DNA from: Bacteroidota bacterium | GTDB lineage: Bacteria > Bacteroidota > Bacteroidia > UKL13-3 | Assembly (NCBI GenBank): GCA_947460345.1 | Contig: CANHGM010000008.1 | Coordinates: 36,964 to 100,963, forward strand | DNA length: 64,000 bases | Direction of reading: 5' to 3' | Shown: piece after piece, positions 1-64,000 of the stretch | Numbering within the stretch: the first letter of the stretch is position 1 | Layout: each line of letters starts with the position of its first letter | Position numbers and translations under genes: made by a program | Notes under the pieces: generated by a model | The model's input: only the letters and a program-made list of their open reading frames with translations | Database searches by the model: none | Told to the model about the DNA's origin: nothing

Positions 1-1
1 T

Positions 2-1474
2 GAAAGTTCGCTTTTAATTCCTTCTGAATTTGCCAGAATGGCCGTGGTTCATGGCACTGTCGCTACAGTATCTGACCCTCATGAAATAGCTAATGTGTGT
101 GGCAAAGAAGGTGTTTTATATATGATTGAAAATGCCAGTAAAGTGCCTTTTAACTTTTGTTTTGGTGCCCCAAGTTGTGTGCCTGCTACTATATTCGAAA
201 CCAATGGTGCTTCTTTAGATGCTGAAGTTGTAAATGAACTTTTAAATCATCCTCATATATATTACTTAACAGAGATGATGAACTACCCTGGGGTGATATA
301 CAATGATGAAGAAGTACACCGAAAAATAGCCTATGCCAAAGCGTCTAATTTACCAATAGATGGGCATGCTCCTTCCCTATCTGGCGAGTCTTTAGACAAA
401 TATATTTCTGCTGGTATTTCTACTGACCACGAATGCTCTGAACTTGATGAAGCCATTGAGAAAGCTAAAAAAGGCATGAAAATTTTGATTCGAGAAGGGA
501 GTGCCGCTAAAAACTTTGACTCTCTAATTCCTATTATCGACAAATTCCCTGCTCAAGTAATGTTCTGCAGCGACGACAAACATCCTGACAGTCTAGAAAT
601 GAGCCATATAAGAGATTTAGCTCAAAAAGCTTTAGATCTTGGGTATGATTTCTGGGATATTATATATGCTGCTTGTATTCACCCTGTTTTACATTACCAA
701 ATCCCTAGCGGATTGCTCAGAGTAGGTGACAAAGCAGATTTTATAACTACCGATAATCTTCAGTCTTTCTCAAATATTTGTACTTATATAAATGGTATAA
801 AAGTAGCCGAACATGGCCAAACATTTATAAAAAGGATTGAAGAAAAATCAATCAATAATTTTAATACTTCACCAAAAAATACAGCTGATTTTATATTGAA
901 TATTCCTGTAGAAAGCAGGAATGCTCAAGTTATCGTTATTCATGATGGTCAACTACTCACAAGCAAAGAAAATATAATTTTACCTACTGGTGTTTCAACT
1001 TTCGAAAGTGATATCAATCAAGATATAATAAAATTAGTGGTTGTGAATAGGTATTCAAATGCAAAAGTAGCAATGGCATTAGTAAAAAATTCAGGTATTA
1101 AAAGTGGTGCAATTGCCTCATCAGTAGCCCATGACAGTCATAATATAGTAGCTATGGGTTGTAACGATAAGGATATATGCAATGCCGTAAATCTTGTTAT
1201 TAAAGAAAAAGGTGGTCTTGCCTATTCAAATAACCAAATCAAACATATACTTCCATTGCCCGTTGCAGGGTTGATGAACAATATGGATGCTTGGGAAATG
1301 GCTGATGCATATACCGCAATAGATGAATTAGTTAAAACAGGAACTCAAACAACCCTCAAAGCACCTTTTATGACTTTAAGCTTTTTAGCCTTACCTGTAA
1401 TTCCTCAATTAAAACTAACAGATAAAGGTTTATTTGATGTAAACACTTTTGCTTATAGTGAGTTGTTTAGTTAA
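2..1474 (+). CDS. ade: adenine deaminase (5' truncated by window edge)
   Basis: Frame is open from base 2 (ESSLLIPSEFARMAVVHGTVATVSDPHEIANV...); amidohydrolase/adenine deaminase motifs including MFCSDDKHPDSL and a PLPVAGLMNN-type C-terminal domain. Confidence 0.9.
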   Translation, partial: ESSLLIPSEFARMAVVHGTVATVSDPHEIANVCGKEGVLYMIENASKVPFNFCFGAPSCVPATIFETNGASLDAEVVNELLNHPHIYYLTEMMNYPGVIYNDEEVHRKIAYAKASNLPIDGHAPSLSGESLDKYISAGISTDHECSELDEAIEKAKKGMKILIREGSAAKNFDSLIPIIDKFPAQVMFCSDDKHPDSLEMSHIRDLAQKALDLGYDFWDIIYAACIHPVLHYQIPSGLLRVGDKADFITTDNLQSFSNICTYINGIKVAEHGQTFIKRIEEKSINNFNTSPKNTADFILNIPVESRNAQVIVIHDGQLLTSKENIILPTGVSTFESDINQDIIKLVVVNRYSNAKVAMALVKNSGIKSGAIASSVAHDSHNIVAMGCNDKDICNAVNLVIKEKGGLAYSNNQIKHILPLPVAGLMNNMDAWEMADAYTAIDELVKTGTQTTLKAPFMTLSFLALPVIPQLKLTDKGLFDVNTFAYSELFS

Positions 1475-1477
1475 TTG

Positions 1478-3364
1478 TTAATGCTCTAAATATTGCCTAA
1501 ACACCTCTTGCAAGTAACTCTTCCCTTCTTTTAACAATTGCGGGGTCATCGTTGTATCGGTTATATAATTGTGGTGATACTCCCCTCCTCTAAACAAATC
1601 TATAGAATATTCGTTTCCTGGTCGCATATATATAAACCCATCTGGACTATATGGCATATATGCAAACTCTTGATGGTATGGATTTAACATATTTCTACTC
1701 CATATAAATTCTTGGTGTTTCAATCCTAACTGATTAAGCAGAATTGCTGCTAAATCATGCTGTTGTATCATTTTAGTATACTTAACTCCTCTGTATTCTG
1801 GCTTGATCACTTGTCCATAAAACAACATAGGTATATGATGATGTCTAGCACAAAAAGGGTCTGTATGCAAATGGGTTGGATGTGCATGGTCTGAAACAAA
1901 TATAAACAAGGTATTGTTAAACCATGGTTGCTTTTTAGCATCAGCTATAAACTTACCAATGCTCTTATCTGTGTAATGAACTGAGTTAAGATAAGGTTTC
2001 TCATCTCCACCTTTCTTTATCACCTCTTTCATAGGTTGGTCATACGGGCTATGACTACTCAGTGTGAATATACTATTAAAAAAGGGTTGTTTAGATTGAG
2101 AATTTTGCTTGTTTAGCTCAGCAAATATATATTCATCAGGTATACCTAATTTCCCTTCCGGATATCCTGAAAAATCTTTCCCTTCTTTGATTACATCAAA
2201 ATTATTATACCACATATATCCTTTAATATTTCCATATATCAATTGGCCTCCAAACTGAAATGAGGTATGATAACCCGCTTGTTTAAATGAATTAACGATA
2301 CTAGGCAAATGCTGAAACTTATCAGGTTGTGATATGATTGAATGCTCTGGTTGTGCTGGAAAGGCACTCCATATAGAAGCCATACCTTGTTCTGACCTAT
2401 CTCCACTTCCATAGCATTCAGTAAACAAAAATCCATCATCGCATAGCTTTTCAAATTCTGGTGTTATACCACTATCACCTTGAGTATACTTAATCATATC
2501 AGCACTCCAACTTTCTAAAATCACTAATACCACATTAGGTCTGGTGTTGTTTAATATCATTATAGAAGTATCTTTTGAAACTTCGAACATTCCTTTTAAT
2601 GTTTTTTGTGCTTCATCATCCGTATAAAATTGATACGGATTTTTATCGGTATCAATACTCATATTTTGATATATGCTATTCATAAAGTTCCAAAATGAAT
2701 TGGTGGCAGCCACGTTCAAATCGTTGCTTTTGCTATAATAACATTCACTTTGGTTAATGGGTATTTGTTGTAAACCGCCTCTTAAACCAATAGCTACCAA
2801 AAATGCACTTATAAGCAAATAGGGAAACGGAAAAATCCAATTTTTATCAAGTTTTTGTAAATGAGTATATATATATTTATTGAAAAATAAAATTCCAATA
2901 CCTGCCTGAAAAACAATAAAGAACAAAGCAACTACGGTAGTTTTAACACCAGCCGTATTAATAACTTCATCTGGGTTAGACAAATATTTAATGGCTTTGT
3001 AATTTAGTTTCGCTCCCCATTCACTATACAGTTGCAATTCTGCACCAGTAATAATAGATATATAGGCTATGATGATATAAAAATAATACCTGATGATATA
3101 GTTAAATAAGTTTAAGCCTATGAGCGATTGTAAAAACATCAATAAGACAGGAATACCCATAATATAGGCTGTGGCAGATAAGTCTAGTCTTAAAGCATGT
3201 ACAAACAACATTAAAATATCTGACCAACTATTGGTGAATATTTTATCAGCATGATAGAAAATAAACACCAACTTATTGAGCGTAAAAAACAACAATATAA
3301 ACAGCACCATTTTTAAGGTGTTTTGTATAATATTTTTTAAATTATATGGTGTTGTAATGTTCAA
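1478..3364 (-). CDS. LTA synthase family / sulfatase-fold phosphoglycerol transferase-like membrane protein
   Basis: N-terminal TM segments followed by sulfatase-like domain (NVVLVILESWSADMI, FTECYGSGDRSEQGMASIWSAFP, FIFVSDHAHPTH); TTG start. Confidence 0.85.
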   Translation of the reverse strand: MNITTPYNLKNIIQNTLKMVLFILLFFTLNKLVFIFYHADKIFTNSWSDILMLFVHALRLDLSATAYIMGIPVLLMFLQSLIGLNLFNYIIRYYFYIIIAYISIITGAELQLYSEWGAKLNYKAIKYLSNPDEVINTAGVKTTVVALFFIVFQAGIGILFFNKYIYTHLQKLDKNWIFPFPYLLISAFLVAIGLRGGLQQIPINQSECYYSKSNDLNVAATNSFWNFMNSIYQNMSIDTDKNPYQFYTDDEAQKTLKGMFEVSKDTSIMILNNTRPNVVLVILESWSADMIKYTQGDSGITPEFEKLCDDGFLFTECYGSGDRSEQGMASIWSAFPAQPEHSIISQPDKFQHLPSIVNSFKQAGYHTSFQFGGQLIYGNIKGYMWYNNFDVIKEGKDFSGYPEGKLGIPDEYIFAELNKQNSQSKQPFFNSIFTLSSHSPYDQPMKEVIKKGGDEKPYLNSVHYTDKSIGKFIADAKKQPWFNNTLFIFVSDHAHPTHLHTDPFCARHHHIPMLFYGQVIKPEYRGVKYTKMIQQHDLAAILLNQLGLKHQEFIWSRNMLNPYHQEFAYMPYSPDGFIYMRPGNEYSIDLFRGGEYHHNYITDTTMTPQLLKEGKSYLQEVFRQYLEH

Positions 3365-3563
3365 TAGAATAAGGGTGCAATATTAACTAATTATATGGGA
3401 TTTGTATATATTTAGCAATTATAGTTTAGTCATAAAAAACATTGTAGCTAGCAATACCAGGTTTCAAAACTTGCTTTTATATAATTTTATTTTTATATAG
3501 TAAGTAAGCGGCTTGCTTTTGATTTAATTAATTACGAATAGATTTATTTATAAGAATAAATCA

Positions 3564-3595
3564 TAAAAAAAACCACCTCAAATGAGATGGTTTTT
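3564..3595 (-). terminator. intrinsic terminator of the ribosomal protein operon (downstream of rpsC)
   Basis: Minus-strand AACCATCTCA-TT-TGAGGTGGTT followed by a T run; 10-bp stem with one G-U pair. Confidence 0.8.
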
Positions 3596-3617
3596 ATGTT
3601 TATGCAATTATATAAAA

Positions 3618-4433
3618 CTAACTTCTTGGTCTTCTGTTTTGGCCACCAGGTCCACCTTGACCAGGTCCGCCTCTTCTTTCTCCACCACCAGCATTGTTTC
3701 TACCTCTAGGTCTGCGGTCGTCTCCACCACGGCTATCATTTCTACGGTCATCACCACCTCTACCTGAAGGCTTTTCAGCTACCACAAAATTAGGGTTTAG
3801 GTCACGTTTCCCATAAACTTCACCACGGCAAATCCATACTTTAATACCTATTTTACCATATACTGTTAATGCTTCGCTCAATGCATAATCGATATCTGCT
3901 CTAAGTGTATGCAAAGGAGTTCTTCCATCTTTGTATTGTTCGCTACGAGCAATCTCAGCTCCACCTAAACGACCAGATACCATGATTTTGATTCCTTCAG
4001 CACCCATTCTCATAGTAGAAGCGATAGACATTTTAACTGCACGCTTAAATGATACACGAGCTTCTAATTGTTGAGCTATAGATTCACCTACCAATTTAGC
4101 ATCCAATTCAGGACGTTTGATTTCAAAAATGTTGATTTGAACATCTTTTTTGGTAAGTTTTTTTATTTCTTCTTTGATTTTATCAACCTCAGCACCACCT
4201 TTTCCAATCACAATACCTGGACGGCTAGTGTGAACAGTAATGATAATACGCTTAAGCGTTCTTTCAATTACAGTTCTAGCGATACCACCTTTAGGGATAC
4301 GTGCTTTTAAATAATTTCTGATTTGATCATCTTCAATAAGTTTTTCAGCTCCTTTTTTACCAGCGAACCAATTTGAATCCCATCCTTTGATGATTCCTAA
4401 TCTAAGACCTATCGGGTTTACTTTTTGTCCCAT
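3618..4433 (-). CDS. rpsC: 30S ribosomal protein S3 with Arg/Gly-rich C-terminal extension
   Basis: [25 protein letters not shown]-domain [14 protein letters not shown]; tail [24 protein letters not shown]. Confidence 0.98.
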
Positions 4434-4454
4434 TTTATATTATTTAGTCGAGTA

Positions 4455-4823
4455 TTAATTTGATTGAGTTTCTACAGTTGTTTGCACTTTGGTATCAACC
4501 ACTAAAGTGATGTGATTTGAACGCTTACGAATTTTGTAACCACGTCCTTGAGGTGCTGGTTGCATACGTTTAGCAATCATTCCACCATCTACAAAAACAG
4601 TTTTAACAACTAGGTCTTCAAAATTTGTGCTTTGATTCACTTGACCCCAGTTAGCAATTGCTGATTTAAGCAATTTCTCAACATATAGGGCATACATTTT
4701 TCTATTGTTGAAACGTAGGATATTTAAAGCATCTTCTACTTTTTTACCACGAATCATATCTACCACTAATCGCATTTTACGAGGCGACGTAGGGCAATTT
4801 CTTAATTTAGCAACAGCTTCCAT
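4455..4823 (-). CDS. rplV: 50S ribosomal protein L22
   Basis: [46 protein letters not shown]. Confidence 0.97.
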
Positions 4824-4839
4824 CTATGTTTAATTCTTA

Positions 4840-5106
4840 TTAATTATTTTTTACTGGGTGACCTTTGAATGTACGAGTAGGTGAAAACTCTCCTAGTTTA
4901 TGACCAACCATATTTTCAGTTACATATACTGGTATAAATTTATTACCATTATGAACAGCGAACGTATGTCCAACGAAATCAGGAGTGATCATCGAGCGTC
5001 TGCTCCATGTTTTTACTACTGTTTTCTTTTTATTGTCATTTAACTGAAGAACTTTTTTCTCCAATTTATAATCTACAAAAGGACCTTTTTTGAGTGAACG
5101 AGCCAT
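4840..5106 (-). CDS. rpsS: 30S ribosomal protein S19
   Basis: [19 protein letters not shown]...[22 protein letters not shown]. Confidence 0.98.
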
Positions 5107-5134
5107 GTATTCTTATGTTTTTATTAATAGGTTA

Positions 5135-5959
5135 TTATTTTTTTCTTCTCTCTAAGATATACTTACTTGAAGCATTTTTAGGTTTACGAGTTTTGTATCC
5201 TTTAGATAGCAATCCTTTACGTGAGCGTGGATGTCCTCCTGATGCACGTCCTTCACCACCACCCATTGGATGGTCTACAGGATTCATGGCTACACCTCTC
5301 ACTCTTGGTCTGCGACCTAACCATCTGCTTCTACCAGCTTTTCCACTATATACCAAACTGTGGTCAGGGTTAGATACAGAACCAATTGTAGCTAAACAAT
5401 TAATTAAGATCATACGAGTCTCACCTGAAGGCATTTTTAATGTTGCATACTTTTCAGTACGTGCTAATAATTGTGCATATGAACCAGCTGAACGAGCCAT
5501 TTTACCGCCTTGTCCAGGTCTTAATTCTATGTTGTGTATAATAGAACCTAAAGGTATTTCACTTAATGTCATGGTATTTCCAACTTCAGGTACTGAATTT
5601 GGTCCGCTCATGATTTCTTGTCCTACTTTTATTCCATTTGGAGCTATTATGTATCTTTTTTCTCCATCGCTGTATTTAACTAATGAAATAAAACAGCTTC
5701 TGTTTGGATCGTATTCTACAGTTTCAACCACTGCAGCTACGCCATGTTTGTCTCTTTTAAAATCAATTAAACGATATTTTTGTTTGTGACCACCGCCTAT
5801 ATAACGCATAGTCATTTTACCTTGATTGTTTCTTCCTCCACTTTTGTGGATAGATTCAGTCAAAGATTTTTCAGGTCTATTTGTGGTTAACTCAGCATAA
5901 GTATTGGCTACTTTGAAACGAGTTCCTGGGGTTATTGGATTAAATCTTTTTACTGCCAT
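5135..5959 (-). CDS. rplB: 50S ribosomal protein L2
   Basis: [43 protein letters not shown]. Confidence 0.98.
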
Positions 5960-5964
5960 GACTA

Positions 5965-6264
5965 TTATATGTTTGCGTAGAAGTCAATTGTTTGACCTTC
6001 TTGTAGGGTAATAATTGCTTTTTTGAAGGCTGATTTTCTTCCAGAGAAAATTCCTTTTTTAGTTTGACGAGTAACCATTTTACCACCATATTTCATAGTG
6101 CTAATGCCAGCAACTTTAACGTCATACATTTTTTCAACTGCCTCAATTATTTGAGGTTTTGTAGCAGCAGTATGAACTAAGAATCCAAACTGTTTGTATT
6201 TATCGGTGATCTTCTGCATTTTTTCAGTCACCAAAGGTTTTACTAGTATTTGTGCGTTGTTCAT
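5965..6264 (-). CDS. rplW: 50S ribosomal protein L23
   Basis: [24 protein letters not shown]; position in S10 operon. Confidence 0.95.
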
Positions 6265-6268
6265 GATC

Positions 6269-6898
6269 TTACTTATTCAATAATTCTTCAATTTTAGCTA
6301 TTGACTTTTCCATCAATATAATTTTTTTAGCATTCAACACATCATAAGTGTTAAGATCTGCTGCATTCACTATATTTGATTTTGGGATGTTTCTACCAGA
6401 AAGATAAACATTTTTGTTAAACTCATCTGTTACAAATAAAAACTTTTGGTTATCAACTTTTAAGTTTTTAAGTAATTGAATGAACTGTTTAGTTTTTGGA
6501 GTGTCGTAATTAAAGTTTTCAATAACTGTAATTGATTCACTTTTAAGCTTACTGCTAAGTGCTGATTTACGAGCTAATGTTTTAACTTTTTTATTCAATT
6601 TAAAACTATAGTCGCGTGGTTGAGGTCCAAATATTCTTGCACCACCTACGATTGTTCCAGATTTAATTGAACCGGCACGAGCACCACCTGTTCCTTTCTG
6701 ACGTTTCAACTTTCTAGTTGAACCTGATACTTGTGAACGCTCCAATGAACTATGTGTACCTTGGCGACGGTTAGCTTGCATTTGCTTAACGTCTAACCAC
6801 ATTACATGTTCATTTGGTTCTAATCCGAAAACATCGGCTGAGAGCTTCACTTTGCGGCCTGTATCGTTGCCTTCAATATTGAATATGTTCAGTTCCAT
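6269..6898 (-). CDS. rplD: 50S ribosomal protein L4
   Basis: QANRRQGTHSSLERSQVSGSTRKLKRQKGTGGARAGS; operon position. Confidence 0.97.
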   Translation of the reverse strand: MELNIFNIEGNDTGRKVKLSADVFGLEPNEHVMWLDVKQMQANRRQGTHSSLERSQVSGSTRKLKRQKGTGGARAGSIKSGTIVGGARIFGPQPRDYSFKLNKKVKTLARKSALSSKLKSESITVIENFNYDTPKTKQFIQLLKNLKVDNQKFLFVTDEFNKNVYLSGRNIPKSNIVNAADLNTYDVLNAKKIILMEKSIAKIEELLNK

Positions 6899-6900
6899 TT

Positions 6901-7518
6901 TTATTTCTCAATTATCACATAAGATCCTTTAGCACCCGGTATAGCACCTTTTAATACTAAAAGATTGTTTTCTTTGTTTATTTTTAATACAGCTAAATTG
7001 GTCATTTTAACTCTGTCTCCACCTGTACGTCCTGCCATACGCATTCCTTTGAATACACGTGAAGGCCATGATGAAGCACCTAATGATCCTGGAGCTCTTT
7101 GACGGTCATGTTGACCATGCGTTGCTCCTCCTACTCCACTAAATCCATGGCGTTTTACAACACCTTGAAAACCTTTACCTTTTGAAGTTCCTACTGCGTC
7201 TACAAAGTCACCTTCTTCAAATATATCTACCGTAATGGTATCGCCTAATTTGTACTCAGCTGTAAATTCTTTAAACTCCACTAATTTAGACTTAGATGTA
7301 GTTCCAGCTTTTTTAAAGTGGCCTTGTAATGGTTTAGTTACATTTTTTTCTTTACGTGTTCCGTATCCAAGTTGAATGGCATTATAACCATCTGTTGCTT
7401 CTGTTTTTACTTGTGTAACAGAACATGGACCTGCTTGAACTACCGTGCAAGGTATTTTTTTACCTTCTGGGGTGATGACACTTGTCATACCTACTTTTAT
7501 TCCTATTATTCCTGACAT
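6901..7518 (-). CDS. rplC: 50S ribosomal protein L3
   Basis: [45 protein letters not shown]. Confidence 0.98.
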
Positions 7519-7529
7519 GGCTGTATTCG

Positions 7530-7835
7530 TTATTTAATTTCTACTTCTACTCCACTTGGTAAATCAAGTTTCATTAAGGCATCAATAGTTTTTGTAGTTG
7601 AACTATAAATATCTATTAATCTTTTGTATGAACAAAGTTGGAATTGTTCTCTTGCTTTTTTGTTTACGTGTGGTGAACGTAAAACAGTATAAATTTTCTT
7701 TTCAGTAGGTAAAGGGATTGGACCACTTACCACAGCTCCTGTAGATTTTACAGTGCGAACGATTTTTTCAGCTGACTTGTCAACTAAGTTGTAATCGAAC
7801 GATTTTAATTTTATTCTAAATTTTTGAGAAACCAT
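7530..7835 (-). CDS. rpsJ: 30S ribosomal protein S10
   Basis: [42 protein letters not shown]. Confidence 0.98.
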
Positions 7836-7842
7836 TGTCTTT

Positions 7843-9948
7843 TTATGCGTTTACTTTATTACCGTTTACTTTTGCTAATACTTCAGAAGTGATATTATTA
7901 GGTGCTTCTGCATAGTTATTAAATTCCATTGTTGATGAAGCACGACCTGAAGTGATGGTACGTAATTGTGTTACATATCCAAACATTTCACCTAATGGTA
8001 CTTTTGCTTTGATTACTTGTGATCCAGCTCTAGTATCCATTCCTTCTAATTGTCCACGACGTTTATTTAAATCACCTATTACATCACCCATATTTTCTTC
8101 TGGTGTTAATACTTCAATCTTCATGATTGGTTCTAATAACACTGGTCTTGCTTTTCTACATGCTTCTTTAAATGCTATTCTAGCACAAAGTTCGAATGAC
8201 ATAGAATCAGAGTCAACTGCGTGGAATGAACCATCAAACAATCTTACTCTTAAGTTTTCTACTGGGAATCCTGCTAATACACCATTTGACATAGCTGAAT
8301 CAAAACCTTTTTGTACTGAAGGAATAAATTCTTTAGGAATTGAACCACCAACTATTTCGTTAATAAATTCTAATCCTTTTGTTTCTGCAGTTGGAGGCAA
8401 TAATTCAAACTGAATATCAGCGAATTTACCACGACCACCTGATTGTTTCTTGAATACCTCTCTATGCGTAACAGCTTGTGTTACAGTTTCTTTATATGCT
8501 ACTTGTGGTGCACCTTGGTTAATCTCCAATTTGAACTCACGACGTAAACGGTCTACAATAATTTCTAAGTGTAATTCACCCATTCCACTGATAACTGTTT
8601 GACCAGTTTCTTCATCAGTTTTAACACGGAATGTAGGATCTTCTTCTGCTAATTTACCTAAGGCAATACTCAATTTATCAACCTCAGCTTGAACTTTAGG
8701 CTCAATAGCTAAACCAATAACTGGCTCAGGGAAAACCATCGCTTCTAATATAATAGGATTGCCTTCAGAACATAAAGTATCACCAGTTTTGATGTCTTTA
8801 AAACCTACAGCCGCACCTATATCTCCTGCACCTAAGAATTCAATAGGATTTTGTTTATTAGCATGCATTTGAAAGATACGAGAGATACGCTCTTTGTTTC
8901 CACTACGAGTATTGTAAACATAAGAACCTGCATCTAATTTACCAGAGTATGCTCTCATGAAAGCCAAACGACCAACATAAGGATCAGTTGCAATTTTAAA
9001 TGCTAATGCAGTAAATGGTTCGTTATAATCAGGTTTGATTAAAACTTCAGCTCCTGTGTCAGGGTTTGTACCAATAATCTCAGCTCTATCTAAAGGACTA
9101 GGCATCAATTCCATCACTAAATCTAGCATGGTTTGAACACCTTTATTTTTGAATGAAGAACCACAAACCATAGGAACAATTTTCATATCAAGAGTAGCTG
9201 CACGTAAGGCATCTAAAATTTCTCTTTCAGAAATTGAGTCTGGGTTTTCAAAGAATTTTTCTAATAATTTATCATCATACTCAGAAACAGCTTCAAGTAA
9301 TTTTTCTCTCCACATTAAAGCTTCTTCTTTCATATCTTCAGGAATAGGCACTTCTTTATAAGTCATACCTTTATCATGCTCGTTCCAAACCATTCCTCTG
9401 AAGTTGATTAAGTCAACCACTCCAGTGAAATTATCTTCAGCACCTATTGGTAATTGCAAAGGTATTGCGTTACTACCTAACATTGAACGAACTTGTTTAA
9501 CAACGTTTAAGAAGTCAGCACCAGCACGATCCATTTTATTAACGAACCCGATACGAGCAACATTGTAGTTATTAGCCAAACGCCAGTTGGTCTCAGATTG
9601 AGGTTCAACACCATCAACTGCTGAGAATAAAAATACTAGACCATCCAATACACGTAATGAACGATTTACTTCTACAGTAAAATCCACGTGACCAGGTGTA
9701 TCAATAATATTGATATGATAATCTTTACCTAAATATTTCCAAAATACTGTTGTTGCAGCAGATGTAATGGTTATTCCTCTTTCTTGTTCTTGTACCATCC
9801 AATCCATTGTAGCAGCACCATCATGTACTTCTCCAATTTTATGGTTAACACCAGAATAGTATAGAATACGTTCAGTTGTTGTGGTTTTACCTGCATCAAT
9901 ATGTGCGGCAATACCTATATTTCTTGTATATTTAAGATCTCTTGACAT
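7843..9948 (-). CDS. fusA: elongation factor G
   Basis: [55 protein letters not shown]. Confidence 0.99.
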
Positions 9949-9957
9949 TTGTTATGA

Positions 9958-10428
9958 TTAGTTTGCTCTAAAATGAGAGAATGCTTTATTGGCTTCAGCC
10001 ATTTTATGAGTATCGTCTTTTTTCTTCACTGATGCACCTTCACCTTTAGAAGCTGCAATAATTTCATTGGCAAGACGTTGTGCCATAGTTTTTTCTGAAC
10101 GTCTGCGGGTATAAGTAACCATCCATTTCATTCCTAATTGGATTTTACGGTCAGCACTTACTTCTACTGGTATTTGGAAGTTTGCACCACCCACACGTCT
10201 TGCTTTGGTTTCAACCGCTGGCATAACGTTATTTAGGGCTTTTTTCCATACATCAATTCCTCTTTCTTGTGTTTTAGCTTCAACCATATCTAAAGCTCCG
10301 TAAAAAATATCGAAAGCGATAGTTTTTTTACCTGCCCACATAAGGTTATTTACAAAACGTGTAACCATGACATCATTAAATTTTGCGTCTGGTGGTAATA
10401 TGCGTTTTTTGGCTTTTGCTTTTCTCAT
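9958..10428 (-). CDS. rpsG: 30S ribosomal protein S7
   Basis: MRKAKAKKRILPPDAKFNDVMVTRFVNNLM; ARRVGGANFQIPVEVSADRK. Confidence 0.98.
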   Translation of the reverse strand: MRKAKAKKRILPPDAKFNDVMVTRFVNNLMWAGKKTIAFDIFYGALDMVEAKTQERGIDVWKKALNNVMPAVETKARRVGGANFQIPVEVSADRKIQLGMKWMVTYTRRRSEKTMAQRLANEIIAASKGEGASVKKKDDTHKMAEANKAFSHFRAN

Positions 10429-10437
10429 TTCCTTATA

Positions 10438-10845
10438 TTATTTTTTCTTTTTGGTAGGTGCAGCAACTGCTCCTGCTTTTGGTCTTTTTGCTCCGTATTT
10501 TGAACGACGTTGACGTCTTCCGTCAACACCAGCAGTATCTAAAGCACCACGAATGATGTGATATCTTACTCCTGGTAAATCTTTTACCCTTCCTCCTCTT
10601 ATAAGAACAATTGAGTGCTCTTGTAAGTTGTGGCCTTCTCCTGGAATATAGGCATTCACTTCGTTGGTATTACTTAAACGAACACGAGCTACTTTACGTA
10701 AAGCTGAGTTCGGTTTCTTTGGTGTAGTTGTATACACACGGGTACACACGCCACGGCGTTGTGGACATGAATCAAGTGCTGGCGATTTTGATTTATCAAT
10801 TATCGCTACTCTTCCTTTGCGTACAAGTTGTTGAATAGTTGGCAT
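10438..10845 (-). CDS. rpsL: 30S ribosomal protein S12
   Basis: [12 protein letters not shown]...[33 protein letters not shown]. Confidence 0.99.
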
Positions 10846-10964
10846 TTATATACAGTATGTTCAAAAAATGGACTGCAAAAGTAGGGATTTTAATTGAATT
10901 AGCAATATTTTTCATAAAAATTTTCAATATTTATTAGCCCCTCTCCAAAATAGGTGGTAAAATA

Positions 10965-11678
10965 CTATCCTTTTATCGAATGTAACCAATTATAAATGAA
11001 TGTTTCATCTTCATTTAAGCAGCCCAAAACCCTATATTTAGATTTTTTTAATACTATTGACTTTTTTGCCAATTCTTTCACCACACAAAAGGGAAATCGA
11101 CCACTTGAGTGTACAAAATACCATTCTGAATCCTTAGCAATTAAAAATCCTGTATGGTTATCTAACCCAACTAAATAAAATTGATGCCTCGGCTGAGGTA
11201 ACTTATTTATAAATTCTGAAAGTGAATAATTACTAAACCTTTTTATGTTTTTTGACTCACATAATTCCTTTATCATGGCTTCTGATGCCAAACATGCCAA
11301 CCTGTTTCTGTCTAATTTAACTCCTGCATCTCTCAAAACAGTAGTGACAAAATACCCACAAGCTATTTTTCCACTGCCTGGAACTTCAGTTTTTCCATTA
11401 AAATTCCATCGTGTCCCATACCAATAATTAAAAATCCCTTCTGTGATAGTCGAAGTCATTAGCTCAGTTAACTTTTCTCTATCAGCCTTTGTTTTATATA
11501 TTAAACTTGCTTTTATTATTTCTTGTTTATTTTTATCAATTTCAATGATGTATTGCTTAGGCGTGTAAGCAAAATAATGGTAGTCAGGAAGGTAAATTCT
11601 ATAATTACTAAAAAGCAAAAATCCATATACAATTAAAGTAACCTCAACTATCACTAAAATGGACTTCAAAAATTTCAT
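10965..11678 (-). CDS. membrane-anchored papain-fold/NlpC-P60-like hypothetical protein
   Basis: ORF 10965..11750; the internal Met at 11678 (MKFLKSILVIVEVTLIVYGFLLF) gives a better TM start. Candidate catalytic Cys in GSGKIACGYFVTTVLRDAGV and His in GLDNHTGFLI; family assignment is by motif only. Confidence 0.5.
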   Translation of the reverse strand: MKFLKSILVIVEVTLIVYGFLLFSNYRIYLPDYHYFAYTPKQYIIEIDKNKQEIIKASLIYKTKADREKLTELMTSTITEGIFNYWYGTRWNFNGKTEVPGSGKIACGYFVTTVLRDAGVKLDRNRLACLASEAMIKELCESKNIKRFSNYSLSEFINKLPQPRHQFYLVGLDNHTGFLIAKDSEWYFVHSSGRFPFCVVKELAKKSIVLKKSKYRVLGCLNEDETFIYNWLHSIKG

Positions 11679-11775
11679 CTCTGCGAATATAATATTTTTT
11701 ATGCATATTTGTAACTGACTAATCAACTTTGTAAAGACATTTGGTGTCATTAATACAATAGCCTGTCAAAATCAA

Positions 11776-14700
11776 TTGAAAAAAATTCTATATTGCATAT
11801 TGCTTCTCACATTGTTCATAAATTCTTATGCTCAAATAGAATTTGTAGAAAACAAAGGGCAATGGCCTTTTGATGTTTTATATTCTTGTAAACTTAACAA
11901 TGGGAGACTATTTATTCAACAAAATGCTATCACTTGGTATTTTTACCAAATGCCTTATTCTCATCCACAAAGTTTCCCTAATCATTCAAATTTCAAGAAT
12001 GACCAACCGAATAATTTGGGCCCACAAGACCCACAATTTACAAGTAAACTAAATGCACATGCCTATCAAGTTGTTTTTGAGAATGCTAACCTTACTTCAA
12101 AAACAATTGGCATAAATCCTTATTCGCATGTTACTAATTTTATTATGAGTAAAGATTCGTCGAAATGGAGATCAAATGTAAAAAGTTATGATAAAGTATA
12201 TATAAAAAATTTATATCAAGGTATCGATTTAGAAATTTTCAGTTCAGAAAATCAAAAAATTAAGTATAATTTTATAGTTGCACCCAGAACTAATATTGAT
12301 GATATTCAAATGAAGTATTTGGGTTTAAATTCTATTTCACTTAAAAACAAAAAGCTTCAATTAAAAAATTCTCTATTCACCCTCGAAGAAAATATTCCAT
12401 TAACTTTTTATACAGATGGGGAAGGCGAAACTATTCCATGTGATTATGTTTTGAAAGAAAACACTGTATCCTTTAAAACTCCTAAATCTATCTACAACAG
12501 GCCTATTGTAATTGACCCTCAATTAATTTTTAGTTCATACTCTGGCTCTAGTGCTGACAATTGGGGCTTTACAGCAACTTATGACAATCTGGGATGTGGA
12601 TACTCAGCTGGAATTGTATTTGGAACAGGTTTCCCAACAACTTTAGGTGCTTTTCAAGTAAACTTTGGAGGTGGTGTTGATGTAGATTTTTCAAATGGTG
12701 ATGTATCTAGAGACATCGGAATTTTGAAATATTCTCCTGATGGAAAAAACCTAATATATGCAACATATATCGGAGGAAGTCACAACGAGCAGCCTCATAG
12801 CATGGTGGTGAACCATGTAGGGGAATTGTGTGTATTGGGGACTACTTTTTCTACTAACTTCCCAGGTATAAAAATATCTTCATTTCAATCAAATCTTGGT
12901 GGCCAAAGTGATATAGTTATTTTTAAACTAAACTCTTCAGGAAGCTCAATAATTGCCGCAACTTACTATGGAGGGTTAAAAAGAGACGGTCTTAATGGAC
13001 TTTTAAATTCATCAGATCAAAACACCAGCCCTTTGGGTTGGAACTATGGAGATATGTTTAGAGGCGAAATTATTTGTGATAATTCAGATAATTTATATAT
13101 AGCGTCATCAACTGAAACCAAAACAAACGAAGGCTTACAAATGAAAAATGGTGAATGGTTAACCTATAACGGGGGTAATTTTGATGGTGTGGTAGCCATG
13201 TTTAATTCAAATTTAAATAGCCTGTTTTGGTCTACTTATATAGGTGGTTCTAATATAGATGCAAGTTATGGGTTAAATCTATACAATAACCAATTATATG
13301 TTTGTGGTGGCACTAATAGCAATGACCTTAAACTTAAAAATCTGAATACGATACCTAAGTTTAACCAATACCAAGGTGGTGTAGCAGATGGTTATATAAT
13401 TCAATTAGATGCGTCATCTGGCAAATCAAGTAGCGGTACATACATTGGTACTTCAGGTTATGACCAAACTTATTTTGTACAAATAGATAGATACGGAAAA
13501 CCATATACTTATGGACAAACCAACGCTGGAACTTGGCCTATTACTATACCTATATATAACAATGCTGGTGCTAGTCAGTTTATTGTAAAGCTTGATGAAA
13601 AGCTAACAACTTATGAAAATTCTATGACTTTTGGATCTGGAAGAAAAATTCCAGACATTTCACCTTGTGCTTTTTTGGTTGACAAGTGTGGGAGAATTTT
13701 TGTTTCTGGTTGGGGAGGCAAAGTTAACGCATACCCTAGAGGCAACAATGGTTCGACTAATGGAATGCCCTTAACTAACAATGCTTTTGATAAAAAAACA
13801 GATGGCAGCGATTTTTATTTAGGTGTGTTCAACAGAGACATGGATACACTTCTATACGGAACTTTTTTTGGTGGGCATGATATAGGGTCTGATGGAAATC
13901 CTTTGGCTGAACATGTTGATGGCGGTACTAGTAGGTTTGACTATGAAGGCAAAGTATATCAATCAGTCTGTGGGGGCTGTGGGGGCTCATCAGGATTCCC
14001 AACAACACCAGGTGCTCATTCTCAAACAAACAACAGCACAAACTGCAATAATGCATTATTTAAAATTGATTTTGAAAATCTTAATTACAAACCCATTGGT
14101 GCAAGCAAAACAATAGATGTATATGCTGGTGACACCATCATATATCAATATAAAGTAAAAGATCAAGACAAAAAAGACTCTTTATATATAACAAGAATAG
14201 GAAATGTATTTGCTTCACCTTTATTACCACCATATGCTGAAATGAACGAAAACACAGGCATTGGCGAAGTGAGCAGTGAATTTAAATGGTTACCATTATG
14301 TCAACATATCTCAACTGATACTTATTATGTATATATTCAAACAAGAGACAATAATATTTGCCCTAAACCAGATACAAGCTACGATGAAATTAAAATAGTA
14401 GTAAAAACACCTCCAGTAATTAAACCACCTAACGTAGTTTGTGTGGAACATATAGATGACAATACCCTGAAAATAACATGGGACAAAACTGATGAAACTA
14501 AGTATTTCAAATATTATTTATTGTTTAGAAAAGACCCATTAGGAATTACCAAAGTGATAGATACCATATATCGAAATTCGAATTCAGAATATATAGATGA
14601 TCAAACACCATTTCATCAAATTAAAAACTTTTGCTACTTTATTTTAGGTGTAAATATATGTGACAAAGTAGGTGATACTAGCTATAAAGCATGCTCAGCA

Positions 14701-15555
14701 GACGAATATAGAAATCCGATTGATTCAGTATATTTATTTTCTGCTTCAGTTGTAGATAATAAATTTGTACAAATCAAATGGTTTAAGTCAAAAGAACCAG
14801 ACTTTGGTAGCTATTTATTATTTAAAAACAGCAATAAATTTAAAGGTCCCAATATTCCAGTATTTATCAAATCTATCTCTAATATTAACGATACAATATA
14901 TAATGATTCGTTAGTTTCTGTTTCAGATTCTTCATATTGTTATACCCTAAGAGTTACTGATAAATGCGGACATATAAGTAATTATTGTAACTTTGGGTGT
15001 ACTATTTTACTTAAAGGAAAATCAGAACCATATATACACAATATGTTTTGGAATGACTATAAAGAATGGGAAGGAGGTGTCAATATTTATGAAATTAAAA
15101 GAAGTGATAGTATAGATTTTTTATTTACATATGTAGACAAAACCAATAACATAACCCTTAATTATGCCGATACATCTATGTTTTATGATTGGGGTTTATA
15201 TACTTATAAAATTATAGCCAAAGAGGGATACAAAGGATATAATGCTACAAGTGAAAGCAATTGGATAAGCTTATATCAAGAACCTTTGTTATGGGTGCCT
15301 GATGCTTTTACTCCAAACGGAGATAATATAAACGACAATTGGGGATGGCAAAGTGTATTTGTAAAAACTATGCATATGAGTGTATATAATAGATGGGGCG
15401 AATTGGTTTTTGAAACTGATAATAAAAAAGATTTTTGGGATGGTATATATAACAACAAAAGGTTTGACAACAACGTATATGTTTGGCATGCCGAATATAC
15501 AGGTTGGGATAATAGCAAACATTCATTAACTGGGAATGTTACCGTTTTAAAATAA
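11776..15555 (+). CDS. DUF7948/SBBP-repeat secreted protein with gliding-motility/T9SS type B C-terminal domain
   Basis: Signal peptide, EFVENKGQWPFDVLYSCKL N-terminus, SBBP-like repeats (LIYATYIGGSHNEQPHSMVV), FnIII-like segments, WVPDAFTPNGDNINDNWGW...YNRWGELVFET...WDG C-terminus; TTG start. Confidence 0.85.
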   Translation: MKKILYCILLLTLFINSYAQIEFVENKGQWPFDVLYSCKLNNGRLFIQQNAITWYFYQMPYSHPQSFPNHSNFKNDQPNNLGPQDPQFTSKLNAHAYQVVFENANLTSKTIGINPYSHVTNFIMSKDSSKWRSNVKSYDKVYIKNLYQGIDLEIFSSENQKIKYNFIVAPRTNIDDIQMKYLGLNSISLKNKKLQLKNSLFTLEENIPLTFYTDGEGETIPCDYVLKENTVSFKTPKSIYNRPIVIDPQLIFSSYSGSSADNWGFTATYDNLGCGYSAGIVFGTGFPTTLGAFQVNFGGGVDVDFSNGDVSRDIGILKYSPDGKNLIYATYIGGSHNEQPHSMVVNHVGELCVLGTTFSTNFPGIKISSFQSNLGGQSDIVIFKLNSSGSSIIAATYYGGLKRDGLNGLLNSSDQNTSPLGWNYGDMFRGEIICDNSDNLYIASSTETKTNEGLQMKNGEWLTYNGGNFDGVVAMFNSNLNSLFWSTYIGGSNIDASYGLNLYNNQLYVCGGTNSNDLKLKNLNTIPKFNQYQGGVADGYIIQLDASSGKSSSGTYIGTSGYDQTYFVQIDRYGKPYTYGQTNAGTWPITIPIYNNAGASQFIVKLDEKLTTYENSMTFGSGRKIPDISPCAFLVDKCGRIFVSGWGGKVNAYPRGNNGSTNGMPLTNNAFDKKTDGSDFYLGVFNRDMDTLLYGTFFGGHDIGSDGNPLAEHVDGGTSRFDYEGKVYQSVCGGCGGSSGFPTTPGAHSQTNNSTNCNNALFKIDFENLNYKPIGASKTIDVYAGDTIIYQYKVKDQDKKDSLYITRIGNVFASPLLPPYAEMNENTGIGEVSSEFKWLPLCQHISTDTYYVYIQTRDNNICPKPDTSYDEIKIVVKTPPVIKPPNVVCVEHIDDNTLKITWDKTDETKYFKYYLLFRKDPLGITKVIDTIYRNSNSEYIDDQTPFHQIKNFCYFILGVNICDKVGDTSYKACSADEYRNPIDSVYLFSASVVDNKFVQIKWFKSKEPDFGSYLLFKNSNKFKGPNIPVFIKSISNINDTIYNDSLVSVSDSSYCYTLRVTDKCGHISNYCNFGCTILLKGKSEPYIHNMFWNDYKEWEGGVNIYEIKRSDSIDFLFTYVDKTNNITLNYADTSMFYDWGLYTYKIIAKEGYKGYNATSESNWISLYQEPLLWVPDAFTPNGDNINDNWGWQSVFVKTMHMSVYNRWGELVFETDNKKDFWDGIYNNKRFDNNVYVWHAEYTGWDNSKHSLTGNVTVLK

Positions 15556-15698
15556 CTACTTGTTTTCTCTTAATAAAGTTACAACTCCTTTGACTCTATC
15601 TATATTCTCGTCTCCAATAAATCTATAATCAAATATAAAATAATAATTCTTAAAGGTGACTCTATTTATTTAAAATAGGTTGCCTCAAATATCTTTTA

Positions 15699-16157
15699 CT
15701 ATTTTTCTTTATTGAAACGTTTATCAAACATAAAAGGCAACACATCAATTATTTTTACTTCATTAAACTTTAAAGCATTTGGATTTAGAATCAAATGAAA
15801 TTCTTGAGGAACTATTACTGATGGAACTTCTATAGCCAACTCATTTTTAGCTAACCAATCACTTCCTATTTTTTGAAACTCTTGATTGCTTTGTGGACTA
15901 TCTATTAATTTTGAAACAACAGACCATTCAATTCTTTTCACTTTTACATCAGGCACTTCAATACTAGCCATACAAATTCCATTCGACCATAAAGATTGTT
16001 CTTGATGAACCATCATTTCTAATACTGCTAACGACCTTAGTGTTGATGTATACAGCATCCGTTGCCCTTTCATGTTCCACCTCCCACCACTTAACCTTGC
16101 CCCTTCTCCAGAAAGGTCTCGTATATATTCTTTTTTAGCTAATCTATATACAATCAT
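15699..16157 (-). CDS. RES-domain toxin of type II toxin-antitoxin system
   Basis: MIVYRLAKKEYIRDLSGEGARLSGGRWNMKGQRMLYTSTLRSLAVLEMMVH; overlaps upstream antitoxin by 1 nt. Confidence 0.88.
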   Translation of the reverse strand: MIVYRLAKKEYIRDLSGEGARLSGGRWNMKGQRMLYTSTLRSLAVLEMMVHQEQSLWSNGICMASIEVPDVKVKRIEWSVVSKLIDSPQSNQEFQKIGSDWLAKNELAIEVPSVIVPQEFHLILNPNALKFNEVKIIDVLPFMFDKRFNKEK

Positions 16158-16621
16158 TAACTAAAAATACCATGTTGAATTCTGCCCAATTCATCATGTA
16201 TCATATTAAAACCAAATGACGTAGTAAGAAATGATATAGGAGCCTTTCCATTTAATGCAGGTGAAGGAAGCTTTAACCATGAGGCAAAATCTGAATCAGT
16301 ATCAAACACAGACCTTCCATGCCTATATAACTCATCCAATTGTAAAGACTTTTCACTAACAGATAAATCCATTTTATCTGTTGATTTATATCTGTGATAG
16401 GTACGTTCTGAAATATGCAACAAATCTGACATCTCTTTAAAAGTCAATTGCAGTTTTTTCATAATTAATTCTACTGATTTCTTTTCAATTCCAAGAACAG
16501 ATTTTTCATGATAACGTGAAGAATGATCAGGGGTATAAATAGATTGAAACGCAATATCAGATTCTTCAACAAATAAAAGATCTTGCTCAGCTAATTTATA
16601 TTTCTTTGCCATTTGCCACAA
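16157..16621 (-). CDS. Xre/ParS-type (DUF2384) antitoxin
   Basis: KKLQLTFKEMSDLLHISERTYHRYK HTH; C-terminal FDTDSDFASWLKLPSPALNGKAPISFLTTSFG Xre-MbcA-ParS toxin-binding motif. Confidence 0.88.
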   Translation of the reverse strand: MWQMAKKYKLAEQDLLFVEESDIAFQSIYTPDHSSRYHEKSVLGIEKKSVELIMKKLQLTFKEMSDLLHISERTYHRYKSTDKMDLSVSEKSLQLDELYRHGRSVFDTDSDFASWLKLPSPALNGKAPISFLTTSFGFNMIHDELGRIQHGIFS

Positions 16622-16655
16622 ATTTACTGCAATTTGTCAGACAAAAAAACTTTTT

Positions 16656-18098
16656 TTAAATATTCATCAAATAGTGAATCAATAACCTCACGCCTGAGCC
16701 AGTTCCATTTTTACCTCTATAGCTATCTTGACTGTTTAAATAAGCTGGGCCAGCAATATCAAAATGCATCCAAGGATAATCAGTATATTTCTCTAAAAAT
16801 TTACCCGCAGTAATAGCACCAGCCACTGGGCCTCCTATATTTTTCATATCAGCTAAATCAGATTTTATTAAATCTGCATATTCATCCCAAAATGGCATTT
16901 CAACTAATCTTTCATACACTTGTTCTCCACTACTTTTTAATGCATTTTTTTGCAAATCAGAAGCAGTACCCATAGCTACAATCCCATATTGACCAATGGC
17001 AGCAGCAGCAGCACCTGTAAGAGTAGCTAAATCTACCACTAATTCAGGGTTATATTTTTTAGCATAATGAAGTGCGTCAGCCAATATCATTCTTCCTTCA
17101 GCATCGGCATTTAACATTTCTACTGTATGTCCACTCATCATTTCTACTACATCACCCGGAGTATATGCATTTTCTCCCGGTCTGTTATCAGTTGCCGGAA
17201 CTAAGCCAACCACATATACTTTCAATTTCATTTTTGCTATGGCATGCATGGTACTAATTACTGCAGCAGCTCCAGCCATGTCACATTTCATACTATCCAT
17301 ACTGTTAGGAGTAGGCTTTAAACTTAACCCACCAGTATCATATACTACACCTTTCCCAACAAGCACAATAGGTTTTTTATTTTTGGCACCAGCTGGTTTA
17401 TATTCCATAATAGTAAAAGTTGGAGGTTCTATACTGCCTTGGTTTACAGACAACAACCCACCCATTTTCATGCTCTTAATTTTTGTTTTATTCCATACAT
17501 CAATATGAAAACCAGCTGATTTAGCCAACAATTCAGCTTGTTTTGATAATTCAGTTGCTGTTAAAAAGCTTTGTGGTTCATTTACTAAAGTACGAGCAAT
17601 ACAAGTTGACTCTATTATAATGTTTAATTGGTCAATCTCTTTTTGAGAAAGTTTGGTAGAGTATATATATATATTGGCTAATGAATTTTTAAGTTTATCA
17701 GCATCTTTTTTATACTTCAAAAACTGATAACTACCTAGTGCCATCCCCTCAGCAATAGCCAAAGTGGCTGAAGAAGGTTCGCCTGAAATAAGAACTCCTT
17801 CTATACCTTCAGCATTTATTTGTTGTTGAATAGTATGTCCTGTTTTTCTGAGATACTCCATCGTTTTATACCCTAGAGTGTCTTCTGTTTTTTCCATCAC
17901 TAAAAACACCATCTCACTTATACTTTTTATGGTAATTAAATCTTTCTTATCTTGTATCTTTGCTTGTATATATTCTATTTCTGATTCATTAAAACCTGCT
18001 TTTTTCCAATCTGAATTTTTATTGACAACTAATACTGTTGGAAGTTCGTAAGGTGTTTTTTTAGCTAACTTAATTTGTGGGACAGAAAATGTTTTCAT
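16656..18098 (-). CDS. pepA: leucyl aminopeptidase (M17 family)
   Basis: VGKGVVYDTGGLSLKP, NADAEGRMILADALHYA, DLATLTGAA. Confidence 0.95.
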   Translation of the reverse strand: MKTFSVPQIKLAKKTPYELPTVLVVNKNSDWKKAGFNESEIEYIQAKIQDKKDLITIKSISEMVFLVMEKTEDTLGYKTMEYLRKTGHTIQQQINAEGIEGVLISGEPSSATLAIAEGMALGSYQFLKYKKDADKLKNSLANIYIYSTKLSQKEIDQLNIIIESTCIARTLVNEPQSFLTATELSKQAELLAKSAGFHIDVWNKTKIKSMKMGGLLSVNQGSIEPPTFTIMEYKPAGAKNKKPIVLVGKGVVYDTGGLSLKPTPNSMDSMKCDMAGAAAVISTMHAIAKMKLKVYVVGLVPATDNRPGENAYTPGDVVEMMSGHTVEMLNADAEGRMILADALHYAKKYNPELVVDLATLTGAAAAAIGQYGIVAMGTASDLQKNALKSSGEQVYERLVEMPFWDEYADLIKSDLADMKNIGGPVAGAITAGKFLEKYTDYPWMHFDIAGPAYLNSQDSYRGKNGTGSGVRLLIHYLMNI

Positions 18099-18222
18099 GT
18101 GTTTATTTATTATAAATAGACAGCAAATATATGAAGTGAATATAAAAGAAAAGTCAAATCTAAACTATATATGAAAATAAATTTGGTCACATGAGAATCT
18201 TTAAATTTATTCGTAACTTATT

Positions 18223-18801
18223 TTGAAAGAAACTAAAGAAATTACAGAAAAAATTATCTTAGGTATTGATCCTGGAACTAATATTATGGGTTATGGAATC
18301 ATTAAACTTACAGGTAAAAAATGTGAGCTGCTAAGCATGGGTATAGTAAAACTTTCACAGTTTGATAACCATGCTATGAAACTTAAACATATATTCGAGA
18401 GAACTTTATCACTTATTGAACAATACAAACCAGATGAAGTTGCTCTTGAAGCTCCATTTTATGGAGAAAACATTCAAAGTATGCTCAAACTAGGCAGAGC
18501 CCAAGGTGTGGCTATGGCTGCAGCCCTTTATAGAGATATTCCTATTTTTGAATATGCACCTAAAAAAGTAAAACAAAGCATCACGGGCAGTGGAAGTTCA
18601 TCTAAAGAACAAGTGGCTGCTATGCTTAAAGCTCTTTTGAAATATGAAGAAAATCCACAATTTTTAGATGCAACCGATGGTTTGGCAGTAGCTTATTGTC
18701 ATTTTCTTCAAAATAACATAGGTGGTAATGCCATGGCTAAGAAAACAAAAGGTGGCACTTGGGCTGCTTTTATCAAAGAAAATCCTGAACGAAAACTGTA
18801 A
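18223..18801 (+). CDS. ruvC: crossover junction endodeoxyribonuclease RuvC
   Basis: ILGIDPGTNIMGYGII; EVALEAPFYGENIQSMLKLGRAQGVAM; TTG start. Confidence 0.97.
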   Translation: MKETKEITEKIILGIDPGTNIMGYGIIKLTGKKCELLSMGIVKLSQFDNHAMKLKHIFERTLSLIEQYKPDEVALEAPFYGENIQSMLKLGRAQGVAMAAALYRDIPIFEYAPKKVKQSITGSGSSSKEQVAAMLKALLKYEENPQFLDATDGLAVAYCHFLQNNIGGNAMAKKTKGGTWAAFIKENPERKL

Positions 18802-18863
18802 ACTTTTAACTATATTTATTAAACTTTTATCGATTTAATTTGCATCAAAATTTTTATACGCTT

Positions 18864-19679
18864 ATGAACCAAATATTGAAAGGGAAAAAAGGAATTATTT
18901 TTGGAGCTCTAGACCCAAATAGCATAGCTTGGAAAGTAGCCGAACATTGCCATAACGAAGGAGCCATTTTTACGCTGACCAATGCACCCATTGCTCTTAG
19001 ATTAGGAACCATCAATCAACTTGCTGAATCTACTGGTTCTGTAGTAATACCTTGCGATGTAACAAGTGATTCTGATATGGAAAATTTGATCACTGAAAGT
19101 ATGAAAGTGCTAGGCGGTAAAATTGACTTTATACTTCACTCTGTTGGCATGTCTTTAAATATAAGAAAAGGCAAATCTTATCTTGACCTTGATTACGATT
19201 TCACTCACAAGACACTAGATATATCAGCCATTTCGCTTCACCGTCTTTTAAAAACAGCCTACAAATTAGATGCGATAAATGAATGGGGAAGTGTCGTAGC
19301 TTTAACGTATATAGCAGCTCAACGAATTTTTCCTGACTATAATGAAATGGCCGATGCCAAAGCATTACTCGAAAGCATTTCTAGAAGTTTTGGCTATCAT
19401 TATGGCAAAGCTAAAAAAGTGAGAATAAACACCATTTCACAATCTCCTACTAGAACAACAGCGGGAAGTGGCGTTAAAGGTTTTGATTCTTTTTATGATT
19501 ATGCCGAAGCTCTTAGTCCGCTTGGAAATGCAAGTGCAGAAGATTGTGCTCAATATTGTGTAGCTATGTTTAGTGATTTTACTAAAATGGTAACCATGCA
19601 AAATTTATTTCACGATGGAGGATTTTCATTCACAGGCTTTAGCAGCGAAGTGATGGAAATAGGAAAACAAAACGACTAA
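18864..19679 (+). CDS. fabI: enoyl-[acyl-carrier-protein] reductase FabI
   Basis: GKKGIIFGALDPNSIAWKVAEHC; YNEMADAKALLE (Y-x6-K); ORF opens at 18840 but ATG at 18864 preferred. Confidence 0.95.
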   Translation: MNQILKGKKGIIFGALDPNSIAWKVAEHCHNEGAIFTLTNAPIALRLGTINQLAESTGSVVIPCDVTSDSDMENLITESMKVLGGKIDFILHSVGMSLNIRKGKSYLDLDYDFTHKTLDISAISLHRLLKTAYKLDAINEWGSVVALTYIAAQRIFPDYNEMADAKALLESISRSFGYHYGKAKKVRINTISQSPTRTTAGSGVKGFDSFYDYAEALSPLGNASAEDCAQYCVAMFSDFTKMVTMQNLFHDGGFSFTGFSSEVMEIGKQND

Positions 19680-19714
19680 TTGTTTGTTTCTGAACTTATA
19701 TAACCAATACTCAT

Positions 19715-20269
19715 TTGTCATTTAAAATATATACCAAAACAGGCGATAAAGGCCAAACCTCATTAATTGGAGGCACTAGAGTTCCTAAATATCATTTAAG
19801 AATTGAAACTTATGGTACAGTTGACGAATTAAACTCTTATATTGGTTTGATTCATGATATAAGTTCATGGCCTGAAGTAAATACATTGCTAAAAAAAATA
19901 CAAGACCAATTATTTACCATCGGCTCACACCTAGCCGCAGATCCTGATCACAATAAAATGTCATTACCTAGCATTGATACTTCTCTTATAACAGACCTAG
20001 AAAATGCCATTGATTTGATGGACGAACAATTGCCTGCTTTAAAAAACTTTATTTTGCCTGGTGGACATATATATGTTTCTTATTGCCATATTGCTAGATG
20101 TGTATGTAGAAGAACTGAAAGACTTTGTGTTCATTTAAATGACGAAAAAGCCCTAGACGACCAAAATATTATTGTGATTTTAAACAGACTAAGTGATTAT
20201 TTATTTACATTGGCTAGATATATAGGATTTAAGCTTCATGCTCCTGAAATTCCTTGGAACAGCAAATAA
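19715..20269 (+). CDS. PduO-type cob(I)yrinic acid a,c-diamide adenosyltransferase
   Basis: KIYTKTGDKGQTSLIGGTRVPKYHLRIETYGTVDELNSYIG; C-terminal CRRTERLCV...LNRLSDYLFTLARY; TTG start. Confidence 0.95.
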   Translation: MSFKIYTKTGDKGQTSLIGGTRVPKYHLRIETYGTVDELNSYIGLIHDISSWPEVNTLLKKIQDQLFTIGSHLAADPDHNKMSLPSIDTSLITDLENAIDLMDEQLPALKNFILPGGHIYVSYCHIARCVCRRTERLCVHLNDEKALDDQNIIVILNRLSDYLFTLARYIGFKLHAPEIPWNSK

Positions 20270-20353
20270 TATAATTGATTTTGCTTCTGTAGTTTAGTTT
20301 TTATATTTTTTATTTCTCTTTTCTATTGTTAGTTTTGAAGTTAACAATTTACG

Positions 20354-23134
20354 ATGAAAAAAATATATACTTATACCATTTTTGTTGCCACATTCTTGTT
20401 GGTATATACAATAAAATTTAACATTCCTGCTCATTCAAAACAATTTAAAACTGAAGCTTCAGAAGGGATGGAAGAAGATATCGAAGCTAGAACCAACTGG
20501 GAAAACAACTTACTAGCTGACCCATCAACGGGCAAAATTCCTTATAGAATTAGAGAAAACGAATTGGCTTTTGCCGCAACACTTCCCAACGATAAAGCTT
20601 CATACAAAACAGGCTTAGGTGGCAATCCATGGCAAAACATTGGTCCCTGGAATGTGGGAGGAAGAACCCGAGTTGTGATTATAGATGCGATAGATGAAAA
20701 TATATTATATTCAGGTGGTGTAACTGGTGGTATTTGGAAAAGCACAGACGGAGGAATTAATTGGGAAAGGAAAACTACTCCTGCTCAAATGCCAGCTATT
20801 ACTACCATTAGTCAAAACCCTAAACATCCTGATACTTTATATGCGGGAACCGGCGAAGGTAGCGGCAGCAGTGCTAGCGATGGAGGAGCCTATTACTTAG
20901 GCAATGGCATGTATAAATCTACTGATAGAGGTGAAACATGGACTGCTATTACCAGAACTGCATCCAACTCGCCACAAGTATTTGACAGAAACTGGGATAT
21001 AACTTGGAAAATTGTAGCATACCCTAGCGATACAGGTGATGTGTTTTTTGCTGCCACTTATGGTAGTATATATAAAAGCAATAATGGAGGAAAAGGTGTC
21101 ACGCAAGTAAAAGGTGGCAGTGGTCCATTTGGAGGAGGCCAATCATATTATACGGATATCAATGTTTCATCAAAAGGTGTTTTATATGCAACACTTAGTG
21201 GCGAAGGTTATGAATCAGGTATATGGCGTTGTGCTGATGCAGTGAATTGGAAAAAAATAACACCAGTCAATTTTCATAAAGATTACAACCGTATTGTTTC
21301 TGGTATTTCGCCTAGCAATGAAAACATTGTATATTTTTTAATTAACAACGACAGTTCAGGAAGAAAATCTACAAATTTTAGAGGTGATGCCGAATATAAT
21401 AGCTTATGGAAATATACATATACAGGCGATACCACCTCCCCTACCCTTGGCAATTGGGAAGATTTAACACAAAATTTACCAAACAAAGGCGGACAATTTG
21501 GTCAGTTTTTTACACAAAACAGCTATGATATGTGTGTAGAGATAAAACCCGACGACCCCAATATAATTATCATTGGAGGAACAAATTTATGGAGAAGTAA
21601 TGATGGATTTAAAACGCCTAGCAATGTTGAATGGATTGGTGGTTATGGTGTAAATACTACTTTACCTGATTTTAAAATGTATCCCAACCACCATCCTGAT
21701 AACCATTGGGCAAAATTCTATAAAAGTAATACTTTAAAAATGCTCTCAACATGCGATGGTGGTATATATAGAACAGATAATATAATGAGCAACAATGTTA
21801 CATGGACCCCTTTAAATAATGGATATATCACTACTCAATATTATTCCGTTGCTGTAGACCATGCCATTGGAGGTACCACAGTTATAGGTGGTTTGCAAGA
21901 CAATGGCACCCATTGGTCAAATGATTTTGCGAATTCTAAGTTTAATTGGACTATGCCCTTTAGCGGTGATGGTTCTCATTGTTATATTCCCAATGGAGCA
22001 AATGAATTATATGTTTCAAAACAAGAAGGTAAAGTATATAAAATAAAAGTAGATGCACAAGGAAATCCAACCCATTATGTGAGAATTGATCCATTATCAG
22101 CCATTAAAAAATATCAGTTTATCAATCCATTTGCTATAGATCCCAACAATGAAAATAGAATGTATTTACCAGATGGAGACAGAATATACAGAAACAACGA
22201 CTTAAGTCAATATTTATATAAAACTATTTTAGATTCAGTTTCTACTGATCTGGGTTGGACTGAAATAACAAACACTACAGACTCATTACAAACCATTACC
22301 GCAGTAAGTGTTTCTAAATGTCAAACAGATGTGATGTATTATGGTACTTCAAATGGTAAATTATATATAGTCAGAAATGCATCTGTTGGACAACCATTGG
22401 TGCAAAATATAAGTGGAACCAATTTCCCTGCCGGGAACATCAATTGTATAAGCCTCCACCCTACTGATACAAATTATATTATGGCAGTATTTACCAACTA
22501 CAATATCAAAAGTATTTTTTACACAAAAAATGGGGGACAGAGTTGGATAGACGTTTCAGGGAATTTAGAACAATTTGCAGATGGAAGTGGAAACGGACCT
22601 TCATGCAGATGGGCAGCTGTAATGCCTATGAATGGTTTTGATGGATATTTTGTTGCAACTTCTACTGGCTTATATTCTACTGATACATTAAAAGGAAATC
22701 AAACCAAATGGGTATTGCAGGGTGCCGAAAATATAGGAAACTATGTATGCACGATGATTGACACCAGACCTGCGGATGGATTAGTGATGGTTGCTACACA
22801 TGGAGCTGGTGTATTTGCTGCAAAAATCACAGAGAGATTCCAAGTATTAGGTGAAAAGCCAAATGAGCAAAATGCACATTTAAAATTTAATATATATCCA
22901 AATCCAACGGCTGAAAAAGCATATATACATCTATATACATTTAAACCTGAAAAGCTTCAAATAAAAATATATAATTTAAATGGAGCATTAATAAAAACTG
23001 TTGAGCACCAATGCAGCATGCCTGGTGAAAACGAGTTAACAATTGAAACATCTCAACTGAAAACAGGAATGTATTTAGTGTCTATTGAAACACAAACAAA
23101 TACATATATTAAAAAATTACAAGTAATCAAATAA
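20354..23134 (+). CDS. BNR/sortilin-like beta-propeller secreted protein with T9SS type A sorting domain
   Basis: Repeated GIWKSTDGGINWERK / GMYKSTDRGETWTAI motifs; C-terminal FNIYPNPTAEKAYIHL...TGMYLVSIETQTNTYIKKLQVIK. Confidence 0.9.
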   Translation: MKKIYTYTIFVATFLLVYTIKFNIPAHSKQFKTEASEGMEEDIEARTNWENNLLADPSTGKIPYRIRENELAFAATLPNDKASYKTGLGGNPWQNIGPWNVGGRTRVVIIDAIDENILYSGGVTGGIWKSTDGGINWERKTTPAQMPAITTISQNPKHPDTLYAGTGEGSGSSASDGGAYYLGNGMYKSTDRGETWTAITRTASNSPQVFDRNWDITWKIVAYPSDTGDVFFAATYGSIYKSNNGGKGVTQVKGGSGPFGGGQSYYTDINVSSKGVLYATLSGEGYESGIWRCADAVNWKKITPVNFHKDYNRIVSGISPSNENIVYFLINNDSSGRKSTNFRGDAEYNSLWKYTYTGDTTSPTLGNWEDLTQNLPNKGGQFGQFFTQNSYDMCVEIKPDDPNIIIIGGTNLWRSNDGFKTPSNVEWIGGYGVNTTLPDFKMYPNHHPDNHWAKFYKSNTLKMLSTCDGGIYRTDNIMSNNVTWTPLNNGYITTQYYSVAVDHAIGGTTVIGGLQDNGTHWSNDFANSKFNWTMPFSGDGSHCYIPNGANELYVSKQEGKVYKIKVDAQGNPTHYVRIDPLSAIKKYQFINPFAIDPNNENRMYLPDGDRIYRNNDLSQYLYKTILDSVSTDLGWTEITNTTDSLQTITAVSVSKCQTDVMYYGTSNGKLYIVRNASVGQPLVQNISGTNFPAGNINCISLHPTDTNYIMAVFTNYNIKSIFYTKNGGQSWIDVSGNLEQFADGSGNGPSCRWAAVMPMNGFDGYFVATSTGLYSTDTLKGNQTKWVLQGAENIGNYVCTMIDTRPADGLVMVATHGAGVFAAKITERFQVLGEKPNEQNAHLKFNIYPNPTAEKAYIHLYTFKPEKLQIKIYNLNGALIKTVEHQCSMPGENELTIETSQLKTGMYLVSIETQTNTYIKKLQVIK

Positions 23135-23141
23135 ATAACAC

Positions 23142-23585
23142 ATGAGTAATGTCCCACAATTTACCTTACAGGCTCAATATTCTTTAGCAGATTTGAATGA
23201 AAGATTAAAGAAAAATATGGGAGAACATTTAGGAATAGAATATATAGAATTAGGCGAGAATTTTCTTAAAGCCAAAATGCCAGTTGACCATAGAACCCAC
23301 CAACCTCTGGGTATGCTTAACGGTGGAGCTTCACTTGCTTTAGCAGAAATTACAGGAAGTATGGCAGCCAACTTATATATAGACAGAACAAAATATGTAG
23401 CCTTAGGATTAGACATCAATGGCAACCACCTAAAATCGGTTAAAGAGGGTTACGTATATGCAACTGCAACTCCTTTCCATATGGGAAAAACCACACAAGT
23501 TTGGGAAGTGAAAATAACCGACGAAGAGAATAACTTAATATGCATTTCTAGATTAACAATGGCTGTTGTAGAAATCAAAAAATAA
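23142..23585 (+). CDS. hotdog-fold thioesterase (PaaI/MenI-like)
   Basis: MPVDHRTHQPLGMLNGGASLALAEITGSMAANLY. Confidence 0.88.
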   Translation: MSNVPQFTLQAQYSLADLNERLKKNMGEHLGIEYIELGENFLKAKMPVDHRTHQPLGMLNGGASLALAEITGSMAANLYIDRTKYVALGLDINGNHLKSVKEGYVYATATPFHMGKTTQVWEVKITDEENNLICISRLTMAVVEIKK

Positions 23586-23849
23586 ATGAATTTAAAGTTA
23601 ACACATATACTCAAATTACTTACATCTATAATTATAGTTTGTTTAATATTCGCTTGTGAAAATTCTGCTAAACATAACAAAAGAAATTCAAACGGTGTTT
23701 ATGTAAAACCATCTGTAGACTATAAAGGAAAATATAGAAAAGGTCATTATAGAAAGCCATACAGCACTGATAAAAATGCTATAAAAAACAGAATGAAATC
23801 TAAATATTATTATCATTCGAGGGGAAAATATATGCATAAAAAAAAATAA
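23586..23849 (+). CDS. small very basic putative lipoprotein
   Basis: Lipobox IFACENS after hydrophobic segment; mature part dominated by K/R/Y/H. Confidence 0.55.
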   Translation: MNLKLTHILKLLTSIIIVCLIFACENSAKHNKRNSNGVYVKPSVDYKGKYRKGHYRKPYSTDKNAIKNRMKSKYYYHSRGKYMHKKK

Positions 23850-23856
23850 TACATAT

Positions 23857-24459
23857 ATGTGTTTCCATATGCAACAAACCCAATCAGCTAAAGAACTTCA
23901 ACATAGGTTTAAAGCTTCATTTGCTAAAGTTGATAAATACAAAGCTGCTATATATAATGGTTTTCAGTTTGGTGAAGTTCCAATTATTACTAATGAAAAC
24001 CCAGGTACCATTCAACTATTTCATTGGGGATTAATTCCCTCTTGGGCCAAAGACAATAGTATAAGAAAAAACACTTTAAATGCGAGGATTGAAACAATTG
24101 CAGAAAAGCCAGCATTTAAAAACAGTATATCCAACAGATGTTTAGTATTGATTGATGGATTTTATGAATGGCAATGGCTTGACGAAAAAGGCAAACAAAA
24201 AAAACGATATTTAATTCACCAACCCCAACATGAGGCTTTTGCTTTAGCCGGACTTTGGAACAATTGGGTTGATAAAGAATCAGGAGAACTACAACATTCA
24301 TTTACAGTGCTTACAACTGAGGCAAACGAACTGATGAGCAAAATACACAATACCAAAAAAAGAATGCCTATAATTGTTTCTAAAGACAATGAAACCAACT
24401 GGCTTCAAGGCATGACTTTAATTGATGGTAATAATAGTTTAGAAGCAATAGAAACATAA
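23857..24459 (+). CDS. SOS response-associated peptidase (SRAP / YedK family)
   Basis: MCFHMQQ (Cys2), RIETIAEKPAFKNSISNRCLVLIDGFYEW, HNTKKRMPIIV. Confidence 0.93.
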   Translation: MCFHMQQTQSAKELQHRFKASFAKVDKYKAAIYNGFQFGEVPIITNENPGTIQLFHWGLIPSWAKDNSIRKNTLNARIETIAEKPAFKNSISNRCLVLIDGFYEWQWLDEKGKQKKRYLIHQPQHEAFALAGLWNNWVDKESGELQHSFTVLTTEANELMSKIHNTKKRMPIIVSKDNETNWLQGMTLIDGNNSLEAIET

Positions 24460-24470
24460 TTTATATACAA

Positions 24471-25031
24471 ATGAAGGATAGAAATATAATCAAAATTGTC
24501 CTAATTACCATTTCAGTTTCTGCAATTGTCATTAGAAACGTTTCATGTAAAAAAGGTAGAGACCCAGAAATTACAAAAGCATTGGCTGAGGGTAAAATGA
24601 TTCTAATAGATGCAAAAGGGGTGGAACATATACTGCCTGATAGTATAAGAGATCAAAACAGAAAATCTTATCAAATAAATGACAGTATTCAAAATGCAAT
24701 TGATTTAACACCTGATGAAATAACTAGTTTAGATAAATTAGGAATTAACAAAAAAATTGTTTCTGATATAAAATTCATTGTTCATAAATCGTTTGAAACT
24801 CTAGAGATGGAAAATACTTCTGGTAAAAACATCCCTCAAAACATGTTACCCAAAATGATACAGTTTAATCAAGTAACTACAGAAAATAAAAAAGAAATTG
24901 AAGCATATATTTCAAAGAATGGTTTTGAAAAAGATATAGACCATCATTGGAAAAATGATTTTCGCCAACTGAAACTGTATTTTATAGAAAATTCAAATCA
25001 ATTATATACAGCTATCATTTCAAAAATCTAA
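24471..25031 (+). CDS. hypothetical exported protein
   Basis: N-terminal hydrophobic segment; codon-like open frame in a co-directional gene run; no recognised domain. Confidence 0.5.
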   Translation: MKDRNIIKIVLITISVSAIVIRNVSCKKGRDPEITKALAEGKMILIDAKGVEHILPDSIRDQNRKSYQINDSIQNAIDLTPDEITSLDKLGINKKIVSDIKFIVHKSFETLEMENTSGKNIPQNMLPKMIQFNQVTTENKKEIEAYISKNGFEKDIDHHWKNDFRQLKLYFIENSNQLYTAIISKI

Positions 25032-25067
25032 AATATTTTCATTATAAATTCGTTTTTAAATTCAAAC

Positions 25068-25535
25068 ATGAAAAAAATATATTTTATTATTCTAACAGCT
25101 TGCATCATGTTTCTATCATGCAACAAAGACAAATCGCTAAATTCTAACTATCTTATTTTTGGTCATTATTTTGGTTTTTGTGCAGGAGAGCAGTGTATCG
25201 AAATATTTAAGTTAAATTCATCTTCTTTGTTTGAAGATACCAATGACAAATACCCAAATTCAAACAATTTTTATAATGCAAATTATACTTCTTTGTCTAA
25301 TGATAAATTTAATTTAGTGAAAGACTTGGCAGACGACTTCCCCTCTGATTTATTGTCTGAAAAAAATATTACCATTGGTCAGCCTGATGCAGGAGATTGG
25401 GGTGGCTATTATATTGAGTATAGTAAAAACGGGATTCATAAATTTTGGTTGATTGATAAAATGACCAGCAATCTTCCTGCTAAATACCACGCTTTTCTAA
25501 GTAAAGTTGAGAAAAAAATTGGACTTCTGCAATAA
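25068..25535 (+). CDS. hypothetical lipoprotein
   Basis: MKKIYFIILTACIMFLSCNKDK lipobox; no recognised domain. Confidence 0.55.
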   Translation: MKKIYFIILTACIMFLSCNKDKSLNSNYLIFGHYFGFCAGEQCIEIFKLNSSSLFEDTNDKYPNSNNFYNANYTSLSNDKFNLVKDLADDFPSDLLSEKNITIGQPDAGDWGGYYIEYSKNGIHKFWLIDKMTSNLPAKYHAFLSKVEKKIGLLQ

Positions 25536-25604
25536 ATTGAATTGAACATAGCACACAAAAGCAAGTACAAATGCCCTCTGCACCCTACCTTTGCTTTACG
25601 TTTT

Positions 25605-27020
25605 ATGTTTAAAGAAGCTATTCAACACCCTATATTTACTATTGTGTCTGACATTGCAGCTGAATCCCAGCAGCCTTGTTATGTTATAGGAGGATATGTC
25701 AGAGATTTTTTGCTTGAAAGACCTTCTAAAGACGCCGATATTGTGGTTTTAGGTGATGGAATAGAAATAGCCACACAAGTTGCTAAGCGTTTAAAACTGG
25801 AAAGACCCCCTGCTATTTTTAAAACATTTGGCACAGCCATGATAAACATTGGTGACTTTGAAGTGGAGTTTGTAGGTGCTAGAAAAGAATCATACCAAAC
25901 GACAAGCAGAAAACCACAAGTAACCAAAGGAACCTTAGAAGACGACCAGAAACGTAGAGACTTTACTATAAACGCTTTAGCTATTAGTTTAAACAAAGAA
26001 AATTACGGCGAATTTGTAGATCCTTTTAAAGGGTTATTAGATTTAAAAAATCAAATTATTAAAACACCTTTAGACCCTCATATTACCTTTAGCGACGACC
26101 CTTTACGCATGATGAGGGCCATTAGATTTGCTTCTCAATTGCAATTTACAATTTCTGAAGAAACACTTCATTCTATTACTGAAAATGCTCATAGAATAGA
26201 GATTGTGAGTATGGAAAGAATTAGTGACGAACTAAATAAAATCATTATGTGCCATATACCTTCTATAGGTTTTAAATTGCTTTTTGATACTGGGCTTTTA
26301 AAAATCATTTTTCCTGAACTAGCAGCAATGCAAGGTATAGAAACCATCAATGGCAAATCACACAAAGATAATTTCTACCATACGCTGCAGGTGCTCGACC
26401 AAATATGCCCTCAGACAGACGACTTATGGTTGCGTTGGTCTGCTATACTTCACGATATCGCTAAACCTGCCACTAAAAGATTCAACACTGGCGAAGGGTT
26501 TACTTTTCACGGACATGAAGACAGAGGGGCTAGAATGGTGAAGCAAATTTTTAGGCGTATGAAGTTGCCTATGAATGAGAAGATGAACTTTGTTGAGAAA
26601 ATGGTGATGCTTCACTTGAGACCCAAAGCATTGGCTGAAAGTGAACAAACAACCGACTCAGGTTTTAGAAGATTAATTGTGGATGCAGGTGAAGATATCA
26701 ATGCCCTATTTACATTATGCCATGCTGATATAACTTCTAAAAATAAACAGAAAGTAGAAAAGTATAGAAGGAATTTAGAAGCTGTAAGAGAACGTGTAGC
26801 TGAAGTAGAACAAAGAGACGACCTTAGAAACTGGCAGCCACCAGTAGATGGAATTGACATAATGAATTTCTTTAATATCAAACCTGGGCGTGAAGTCGGA
26901 CTTATCAAAACGGCTATAAGAGAAGCTATTTTAGAAGGAGATATTGCCAATACCAGAGAAGCTGCGTTAGAACTCATGAAACATAAAGGTTTAGAACTTG
27001 GGTTGAAAATTCATGCATAA
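25605..27020 (+). CDS. CCA tRNA nucleotidyltransferase / poly(A) polymerase family with HD domain
   Basis: VIGGYVRDFLLERPSKDADIVVLG; RRDFTINALAISL; WSAILHDIAKPATKRF...FHGHEDRGARM; ORF opens at 25542. Confidence 0.95.
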   Translation: MFKEAIQHPIFTIVSDIAAESQQPCYVIGGYVRDFLLERPSKDADIVVLGDGIEIATQVAKRLKLERPPAIFKTFGTAMINIGDFEVEFVGARKESYQTTSRKPQVTKGTLEDDQKRRDFTINALAISLNKENYGEFVDPFKGLLDLKNQIIKTPLDPHITFSDDPLRMMRAIRFASQLQFTISEETLHSITENAHRIEIVSMERISDELNKIIMCHIPSIGFKLLFDTGLLKIIFPELAAMQGIETINGKSHKDNFYHTLQVLDQICPQTDDLWLRWSAILHDIAKPATKRFNTGEGFTFHGHEDRGARMVKQIFRRMKLPMNEKMNFVEKMVMLHLRPKALAESEQTTDSGFRRLIVDAGEDINALFTLCHADITSKNKQKVEKYRRNLEAVRERVAEVEQRDDLRNWQPPVDGIDIMNFFNIKPGREVGLIKTAIREAILEGDIANTREAALELMKHKGLELGLKIHA

Positions 27021-27071
27021 ATCTCTTTCCTATTTTAGGAATATTTCACTAGAATTTTCTTCAAAAAAATA

Positions 27072-27105
27072 TTGTAACGATGTCTTGCTTTTATTGATAC
27101 ATTTG
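27072..27105 (+). promoter_or_regulatory. candidate Bacteroidota-type promoter for the arginine cluster (TTG-N23-TACATTTG)
   Basis: TTG at 27072-27074, 23-nt spacer, TACATTTG at 27098-27105; matches TTG / TAnnTTTG consensus. Confidence 0.4.
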
Positions 27106-27192
27106 CGTTCGAAAAAAAAATAGATAGCAAATGCCCATCTATTTTGTCACATATATTAAAAACAAGTTTGTTAAAAGACATATATAACGCTG

Positions 27193-27855
27193 ATGAAGAA
27201 ATTTATTGTACAGGTGGCCGATAGCAGCCATTTGCAATACTCACATATAATCTGCTCAGAAATGGAATCTTCGGCAAAAGCCCGAGGAACAGGAATAGCG
27301 AAAAGAACCCCTGAATATATTGAAGAAAAAATGCTCGAAGGTAAAGCTGTAATAGCCTTTACCAAAGACGACAAGCAATGGGCAGGTTTCTGTTATATAG
27401 AAACATGGAGCCACCATAAATATGTGGCCAATTCAGGTTTGATAGTTGCCCCTGATTTTAGAAAAAGCGGATTGGCAAAAGAAATTAAAAAGAAAATCTT
27501 CGACTTATCTATAAAAAAATATCCAGATGCTAAAATATTTGGTCTCACTACTGGTTTAGCTGTGATGAAAATAAACTCTGACCTAGGTTATGAGCCCGTT
27601 ACCTACTCAGAACTTACGCAAGATGAAGACTTTTGGAAAGGATGTAGAAGCTGTGTCAACTTTGATATATTAACCAGTAAAGAAAGAAAAAACTGTTTGT
27701 GTACAGCCATGCTTTATGATGCTGACGAAAAAAAATCGAAGAAGAAAAAAAACAAGTTTTTACAATTCAGCAAATACTCAAAAATATTTGAGCGACTTAC
27801 TCAAATGAAAAAAACGATATTCTTAAGACAGCAACGTTTAAAAGACAATCCATAA
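27193..27855 (+). CDS. GNAT N-acetyltransferase with CxxC/CxC cysteine cluster, arginine-cluster associated
   Basis: YVANSGLIVAPDFRKSGLAKEIKKKIF acetyl-CoA site; GCRSCVNFDILTSKERKNCLCTAML; immediately upstream of argC. Confidence 0.85.
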   Translation: MKKFIVQVADSSHLQYSHIICSEMESSAKARGTGIAKRTPEYIEEKMLEGKAVIAFTKDDKQWAGFCYIETWSHHKYVANSGLIVAPDFRKSGLAKEIKKKIFDLSIKKYPDAKIFGLTTGLAVMKINSDLGYEPVTYSELTQDEDFWKGCRSCVNFDILTSKERKNCLCTAMLYDADEKKSKKKKNKFLQFSKYSKIFERLTQMKKTIFLRQQRLKDNP

Positions 27856-27858
27856 CAC

Positions 27859-28842
27859 ATGAATAATATTAAAGTTTCTGTAATAGGAGCTGCTGGATAT
27901 ACTGGTAGCGAACTTTTAAGATTATTGATAAACCACCCTAATGTTGAGATTGTTTCTGCAGTAAGTCAATCACAAAAAGGCAAAAAAATATATAGTGTTT
28001 TTCAAGACTTATTAGGCGAAACAGAATTACAATTTACTGATACCTCTAGTAAAGAAGCAGACCTTATATATATGTGTTTACCTCATGGTGAAGCTAAAAT
28101 ATATATAGAAGCAAATCCATCACTAATAGAAAAGAAAATCATTGATTTAAGTAGAGACTTCAGGTGGAAAGATGAGAACACCATCAATCACGCTGAATTT
28201 ATATATGGCTTACCTGAACTTAACAAAGAACAAATTTCAACAGCATCATATATAGCAAACCCGGGATGTTTTGCAACAGCCATACAACTTGGATTATTGC
28301 CATTGGCTAAACACAATTTGTTAAAACACAATATTCAAACTACTGCAACAACTGGCTCTACAGGAGCTGGTATTAAACATACAGACACAACTCACTTTTC
28401 GTGGAGACATGATAATTTATCTATATACGAACCTTTTACGCATGCCCACAACCAAGAAATAAAAGAAAGTCTGCAACAATTGCAAAAAGACATGCATGCT
28501 GATTTTGTTTTCATTCCACAACGTGGCAGCTTTACAAGAGGCATTTTTGCCACTACTTTGGTTGAGACTGATCAATCTTTAGAAAAATTAGTACATATAT
28601 ATACCGATTTTTATGCAGAGAGTAAATTTACCTTTCTGGTTCAAGACAATATCGATTTAAAAATGGTTATCAATACCAACAAATGTTTGATTCAACTCAA
28701 AAAACACAATAACCATTTACTTATCACAAGCATTATAGACAACCTCATTAAAGGAGCAGCCGGGCAGGCGGTGCACAACATGAACTTGATGTTTGGCTTA
28801 GATGAACAAACAGGTTTAAAACTTAAAAGCAGTATTTATTAA
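27859..28842 (+). CDS. argC: N-acetyl-gamma-glutamyl-phosphate reductase
   Basis: VIGAAGYTGSELLRLLINHPNVEI; NPGCFATAIQLGLLPL. Confidence 0.97.
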   Translation: MNNIKVSVIGAAGYTGSELLRLLINHPNVEIVSAVSQSQKGKKIYSVFQDLLGETELQFTDTSSKEADLIYMCLPHGEAKIYIEANPSLIEKKIIDLSRDFRWKDENTINHAEFIYGLPELNKEQISTASYIANPGCFATAIQLGLLPLAKHNLLKHNIQTTATTGSTGAGIKHTDTTHFSWRHDNLSIYEPFTHAHNQEIKESLQQLQKDMHADFVFIPQRGSFTRGIFATTLVETDQSLEKLVHIYTDFYAESKFTFLVQDNIDLKMVINTNKCLIQLKKHNNHLLITSIIDNLIKGAAGQAVHNMNLMFGLDEQTGLKLKSSIY

Positions 28843-28850
28843 TTATATAT

Positions 28851-29981
28851 ATGAAATTATTTGACGTATATCCATTGTTTAACATCACACCTGTAAAAGC
28901 ATCAGGTGCATATATATGGGATGACAAAGGCGAGAAATATTTAGACTTATACGGTGGACATGCCGTTATATCCATCGGGCATTCTCATCCTTATTATGTT
29001 CAAAAAATAGAAGAACAATTGCATCAAATAGCTTTTTATTCTAATGCGGTGCAAATGCCTTTACAAGAAGTTTTAGCTAAAAAACTAGGTCACCTCAGCG
29101 GATATCATGATTACCAATTATTCTTATGCAATTCTGGTACAGAGGCCAATGAAAATGCCTTAAAACTGGCTTCGTTTCACAATGGCCGTAAAAAAATCAT
29201 CGCATTTAAAGATTCATTTCACGGTCGCACTTCACTATCTGTAGGTGCTACTGACGATGCAAAACTTTCAGCCAATATAAACAAAACCCATGACGTGGTA
29301 TTCTTACCTTTAAATGATATTGACGCTTTTGAACAAGAAATAAATGAGGAAGTATGTGCTGTTATAGTTGAAGGAATTCAAGGTGTTGGCGGAATTAATA
29401 TCCCTAGCAATGAGTTCTTGAAGACTATTTCACAAGCATGTCAAAAACATGGTTCCATGTTTATATTAGACGAAGTGCAATCTGGCTATGGCAGAACAGG
29501 TAAATTCTTTGCTCACCAACACAGCGATGTAGCTCCTCATATCATTACCATGGCCAAAGGCATGGGTAATGGCTTCCCAGTAGCCAGTGTAGCCATCCAC
29601 CCCGATATTAAGGCCAGTCATGGTATGCTAGGCACCACCTTTGGAGGCAATTATTTAGCATGTGCCGCATCTATTGCTGTGTTAGACGTGATAGAACAAG
29701 AAGACTTAATAACCAATGCTGAAAACATCGGGAATTATTTAATAGCTGAATTAAAAACTATTTCTGGTATCAAAGAAATACGAGGACAAGGTTTGATGAT
29801 AGGAATAGAAACCGAAAAAGACGCCAAAGCCATTAGAAGCAAACTCTTGTCTGAAGAGAAAATTTTTACTGGATTTTCATCAGGTAAAAACACCATTCGT
29901 CTATTACCCCCTTTAAACATAGGAATTACTGAAGCTGATATATTCTTAAAGGCATTAATTAAAACCATCAACCATATATAA
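28851..29981 (+). CDS. argD: acetylornithine/succinylornithine aminotransferase family
   Basis: FLCNSGTEANENALKLAS; FILDEVQSGYGRTGKFFAHQ; MAKGMGNGFPVA. Confidence 0.94.
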   Translation: MKLFDVYPLFNITPVKASGAYIWDDKGEKYLDLYGGHAVISIGHSHPYYVQKIEEQLHQIAFYSNAVQMPLQEVLAKKLGHLSGYHDYQLFLCNSGTEANENALKLASFHNGRKKIIAFKDSFHGRTSLSVGATDDAKLSANINKTHDVVFLPLNDIDAFEQEINEEVCAVIVEGIQGVGGINIPSNEFLKTISQACQKHGSMFILDEVQSGYGRTGKFFAHQHSDVAPHIITMAKGMGNGFPVASVAIHPDIKASHGMLGTTFGGNYLACAASIAVLDVIEQEDLITNAENIGNYLIAELKTISGIKEIRGQGLMIGIETEKDAKAIRSKLLSEEKIFTGFSSGKNTIRLLPPLNIGITEADIFLKALIKTINHI

Positions 29982-29984
29982 TTT

Positions 29985-30773
29985 TTGGAAAAACTTACCA
30001 TCATAAAAATAGGCGGCAATGTAGTTGACGACGAAAATCAGCTTCATGATTTCTTATATAAATTAAGTCAACTATCAGGTAGTATCATATTGGTGCATGG
30101 TGGTGGAAAACTAGCTACTCAACTAGCCGAAAAAATGAATATACCTGTGCATATGATAGAAGGTAGACGTATCACTGATGCTGAAACACTTAAGATTGCA
30201 ACCATGGTATATGCAGGCTATATCAATAAAAACATAGTAGCCTTATTACAAAAATTCAAACGTAATGCTTTGGGGTTAAGTGGTGCTGATGGAAATTGTA
30301 TATTGGCAACAAAACGTAAACATGCTTCTATAGATTATGGGTTTGTAGGAGATGTGACATATATCAACACCGATTTGTTTGTGAATTTACTAAACAGCCA
30401 TATCACCCCTGTGATGTGTGCTATTACGCATACCGGAGAAGGCCAGCTATTAAATACCAATGCCGACACCATAGTAGCTGCAATAGCAATAGCCTTGAGC
30501 AAAAAATACGATGTAACTTTAACGTATTGTTTCGAGAAATCAGGCGTGTTAGCTGATGTTTCAGATGATACAAGTGTTATTGAACATATACATTTCGAAA
30601 AGTATATAGCACTAAAAAAAGAAGGAAATATAAATTCAGGTATGATACCCAAACTTGATAATGCATTTGAGGCCATAAACCAAGGGGTAACCTCTGTTAT
30701 TATTGGTCATGCTCAAGATATACATGAATTAGGTAAGCCCCAAGCACATAAGGGCACTCGGCTGAGTAGGTAA
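29985..30773 (+). CDS. argB: acetylglutamate kinase
   Basis: IIKIGGNVVDDENQLHDFL; LVHGGGKLATQLAEKM; TTG start. Confidence 0.94.
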   Translation: MEKLTIIKIGGNVVDDENQLHDFLYKLSQLSGSIILVHGGGKLATQLAEKMNIPVHMIEGRRITDAETLKIATMVYAGYINKNIVALLQKFKRNALGLSGADGNCILATKRKHASIDYGFVGDVTYINTDLFVNLLNSHITPVMCAITHTGEGQLLNTNADTIVAAIAIALSKKYDVTLTYCFEKSGVLADVSDDTSVIEHIHFEKYIALKKEGNINSGMIPKLDNAFEAINQGVTSVIIGHAQDIHELGKPQAHKGTRLSR

Positions 30774-30810
30774 TATATATAAAATCCCGATAATAATATA
30801 TATATAAATC

Positions 30811-32025
30811 CTAGATTTTAGATATATAGCTCATAGCCATTTCTCTCACTTGTATATCGGTTTGTACATAGTCTTCATAACTAGGCACATTTATATACGT
30901 GGCTGTTTGCATACATTTCTCTATCAAATCGCTCATGCCTAAAAAGCTAATTTTATCTTCTAAAAATGCTTGCACAGCTATTTCGTTTGCTGCGTTGAGT
31001 ATGCAGGGCATATTGCCTTTTTTATCTAGTGCTTCAAAAGCCAATGCCAAGTTTCTAAACGTTTCCAAATCTGGCTGTTCAAAGGTGAGCTGGCTGTAAT
31101 CTGCGAAGTTGAATCTAGGGAAAGTGTTTTTAATACGTTGCGGAAATCCCAGAGCATATTGAATTGGCAACTTCATATCAGGCAAGCCTAATTGTGCTTT
31201 AAGGCTACCGTCTTCAAACTGCACCAAAGAATGAATGATGCTTTGCGGATGCACAACAACTTCTATTTGTTTAGGGTCTAATCCAAAGAGCCATTTAGCT
31301 TCTATTACTTCTAAGCCTTTATTCATGAGGCTGGCACTGTCTATGGTGATTTTAGCTCCCATGGTCCAGTTGGGATGTTTGAGTGCCTGTGCTTTGCTTA
31401 TATGGATCAAATCTGCTTTCTTTTTACCTCTAAACGGACCACCAGAGGCAGTAAGTATAATCTTCTCGATGGGATTATGCCCCTCTCCTACCAAACATTG
31501 AAAAATAGCTGAATGCTCTGAGTCAACCGGGATAATAGATACTTGATTGTCTATGGCCAATTGATTGATGAGTTCACCGGCAACCACTAGTGTTTCTTTA
31601 TTGGCAAGGGCAATGGGCTTCTTGGCTTTGATGGCTTCGATGGTGGGTTTCAGTCCGGCATAGCCAACCATAGCTGTTAATACCATATCAATGCCTTCCA
31701 TGGTTACACACTGGGCAATGGCGTCAATACCTGCAAACACTTTGGTATCAGTATGAGAAAGAGCTTCTTTAACTAGGGTATAATTATCGGTATTGCCAAT
31801 AACAACTGCATTGGGGGTGAACTCAAGAGCTTGTTTGATAAGCAGCTCGGTATTATTGCCTGCCGTAAGCAGTTCTATTTCGAATAGGTGTGGGTTTTCT
31901 CTAATAACCTCAATAGCTTGGGTACCAATAGAGCCTGTACTACCTAAAATGGCTATACGTCTTTTCTTTGATTCGGTTGACATGGGGTAGATGATAAAAA
32001 CTAGAATATATAAATAAAAAAACAC
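30811..32025 (-). CDS. dxr: 1-deoxy-D-xylulose-5-phosphate reductoisomerase
   Basis: RIAILGSTGSIGTQAIEVIRENP; PVDSEHSAIFQCL; TASGGPFRGK; NKGLEVIEAKWLFG. Confidence 0.97.
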   Translation of the reverse strand: MFFYLYILVFIIYPMSTESKKRRIAILGSTGSIGTQAIEVIRENPHLFEIELLTAGNNTELLIKQALEFTPNAVVIGNTDNYTLVKEALSHTDTKVFAGIDAIAQCVTMEGIDMVLTAMVGYAGLKPTIEAIKAKKPIALANKETLVVAGELINQLAIDNQVSIIPVDSEHSAIFQCLVGEGHNPIEKIILTASGGPFRGKKKADLIHISKAQALKHPNWTMGAKITIDSASLMNKGLEVIEAKWLFGLDPKQIEVVVHPQSIIHSLVQFEDGSLKAQLGLPDMKLPIQYALGFPQRIKNTFPRFNFADYSQLTFEQPDLETFRNLALAFEALDKKGNMPCILNAANEIAVQAFLEDKISFLGMSDLIEKCMQTATYINVPSYEDYVQTDIQVREMAMSYISKI

Positions 32026-32047
32026 CCCTTATAAAAAGAGGTGTTTA
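32016..32047 (-). terminator. intrinsic terminator downstream of rplT
   Basis: Minus strand AAACACCTCTT-TTTAT-AAGGGGTGTTT followed by T run. Confidence 0.75.
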
Positions 32048-32070
32048 GTTGATTTTACAAGCATGTAGGT

Positions 32071-32415
32071 TTATTTTACCGCATCAACCACAGCTTTAAA
32101 AGCTTCAGGATGATTCATGGCTAAGTCAGCCAATACTTTACGGTTAATTGTTAAACCTTTTTTGTGAACTTTATCCATGAACACAGAATAGCTCATGTCG
32201 TGCATACGAGCAGCCGCATTAATACGGGTAATCCAAAGAGCACGGAAGTTACGTTTTTTAGATTTACGGTCGCGATAAGCGTATTGTAAACCTTTTTCTA
32301 CAGCCGTTTTAGCTATGGTCCACACATTTTTACGTGCTCCCCAATAGCCTTTAGCCATGTTAAGAATTTTTTTTCTGCGGGCTTTCGAGGCCGCATGATT
32401 GACCGATCTTGGCAT
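32071..32415 (-). CDS. rplT: 50S ribosomal protein L20
   Basis: [30 protein letters not shown]. Confidence 0.98.
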
Positions 32416-32512
32416 TTTTTATTTATTTGGTTTTGTGGTTGAGGCGGCACAACTACTGCATGCACTTAGGCCTTTCACCGGTTAAACTTGCTTAATTTAA
32501 GTTATGAATGGA

Positions 32513-32713
32513 TTATTTTCCTATTCCTAACATTCTTTTTACGTTACCCATGTCAGCCTCGTGAACAAGACCCATATGAGTTAAACCACGTTTTCTTTTG
32601 GTTGATTTTTTAGTCAGAATGTGGCTTTTGTAAGCATGAGCTCTTTTAATTTTACCAGATCCGGTAAGTTTAAAACGTTTTTTAGCTCCTGAATTCGTTT
32701 TTTGCTTAGGCAT
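32513..32713 (-). CDS. rpmI: 50S ribosomal protein L35
   Basis: [37 protein letters not shown]. Confidence 0.97.
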
Positions 32714-32738
32714 TTTATTATTCTATTATTCGTTTATT

Positions 32739-33278
32739 TTACTTTTTTGGTTTTGGAGAAAGCATCAAGAACATTTTCTTTCCTTCTAGCTTAGGCATCA
32801 ATTCCACTTTACCGTGGTCTACTAATGCTTGGGCAAATTGAAGCAATAAAACTTCTCCTCTTTCTTTATATACTATGGAACGGCCTTTAAAAAACACGTA
32901 AGCTCTTACTTTGCTACCTTCATCTAAAAACGCTTTGGCATGATTTACTTTAAAGTTAAAATCGTGCTCGTCAGTGTTAGGTCCAAATCTGATTTCTTTT
33001 ACTACGTTCTTTACTGTATTGGCTTTTTGTTCCTTTTGTTTCTTCTTTTGGTCGTATAAAAACTTGTTGTAATCTACTACCTTACACACCGGAGGCACAG
33101 CATTGGGTGATATTTCAACCAAGTCTAATCCATTGTCGATAGCTATATCTAAAGCTGCTTCAATATTATAAACTCCTTGCTCTACATTATCTCCTACCAA
33201 TCTTACTTCATGAGCTGTAATCTCTTGATTGGTGCGATGCTCCTTTTTTCTAATGTGTCTTTTTACGGGTACGGTCAC
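32739..33278 (-). CDS. infC: translation initiation factor IF-3
   Basis: [41 protein letters not shown] or downstream ATT start. Confidence 0.96.
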
Positions 33279-33303
33279 TCTTGATTATATACGGTTATTT
33301 TAT

Positions 33304-35235
33304 TTAGCTATTTTCTATTTCTTCGTTCACTAATTTTACGAATTCGTCTGAAGTAAACTTGCCTAAATCTCCTTTTCCATGCCTTCTTACTGATAGAATT
33401 TCATCAGTTTGCTCTTGCTCTCCAATGATGATCATGTATGGAACCTTCTGAATTTCAGCGTCTCTTATCTTCTTTCCGATTTTCTCATTTCTGTCGTCAA
33501 CGAAGCCGCGAATATCGGATTTTTTCAACACATTTAAAACTTTTTGTGCATAATTGTCAAATTTTTCTGAAATTGTTAGAATGGCTACCTGTTCAGGCAT
33601 CAACCACAATGGGAAATTTCCAGCACAATGTTCTATTAATACCCCAATAAATCTCTCTAAAGAACCAAAAGGTGCTCTGTGAATCATTACGGGTCTGTGT
33701 TTTTGGTTATCGCTTCCTACATATTCTAACTCAAAACGTTCAGGTAAGTTGTAATCTACTTGAATAGTGCCCAGTTGCCAAGACCTACCCAAAGCATCTT
33801 TTACCATAAAGTCTAACTTAGGACCATAAAAAGCTGCTTCACCATATTCAGTCACTGTTTGCAATCCTTTTTCGGCAGCTGCTTCTATAATAGCATTTTC
33901 TGCTTTCTCCCAATTCTCATCACTTCCAATATATTTAGAACGGTCTTCTTTGTCACGCAAGGAAATTTGAGCTGTAAATTTCTCAAAGCCTAATTTCTTA
34001 AACACGTGCATCACCAATTCTATTACTTTAATAAACTCTTCTTTGATTTGATCAGGACGGCAGAACAAGTGGGCGTCGTCTTGTGTAAAACCACGAACCC
34101 TTGTGAGTCCGTTTAACTCACCGCTTTGCTCATAGCGATACACCGTTCCAAACTCAGCTATACGCAATGGTAAGTCTTTGTATGAACGAGGTTTGGCTTT
34201 GTAAACTTCACAGTGGTGAGGGCAGTTCATGGGTTTAAGCATAAACAGCTCATCTTCGTTAGGGGTGTGTATGGGTTGGAAACTATCCTTACCATATTTA
34301 TCCCAGTGACCAGAGGTTTCGTATAATTTTTTGCTGCCTATATGCGGCGTAATTACTTGCAAATAACCTCTGTCTACTTGCTCTTGACGCATAAAACGCT
34401 CTAATCTTTCTCTGATGGCAGTTCCTTTTGGCAACCAAATAGGCAACCCTGCTCCTACTTTCTCGCTAAAAGTAAAGAGTTCCATTTCTTTTCCAATCTT
34501 TCTGTGGTCACGCTTTTTAGCTTCTTCAAGCATAAAAAGATATTCGTCTAGTTCTGATTTTTTAGGGAAAGTAATGGCATAAACTCTAGTAAGTTGTTTT
34601 CTTTTTTCGTCGCCACGCCAGTATGCACCAGCTATGCTTAGCAATTTAATGGCTTTGATAAAAGAGGTATCAGGTATATGTGGTCCACGACATAAATCCG
34701 TGAAATTGCCTTGTTGGTAGAAAGTGATTTCGCCATCGTTTAGGCCTTCAATCAATTCAACTTTGTATTCATCACCTTTGTCGGTGAAGTATTTTAGGGC
34801 ATCAGCTTTAGAAACTTCGGTTCTGATATATTTATTGCCTTGACGTGCAAGTTCAATCATTTTGTCTTCGATTTTCTTGAAATCGTCAGAAGAGAGAGCT
34901 TGTTCACCTGGGTCAATATCGTAATAAAAACCATGTTCTATGGGAGGTCCAATAGCGAACTTCATTCCGGGGAAATGAGCTTCTAAAGCCTCAGCCATGA
35001 GATGGGCAGAAGAGTGCCAAAAAGTGCTCTTCCCGTCGGTATCGTTCCAGGTAAGCAGTTTTATATGAGCATCGGTGGTGATAGGTCGGGTAGCGTCCCA
35101 AACGGTTCCATTGACCTCAGCAGCTATGACGTTACGAGCCAAACCTTCACTAATGGATTTGGCGATATCAAGGCCTGAAACTCCCGATTCATACGAACGA
35201 ACCGAGCCATCAGGTAAAGTGATATTGATTTGCAT
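33304..35235 (-). CDS. thrS: threonyl-tRNA synthetase
   Basis: TGS domain, [32 protein letters not shown], class II aaRS motifs. Confidence 0.99.
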
Positions 35236-35450
35236 ATACTATTTTTTTTAAGGAGGGCAAATATAGGCATGAATTGGTCTTGGAGCAACCAAGAATTGAA
35301 AGTTGTTTTGAGGATAATATATATGTAAAGTTTTTATACCTCATTTAATCTTAAAAAAATTATAGTTTTAAAAGTCAAATTTTAATAAACTATTTTTTTC
35401 TATCATCAATAAAAGAACAATGTTACTTTCAAATGATATAATAAAACTCA

Positions 35451-35473
35451 AACATTTTTACCTCTAAAATGTT
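35451..35473. promoter_or_regulatory. 8-bp inverted repeat upstream of DUF3050 gene
   Basis: AACATTTT-TACCTCT-AAAATGTT, perfect arms, 25 nt before the ATG at 35498. Confidence 0.4.
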
Positions 35474-35497
35474 CTACTAAATATAAAGAAGAATAGA

Positions 35498-36280
35498 ATG
35501 AGATCGTCAATTGAAAAAATCAAGAAGAACATTGAACCTATAAGGCAAGAGATAATCAATCATAAAGTATATTCAGCAATCAAAAATATTGATGACCTGA
35601 GGGTGTTTATGCAATTTCATGTATACGCAGTTTGGGACTTTATGTCTTTATTGAAAACGCTCCAAAACAAATTGACTTGCACTTCTGTTCCTTGGTTTCC
35701 TATGGGAATGGCTGACACAAGATATCTGATTAACGAAATTGTTGTTGGTGAAGAATCGGACGTTGACTTAAATGGAATAAGGAAAAGTCATTTCGAGTTA
35801 TATTTAGATGCGATGAAACAATGTGGAGCTGATACCTCTAAAATTGAAATTTTTACAGATACATTAAAAAAAACTGGCGACTTTAAGGCAGCTTATTTAT
35901 TATCAGAAACACCAGTAGAAGCAAAAGATTTTGTTGACTTTACATTTAAAATCATTCAGAGCGATAAAGATTATTTACAATCAGCTATATTTACGTTTGG
36001 ACGTGAAGACCTCATTCCTGGAATGTTTATCTCCATTATAAATGAAATGCATAAGAACTTTCCTGACGAAATCTCCATTTTTAAATACTATATAGATAGA
36101 CATATTGAAGTTGATGGCGATCACCATAGTCACCTTGCTTTACAGATGACAAACAACCTTTGTGAAGACAACGAACTATATTGGAAAGAAGCTGAAGAAA
36201 CAGTGATAGAGTCATTAAATCAAAGAATTGAATTGTGGAATGGCGTGTATCGACTATTGGCAGAAAGAAAAATTTATTAA
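35498..36280 (+). CDS. DUF3050 / heme-oxygenase-like-fold protein
   Basis: FMQFHVYAVWDFMSLLKTLQ; DRHIEVDGDHHSHLALQM. Confidence 0.8.
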   Translation: MRSSIEKIKKNIEPIRQEIINHKVYSAIKNIDDLRVFMQFHVYAVWDFMSLLKTLQNKLTCTSVPWFPMGMADTRYLINEIVVGEESDVDLNGIRKSHFELYLDAMKQCGADTSKIEIFTDTLKKTGDFKAAYLLSETPVEAKDFVDFTFKIIQSDKDYLQSAIFTFGREDLIPGMFISIINEMHKNFPDEISIFKYYIDRHIEVDGDHHSHLALQMTNNLCEDNELYWKEAEETVIESLNQRIELWNGVYRLLAERKIY

Positions 36281-36379
36281 TAATATATTTATTTAACTAG
36301 AAATATTTTTTGCATGATATACCTAAGTGTTTATCATCAACAGATAAAACAAATTGAATATATACATTATCAACAGCAT

Positions 36380-37279
36380 ATGAAAAAAATAATAGTAGTA
36401 GCAGGGGCAACAGGGAATCTGGGTGGTAAAATAGTAGATGCCTTGTTAGCTAAAGATGTTGAGGTGAGAGCCATCGTTCGTTTAGAAACAGACTTAAAAA
36501 AAATAAAAGCACTAGAGCAAAAAGGTGTGAAAGTTTTTCAGGTGGATACAAGCAACAAAACAGAGATTTCGACACTTTGTATAGGAGCACATTGTTTGGT
36601 GTCTGCCTTAGCTGGTTTGCGTGAAACCATTATTGATGCTCAAAAAATATTTTTAGATGCAGCAGTTGAAGCCAAAGTTCAGCGGTTTATCCCAAGCGAC
36701 TACTCTAGTGATTTTACCAATTTAATTGAAGGCAAAAACAGGAATTTAGATTTTAGAAGAGAATTTCACAAGTACCTAGATGCAGCTCCAATACAAGCCA
36801 CAACTATATTTAATGGACCGTTTATGGATTTGTTAACTACTGATATGCCCTTGATTCTATTTAAACAAAAACGAATTTTATGTTGGGGCAATGCCCAACA
36901 AATTATAGAATTTACTGCTACTGATAATGTTGCGGCATATACAGCAGAAGTAGCTATAGATGACAACACACCAAGATATATGAGAATTGCAGGTGACAGA
37001 CTTTCGTGCCAAGATTTTGTGGAATTACTATCTACTATCACAAATGAAAAATATAAAATTTTAAGACCGGGAGGCATTGGTTTATTAAATTTTCTTATTA
37101 ATACAATTCGATACTTTTCTCCTTCACCTAACGAACTTTATCCTGCCTGGCAAGGTATGCAGTATATGAGAGATATGATGGAGGGTAGAATTATTTTTCA
37201 AGCATATGACAACAGCAGGTATAGCAACATCAAGTGGACCACTGTGAAAGAATTTTTAATAAAAGAAAAGAAATCTTAA
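36380..37279 (+). CDS. NmrA-like NAD(P)-binding protein
   Basis: MKKIIVVAGATGNLGGKIVDALLAKDVEVRAIVR; ORF opens at 36314. Confidence 0.85.
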   Translation: MKKIIVVAGATGNLGGKIVDALLAKDVEVRAIVRLETDLKKIKALEQKGVKVFQVDTSNKTEISTLCIGAHCLVSALAGLRETIIDAQKIFLDAAVEAKVQRFIPSDYSSDFTNLIEGKNRNLDFRREFHKYLDAAPIQATTIFNGPFMDLLTTDMPLILFKQKRILCWGNAQQIIEFTATDNVAAYTAEVAIDDNTPRYMRIAGDRLSCQDFVELLSTITNEKYKILRPGGIGLLNFLINTIRYFSPSPNELYPAWQGMQYMRDMMEGRIIFQAYDNSRYSNIKWTTVKEFLIKEKKS

Positions 37280-37371
37280 ATAAAACTTTTGTAAAGTATG
37301 AGATAAAAAGAGGTAATGATTATATATATTTGTTGAGCAAAAAAATATAAACTATTTAAAGCTACAGACAT

Positions 37372-37650
37372 ATGACAAATAAAAATATCATAAAGGCAGC
37401 TGGAACAATTTCGATTCATAAAAACGTATCAAGCTTGTTTGATTTTTTTGCTAATCCTACGAACGACAACCTATGGCGAACAGAAATAAATAAAAGTATT
37501 TTAGACGGAGCGTTACAGCTAGGTGCAACTGTATCAGAATATTCAAATTTATCTAAAAAAGCATCAAATAATTTATTGGTATCACCCACATTTGCACGAG
37601 ATGACCGAAGAGCAAATTACAAAAGGCATTGGCGGATTAATAATAGTTAG
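37372..37650 (+). pseudogene. truncated SRPBCC-like N-terminus running into an unrelated frame of a multicopper oxidase gene
   Basis: KAAGTISIHKNVSSLFDFFANPTNDNLWRTEI resembles the start of an SRPBCC protein; similarity is lost after about base 37570, where the alternative frame becomes WYHPHLHEMTEEQ. Confidence 0.55.
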
Positions 37651-38926
37651 AGATTCAATAGAAAGTGCTTTGGCATTGCCTCGATCATATGGTGTAGATG
37701 ATATACCTTTAGTGCTAACAGATAGAGATTTTAGTACTTCCAATCAATTTACTATGGTACCTTATGGTGACAGTATGCTAACCAATATGACTTTAAGAGC
37801 TCAATACCAGGTACCCGCTCAAGTAGTAAGATTTAGAATATTGAATGGAGCTATTGAGAGAAGTTATAATTTAGGATTTAGCGATGGAAGAAGCTTTTCC
37901 ATCATTACTTCAGACGGAGGTTTATTAAATGCTCCGGTGAGTGTCACTAAATATATACTACATGCCGGTGAACGTATTGAAATATTAGTAAACTGTTCAG
38001 GTCAGAGCGGAACTTCAGTAGATTTGAAAGCCTATAATTCTTTGCTTGCAGGAAATGTAGCAGGTGGCGAAAATTTTAATAATGGTCCATTTGCCAATTA
38101 TTTAGGAAAAAAAGATTTCAATATTCTACACTTGAATATAGGAGCACAAACGGCTAATGCAATCACTACCATCCCTAAAACCTTAATCACCAATATTTTG
38201 TTAAACTCAGCAAATGCTAATATCACAAGAAAACTAACAATAAGCGACAGTGCTGGTTTGCCGAATATACAAGGACCTAATGCTTTTATATTAAACCACA
38301 AATTATTTAATATTAACTACAACGAATATCAAGTGCCGTTAAACAATACAGAAATTTGGGAAATCACAAGTTCATCTGCTTTTGGACATCCATTTCATAT
38401 ACATGATGTTGAATTTAATATCATTTCAGTGAATGGAGTTGCTCCTACAGCTGCGCAAGCAGGATGGAAAGATGTAGTATTTATACCGGGCAAAACAGGC
38501 GGAGGTCCTGGCAACCCAGGCACTCCAAGTGTAGTTAAATTCATAGCGAAATTTGATGACTATGCCGATGCACTCCATCCATTCATGTATCATTGCCATA
38601 TAAGTTTACATGAAGACGAAGGAATGATGGGACAATTTGTAGTGACCAATCAGAATGCTGTTGCTGATTTAAAAAACACAGATATTCTTGTTTCTCTTTA
38701 TCCTAACCCAACCAATAACAAGTTATATATAGAGTTTAAAAATCAGAACCAATCAGCTTATTATATAACCATCACAGATGTTTTAGGCAGAACCAAAGTG
38801 ATGTTACCTAAACCTGAATTGCTGAATGGTATAGATGTGAGTCATTTGAGTAAAGGTATCTATCATTTAACTATTATCGAAAATAACAGCAAGCAGACTA
38901 CCACAAAAACATTTGTAGTAAACTAG
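37523..38926 (+). pseudogene. multicopper oxidase lacking its N-terminal cupredoxin domain, with T9SS type A sorting domain
   Basis: HPHLH, HPFHIHD and HCHISLHEDEGMM copper motifs present; no signal peptide and no first HxH motif; C-terminal VSLYPNPTNNKLYIEF. Confidence 0.75.
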
Positions 38927-38930
38927 TAAC

Positions 38931-39524
38931 ATGAGACGAGTTTTTATAGCTATCTTAAGTGTTTTAATTTTCTTTATACATTCAAGTTTTATTTCTACTA
39001 AAGTAATACAAGATTTTACTTTGAGAAATACCAATGGCAAGTGGGTTTCAACAAGAGATTATAAAGATGCTAAAGGATTTATCGTTATATTTACCTGTAA
39101 CCATTGTCCATTTGCAAAATTATATACCAAGCGGATGAATGAGTTAAACACAAAATTTTCAAAATTAAATGTACCCTTAATAGCTATTAACAGCATGGAT
39201 ACATTGGTATATGAAGATGAAACATTTGAGATGATGCAAGAAAAGGCCAAGCACGATAAATTTAATTTCCCATATCTACAAGATGCCAATCAACAGATAG
39301 GCTTAAAGTTTGGAGCAGAACATACACCCATGGCTTATTTGATATGGAAAGAAAAAGGTCAATGGATTGTGAAATACAAAGGAGCTATTGATGACAATGG
39401 AGAAAAACCTGCACTAGCTACTTCATATATTGTTAATGCAACAAACGAACTACTACTAAACAAAGAAGTAACATTGCCCGTTACGCAATCATTTGGTTGT
39501 AGGATTATATATAGGAATAAATAA
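38931..39524 (+). CDS. thioredoxin-fold/redoxin domain secreted protein
   Basis: VIFTCNHCPFAKLYTKRMNEL; GAEHTPMAYLI. Confidence 0.85.
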   Translation: MRRVFIAILSVLIFFIHSSFISTKVIQDFTLRNTNGKWVSTRDYKDAKGFIVIFTCNHCPFAKLYTKRMNELNTKFSKLNVPLIAINSMDTLVYEDETFEMMQEKAKHDKFNFPYLQDANQQIGLKFGAEHTPMAYLIWKEKGQWIVKYKGAIDDNGEKPALATSYIVNATNELLLNKEVTLPVTQSFGCRIIYRNK

Positions 39525-39531
39525 TATATAT

Positions 39532-40113
39532 TTAATGTACCCTATCCCCTCTTAGCTCTAGTCCTGCAAGTATTTTAGCTTCACCGTCTAAGATGGCTTC
39601 CCACCTTTCGTTGATATAACTTTCAGGCATAAACTCTTTAGCTAAATCAATAAATATGGCATAATGCCCAGCTTCTGACACCATAAACTCGTGATAGAAT
39701 TTTCTAAAATATTCATCTTCCATATTCAATGAAAGCACTCTAAACCTCTCGCAACTGCGGGCTTCTATCATGGCATTCATCAATAAATTTTCACAGGTAT
39801 GTGTATTTTTATCCCCTCCTCCATATTTGAGTTTGAGTAATTGCACCACATAATCATCTTTGCGTTTGTGACCTAGAGGCAAATCTCTTTTTTCTAGTTC
39901 ACGTAATACTTTTCTAAAATGTCCCCACTCCTCCGCAACCAATGCCGACATATTATTTACCAAACGGGGATGCCACGGGCAAGAAATAATCATATTGATG
40001 CCTGAAGTAGCAGCTTTTTGTTCGCAATAAGCATGGTCGGTTAAAATTTCACTTAAACTTTTTTCGGCAATATTGGCCCAACGAGGATCTGTGGCCAGTT
40101 TCAACTTCAGCAT
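39532..40113 (-). CDS. miaE: tRNA-(ms2io6A)-hydroxylase MiaE-like
   Basis: DHAYCEQKAATSGINMI; EEWGHFRKVLRELEKR; EARSCERFRVLS; SEAGHYAIF. Confidence 0.9.
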   Translation of the reverse strand: MLKLKLATDPRWANIAEKSLSEILTDHAYCEQKAATSGINMIISCPWHPRLVNNMSALVAEEWGHFRKVLRELEKRDLPLGHKRKDDYVVQLLKLKYGGGDKNTHTCENLLMNAMIEARSCERFRVLSLNMEDEYFRKFYHEFMVSEAGHYAIFIDLAKEFMPESYINERWEAILDGEAKILAGLELRGDRVH

Positions 40114-40884
40114 TTATTCAAAAATTAAATGTTTGACACTTTCACCTGATTCTTCTAACTCTACCAATGCATCTATGCCTATTTGTAAATGTTTTTGGAC
40201 ATAAGATGCGGTCACACTTTGGTCGCTTTTACTGGTTTTAACGCCATCAGGAGTCATCGGGTTATCGCTTACTAAAAGCAAGGCTCCATGTGGAATACCA
40301 TTGGCAAAACCTACTATAAAAATAGTAGCAGTTTCCATGTCTATAGCCATAGTTTTAATCTTTCTGAGGTATTCTTTAAACTCTTCATCATGCTCCCAAA
40401 CCCTGCGGTTAGTAGTGTAAACAGTACCAGTCCAATAATCACAATCATGTTTTACAATGGCTGTAGAAACTGCTTTTTGCAACCTAAATGAAGGCAATGC
40501 TGGCACTTCTGCTGGTATATAATCGTTACTGGTTCCTTCACCTCTGATGGCAGCAATGGGCAATATAAAATCGCCTAACTTGGTTTTTTTTAGTCCACCA
40601 CATTTACCTAAAAACAATACTGCTTTAGGCATAATGGCTGAGAGCAAATCCATGACTGTGGCAGCCATGGCACTACCCATCCCAAAATTGATGATGGTTA
40701 TATTATTGGCTGTACATGTTTGCATGGGTTTATCTGAACCAATGATTTCGGCATTGAATTGTTTGGCAAACAGTTGAATATAATTATCAAAATTGGTGAG
40801 TAATATATATTCACCAAAGGCATCTAGAGCGGTGCCTGTATACCTGGGTAACCAATCTTTTACAATTTCTTCTTTAGTTTTCAA
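40114..40884 (-). CDS. amn: AMP nucleosidase
   Basis: VLFLGKCGGLKKTKLGDFILPIAAIRGEGTS; AIDMETATIFIVGFANGIPHGALLLVSD. Confidence 0.9.
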   Translation of the reverse strand: MKTKEEIVKDWLPRYTGTALDAFGEYILLTNFDNYIQLFAKQFNAEIIGSDKPMQTCTANNITIINFGMGSAMAATVMDLLSAIMPKAVLFLGKCGGLKKTKLGDFILPIAAIRGEGTSNDYIPAEVPALPSFRLQKAVSTAIVKHDCDYWTGTVYTTNRRVWEHDEEFKEYLRKIKTMAIDMETATIFIVGFANGIPHGALLLVSDNPMTPDGVKTSKSDQSVTASYVQKHLQIGIDALVELEESGESVKHLIFE

Positions 40885-40910
40885 AAGTTTAATTTATTTG
40901 AGCACAAATA

Positions 40911-40944
40911 TAAAAAAAAGCCCCCGTAAATAAGAGAGCTTTAA
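40911..40944 (-). terminator. intrinsic terminator
   Basis: Minus strand AAAGCTCTC-loop-GGGGGCTTT followed by T run, between the universal stress protein gene and amn. Confidence 0.6.
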
Positions 40945-40966
40945 TATTTTGTTTTAAGAATATCGA

Positions 40967-41821
40967 TTAATGATAATCGAAACTCATGCTTATTTCTTTG
41001 GGATTGATGCACATTACAGGCACTTTACCAGAATGGTTAACGATTTGTTGGGCATGAGACCCCATAATATACTCAGAGAAACCTTTCTCTTGTTGACTCA
41101 TGATTAAAATCAAGTCAGCATTAATACTTTCAGCATAGTTTAATACTTGTTGAGCAACGCTACCACCATCTAATTCAGTAAATGTATAAGCCACGTTTGC
41201 TTCTTCTAACATGTGGATAGTTGAAGCTCTTTGAGCAGATATATGGTTAGCTAAAAATTCATCTTTCATTTTGTCATTAATTAAATGAATAGTTGAATTG
41301 TAATTTTTAGCTAATTTAATAGCCCATGAAACTTTTTGTTTAGATTCAAGGCTTAAATCGATAGGCATCACAATACTTTTGTAACTTGCTTTGCTGCTTG
41401 ATTCTTCTTTAACCACCACTACAGGTACATTGGAATAGCTAATTACTTTAGATGCATTAGAACCAATAAATGTTTCAAAACCGCTTGCTCCATGCGTTCC
41501 CATGATAATAGAATCACATCCCAATTCGTCAGCAGTTTCAGTTACAACTTTATATATTTTACCAGATTTAATAATTGTGGTAGCTTCGATTCCACTTTCT
41601 TTACATTTAACAATGTTTTTATCTAACTTAATTTGAATGGCATCTTTTACAATGTCATTATAATTGTTTTTGCTGAACAATCCACTTAACATGCCTTCAT
41701 CAGTAATGTGCAAAATAGCAATATCATTATTAAATGTTTTAGCAACTTGAATTGCATGATCAAGAGCGTGATCTGCTACTTCTGAAAAATCAGTAGGAAC
41801 TAAAATAATATTTTTCTTCAT
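40967..41821 (-). CDS. universal stress protein, tandem UspA domains
   Basis: IILVPTDFSEVADHALDHAIQVA; IIMGTHGASGFETFIGSNASKVI; second copy KSIVMPIDLSLESKQKV...GSHAQQIVNHS. Confidence 0.92.
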   Translation of the reverse strand: MKKNIILVPTDFSEVADHALDHAIQVAKTFNNDIAILHITDEGMLSGLFSKNNYNDIVKDAIQIKLDKNIVKCKESGIEATTIIKSGKIYKVVTETADELGCDSIIMGTHGASGFETFIGSNASKVISYSNVPVVVVKEESSSKASYKSIVMPIDLSLESKQKVSWAIKLAKNYNSTIHLINDKMKDEFLANHISAQRASTIHMLEEANVAYTFTELDGGSVAQQVLNYAESINADLILIMSQQEKGFSEYIMGSHAQQIVNHSGKVPVMCINPKEISMSFDYH

Positions 41822-41894
41822 AATTAGATTTTTTTATTCGGGCACAAAATTAATACTTAATCACATATAATTTACTGATATTTGCAGAAGAATT

Positions 41895-42518
41895 ATGTTG
41901 ATTAAAATTTACCCAGAGAACCCAAATAAACGCGAAATGCAACAAGTGGTTGATGTTTTGCAAAAAGGAGGTATCATTATTTTTCCAACTGATACTATTT
42001 ATGCACTAGGATGCAAAGCCAGTAATACCAATGGTTTAGAACAAGTTTGTCGAATTATGGGCAAAAAACCTGAGAAAGCAAATTTGTCGTTATTGTGCAA
42101 AGACCTGAGTCATATTACAGACTATACCACACCAATAGACAATACAGTTTTTAGATTGATGAAAAGGTGTTTGCCTGGTCCGTATACATTTGTGCTAAAT
42201 GCCAACAATCAGATACCAAAAATTTTTAAGCAACAAAGTAAAAAAACAGTTGGGATTAGAATTCCGGATAACAATATAGTTTTAGAATTGATAAACATGC
42301 TTGGAGAGCCATTAATCTCCTCATCTATTCATAGCGAAGATGAAATTGAAGAATACATCACTGACCCTGAATTGATTTATGAAAAATACGAAAAAAACAT
42401 TGAGGCGATGATTGATGGAGGATTTGGAGGCAATATTGGGTCTACTGTTATAGACTGCTCAGGCGAAGACATAGTGTTGATTAGAGAAGGGAAAGGTTCA
42501 GTAGACGAGTTTATCTAA
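41895..42518 (+). CDS. Sua5/YciO/YrdC-family L-threonylcarbamoyladenylate synthase
   Basis: GGIIIFPTDTIYALGCKA; KKTVGIRIPDN; STVIDCSGEDIVLIREGKG. Confidence 0.93.
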   Translation: MLIKIYPENPNKREMQQVVDVLQKGGIIIFPTDTIYALGCKASNTNGLEQVCRIMGKKPEKANLSLLCKDLSHITDYTTPIDNTVFRLMKRCLPGPYTFVLNANNQIPKIFKQQSKKTVGIRIPDNNIVLELINMLGEPLISSSIHSEDEIEEYITDPELIYEKYEKNIEAMIDGGFGGNIGSTVIDCSGEDIVLIREGKGSVDEFI

Positions 42519-43092
42519 CATCAACATACCAATTTCTTTCTTCAGAAGGTTTGTAACCACTTAACTGTTGTAACAAATCATATATATCATCAGAATTTAT
42601 AATAATATTTCTATTGGCACCGTGCAAAAAACCTTCTTTTACCATGTTGTCCATCATTTGAATTACTGGGTCAAAATATCCATTCACATTTAATAGCCCT
42701 ATAGGTTTGCGATGTAAATGTAATTGATGCCAAGTTAAGATTTCGAAAAGTTCATCTAATGTTCCTAAACCACCTGGAAGTGCTACAAAAGCATCAGCCA
42801 TATCAGCCATCAACTGCTTACGTTCGTGCATGGTATCTACAACAATTAATTCAGACAATTGGTGGTGGTGAATCTCTCTTTCAGTTAAAAATGTAGGCGT
42901 AATGCCCACGGCTTTACCGCCATGTTCTAACACAGCATCAGCAACTATGCCCATAAGACCCACTTGCCCTCCTCCATATACCAATTGAATATTTTTTTCG
43001 GCAAGCAGTCTTCCAAAGTCCGCAGCAGCTATAGCATATTCAGGAGAATTACCTTTGTTAGATCCACAATACACACAAATAGATGAAATCAT
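42511..43092 (-). CDS. TIGR00730/LOG-family Rossmann-fold protein
   Basis: ICVYCGSNKGNSPEY; LVYGGGQVGLMGIVADA; MHERKQLMADMADAFVALPGGLGTLDELFEILTWHQL. Confidence 0.95.
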   Translation of the reverse strand: MISSICVYCGSNKGNSPEYAIAAADFGRLLAEKNIQLVYGGGQVGLMGIVADAVLEHGGKAVGITPTFLTEREIHHHQLSELIVVDTMHERKQLMADMADAFVALPGGLGTLDELFEILTWHQLHLHRKPIGLLNVNGYFDPVIQMMDNMVKEGFLHGANRNIIINSDDIYDLLQQLSGYKPSEERNWYVDVR

Positions 43093-43249
43093 ATATATAC
43101 TTTTTTTGGTGCAATATACTATTCATTTTTTCACCAGCCAATCAATGATAAATAGCTTGTGATATGCTAGTTGTCAGACGATAAGCAATTAAGTCTTATA
43201 TCTATTTAGGGAATGATTATGAAGCATCTGATCAAAAAACTTCTTACAA

Positions 43250-43417
43250 TTGAATAAAATTCAAAAATCTTTGAGGATGTTGCTATTGATTTTGCTGATT
43301 TTTTTAGCCTCAATAGGTGTAGGTATGATTGGTGGAGTTCCAATACCTATAAAGAACAAAAAAGACGATAGCAAAGAAACACAAATTGAATTAGTAGAAG
43401 AAGAATCTAGAGTGTAG
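43250..43417 (+). CDS. small single-pass membrane protein (55 aa, below ORF-track cutoff)
   Basis: TTG start; (M)NKIQKSLRMLLLILLIFLASIGVGMIGGVPIPIKNKKDDSKETQIELVEEESRV; hydrophobic helix plus charged tail. Confidence 0.5.
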   Translation: MNKIQKSLRMLLLILLIFLASIGVGMIGGVPIPIKNKKDDSKETQIELVEEESRV

Positions 43418-43446
43418 AATTAAAATACTGAAGTAGCTGTATTGGA

Positions 43447-44061
43447 TTAAAGAGCCTTTGTAACAAATCCTTCACTAGCTAGGTATTGCAGGTATTCAGG
43501 TAAGATTTCAAACAAATTTCTTTCAGCTTTTTTGCTGTCATGAAAAACAATAATGGCTCCAGGTTGAGATGCGTTTTTCAATTGCTTTATCGAATGTTCG
43601 ATATTCAAACTTTGATCAAAATCGCCACTTAAGCAAGACCACATCACTATTTTATAAATCTTTTTTAACTTCAAAATTTGCACTGGCGATAGTTTTCCAT
43701 AAGGAGGTCTGAAGAGTTTTGATGATATATGTTTTGATGCTTCTTCAACTTCACTTATATATTTGTCGGCACTGGTTTTCCAACCATTTACGTGGTTTTG
43801 AGTATGGTTGCCAACCGCATGGCCATCGTTTAAAATCTTAAGATAGATATGCTGATAATTTTTTACGTTCTTGCCTACACAAAAAAAAGTGGCTTTCACT
43901 CCAAATTCTTTTAACAAATCTAAAACCTTTTCCGTTACATGAGGTGTAGGACCATCATCAAACGTTAAATATATATGCTTCTCTTTAGCTGGAATTTTCC
44001 ATACCAAAGATGGATATATATAGTGAGAAAAAGCGGTTGACCTATGTTTATATACTTTCAA
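43447..44061 (-). CDS. polysaccharide deacetylase (NodB) family protein
   Basis: HIYLTFDDGPTPHVTEKVLDLLKEFGVKATFFCVG; HTQNHVNGW; LFRPPYGK. ORF track opens at 44256 but overlaps the divergent tolC-like gene; TTG at 44061 is a plausible start. Confidence 0.88.
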   Translation of the reverse strand: MKVYKHRSTAFSHYIYPSLVWKIPAKEKHIYLTFDDGPTPHVTEKVLDLLKEFGVKATFFCVGKNVKNYQHIYLKILNDGHAVGNHTQNHVNGWKTSADKYISEVEEASKHISSKLFRPPYGKLSPVQILKLKKIYKIVMWSCLSGDFDQSLNIEHSIKQLKNASQPGAIIVFHDSKKAERNLFEILPEYLQYLASEGFVTKAL

Positions 44062-44137
44062 AAGAAATATTTTTAATACACGAAAATAATCAAAAGTTTT
44101 GAATAACCTTATAATACCTTTGCAAAACAAACAAGAT

Positions 44138-45562
44138 ATGAAAACTATTTCAAGAATTGTCTTTATTTCCACACTGATCATGTGCTTTGACCATGTATAT
44201 GCACAGAAAAAAATATGGACTTTACAAGACTGTATCAATAAAGCGTTGCAGAGCAATATTAAATTGCAACAATTAAAGCTACAGCAGCAAAACCAGCAAA
44301 TAGCCTATAAACAAAACCAGATGCAAATGTTACCTAACATCAATGCCTCATCTGGTTTAAACTACAATTATGGAAGAAATATTGACCCTTTTACAAACCA
44401 ATATTTAAACCAAGTAGTGCAATCAAACACCATCCAAATGCAGGCTACTTGGACTATCTTTAATGGATTTCAGCTACAAAACAATATCAAGCAAAACAAA
44501 AGTGAACTAGAAGCTTGGGAGCAAGATTTGAAAAGCAATTCAAACGACCTTTCTTTATTAGTAGCTAACCAATATTTACAAATATTGTTAGCCATGGAAA
44601 TGCAAAACACCATGCAAAGTCAACTTGCTTTATCTTTATCACAAGTAGATAGAAGTCAGAAATTGTTTGAAGCAGGAAAGATTAGCGAAGGAGATTTAAT
44701 ACAAAATAAAGCCATAGTGGCAAACGATGAATACAACCTACTAAATGCAGCTAACAATGTAAAGTTGGCTTATGTTAACTTGTGGTTATCTTTAGACGAA
44801 CAACCAGACAGCAACAATATCATTGAAATTCCCAAATCTTTGTTGCCAGCTAAAAGTAGTAGTAAAGATGCATATGAATTATATGTAAACAATGCTGCAT
44901 CTAGACCAGAAATAATGAGTGGCGAAAAAAGAGTGCAAGCCGCATTATATGGCATCAAATCTTCAGAAGGTGGCCGTTATCCTAGATTGGTTATGTTTGG
45001 CAATATCTCTTCATTATATTCAAGCAGCAGAAAAGATTTACTAGGTTATCAACTTACAGGAATAGACCCTATAGGTTTTGTAGGTAAAACATTTGATACT
45101 GTATATAGCCCAAAATATAAATACGAAACACAAACTACTCCTTTCAAAACACAACTAAACGACAATTTTGGTAAAAGTTTTGGGTTTAGTTTAAGTATAC
45201 CAATATTTAACGGAGGAGCTGTTCATAGCAATATACAAAGAGCTAAAATAAACTACGAAAATCAAAAACTAAACTTAGAACAAAACAAAAGAAACTTATA
45301 TAAAAATATTGCTCAAGCTTGCATAGATTTATCGAATGCACAATTAAAATACGAAGCAGCAAAAAAGAATTTTGAAGCACAAGACAAAAGCTATGCATTT
45401 GCTAAAATTAAATTTGATGCTGGATCTATGAGTTTAACAGATTTTACATTTCAACTTAACAATAAAGTAAGAGCAGAAGCTACACTTATTCAATCTAGAT
45501 ACGAACTTATATTTAAACAAAAAGCAGTAGACTTTTATGAAGGCAAAACATTAACCTTCTAA
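44138..45562 (+). CDS. TolC-family outer membrane efflux protein
   Basis: Signal peptide, WTLQDCINKALQSNIKLQQLKLQ; YEAAKKNFEAQDKSYAFAKIKFDAGSMSLTDF; ORF opens at 44099, ATG at 44138 preferred. Confidence 0.93.
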   Translation: MKTISRIVFISTLIMCFDHVYAQKKIWTLQDCINKALQSNIKLQQLKLQQQNQQIAYKQNQMQMLPNINASSGLNYNYGRNIDPFTNQYLNQVVQSNTIQMQATWTIFNGFQLQNNIKQNKSELEAWEQDLKSNSNDLSLLVANQYLQILLAMEMQNTMQSQLALSLSQVDRSQKLFEAGKISEGDLIQNKAIVANDEYNLLNAANNVKLAYVNLWLSLDEQPDSNNIIEIPKSLLPAKSSSKDAYELYVNNAASRPEIMSGEKRVQAALYGIKSSEGGRYPRLVMFGNISSLYSSSRKDLLGYQLTGIDPIGFVGKTFDTVYSPKYKYETQTTPFKTQLNDNFGKSFGFSLSIPIFNGGAVHSNIQRAKINYENQKLNLEQNKRNLYKNIAQACIDLSNAQLKYEAAKKNFEAQDKSYAFAKIKFDAGSMSLTDFTFQLNNKVRAEATLIQSRYELIFKQKAVDFYEGKTLTF

Positions 45563-45584
45563 CTCAAAAGATTAATATATATAT

Positions 45585-46922
45585 ATGAAAAAAAGTAAAA
45601 TTAAAACCTGGTGGATAGTTGTAGGCATAATAATTTTGATCATAGCAACTATAGTTGTTACTGAAAAAGTTAAAGGCAAAAAAGGAGAAAAGGTAGCCAC
45701 AGCAAAAACAGAATCAAGAACCATTTTAGAAACGGTATCAGCAAGTGGTAAAATTCAACCTGAGATTGAAGTAGCCATTAGCCCAGATGTGAGTGGAGAA
45801 ATTATGGAACTAAATGTGAGAGAGGGCGACTCCGTGATTAAAGGGCAAATGCTTGCCAGAATTAACCCTGACTTATATAACACTGACCTTGATAGAACAA
45901 AAGCCAGTTTAGAAAACACCAAAGCGAGCTTTGAAAGTGCAAGAAGCAGAATCAATCAAGCCGATGCTAGGCTTACGGCTGAACTTTCAAATTACAACAG
46001 AAGTAAAAAACTACATGACCAAAAAGTATTATCAGATGCCGACTGGGAAGCAGTTCAAAATTTATATGCAAATGCCAAAGGCGAATTAGAAGCAGCCAAG
46101 CTCAATCAAAAAGCATTAGAATATACTGTAAAAGGTTCAGAAGCCATAGTTAACCAATCTCAAAAACAACTAGGCCGCACCAATGTATATGCCCCGATGA
46201 ATGGTATAGTTACAAAAAAATTAAAGAACAAAGGAGAACGTGTAGTGGGAACATCCAATTTTGCAGGTACAGATATTATTAAAATTGCAGATTTAAATAG
46301 CATGCAAGTAATTATAAGTGTAAACGAAAATGATATTGCTAAAATAAGTTTGTATGACAGTGCAGAAATAGAAGTAGATGCATACCCAAACAGAAAGTTT
46401 AAAGGGATAGTAACAGAAATAGCAAACTCAGCCAATGTAATAGGTGCTAGTGCCGACCAAGTAACAAACTTTGAAGTTAAAGTAAATATAATCAGAAGTT
46501 CATATATAGAACTAGTAAAAGCAGGCAAGAAATATCCATTCAGACCGGGCATGTCTGCCTCTGTAGATATACATACTGAAAAAGTTGAAAATATAACAGC
46601 TGTACCTATACAAGCAGTAACCATTAGAGAAAAAGCAGAATCTAAAACAAAAGTTAAAGAAAATGCTGATAACAAACCAGAAGATGCAAACAGCCCGATG
46701 AATAATGAGCCTGATGAAGTGGTTTTTGTATATAATGCCGGTATAGTAAAAAAAGTAAAAATAAGAACAGGTATTCAAGATGATGAATATATACAAATAA
46801 TTGAAGGATTGAAACCAGGCGATGAAGTAGTTATAGCTCCAGGGTTGCTTTTAAATAGCACACTTAAAGATGGGGATAAAGTAGTGAAGGTAGACAAAAA
46901 CGATTTGTTTATTAAAAAATAA
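45585..46922 (+). CDS. HlyD/MFP-family periplasmic adaptor subunit
   Basis: SASGKIQPEIEVAISPDVSGEIMELNVREGDSVIKGQMLARI; NVYAPMNGIVTKKLKNKGERVVG. Confidence 0.93.
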   Translation: MKKSKIKTWWIVVGIIILIIATIVVTEKVKGKKGEKVATAKTESRTILETVSASGKIQPEIEVAISPDVSGEIMELNVREGDSVIKGQMLARINPDLYNTDLDRTKASLENTKASFESARSRINQADARLTAELSNYNRSKKLHDQKVLSDADWEAVQNLYANAKGELEAAKLNQKALEYTVKGSEAIVNQSQKQLGRTNVYAPMNGIVTKKLKNKGERVVGTSNFAGTDIIKIADLNSMQVIISVNENDIAKISLYDSAEIEVDAYPNRKFKGIVTEIANSANVIGASADQVTNFEVKVNIIRSSYIELVKAGKKYPFRPGMSASVDIHTEKVENITAVPIQAVTIREKAESKTKVKENADNKPEDANSPMNNEPDEVVFVYNAGIVKKVKIRTGIQDDEYIQIIEGLKPGDEVVIAPGLLLNSTLKDGDKVVKVDKNDLFIKK

Positions 46923-46927
46923 TATAT

Positions 46928-47230
46928 ATGGACTTTTCAAATGAGTTGATGCAAATTCTTGATGACGACACACTTGTTTTTACGGCATTAGATGAAACAT
47001 TTAAAGAAAAGTTATCAGACAGAATTGGTTATTTAATGCAGCACCAACATCAGTTTTTGTTTAATATATTTTATAGAATAGATTTAAATGAAAACAAAGT
47101 TAAAGAAGCTTTGAAATTGCCTAATGAAAAACATATATATGAAGCATTAGCTGATTTGGTTATAGCTAGAGAAATAAAACGTCAAGAAACAAGGAAATTA
47201 TATAGTAATCCTACCAAAAAGATATTATAA
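46928..47230 (+). CDS. hypothetical protein
   Basis: 100-aa ORF tightly following the adaptor gene; no domain recognised. Confidence 0.6.
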   Translation: MDFSNELMQILDDDTLVFTALDETFKEKLSDRIGYLMQHQHQFLFNIFYRIDLNENKVKEALKLPNEKHIYEALADLVIAREIKRQETRKLYSNPTKKIL

Positions 47231-47788
47231 TTTTTCAGCTTGAATAATAGGGCTTGAACTATAAAATGTAAATGTAGACTGCCCATAAACTCTTTGGTCT
47301 ACTATATATTCAACAAATTGAGGTTTGAAACTGCTGCGATGTTCAAGTATATATAAACCATTTTCAGCAATTAGTTTTTTCTCAAAAATCAATTCAGTTA
47401 ATAAATCAAGCTTGGGCATATCATAAGGTGGGTCTGCAAAAATGATATTGAATGGCTTTAAAGGTTCGTTTTTTAAAAACCTAAATACATCAGATGTGAT
47501 AGAATAAAGTTGGTTAAATTCGAGTTTTTTAGCTGTTTCATTTATATAATCAATACATTTTTTATGAAGATCAACTGCCCAAACTTCTTCACATGCTCGG
47601 CTTGCAAATTCAAAACTCATATTACCAGAACCCGCAAACAAATCAAGCACTCTTAAATCTTCCCAATAATACTTGTTTTCAATAATGTTAAAAAAACTTT
47701 CTTTAGCTCTATCAGTGGTTGGCCTCACAGGCAAGCCCTTAGGAGGATGAAGAATAATACCTTTTCTTTTTCCGCTAATTATTCGCAT
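47225..47788 (-). CDS. rsmD: 16S rRNA (guanine966-N2)-methyltransferase RsmD
   Basis: MRIISGKRKGIILHPPKGLPVRPTTDRAKESFFNI; VLDLFAGSGNMSFEFASR; IIFADPPYDMP. Confidence 0.95.
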   Translation of the reverse strand: MRIISGKRKGIILHPPKGLPVRPTTDRAKESFFNIIENKYYWEDLRVLDLFAGSGNMSFEFASRACEEVWAVDLHKKCIDYINETAKKLEFNQLYSITSDVFRFLKNEPLKPFNIIFADPPYDMPKLDLLTELIFEKKLIAENGLYILEHRSSFKPQFVEYIVDQRVYGQSTFTFYSSSPIIQAEKL

Positions 47789-48600
47789 AAAGCAGCTGCA
47801 AACAATGGATAAAACAAATGTTCAGGAATAGAATCTAAAGCTATATCATAAATTAAATTTGAGGGTCTTTCAGCTAAAGTTACTTCCATAATATATTTTT
47901 TAAGAAATTCAAACAACTCAACAAACCTAACACAATCGCCATGAACATATAAAGTTTGTGTCTTTAGGTTTAAGCCTAATTGTTCGTATACAGCTAATAC
48001 ATAATATAAAACATCTTCTTGTACATCAAAATCATAACTATTGACCAACCGCAACAACTTATCTTCTTTATATACAATATGCAAGAAATCTTCATTCAAA
48101 AACAAATGAATTTCTGCATCATCATTACGCTCTGAAAAAACACCTTGGAGTATAGCGGTTGAATAATGAATCATTTGATAACTTTGAAAATACGAGTTCA
48201 ATAATTCTCTAAGTAAAACAGAAATTTTATATACATTAATTGCTCCTATAGTACTAATCTTATCCGTAACTAATTCTTCTTCTATATGGTTAAAAGTATG
48301 ATTAAAAGTATATAGTTCTTTAACTTTGGTTTTATCAAACAATGGCTCAGGGAATAAAGCATTAAAAGGATTGCAAACAACCACTTTAACTGATTTGAAA
48401 GGGAAATTCAATTCATAATTCACAAAAGATTTAAAATCTTCAGGATCTAATATGGGTTGAGATTTCAAAATCAAAAATCTATTGTCTTTACGATGGTATA
48501 CCCCAACTGCAATTTGGATATCGCTAACCAGCACATATGCATCATGCAAATGACTGTTGCTACTTTCGTAGTATGCCGAGACATTATCAAATGTATTCAA
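47779..48600 (-). CDS. DUF3822-family protein
   Basis: Bacteroidota-typical neighbour overlapping rsmD; LFLNEDFLHIVYKEDKLLRLVNSYDFDVQEDVLYYVLAVYEQL. Confidence 0.75.
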   Translation of the reverse strand: MNTFDNVSAYYESSNSHLHDAYVLVSDIQIAVGVYHRKDNRFLILKSQPILDPEDFKSFVNYELNFPFKSVKVVVCNPFNALFPEPLFDKTKVKELYTFNHTFNHIEEELVTDKISTIGAINVYKISVLLRELLNSYFQSYQMIHYSTAILQGVFSERNDDAEIHLFLNEDFLHIVYKEDKLLRLVNSYDFDVQEDVLYYVLAVYEQLGLNLKTQTLYVHGDCVRFVELFEFLKKYIMEVTLAERPSNLIYDIALDSIPEHLFYPLFAAALCE

Positions 48601-48687
48601 AACGATGCAAAATTAATGATTATAAATGATAGTTTAGGAAAAGAGTTTATAAAGAAAAATGCAGCATCAAAACCATTATATACTTGG

Positions 48688-49350
48688 TTAATCGTGACAT
48701 TCCATCATCAACAAATCTCCTGAAGTATATGAAATATGTATCATTCCATCTGTTGTTACATGGTTGCTACTCCCACTCCTATCACCTGCAACTAAAGTTT
48801 CATGCACCAATGGATATGCTAGTCCATGTGTGAGTATCCCCTCAACCCTATTTATTGGCAATAATGAAATAACAGTTTGTGCAGGGTACCACTTTTCATA
48901 TTTCAATGGCAAAACAAAAACTTTGCTGTAATCGTCAAATAAAACTAAGTTGGCTAATTTTTTATATTTAGCCAGTGTATATAAATTATTTAGCGTATGA
49001 TCAGCTCTTAAACCAGTTGCCCAAACTATATTGATGGCATGATGCCCTTTAGAAACCAACCATTCTATCCCTTTTTCAAGATCTGTTTTATTTTGGTCAG
49101 GCAATGATATGACTTCTATGGGTTGTTGATTAGCTATTACTTCATCCAAAGAACTTAAAGAGTCAAAATCGCCAAGTACGGCATCAATTTTAATACCCCA
49201 GGTTGTAATTCTAGCAAGGGCTCCATCTAAAGCTAAAATATATGGGCTCCATTCTAAAAGCTGGCCAAGTAATTCTTTGGAACATGAAGCTCCATTGGCT
49301 ATTATTAAAGCAGGTTCTTGATTTTCTCTAACGATATGATGTGAACTCAA
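48688..49350 (-). CDS. thiamine diphosphokinase
   Basis: ALIIANGASCSKELL; LALDGALARITTWGIKIDAVLGDFDSL; LPDQNKTDLEKGIEWLV. Confidence 0.9.
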   Translation of the reverse strand: MSSHHIVRENQEPALIIANGASCSKELLGQLLEWSPYILALDGALARITTWGIKIDAVLGDFDSLSSLDEVIANQQPIEVISLPDQNKTDLEKGIEWLVSKGHHAINIVWATGLRADHTLNNLYTLAKYKKLANLVLFDDYSKVFVLPLKYEKWYPAQTVISLLPINRVEGILTHGLAYPLVHETLVAGDRSGSSNHVTTDGMIHISYTSGDLLMMECHD

Positions 49351-49392
49351 ATGAATTTAATTTTATGTAAAAATAAATAAAAAGTATTGAAT

Positions 49393-49423
49393 AAAAAAAC
49401 CCGACCTGATTTCTCAAGCCGGG
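49393..49423 (-). terminator. intrinsic terminator of rplS with GAAA tetraloop
   Basis: Minus strand CCCGGCTTGA-GAAA-TCAGGTCGGG-TTTTTTT, 10-bp stem. Confidence 0.88.
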
Positions 49424-49446
49424 ATATGTTTATAATCTTTAGTAAA

Positions 49447-49794
49447 TTACCTGCTTCTTTTTTCTTTGATACGTGCTTTCTTTCCAGTAAGTTCACGAAT
49501 GTAGAATATACGTGCTCTACGAACTTTACCTCTCATCATCACCTCTACCTTCTCGATATTAGGGCTATGGGCTGGAAATATACGTTCTACACCTACACCG
49601 TTTGAAATTTTACGTACAGTGAATGTAGCGTTTAAGCCACTATTCCTTCGTTGAATTACAACACCTTGGTATTGTTGAATACGTTCTTTATTTCCTTCTT
49701 TTATTTTGTAGTGAACTACAACTGTGTCTCCACTTTTAAAAGCAGGTATATCGTTTCTGTAAAATTCTTGTTCTATAACTTTTATTAAGTCCAT
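49447..49794 (-). CDS. rplS: 50S ribosomal protein L19
   Basis: [57 protein letters not shown]. Confidence 0.98.
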
Positions 49795-49964
49795 TGTTAT
49801 AATTTTTTTGGGAGTGCAAAAGTAAGACTTAATTACTCATAAGCAAAATAACTTTTGATTTTATTTTAAAAAGTTTTACAATCAAGTATAGACTGCTATT
49901 GTTAATACAACCAATTTAGCTCTATAGTTTTGATTATCAGTATTAAAATTAATATTTATTTTAT

Positions 49965-49998
49965 AAAAAAAAATGCCGAGGTAACCAGCCCCGGCATT
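49965..49998 (-). terminator. intrinsic terminator downstream of 50024..50923 gene
   Basis: Minus strand ATGCCGGGG-CTGGTTA-CCTCGGCAT followed by T run. Confidence 0.8.
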
Positions 49999-50023
49999 TA
50001 TCATTATACAGGATAAACCTAAA

Positions 50024-50923
50024 TTATGCTGCCATTTCAAAAAACTGCATGACTAACTTGCTAAAGATTTCTTCTCTATCAAAGTTTAACATCAACTTCA
50101 TCACTAGTCTTTCATGTTGATCAGGATGAAGGCTAAACCAATGTTCAGAAAGCAGCATATTTCTTAAACTATCAGGTCCCTCAATGGTCTCATTTTCAAA
50201 ATCAACACATATACACGGAACATCTTGTGTATGTAAATAATGTTGGTAGTCTTCTTTTTCGATAAACAAAACTTTTTTACCACTAACGTATATAGGCACT
50301 ATAGCTTGCGTAATATTGTTGTATTGAAGTATGTCTTGATAATCTAAAAATTCTTGCAAATACAAAACCTCATACTTTTCTAATCTCTTCATTATTTTTT
50401 CTCTCGCTTCGCCAATACTCCACCCTGCAAGTGCAATATTCTTTAATACATAAGGTTCATTCCCTGTCTTCTTTAGCTCAAGCAACACCCTTTCTGGCGA
50501 ATCAATGTTTCTACATAAAATTCTATTGTAAACAAATTCAAGATATATATGCGACGGCAATCCCATCTCTACAATCACATCTTCAGCTTTATATCCCAAT
50601 ATTGATGACTCTTTTAAATGAAACAAATCAGGTTTTACAACTTCTTCAAAATATAATTTAGACTCACTTTCTAAACGTATAATTAACTGATGAATCTCAT
50701 CTTCACCATATTGATATACTCCTTCCCATGGCAATATATCAATATACGAATTGGCATTGGGTAAATGAAACTTTCTTAATATCCTTTCAGAAAGTGAAAC
50801 AGATTCTTCAAGTAACTCTATGCTTTCAATATCATTTATTCTATCAAAGTTAACTCCGTGTTTTTCAAATAAAGATTTTAACGTGTTACAATAAGATTTG
50901 ATTAAGTCGTATGATGTTTTCAT
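50024..50923 (-). CDS. uncharacterised 299-aa protein divergent from WYL regulator
   Basis: Long ORF with its own terminator and a divergent regulated promoter; no domain recognised. Confidence 0.65.
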   Translation of the reverse strand: MKTSYDLIKSYCNTLKSLFEKHGVNFDRINDIESIELLEESVSLSERILRKFHLPNANSYIDILPWEGVYQYGEDEIHQLIIRLESESKLYFEEVVKPDLFHLKESSILGYKAEDVIVEMGLPSHIYLEFVYNRILCRNIDSPERVLLELKKTGNEPYVLKNIALAGWSIGEAREKIMKRLEKYEVLYLQEFLDYQDILQYNNITQAIVPIYVSGKKVLFIEKEDYQHYLHTQDVPCICVDFENETIEGPDSLRNMLLSEHWFSLHPDQHERLVMKLMLNFDREEIFSKLVMQFFEMAA

Positions 50924-50947
50924 TTTATTTTTGATTTATTATTATGA

Positions 50948-50994
50948 TACAAAGGTGTTGTTATGTTTTCTCAATTTGTGAGAATATCTTTGTA
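50948..50994. promoter_or_regulatory. divergent promoter/operator region of the WYL regulator and unknown gene
   Basis: Inner inverted repeat TTCTCA-ATTTG-TGAGAA (50968-50984); outer arms TACAAAG (50948-50954) / CTTTGTA (50988-50994); TATCTTTG -7-like box at 50985-50992. Confidence 0.55.
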
Positions 50995-51046
50995 ACTAAT
51001 AAAAATATTTTAAATACAGATTATCAATATATTAAACTTTTAATAC

Positions 51047-51937
51047 ATGATCGAACAACAAAAAATACTTCGGGTTTTGAAATTAATTTCGCTATTAAAA
51101 CAACAACATCGTAAGAATGTACAAGAATTATCTTCTATTCTTGATATTTCTGACAAGAGTATTTATAGATATATTAAATTACTAGAAGAACTTGGATTTG
51201 CTATAGATAAGGACACTGAAAACAGATATTTTATTCAAGTATGGGACGATGAAGCAGACCAATGGGCTTTCTCTTCAGAAGAAACTGGACTGATGCAACA
51301 AGTAATAAACAATACACTTAAAAAGCATCCGTTAAGAAATACAATTCTAGAAAAAATAAATATAAAAAGTGAAAACCATCATGTAGGAAACCAATTATAT
51401 AAAGCTGGTTTAGGTAAAATTATCAGTCAAATTACTTCTGCCATAGATCAAAACAAACAGATAATCATAAGAAAATATATGTCTGCAAATTCAGAAACAA
51501 TATCTGACAGACTTGTTGAGCCATTTGCTTTTACTGATGACAAACAACATTTAGTTGCTTTTGAAGTGAGCAGTGGCATAAGCAAACATTATAAGATAGA
51601 AAGAATAGGTTCTATTGTGTTATCTGAAAAAAAACAAAAAAACAAAAATCACATACTCCCTCAAACTGATATATTTGGATTGAACGATGGCGAACCAGAA
51701 CAAGTTAGGGTGACAATGACATTAAGAGCCATGATTTTATTAAAAGAAGAATTCCCTAAATCTGAACCATATATAAGCAAATCAGAAAACAACTATATCC
51801 TCTCATGTGAAGTTAAAGGTTTTAGGGGTATTGGTAGGTTCTTAGCAGGTGTATTAAATGAATTAGTAAAAATAGAAAATGATGCTCTCAAAACATATAT
51901 GAGAAACCTTTTAGAATCTGGTAAGAAATTATTTTAA
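51047..51937 (+). CDS. HTH-WYL domain transcriptional regulator
   Basis: HRKNVQELSSILDISDKSIYRYIKLLEELGFAIDKD HTH; WYL-like central region and C-terminal extension. Confidence 0.82.
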   Translation: MIEQQKILRVLKLISLLKQQHRKNVQELSSILDISDKSIYRYIKLLEELGFAIDKDTENRYFIQVWDDEADQWAFSSEETGLMQQVINNTLKKHPLRNTILEKINIKSENHHVGNQLYKAGLGKIISQITSAIDQNKQIIIRKYMSANSETISDRLVEPFAFTDDKQHLVAFEVSSGISKHYKIERIGSIVLSEKKQKNKNHILPQTDIFGLNDGEPEQVRVTMTLRAMILLKEEFPKSEPYISKSENNYILSCEVKGFRGIGRFLAGVLNELVKIENDALKTYMRNLLESGKKLF

Positions 51938-53677
51938 CTATGGTTTAATTTCTGATTCCTCAACCCCAGCATCAAGTGCATCTTCTGATTCTATATTTAT
52001 AAGTCTATTCCCAAAGTCTTTAACAATTATATCTAACCCTAAAGTAGATTTTTCAACCATATTTACAATATTGGTTAAATCTTCGTTTGAATAATAACTA
52101 TGTTTGAACACATTAACCAAGCCTAAAATCCGTGCAACACAAGCCCTTAATTCATGTGCGTTAAAAAAAGCAAAATCAAGAATTCTTTTTTCTTTGTCTT
52201 GAATACTTAAAGCTTTTCGTTCATTGTCTTTTTCAAGCAACTTATTCTTCTCTTCAATTTCTTTTGTTAATTTTGATAACTCTATCGCTTGTAATTCTAA
52301 TTCATCTTTTTGTTTAGAAATATCTTCGTTCAGCCTGGTCAGTTCATTATTAAGCTGTTGTTTTTTTCGATACTGTACAAACTCATATATAGAAAAAACT
52401 AAAAGCAAAAGGGAGGCACCAATAACCACATATAAGAAATTACTTTGTGTTTGAATCAACTCGTCTTTGGCTAGTTGTTGTTTTCTTAAGCCTTCATTTT
52501 CAAACTCTTTCTCCTGTGAAGCAAACCTAGTCTGCATTTCAGCTAATAAATTATTACGCTCAATATTGTGCAATGTATCCGTATATAATCTATAGTTATT
52601 TAAATGTAAATATGAATTCTGAAAATCATTATTCTTTGCATATGCTTTACTTAAAGCCAACTCCGATTGAGATATTTGTTCGACCAACGACAGTTTATAA
52701 GAAGCATCATTGGCTTCTTGAGCTACATCTCTTGTTTTTATATATTCTCCTTTTTCATAATACGCATTGGCTAATTTAATTTTAGTATCAATAACGCCTC
52801 GCTCATAACTTATTTTATTAGCCAACTTAATGGATTTAAGATAAGAAACTACAGCCAAATCAAACTGTTTCTTTTTTACAGATATATCACCTTTGACACT
52901 ATTTACAATGCACGACTGATAATCATCTTTATCAGGAGATATATACAATTCGGCTGAATCTATATATACTTCTGCTAATTTTAAATTATTTTTAAAGGTT
53001 AAAACTTCAGCAATCTCAAGGTATCCAATTGACAACTCTTGGTTTGATGAATGCAACATGCGATGTAAATCCAAACTCTTCAAATGGAATTCTAATGCTT
53101 TATCATATTGTTCTCTTACCCTATATATCATACCAATATTTGCCATCGTGTATGCTTCACTCAACAAATTATTGTTTTTACGCATATATACTAAAGCTTT
53201 GGTATAATTATCAAGTGCTATATTAAATTGAGAAAGATCTAAATAGTTATTTCCTAAGTTATTTAAAATACTGGCTAATTGATTATCTCTGCCTGATTGC
53301 TGACAAATATTTAAAGCGTTTTGTAGATAAAAAATAGAAGAATCGTATTTTGATATTCTATAATATAAAGCCCCAATATGATTTAAAGCGTTTACTTTAC
53401 CAATATTGTATTTAACACTTTCTGATTTTGCTAAACCTAAAAACCCATATTCAAAAGATTTTTTAGTATCGTCATCAGCTAATGAATAAGATATATTTAA
53501 TATCAAATCAACTCGTGAAGTATCATTTAAAGCAACAGTATTCAATCGTTTGATTAAACTATCTGTTTTGTTTTGAGCATATATATTAAACGAGCAAAAA
53601 AAGATGCTTATTAACAACAAACCCGAAACAGCATTAACTATATATGGGTATACATTTTTCATATACTGGTTTGGCAA
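51938..53677 (-). CDS. TPR-repeat sensor-like membrane protein with degenerate DHp/H-box-like C-terminus and no HATPase domain
   Basis: Multiple TPRs (GKVNALNHIGALYYRISKYDSSIFYLQNAL), TM FLYVVIGASLLLLVFSIYEFVQY, coiled coil, FFNAHELRACVARILGLVNVF. Confidence 0.78.
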   Translation of the reverse strand: MPNQYMKNVYPYIVNAVSGLLLISIFFCSFNIYAQNKTDSLIKRLNTVALNDTSRVDLILNISYSLADDDTKKSFEYGFLGLAKSESVKYNIGKVNALNHIGALYYRISKYDSSIFYLQNALNICQQSGRDNQLASILNNLGNNYLDLSQFNIALDNYTKALVYMRKNNNLLSEAYTMANIGMIYRVREQYDKALEFHLKSLDLHRMLHSSNQELSIGYLEIAEVLTFKNNLKLAEVYIDSAELYISPDKDDYQSCIVNSVKGDISVKKKQFDLAVVSYLKSIKLANKISYERGVIDTKIKLANAYYEKGEYIKTRDVAQEANDASYKLSLVEQISQSELALSKAYAKNNDFQNSYLHLNNYRLYTDTLHNIERNNLLAEMQTRFASQEKEFENEGLRKQQLAKDELIQTQSNFLYVVIGASLLLLVFSIYEFVQYRKKQQLNNELTRLNEDISKQKDELELQAIELSKLTKEIEEKNKLLEKDNERKALSIQDKEKRILDFAFFNAHELRACVARILGLVNVFKHSYYSNEDLTNIVNMVEKSTLGLDIIVKDFGNRLINIESEDALDAGVEESEIKP

Positions 53678-53798
53678 ATATACAAATAGACATCATAAAT
53701 GATATGAAAAAAAAATATTAAATATAATCTTGTTTTTTTTGAAAAAATATTATTGTTTATAGCACTTTCAGTTATTCATTTGCTGAAAATATTTTTTT

Positions 53799-55424
53799 AT
53801 GAAACATCCTAAAGCACTTCCATTTTTATTTTTCACTGAGATGTGGGAAAGATTTGGCTATTACTTAATGATTGGTATTTTCCAATTATTCATGACTGAA
53901 AGTTTAGAAAAAGGCGGCATGGGCATGGACCGTTCGCAAGCAGCAGATATATATGGCACATTCATAGCTTTGGTTTTTCTTACTCCTTTTTTAGGTGGCT
54001 TGCTAGCTGATAGAAAAATTGGTTATATAAAATCTGTTTTTATTGGAGGAACTCTCATGGGTTTGGGCTATATGGGATTAGCCATACATACAAATGCAAC
54101 TTTTTATATCTCTTTGTTTTTAATTATACTCGGCAATGGATTTTTTAAACCAAATATATCTACGTTATTAGGCAATGTATATTCTGAAGAAAACTATAAA
54201 TCATTAAAAGATTCAGGCTTTAATATTTTTTATATGGGTATAAATGTAGGTGCTTGTATATGTAATTTATGTGCTGCTTTTATGCGTAATAAATATGGTT
54301 GGGGGGCTGCATTTTTCTCAGCAGGCATAGGAATGTTTATTGGCCTTATAGTATTTGCTATAGGAATGAAATATTACAAACACGCTGATGTAAAAAAACC
54401 GCTACAAAAAGAAGATATGCCTTTACAATCTATTTTTAGCAAAGTGTTTTTACCGGCCATTATCGCTGGTATTATCGGTTGGTTTATCCCCAACAATATA
54501 TTTGGAAGTGATAGTACAGATGCGTTTATACTTGCTGCTTTACCTATTGTTATTTTTTATATATCGCTATATAAACGTGCTACTGAAGTTGATAAAAAAC
54601 CTTTGCTTGCTTTACTCTCTATTATGGCAGTTAGTGTTTTGTTTTGGGCAGTTTTTAAGCAAAATGGAACTGCACTAACTACATGGGCTCAATACTATAC
54701 TGACAGGCAAATGCCTGAAGCTATTGCTGCTCCTGCTGAGAAAATGTATTTAGCTGAAAAAGACACTTTTTATTATAGGCAAGTTCCTGCATTTGATGAA
54801 AAGTTTAAAGCTATAAAGATTGATGGAAAACAAACAAAAACTTTAGACTATCCTGTATATTTTAGGAACATGGCTCCTGTTCAAAAACCCAAAGAAGGAG
54901 AAATAGTAAAACTTTATAATACCGAATTATTTCAAAGTATAAACCCCTTATGGGTAGTGCTTCTTACACCTATTGTTGTTGGTTTTTTTATGCTTCTAAA
55001 AAGCAAAAACAAAGAACCTTCTACGCCTATGAAAATTGCACTAGGCTTATTAATTTCAGCATTAAGTACTTTAGTAATGGTAGCTGCCGTATATATATGT
55101 AGCAATGGAGAAGTAAAAGCCAGTCCATGGTGGCTTATTGGTTGTTATGGAGTTATCACGGTAGGAGAATTATTTTTAAGTCCGATGGGGTTAAGTTTAG
55201 TGTCTAAAATATCACCTCCACGACTCACTGCATTGATGATGGGTGGTTGGTTTTTAGCTACGAGTTTAGGTAATAAACTTAGTGGTGTGCTAGCAAGTTT
55301 GTGGGATACCTATGAAAACAAAGCAAATTTTTTCTTGGTAAATATGGTACTGTTAGGTATTGCTACTCTTGCTATGTTTATGATGTTAAAATGGTTAAAA
55401 AGACTCATAGGAGATAAAGTCTAA
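53799..55424 (+). CDS. POT/PTR-family peptide MFS transporter
   Basis: FFTEMWERFGYYLMIGIFQLF; GNGFFKPNISTLLGNVY; FNIFYMGINVGA. Confidence 0.93.
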   Translation: MKHPKALPFLFFTEMWERFGYYLMIGIFQLFMTESLEKGGMGMDRSQAADIYGTFIALVFLTPFLGGLLADRKIGYIKSVFIGGTLMGLGYMGLAIHTNATFYISLFLIILGNGFFKPNISTLLGNVYSEENYKSLKDSGFNIFYMGINVGACICNLCAAFMRNKYGWGAAFFSAGIGMFIGLIVFAIGMKYYKHADVKKPLQKEDMPLQSIFSKVFLPAIIAGIIGWFIPNNIFGSDSTDAFILAALPIVIFYISLYKRATEVDKKPLLALLSIMAVSVLFWAVFKQNGTALTTWAQYYTDRQMPEAIAAPAEKMYLAEKDTFYYRQVPAFDEKFKAIKIDGKQTKTLDYPVYFRNMAPVQKPKEGEIVKLYNTELFQSINPLWVVLLTPIVVGFFMLLKSKNKEPSTPMKIALGLLISALSTLVMVAAVYICSNGEVKASPWWLIGCYGVITVGELFLSPMGLSLVSKISPPRLTALMMGGWFLATSLGNKLSGVLASLWDTYENKANFFLVNMVLLGIATLAMFMMLKWLKRLIGDKV

Positions 55425-55451
55425 ACTACTACCTTTGCTGTTTATTATAAA

Positions 55452-56192
55452 ATGAACTTAGTCTCGATTTTAGGAAAGTATGTGTTATTTATACAAAGTT
55501 TGTTCAGCAAGCCTGAACGATTTAAAGTATATTGGGATAGAACCATGCAAGAAATGAATAGTATAGGCGTTGGGTCTATTGGTATAGTTGCAGCCATATC
55601 GCTTTCAGTAGGTGCCGTAACAACCGTTCAGACAGCTTATCAATTAGTTAGTGGTTTGGTAGCTAGAAGCATAATTTCGACCATTTTAAGAGATAGTACA
55701 ATTTTAGAATTAGCACCAACTATCACTTGTCTAGTTTTAGCTGGAAAAGTAGGAGCAAATATTGCTTCAGAGCTAGGGAATATGAGTGTGACCGAACAAA
55801 TAGATGCCTTAGACGTTATGGGAATAAACTCTGCAGCCTATCTTGCCTTACCTAAAATTATAGCGGGTATATTTGTTATTCCTTTGCTTATAATCATAGC
55901 TATGTTTTTAAGTATATATGGTGGATATATAGCCGGTGTGGCTTCTCAATCACTTACTCCACAAGAGTTTCTCAATGGTATACATGACGGGTTCAGGGGT
56001 TTTACTGTAACTTTTGCTTATATTAAAAGTGTTACCTTTGCTTTTTTGATTACTTCTATAAGTAGTTACCATGGTTATTATACCAAAGGTGGTGCACTTG
56101 AAGTTGGTAAAGCAAGTACTAAAGCTGTGGTATATAGTTGTGTAAGTATTCTATTTGCCGATTATATATTAGCTCAACTTCTTCTTAATTAA
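55452..56192 (+). CDS. MlaE-family ABC transporter permease
   Basis: APTITCLVLAGKVGANIASELGNMSVTEQIDALDVMGIN. Confidence 0.93.
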   Translation: MNLVSILGKYVLFIQSLFSKPERFKVYWDRTMQEMNSIGVGSIGIVAAISLSVGAVTTVQTAYQLVSGLVARSIISTILRDSTILELAPTITCLVLAGKVGANIASELGNMSVTEQIDALDVMGINSAAYLALPKIIAGIFVIPLLIIIAMFLSIYGGYIAGVASQSLTPQEFLNGIHDGFRGFTVTFAYIKSVTFAFLITSISSYHGYYTKGGALEVGKASTKAVVYSCVSILFADYILAQLLLN

Positions 56193-56204
56193 TTTTTTTA
56201 AGTA

Positions 56205-56933
56205 ATGATTGAAATAAAAAATCTTAATAAAAGTTTTGGTGAGAAGCAGGTTTTAAAAAACATGTCAGCAGTTTTTCAAAAAGGGAAATGCAACTTGGTT
56301 ATAGGTGCAAGTGGTAGCGGCAAAAGTGTTCTGATGAAGACCTTAGTTGGTTTAGAAAAAATAGATAGTGGCGAAATATTATATGACAACAGAGATTTTG
56401 CCAATATTAGTTATGAAGAAAAAAAATTGGTAAGAAGAGAAATAGGTATGCTTTTCCAAGGTGGTGCCTTGTTTGATTCTCTTTCGGTATATGACAATGT
56501 AGCTTTCCCATTAACTATGTTTTCTGATATGAATAAAAGTGAGCAACAAGACCGTGTTCATTTTTGTTTGAAAAGAGTGAACTTAGATGCAGCAGCTAAA
56601 CTATTTCCTTCTGAAATTTCAGGTGGAATGAAAAAGAGAGTTGGAATAGCCAGAGCTATTGCCTTAAACCCTGATTATTTATTTTGTGACGAACCCAATT
56701 CTGGCCTAGACCCTCTTACATCAAGAGTTATAGATGAATTAATCTTGGAAATCACACAAGAGTTTAACACCACTACCATTATAAATAGTCATGATATGAA
56801 AACTGTTTTTGATATTGGAGACAATATCATGTTTGTATATAAAGGTGAAAAATGGTGGGAAGGCAACAAGAGCGAATTACGCCATTCAGGCAACAAAGAA
56901 TTAGATGAGTTTATGAAAGCTTATATGTTTTAA
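56205..56933 (+). CDS. MlaF-like ABC transporter ATP-binding protein
   Basis: Walker A GASGSGKSVLM; SGGMKKRVGIARAIALNPDYLFCDEPNSGLDP. Confidence 0.94.
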   Translation: MIEIKNLNKSFGEKQVLKNMSAVFQKGKCNLVIGASGSGKSVLMKTLVGLEKIDSGEILYDNRDFANISYEEKKLVRREIGMLFQGGALFDSLSVYDNVAFPLTMFSDMNKSEQQDRVHFCLKRVNLDAAAKLFPSEISGGMKKRVGIARAIALNPDYLFCDEPNSGLDPLTSRVIDELILEITQEFNTTTIINSHDMKTVFDIGDNIMFVYKGEKWWEGNKSELRHSGNKELDEFMKAYMF

Positions 56934-56947
56934 AAACTATATATATT

Positions 56948-57391
56948 CTATTTCAAATCTCCCATATTTACTACAGCCATCGTTGCAGATGCTTTTGCAA
57001 TAAGTGTTTCAATTCCATTTTTAATGGTGACGATTTCACCTTCACAAAAAATCAATTTAGAGCCAGGCTTTATAACCCAACCTTTGGCAATTACTCTTTC
57101 GCCAATACCCGGGTTTAAATATGAAACTCTTAAATCAGCTGTAACTACCACCTGATCTAACTTTACTAATGAATAAGCTGCAAATCCCATAACCAAATCA
57201 GCAAAAGTAGCTGTAGCACCTCCATGTATAAAACCTGTTTGTTGTTTTATATATTCTTCAATTTGCATCTCACCTTTCACTTCTCCAGGCTCAATACTTG
57301 TTAATTCAAAACCTATATGGTGCATAAAATGCTGGCCATTTAGTTTTTCTAAAATTAGCTCTTTAAAATTGGGGTTTTGAGGAATAAACAT
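56948..57391 (-). CDS. PaaI-like hotdog thioesterase
   Basis: QTGFIHGGATATFADLVMGFAAYSLV. Confidence 0.88.
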   Translation of the reverse strand: MFIPQNPNFKELILEKLNGQHFMHHIGFELTSIEPGEVKGEMQIEEYIKQQTGFIHGGATATFADLVMGFAAYSLVKLDQVVVTADLRVSYLNPGIGERVIAKGWVIKPGSKLIFCEGEIVTIKNGIETLIAKASATMAVVNMGDLK

Positions 57392-57394
57392 ATA

Positions 57395-57430
57395 TAAAAA
57401 ACTGCTTAAATATTTTTCAAATTAAGCAGT
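57395..57430 (-). terminator. intrinsic terminator downstream of DUF3467 gene
   Basis: Perfect 9-bp stem ACTGCTTAA...TTAAGCAGT followed on minus strand by T run. Confidence 0.75.
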
Positions 57431-57452
57431 ATAAATTTTATTTTTTAATAAA

Positions 57453-57758
57453 TTAAGCTTGAGCTATTGGTCCACCAAAATTCATTGGGAATGGAGGGTT
57501 TTCACTTCCTTCTATCTCACCAAAATTTTCTTCAAACTTACTAATATTTTCTTGCAATGCATTCATCAAACGCTTGGCATGAGAAGGAGTTAAAACAATA
57601 CGCGATTTAACTTTAGCTTTAGGTACTCCTGGCATCATTCTGATAAAGTCTACTACAAATTCTGAATTGCTATGGCTTATTATAGCTAAATTTGAGTATA
57701 TACCTTCAGCTACATCATCTGTTAATTCTATGTCTAATTGATTAGGTTGTTGTTCCAT
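57453..57758 (-). CDS. DUF3467 domain-containing protein
   Basis: YSNLAIISHSNSEFVVDFIRMMPGVPKAKVKSRIVLTPSHAKRLMNALQENI. Confidence 0.88.
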   Translation of the reverse strand: MEQQPNQLDIELTDDVAEGIYSNLAIISHSNSEFVVDFIRMMPGVPKAKVKSRIVLTPSHAKRLMNALQENISKFEENFGEIEGSENPPFPMNFGGPIAQA

Positions 57759-57799
57759 TATATATATATTTTTTTAAAGTGGCAAATGTATGGTTATAT

Positions 57800-60298
57800 T
57801 TAATATTTTTCTTCTTTTTCAAAAAATCCAATTTTGTTCTTGGGTTCAAAAGCTTTTAAGTTCAGTGGGTTTTCTACTTTCTCATCTAATAAAGCAATAT
57901 CAAGCACTTCTAGCATATTTTTCACATAATGAAAAGTTAGACCTTCTAAATATTGTGGCCCTATATCATCTACGTCTTTTTTGTTTTGTTGACATAAAAT
58001 AATATCTGTTACTCCTGCCCTTCTGGCTGCTAATATTTTTTCCTTTACTCCTCCTATCGGCAACACTTTTCCTCTCAAAGTGATTTCACCGGTCATAGCC
58101 AAATTAGGTTTAACCTTCCTTTGAGTAAACAATGATGCTAAAGAAGTAAGCATCGTGATACCAGCAGACGGACCATCTTTAGGTACCGATCCTGCTGGAA
58201 CATGTATATGTATATCCCAATGTTTAAAAATTTCTGGGTTTATATCTAAATATGCAGCATGAGCTTGTAAATAAGTATATGCAGTATGTGCACTTTCTTT
58301 CATCACATCCCCAAGTTGACCAGTGAGTTTAAACCCTCCTCTACCCGCTACCAAAGTACTTTCTATATATAAAATTTCGCCTCCCACTTGAGTCCAAGCT
58401 AGGCCACAAACTACCCCTGCATGGTCATTAGACTCTAGCGTTTCTTTTTCATTTTTTTCTGGACCTAATAGTTTATATATATCATCAGCTTTAAGAGTTG
58501 CGGTGGGTTTGTTGCCAGCTACTACTTCTCTAGCTTGTGCCCTAGCCAATGCCGCCAATCTTTTATCTAACCCTCTCACTCCTGATTCTCTGGTATATTC
58601 ATCAATTATTTTCACTATCGCATCTTCAGTTAATTTAAACTGTGTGGCTTTTAACCCGTGTGCTTCTCTTTGTTTTGGTATTAAATATTTTTTAGCAATC
58701 TCTGTTTTTTCTTCAAGCGTATATCCATTAATTTCTATAATCTCCATCCTATCTAACAAAGCTGGTTGAATAGAGTCTAATGAATTTGCTGTGGCTATAA
58801 ACATTACTTTAGATAAATCAAATTCAAGTTCTAAATAATTATCATAAAAAGCATTGTTTTGTTCAGGGTCTAATACTTCTAAAAGTGCTGATGAAACATC
58901 TCCTCTAAAATCTCTTCCAACTTTGTCTATTTCATCTAATATAAATACAGGGTTGGCACTTTTGGCTTTCTTCAAACTTTGTATTACCCTACCTGGCATT
59001 GCTCCTATATATGTTTTACGGTGTCCGCGAATCTCTGACTCGTCATGCAAACCGCCCAAAGACATTCTCACATATTGTCTTCCTACCGATTTGGCTATTG
59101 ATTTTCCTAACGATGTTTTACCAACACCTGGAGGGCCATACAAACACAATATCGGGCTTTTCATATCTCCTTTTAATTTTAAAACAGCTAAATATTCTAA
59201 AATTCTTTTCTTCACTTTTTCCATCCCAAAATGGTCTTCATCTAAACACTTTTGAGCCCTATCTTGATTCAGGTTATCAATAGTAAAATCATTCCAAGGC
59301 ACATCCAACAAGGTTTGGCAGTAATTCATCCCTACAGAAAACTCAGGACTCATGCTGTTTAATCTTTGCAAACGGTCAAGTTCTTTTTCGAATGCCTCTT
59401 TGGTGGCCTTTGACCATTTTTTCTTCTTGCCCTTTTCTCTTAAATTTTCTAACTCTTTATCCGGATTGTTATGCCCTAATTCTTCTTGAATTTGTTTCAG
59501 CTGTTGGCTCAAGAAAAACTCACGTTGTTGCTTGTCTATATCTACCCTTGCCTTGTTTTGAATTTCGTTTTTAAGTTCGAGCATATTCAAATCTTTGGCT
59601 AAATGCTCAAGTACTTTTTGAGCTCTATCAGGCAAATAATCCATTGATAAAATCTCTTGTTTCAACTTCAATTCCGCATTCATATTAGATGAAATAAAGT
59701 TGACTAAAAACCTTGGGCTATCAATATTCTTTAAAGCAAAACCTGCCTCACTAGGAATATTGGGGTTGATATCAATGATGTTTTGAGCAAGCTCTTTAAT
59801 GCTCTCTATTAACGCTTTAAATTCTTTATTTTTCTCATATTTCTTTTCTTCGAATGGTTTTATAACTGCTGTGATATATGGCTCATGGTTAATTTCACTC
59901 ACCAATTCAAAACGCTTAATACCTTGAATAATCACTGTAGTATTGCCATCGGGCATTTTAAACATTTTTACGATTCTGGCTAAGGTACCCACTGGCGATA
60001 AATCCTCAAAAGTTGGGTCTTCTACGGTAGCATCTTTCTGGGCCACTGCTCCTATTTCAAGCTTATTTTTCTTAGCATAATTTATCAGTTTGATTGACTT
60101 GTCTCTTCCAACAGTAATGGGTATTACTACTCCAGGAAATAATACTGTGTTTCTGAGTGGAAGTACCGGAACACTCTCTGGCAACTTGGTATTTATCATA
60201 TCTTCTTCTTCCTCTGTAGAAAGAAGTGGAATCATTTCTTGTCCGTTGTCATCTTCTATAAAATCATCGCTGATGAAAGTAAAATCTTTATTTTGCAT
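57800..60298 (-). CDS. lon: ATP-dependent protease La (Lon)
   Basis: LCLYGPPGVGKTSLGKSIA; VPKDGPSAGITMLTSLAS catalytic Ser; LON N-terminal domain. Confidence 0.99.
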   Translation of the reverse strand: MQNKDFTFISDDFIEDDNGQEMIPLLSTEEEEDMINTKLPESVPVLPLRNTVLFPGVVIPITVGRDKSIKLINYAKKNKLEIGAVAQKDATVEDPTFEDLSPVGTLARIVKMFKMPDGNTTVIIQGIKRFELVSEINHEPYITAVIKPFEEKKYEKNKEFKALIESIKELAQNIIDINPNIPSEAGFALKNIDSPRFLVNFISSNMNAELKLKQEILSMDYLPDRAQKVLEHLAKDLNMLELKNEIQNKARVDIDKQQREFFLSQQLKQIQEELGHNNPDKELENLREKGKKKKWSKATKEAFEKELDRLQRLNSMSPEFSVGMNYCQTLLDVPWNDFTIDNLNQDRAQKCLDEDHFGMEKVKKRILEYLAVLKLKGDMKSPILCLYGPPGVGKTSLGKSIAKSVGRQYVRMSLGGLHDESEIRGHRKTYIGAMPGRVIQSLKKAKSANPVFILDEIDKVGRDFRGDVSSALLEVLDPEQNNAFYDNYLELEFDLSKVMFIATANSLDSIQPALLDRMEIIEINGYTLEEKTEIAKKYLIPKQREAHGLKATQFKLTEDAIVKIIDEYTRESGVRGLDKRLAALARAQAREVVAGNKPTATLKADDIYKLLGPEKNEKETLESNDHAGVVCGLAWTQVGGEILYIESTLVAGRGGFKLTGQLGDVMKESAHTAYTYLQAHAAYLDINPEIFKHWDIHIHVPAGSVPKDGPSAGITMLTSLASLFTQRKVKPNLAMTGEITLRGKVLPIGGVKEKILAARRAGVTDIILCQQNKKDVDDIGPQYLEGLTFHYVKNMLEVLDIALLDEKVENPLNLKAFEPKNKIGFFEKEEKY

Positions 60299-60430
60299 AT
60301 AAATGTGGTATAGTCAAATTGTCAGTTGTAGTTGCTTAATAAAAAGCAAGGCTATTTTGCCAATAAATGTGCCATGCTAAAAAAATGTTCTTTTTAGGAC
60401 AAAAAAACTATACTTTTGCATCATAAAAAT

Positions 60431-61165
60431 ATGTCGAGTATTAGAGAAGTAAAACCATTTCAAGAGATAAACACAACCAAAAAACAACAGGTTGAAGAAA
60501 TGTTTGACAGCATATCTGGCAGATATGACTTTTTGAACCGTTTTCTGTCTTTAGGTATAGATATTACTTGGCGAAAAAAAGCAATCAAAGAATTGGTAGC
60601 CTTAAACCCTAAAAATATTTTAGATGTAGCAACCGGAACAGCTGACTTTGCCATTGAAGCTAAATCTCTAAATCCTGATAAAATTATTGGAATTGATTTA
60701 TCAGAAGGCATGTTGAGCAAAGGTCGTATCAAAATTCAAGAAAAAAACCTAGGACATTTGATCCAATTAGTCAAAGGTGATTCTGAAGAACTACCGTTTG
60801 AAGACAATATATTTGATGCATCTACCGTTGCTTTTGGAGTTAGAAATTTTGAACACTTGCAAATAGGATTAAATCAAATATATAGAGTTTTAAAACCAGG
60901 TGGAAAAATTGTAGTACTAGAATTTTCAAAACCTAAAACGTTTCCGGTAAAACAAGTATATCAATTTTATTTCAAATATATATTGCCTATGTGGGGAAAA
61001 CTCATTGCAAAACATGAAACTGCATATGAATATTTACCTGCATCTGTTCAAGCTTTTCCTGAAGGAACAGAATTTTTAAGTTATTTAACCAATTCAGGAT
61101 TTACTCAAGTAAAACATCAACCTTTAACCTTTGGAATATGTTCAATTTACACAGGTATAAAATAA
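60431..61165 (+). CDS. ubiE: demethylmenaquinone/ubiquinone methyltransferase
   Basis: FDSISGRYDFLNRFLSLGIDITWRKKAI; LDVATGTADFAIEA; ORF opens at 60416, ATG at 60431 preferred. Confidence 0.96.
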   Translation: MSSIREVKPFQEINTTKKQQVEEMFDSISGRYDFLNRFLSLGIDITWRKKAIKELVALNPKNILDVATGTADFAIEAKSLNPDKIIGIDLSEGMLSKGRIKIQEKNLGHLIQLVKGDSEELPFEDNIFDASTVAFGVRNFEHLQIGLNQIYRVLKPGGKIVVLEFSKPKTFPVKQVYQFYFKYILPMWGKLIAKHETAYEYLPASVQAFPEGTEFLSYLTNSGFTQVKHQPLTFGICSIYTGIK

Positions 61166-61836
61166 TATATTTAGCCTTTATGGGGCTTTTTCTTACCCAA
61201 CATATACAGGCTCAGAAAAACTTGCCTATGTATGATATGAAAAAAACACATTATGGATTTACTGTGGGCTTTTCTAGTACCAACTTTAAACTTAATAGAA
61301 ACGAAAATTTTTATAAGAACGACTCACTTCAAAGTATATATGTTAAACCATTTGCAGGTTTTAATTTAGGTGTTCTTGCCAATTTTCATTTTGGTGAATT
61401 TATAGATTTAAGATTGATACCAAGCATATCATTTGCTCAAAGAAATATTGAATATACATTTAAAGACAGTTCGGGCTCCGTTGCTAAAATAGAAAGTGCT
61501 TATTTAGAATTGCCTGTGGTTTTCAAAATCAAATCTGTTAGACATAGAAATGTGAGATTTTATATAGTTGGTGGTTTTATATATAGTTATGATTTGTCAT
61601 CAAACAAAGGTGCCGACCGCAAACCTAACGAAGCATTTGTGGCGGTTAACTCACAAAATATTGGTTACCAAATAGGTTGTGGATTTGACTTATATTTCCC
61701 TTACTTCAAATTCTCACCTGAACTAAAACTTACCAATGGTTTAAACAATGTTTTGGTAAAAGATGGTTCGTTATATACCAACACCATCGATGGTTTGTTT
61801 TCTAAGATTCTTCAGTTAAATTTTTATTTCGAATAG
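61138..61836 (+). CDS. porT: PorT-family outer-membrane beta-barrel protein (type IX secretion)
   Basis: Signal peptide plus beta-barrel HYGFTVGFSSTNFKL...LQLNFYFE; overlaps ubiE, the conserved Bacteroidota neighbour. Confidence 0.85.
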   Translation: MFNLHRYKIIYLAFMGLFLTQHIQAQKNLPMYDMKKTHYGFTVGFSSTNFKLNRNENFYKNDSLQSIYVKPFAGFNLGVLANFHFGEFIDLRLIPSISFAQRNIEYTFKDSSGSVAKIESAYLELPVVFKIKSVRHRNVRFYIVGGFIYSYDLSSNKGADRKPNEAFVAVNSQNIGYQIGCGFDLYFPYFKFSPELKLTNGLNNVLVKDGSLYTNTIDGLFSKILQLNFYFE

Positions 61837-61845
61837 TATATATAT

Positions 61846-62964
61846 ATGAATTTCAGAATAGAGGCTCACGATAGCAAATCGAAAGCCCGTGCAGGTGAGA
61901 TAGAAACAGACCATGGCACCATTAAAACGCCCATTTTTATGCCTGTGGGTACAGTTGGAAGTGTTAAAAGTGTTACACAAACAGATTTATATAACCGCAT
62001 CAAAGCCCCGTTAATTCTAGGAAATACTTACCACTTATATTTAAGACCCGGAACAGAGGTATTGAAACAAGCTGGTGGTCTACACAAATTTATCAATTGG
62101 CAAGGAGCCATGTTGACAGACAGCGGCGGATATCAAGTATTTTCATTGGCACACCGCAGAAAAATAACTGAAGAAGGAGCTAAATTTCAAAGTCATATTG
62201 ACGGCAGCCGAATCATGTTCACGCCTGAGGGAGTGATGGATATACAACGTGCAATAGGAGCTGATATCATGATGGCTTTTGATGAATGCCCGCCCTACCC
62301 TTGCGATATCAGATACGCCACCAATAGCATGCACCTCACCCACAGATGGCTTGATAGATGTATTACTAGGTTTAATGAAACCAAACCATTATATGGATAC
62401 AACCAAACGCTTTTCCCTATAGTGCAAGGCAGTGTGTATCCTGAGTTAAGAAAACAATCTGCAGAATATATAGCCAATAAAAACTGTGATGGCAATGCCA
62501 TAGGCGGACTAAGTGTAGGCGAACCTACCGAGATGATGTATGAGATGACGGATATGGTATGTGATATATTACCCAAAGACAAACCCAGATACCTCATGGG
62601 AGTAGGCAAACCAGAAAATATATTAGAATCTATTGCCTTGGGTATAGACATGTTTGACTGTGTGATGCCCACCCGCAATGCCCGACATGGATATATATTT
62701 ACCTCTGAAGGAGTGATTAATATCAAAAACGAGAAATGGAAAACAGATTTCACGGCGTTAGACCCACATATTACCCCTGAATTTTCTAGAGCATATGTTA
62801 GGCATTTAATTACCAGTTCAGAACAACTAGGTGGCATGATAGCTTCAATTCAAAACCTCAGATTTTACCTATGGTTGGTAGAACAAGCTCGAGAAAAAAT
62901 TATAGATGGGACCTTTAGCATTTGGAAAGAAAACATGGTGAAACAAATTACCCAACGATTATAA
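61846..62964 (+). CDS. tgt: queuine tRNA-ribosyltransferase
   Basis: GNTYHLYLRPG; MLTDSGGYQVFSLA; ADIMMAFDECPPYP; GGLSVGEP. Confidence 0.98.
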   Translation: MNFRIEAHDSKSKARAGEIETDHGTIKTPIFMPVGTVGSVKSVTQTDLYNRIKAPLILGNTYHLYLRPGTEVLKQAGGLHKFINWQGAMLTDSGGYQVFSLAHRRKITEEGAKFQSHIDGSRIMFTPEGVMDIQRAIGADIMMAFDECPPYPCDIRYATNSMHLTHRWLDRCITRFNETKPLYGYNQTLFPIVQGSVYPELRKQSAEYIANKNCDGNAIGGLSVGEPTEMMYEMTDMVCDILPKDKPRYLMGVGKPENILESIALGIDMFDCVMPTRNARHGYIFTSEGVINIKNEKWKTDFTALDPHITPEFSRAYVRHLITSSEQLGGMIASIQNLRFYLWLVEQAREKIIDGTFSIWKENMVKQITQRL

Positions 62965-62968
62965 TACA

Positions 62969-63565
62969 ATGAAAAAATATATACTGCCTTTATTACTTTT
63001 AATAACGCTATCAGCTCTTGTTTTTTGGGCTTATAAACAAAACGAAAAAAAACCTATCAAAGATTTGAAGGTTTATGGAAATGAAGGACATTTAATCAAA
63101 GACTTTGACTTTATAAACCAAGATGGACAGCATGTAACACTAGCTCAAGTTAAAGGGAAGGTAATGGCTGTTGAGTTCTTTTTTGTGCAATGTGGCAGTA
63201 TATGTCCGCTGATGAATGAACAAATGATGCGAGTAGATTCTGCATTTAACAAAGACGATAATTTCAGAATTTTATCACATACAGTTAAGCCTGAAGAAGA
63301 TGACGTGGCTGCTTTAAAAGAATATGCAACCATGCACCATGCCAGCAAAAACTGGATTTTTATGACCGGTGAAAAAGAGGCATTATACAAAGCAGGCAGA
63401 ATGAGTTATTTATTAGATGCTGATGGCATACCTGAGTTTTTACACACTTCTTTCTTTACTATTGTAGATAAAAAAGGTAGACTTAGAGGCTTCTACGATG
63501 GCATAAAACCAGCTGAAGTTGATAAGATGATGGAAGATATAAAAATATTGTTGGCTGAGGAATAG
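62969..63565 (+). CDS. SCO1/SenC-family protein
   Basis: AVEFFFVQCGSICPLMNEQM; LHTSFFTIVDKKGRLRGFYDG. First motif is CGSICP rather than the classic TxCPxVC, so the family call is moderate-high. Confidence 0.85.
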   Translation: MKKYILPLLLLITLSALVFWAYKQNEKKPIKDLKVYGNEGHLIKDFDFINQDGQHVTLAQVKGKVMAVEFFFVQCGSICPLMNEQMMRVDSAFNKDDNFRILSHTVKPEEDDVAALKEYATMHHASKNWIFMTGEKEALYKAGRMSYLLDADGIPEFLHTSFFTIVDKKGRLRGFYDGIKPAEVDKMMEDIKILLAEE

Positions 63566-63568
63566 AAA

Positions 63569-64000
63569 TTACCATAACATCAACTTGTATATATATTGTT
63601 TGTTTGCTTGTGTGATTCTTATAAAATATATACCACTTGAGATTGAAGAAGTATTGAGTATATAATTAAATTCATTTAAAACCTTTACTTGGCTAACATC
63701 AAACACCTTTCTACCTGTTATATCATATAAATCTATTTGAATATCAGATGGTTCAAAAGAAAAACCATTTATCTTTATTTGGCCATCAAATGGATTTGAA
63801 AACACATCTATAGTGAAACCACAGTATTGTTCATCTGATTGATATATATTAATCCCAAAATTGTCATTAGAAATAAAAAGCAGTTGATTTACTTATATTA
63901 TTAATGTTCATCCAAAGTCCAGTAAACCATTCTCGTCGCTTCATAGCAAGTGATAGTTTTAATATTCTATGATTACCATTTTTCACTATATATCCACCTA
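63569..64000 (-). pseudogene. 3' end of a T9SS type A sorting-domain protein, apparently frameshifted and truncated by window edge
   Basis: IDVFSNPFDGQIKINGFSFEPSDIQIDLYDITGRKVFDV...SGIYFIRITQANKQYIYKLMLW; upstream coding frame GGYIVKNGNHRILKLSLAMKRREWFTGLWMNINNISKSTAFYF* is offset by 1 nt. Confidence 0.6.

Follow-up and report, generated by a model that had tools for sequence, protein, structure and literature searches.

The window analyzed here is a 64,000-nucleotide stretch of a Bacteroidota genome, a draft assembly of 3.0 Mb in 76 contigs that is 99.3% complete. In the region of interest the gene order is DUF3050, NmrA, a stump of an SRPBCC-like gene joined to a stump of a multicopper oxidase (MCO), and AhpC (Table 1). 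The ATG of the NmrA-like gene lies where homology to its relatives begins (36380), and the in-frame ORF is open from 36314.

Table 1. Features surrounding the junction, in window coordinates
Feature	Coordinates	Strand	Basis
DUF3050 gene, 260 aa; upstream neighbor in common with locus L046	35498..36280	+	Pfam PF11251, E=2e-97
NmrA-like NAD(P)-binding gene, complete	36380..37279	+	Pfam PF05368, E=7e-27
SRPBCC-like gene, 5' piece, ~69 of ~155 codons	37372..37578	+	match to complete 153-aa protein
Junction, SRPBCC-like / MCO-like	37573..37578		codon-level comparison; relatives' DNA match from 37574
Headless multicopper oxidase with T9SS C-terminal sorting domain	37574..38926	+	Pfam and homologue alignment
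AhpC/TSA thioredoxin-like gene, conserved partner 3' of MCO	38931..39524	+	Pfam PF00578, E=3e-16

The ORF that begins at 37372 encodes 92 aa, ends in LLVSPTFARDDRRANYKRHWRINNS and has no Pfam match. Over its first 64-65 residues it is 66% identical to a complete small protein of the SRPBCC/Polyketide_cyc2-like type (genome G259, locus L031), which belongs to another family within the same class; complete proteins of 151-157 aa gave weaker matches. Whereas the G259 protein has 153 residues, homology in the window copy ends at residue 69 (base 37578), leaving ~69 N-terminal residues of a superfamily domain that is ~150 aa at full length. Past that point the frame is out-of-frame read-through, unlike any relative, to a stop at 37648-37650. 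The initial annotation had described just such an SRPBCC-like start running into a poor frame, and no full-length SRPBCC homologue that ends naturally at 37650 was found. The homologues L034 and L036 match Polyketide_cyc2 at E=4e-4 and 9e-6, respectively, both below the curated cut-off. Since these longer relatives fall just short of it, the designation "SRPBCC-like" is reasonable, if not firmly proven by profile.

The overlapping oxidase frame runs for 467 aa without a stop (37523 to 38926) and reads YWYHPHLHEMTEEQ at 37574. Its Cu-oxidase_3 match covers only profile positions 87-117 of 119, compared with 11-116 or 15-117 in complete relatives, and is followed by Cu-oxidase, Cu-oxidase_2 and a T9SS tail (PF18962, E=1e-13; TIGR04183 above cut-off). 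With so little of its first domain matched, the oxidase is headless. The remnant retains HPHLH, HPFHIH and HCHISLHEDEGMM; measured against CueO-type MCOs (PF07732/PF00394/PF07731), it keeps copper motifs 2-4 along with domains 2 and 3, but the first HxH motif (HWHG), the signal peptide and the greater part of cupredoxin domain 1 are gone. It thereby falls short of the three cupredoxin domains and four HxH motifs of a functional multicopper oxidase, and by inspection the hydrophobic, signal-like leader of its relatives is missing. These results uphold the earlier description of a second frame encoding an oxidase with later copper motifs and a sorting tail but neither a signal peptide nor the first HxH. 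The start codon had been misread: position 37523 carries a GTG instead of an ATG. It does lie inside the SRPBCC part as claimed, and the 17 N-terminal residues of the oxidase ORF are the SRPBCC gene read out of frame.

Within the same taxonomic family, oxidases that share 75-84% identity with the window copy are full-length, their open frames spanning 587-637 aa. Their alignment runs from a signal-like leader through an LWIPDTLSGT...FWGPT block and a HWHGMHLPAVMDGGPH block, which contains the first HxH copper motif, to YWYHPHLH, where the window oxidase begins. Its first conserved residue, the Tyr encoded at 37574, corresponds to residue 131-170 in the same-family ORFs, so that the relatives carry a head of about 130-170 residues ahead of this point. 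One genome per species was then scanned for public MCOs. Among the 80 best relatives (loci), homology starts at window ORF residue 18, next to the YWYHPH tyrosine, or at residue 11 with looser ends; every one of the 80 carries H[WFYL]HG farther upstream in that frame, and none has the sequence that precedes 37574 in the MCO frame of the window. No relative shares the N-terminus read from 37523, and homology begins at 37574 at both the protein and the DNA level. Bacteroidota MAG loci that combine a T9SS-tailed MCO with an AhpC/TSA gene (L010, L013 and L043-L046) are 79-84% identical to the window copy over the retained part and have the same downstream partner gene; each of these MCOs has a complete head and its own start, neither of which the window copy has.

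The closest solved structures are CueO-type enzymes, with 6evg as the best match, and complete relatives match CueO over all three domains. The trinuclear copper center of CueO is situated between domains 1 and 3 and has eight histidines as ligands (PMC2661564). In a CueO-related enzyme, the four copper regions are H101-H103, H141-H143, H443-H448 and H499-H505 (PMC4454072); in CueO, H103 serves as a type-3 ligand (PMC6155172). When the window copy is mapped onto CueO by sequence, the region equivalent to H101-H103 is missing. Along with its export signal and its own start, the oxidase would have lost two of the eight histidines of the trinuclear cluster; as a result, the protein should be neither exported nor active, as judged from this mapping.

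The SRPBCC-like and MCO-like homologies overlap by ~5 nt at 37574-37578 (TATTG, inside TTATTG), so the junction truly exists in the sequence and is no product of chance. G+C is alike on either side. Direct repeats at the junction amount to a few bases at most; long repeats were thus rejected as its cause, and repeat-driven assembly collapse is not suggested. In bacteria, truncated pseudogenes arise by short-homology (illegitimate) deletion. The ~5-nt overlap is compatible with such a microhomology joint, with the breakpoint placed no more narrowly than 37573-37578. As in pseudogenes of this origin, two adjacent genes are cut and joined with few bases in common; nothing notable differs, but the event in the window looks unusually fresh.

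Both genes are complete in relatives, where intact versions had been proposed as a check. The oxidase is paired with the AhpC/TSA-like gene in most relatives. In one of them (L046, MAG RH-9nov16-282), a DUF3050 gene (78% identical), a complete oxidase (80%) and an AhpC gene (71%) stand in the same outer order as in the window, with a 397-nt spacer between DUF3050 and the oxidase. The NmrA gene has relatives of up to 81% identity, yet in no other locus examined does NmrA adjoin DUF3050, SRPBCC or MCO. Likewise, SRPBCC relatives occupy unrelated places and are never beside NmrA or DUF3050 in the loci examined. The possibility that NmrA and SRPBCC formed an ancestral pair was rejected, as this adjacency occurred in none of the NmrA or SRPBCC loci examined. 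Judging from the single syntenic relative, NmrA-SRPBCC seems to have been inserted at the locus. The same junction was not found in the other genomes searched, and a search of plasmid DNA for the locus gave no match.

We consider it likely that a real and very recent DNA rearrangement occurred in this lineage, in which a deletion, possibly accompanied by insertion of the NmrA-SRPBCC segment, broke both genes. The event itself is most likely an ordinary deletion, that is, ordinary gene decay. Ancestrally, the order would have been DUF3050, a complete secreted CueO-like multicopper oxidase and an AhpC/TSA-like protein. A segment carrying NmrA and the SRPBCC-like gene would then have been placed between DUF3050 and the oxidase, and a deletion of at least ~0.65 kb, its ends sharing few bases, would have taken the end of the SRPBCC gene and the beginning of the oxidase gene. 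Alternatively, insertion and deletion may have happened together in one illegitimate recombination. Either way, the stumps would have been fused out of frame, leaving a broken SRPBCC start that reads into junk until 37650. Against this history, DUF3050 adjoins MCO in L046 only, and NmrA-SRPBCC occurs in no relative.

It is also conceivable, though a good deal less probable, that both the SRPBCC and the oxidase gene are intact in the real genome and that the assembler misjoined the two stumps, either as a contig chimera or by collapsing strain variants. The junction is unique to this assembly, the draft comprises 76 contigs and the oxidase remnant is undecayed although its head is lost; all three points weigh against a deletion scar. 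After a simple misjoin of two loci, however, the remaining halves would normally turn up on other contigs, and neither the lost oxidase head nor the lost SRPBCC tail was found in the remainder of the 99.3% complete genome. Nor was a second copy of the MCO found there; other matches span the sorting tail only. The junction shows no common repeat of assembler k-mer length. The DUF3050 and AhpC genes keep the order of L046, making a random contig chimera less likely. Matching outer neighbors, together with the lost pieces being nowhere in the genome, favor a scar at or about 37568-37577, where the initial annotation had placed a scar or chimera.

In order to gauge the age of the loss, 93 columns of the retained catalytic part, each with 97% or higher identity across 87 relatives, were examined. 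The window oxidase departs from none of them (0/93) and contains no stop codons; a decay signature was looked for in the remnant and none was found. In a simple neutral simulation, the probability of no departure was 7% at a divergence of 1% and 2% at 1.5%. Such an undecayed remnant implies that the head was lost very recently, that the junction is an artifact or that the remnant is still selected. A very recent loss, under roughly 1.5% neutral divergence, fits best unless artifact or selection is responsible, because the lost pieces are missing from the genome and the outer synteny is retained.

Selection would require a function. The 467-codon open frame and its full set of retained conserved residues could be taken to mean that a headless protein, started at GTG 37523 or a later codon, works in the cytoplasm. 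We regard this as very improbable: none of the 80 public loci and no close same-family copy is headless, the T9SS sorting tail persists without an export signal, the first HxH motif that supplies trinuclear-cluster ligands in CueO is gone and the 17 N-terminal residues are out-of-frame SRPBCC sequence. Slightly less probable still is that selection maintains the headless oxidase in a new role, as a two-domain cupredoxin remnant in the cytoplasm; were this true, it would account for the unchanged conserved residues. A natural chimeric gene, with SRPBCC and oxidase joined via programmed frameshifting, is scarcely credible: the open frames do overlap by more than 100 bases (37523-37650), but both domains would be partial, and the joined arrangement occurs in no relative, which leaves a single copy for comparison of slippery elements.

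The value of the finding lies mainly in correct annotation. The gene would otherwise be recorded as a 467-aa multicopper oxidase with a T9SS tail; it should instead carry the label of a truncated pseudogene, or of a suspect join, and the 37574-38926 locus should not be counted as giving this genome a working secreted copper oxidase.

Several smaller observations were made along the way. A distant oxidase match in L024 (G021:C1:1294914-1295975) contains seven in-frame stops (2 TGA, 2 TAG, 3 TAA); it may be a further oxidase copy in decay, or the stops may stem from the reading-frame scan. In L046 the DUF3050 - multicopper oxidase - AhpC/TSA cluster spans 2103-5643; other DUF3050 neighborhoods are unrelated, and the three genes may thus move as a unit. 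The AhpC/TSA-like gene at 38931-39524 belongs to a conserved pairing with the secreted copper oxidase, which it follows in the majority of Bacteroidota loci examined.
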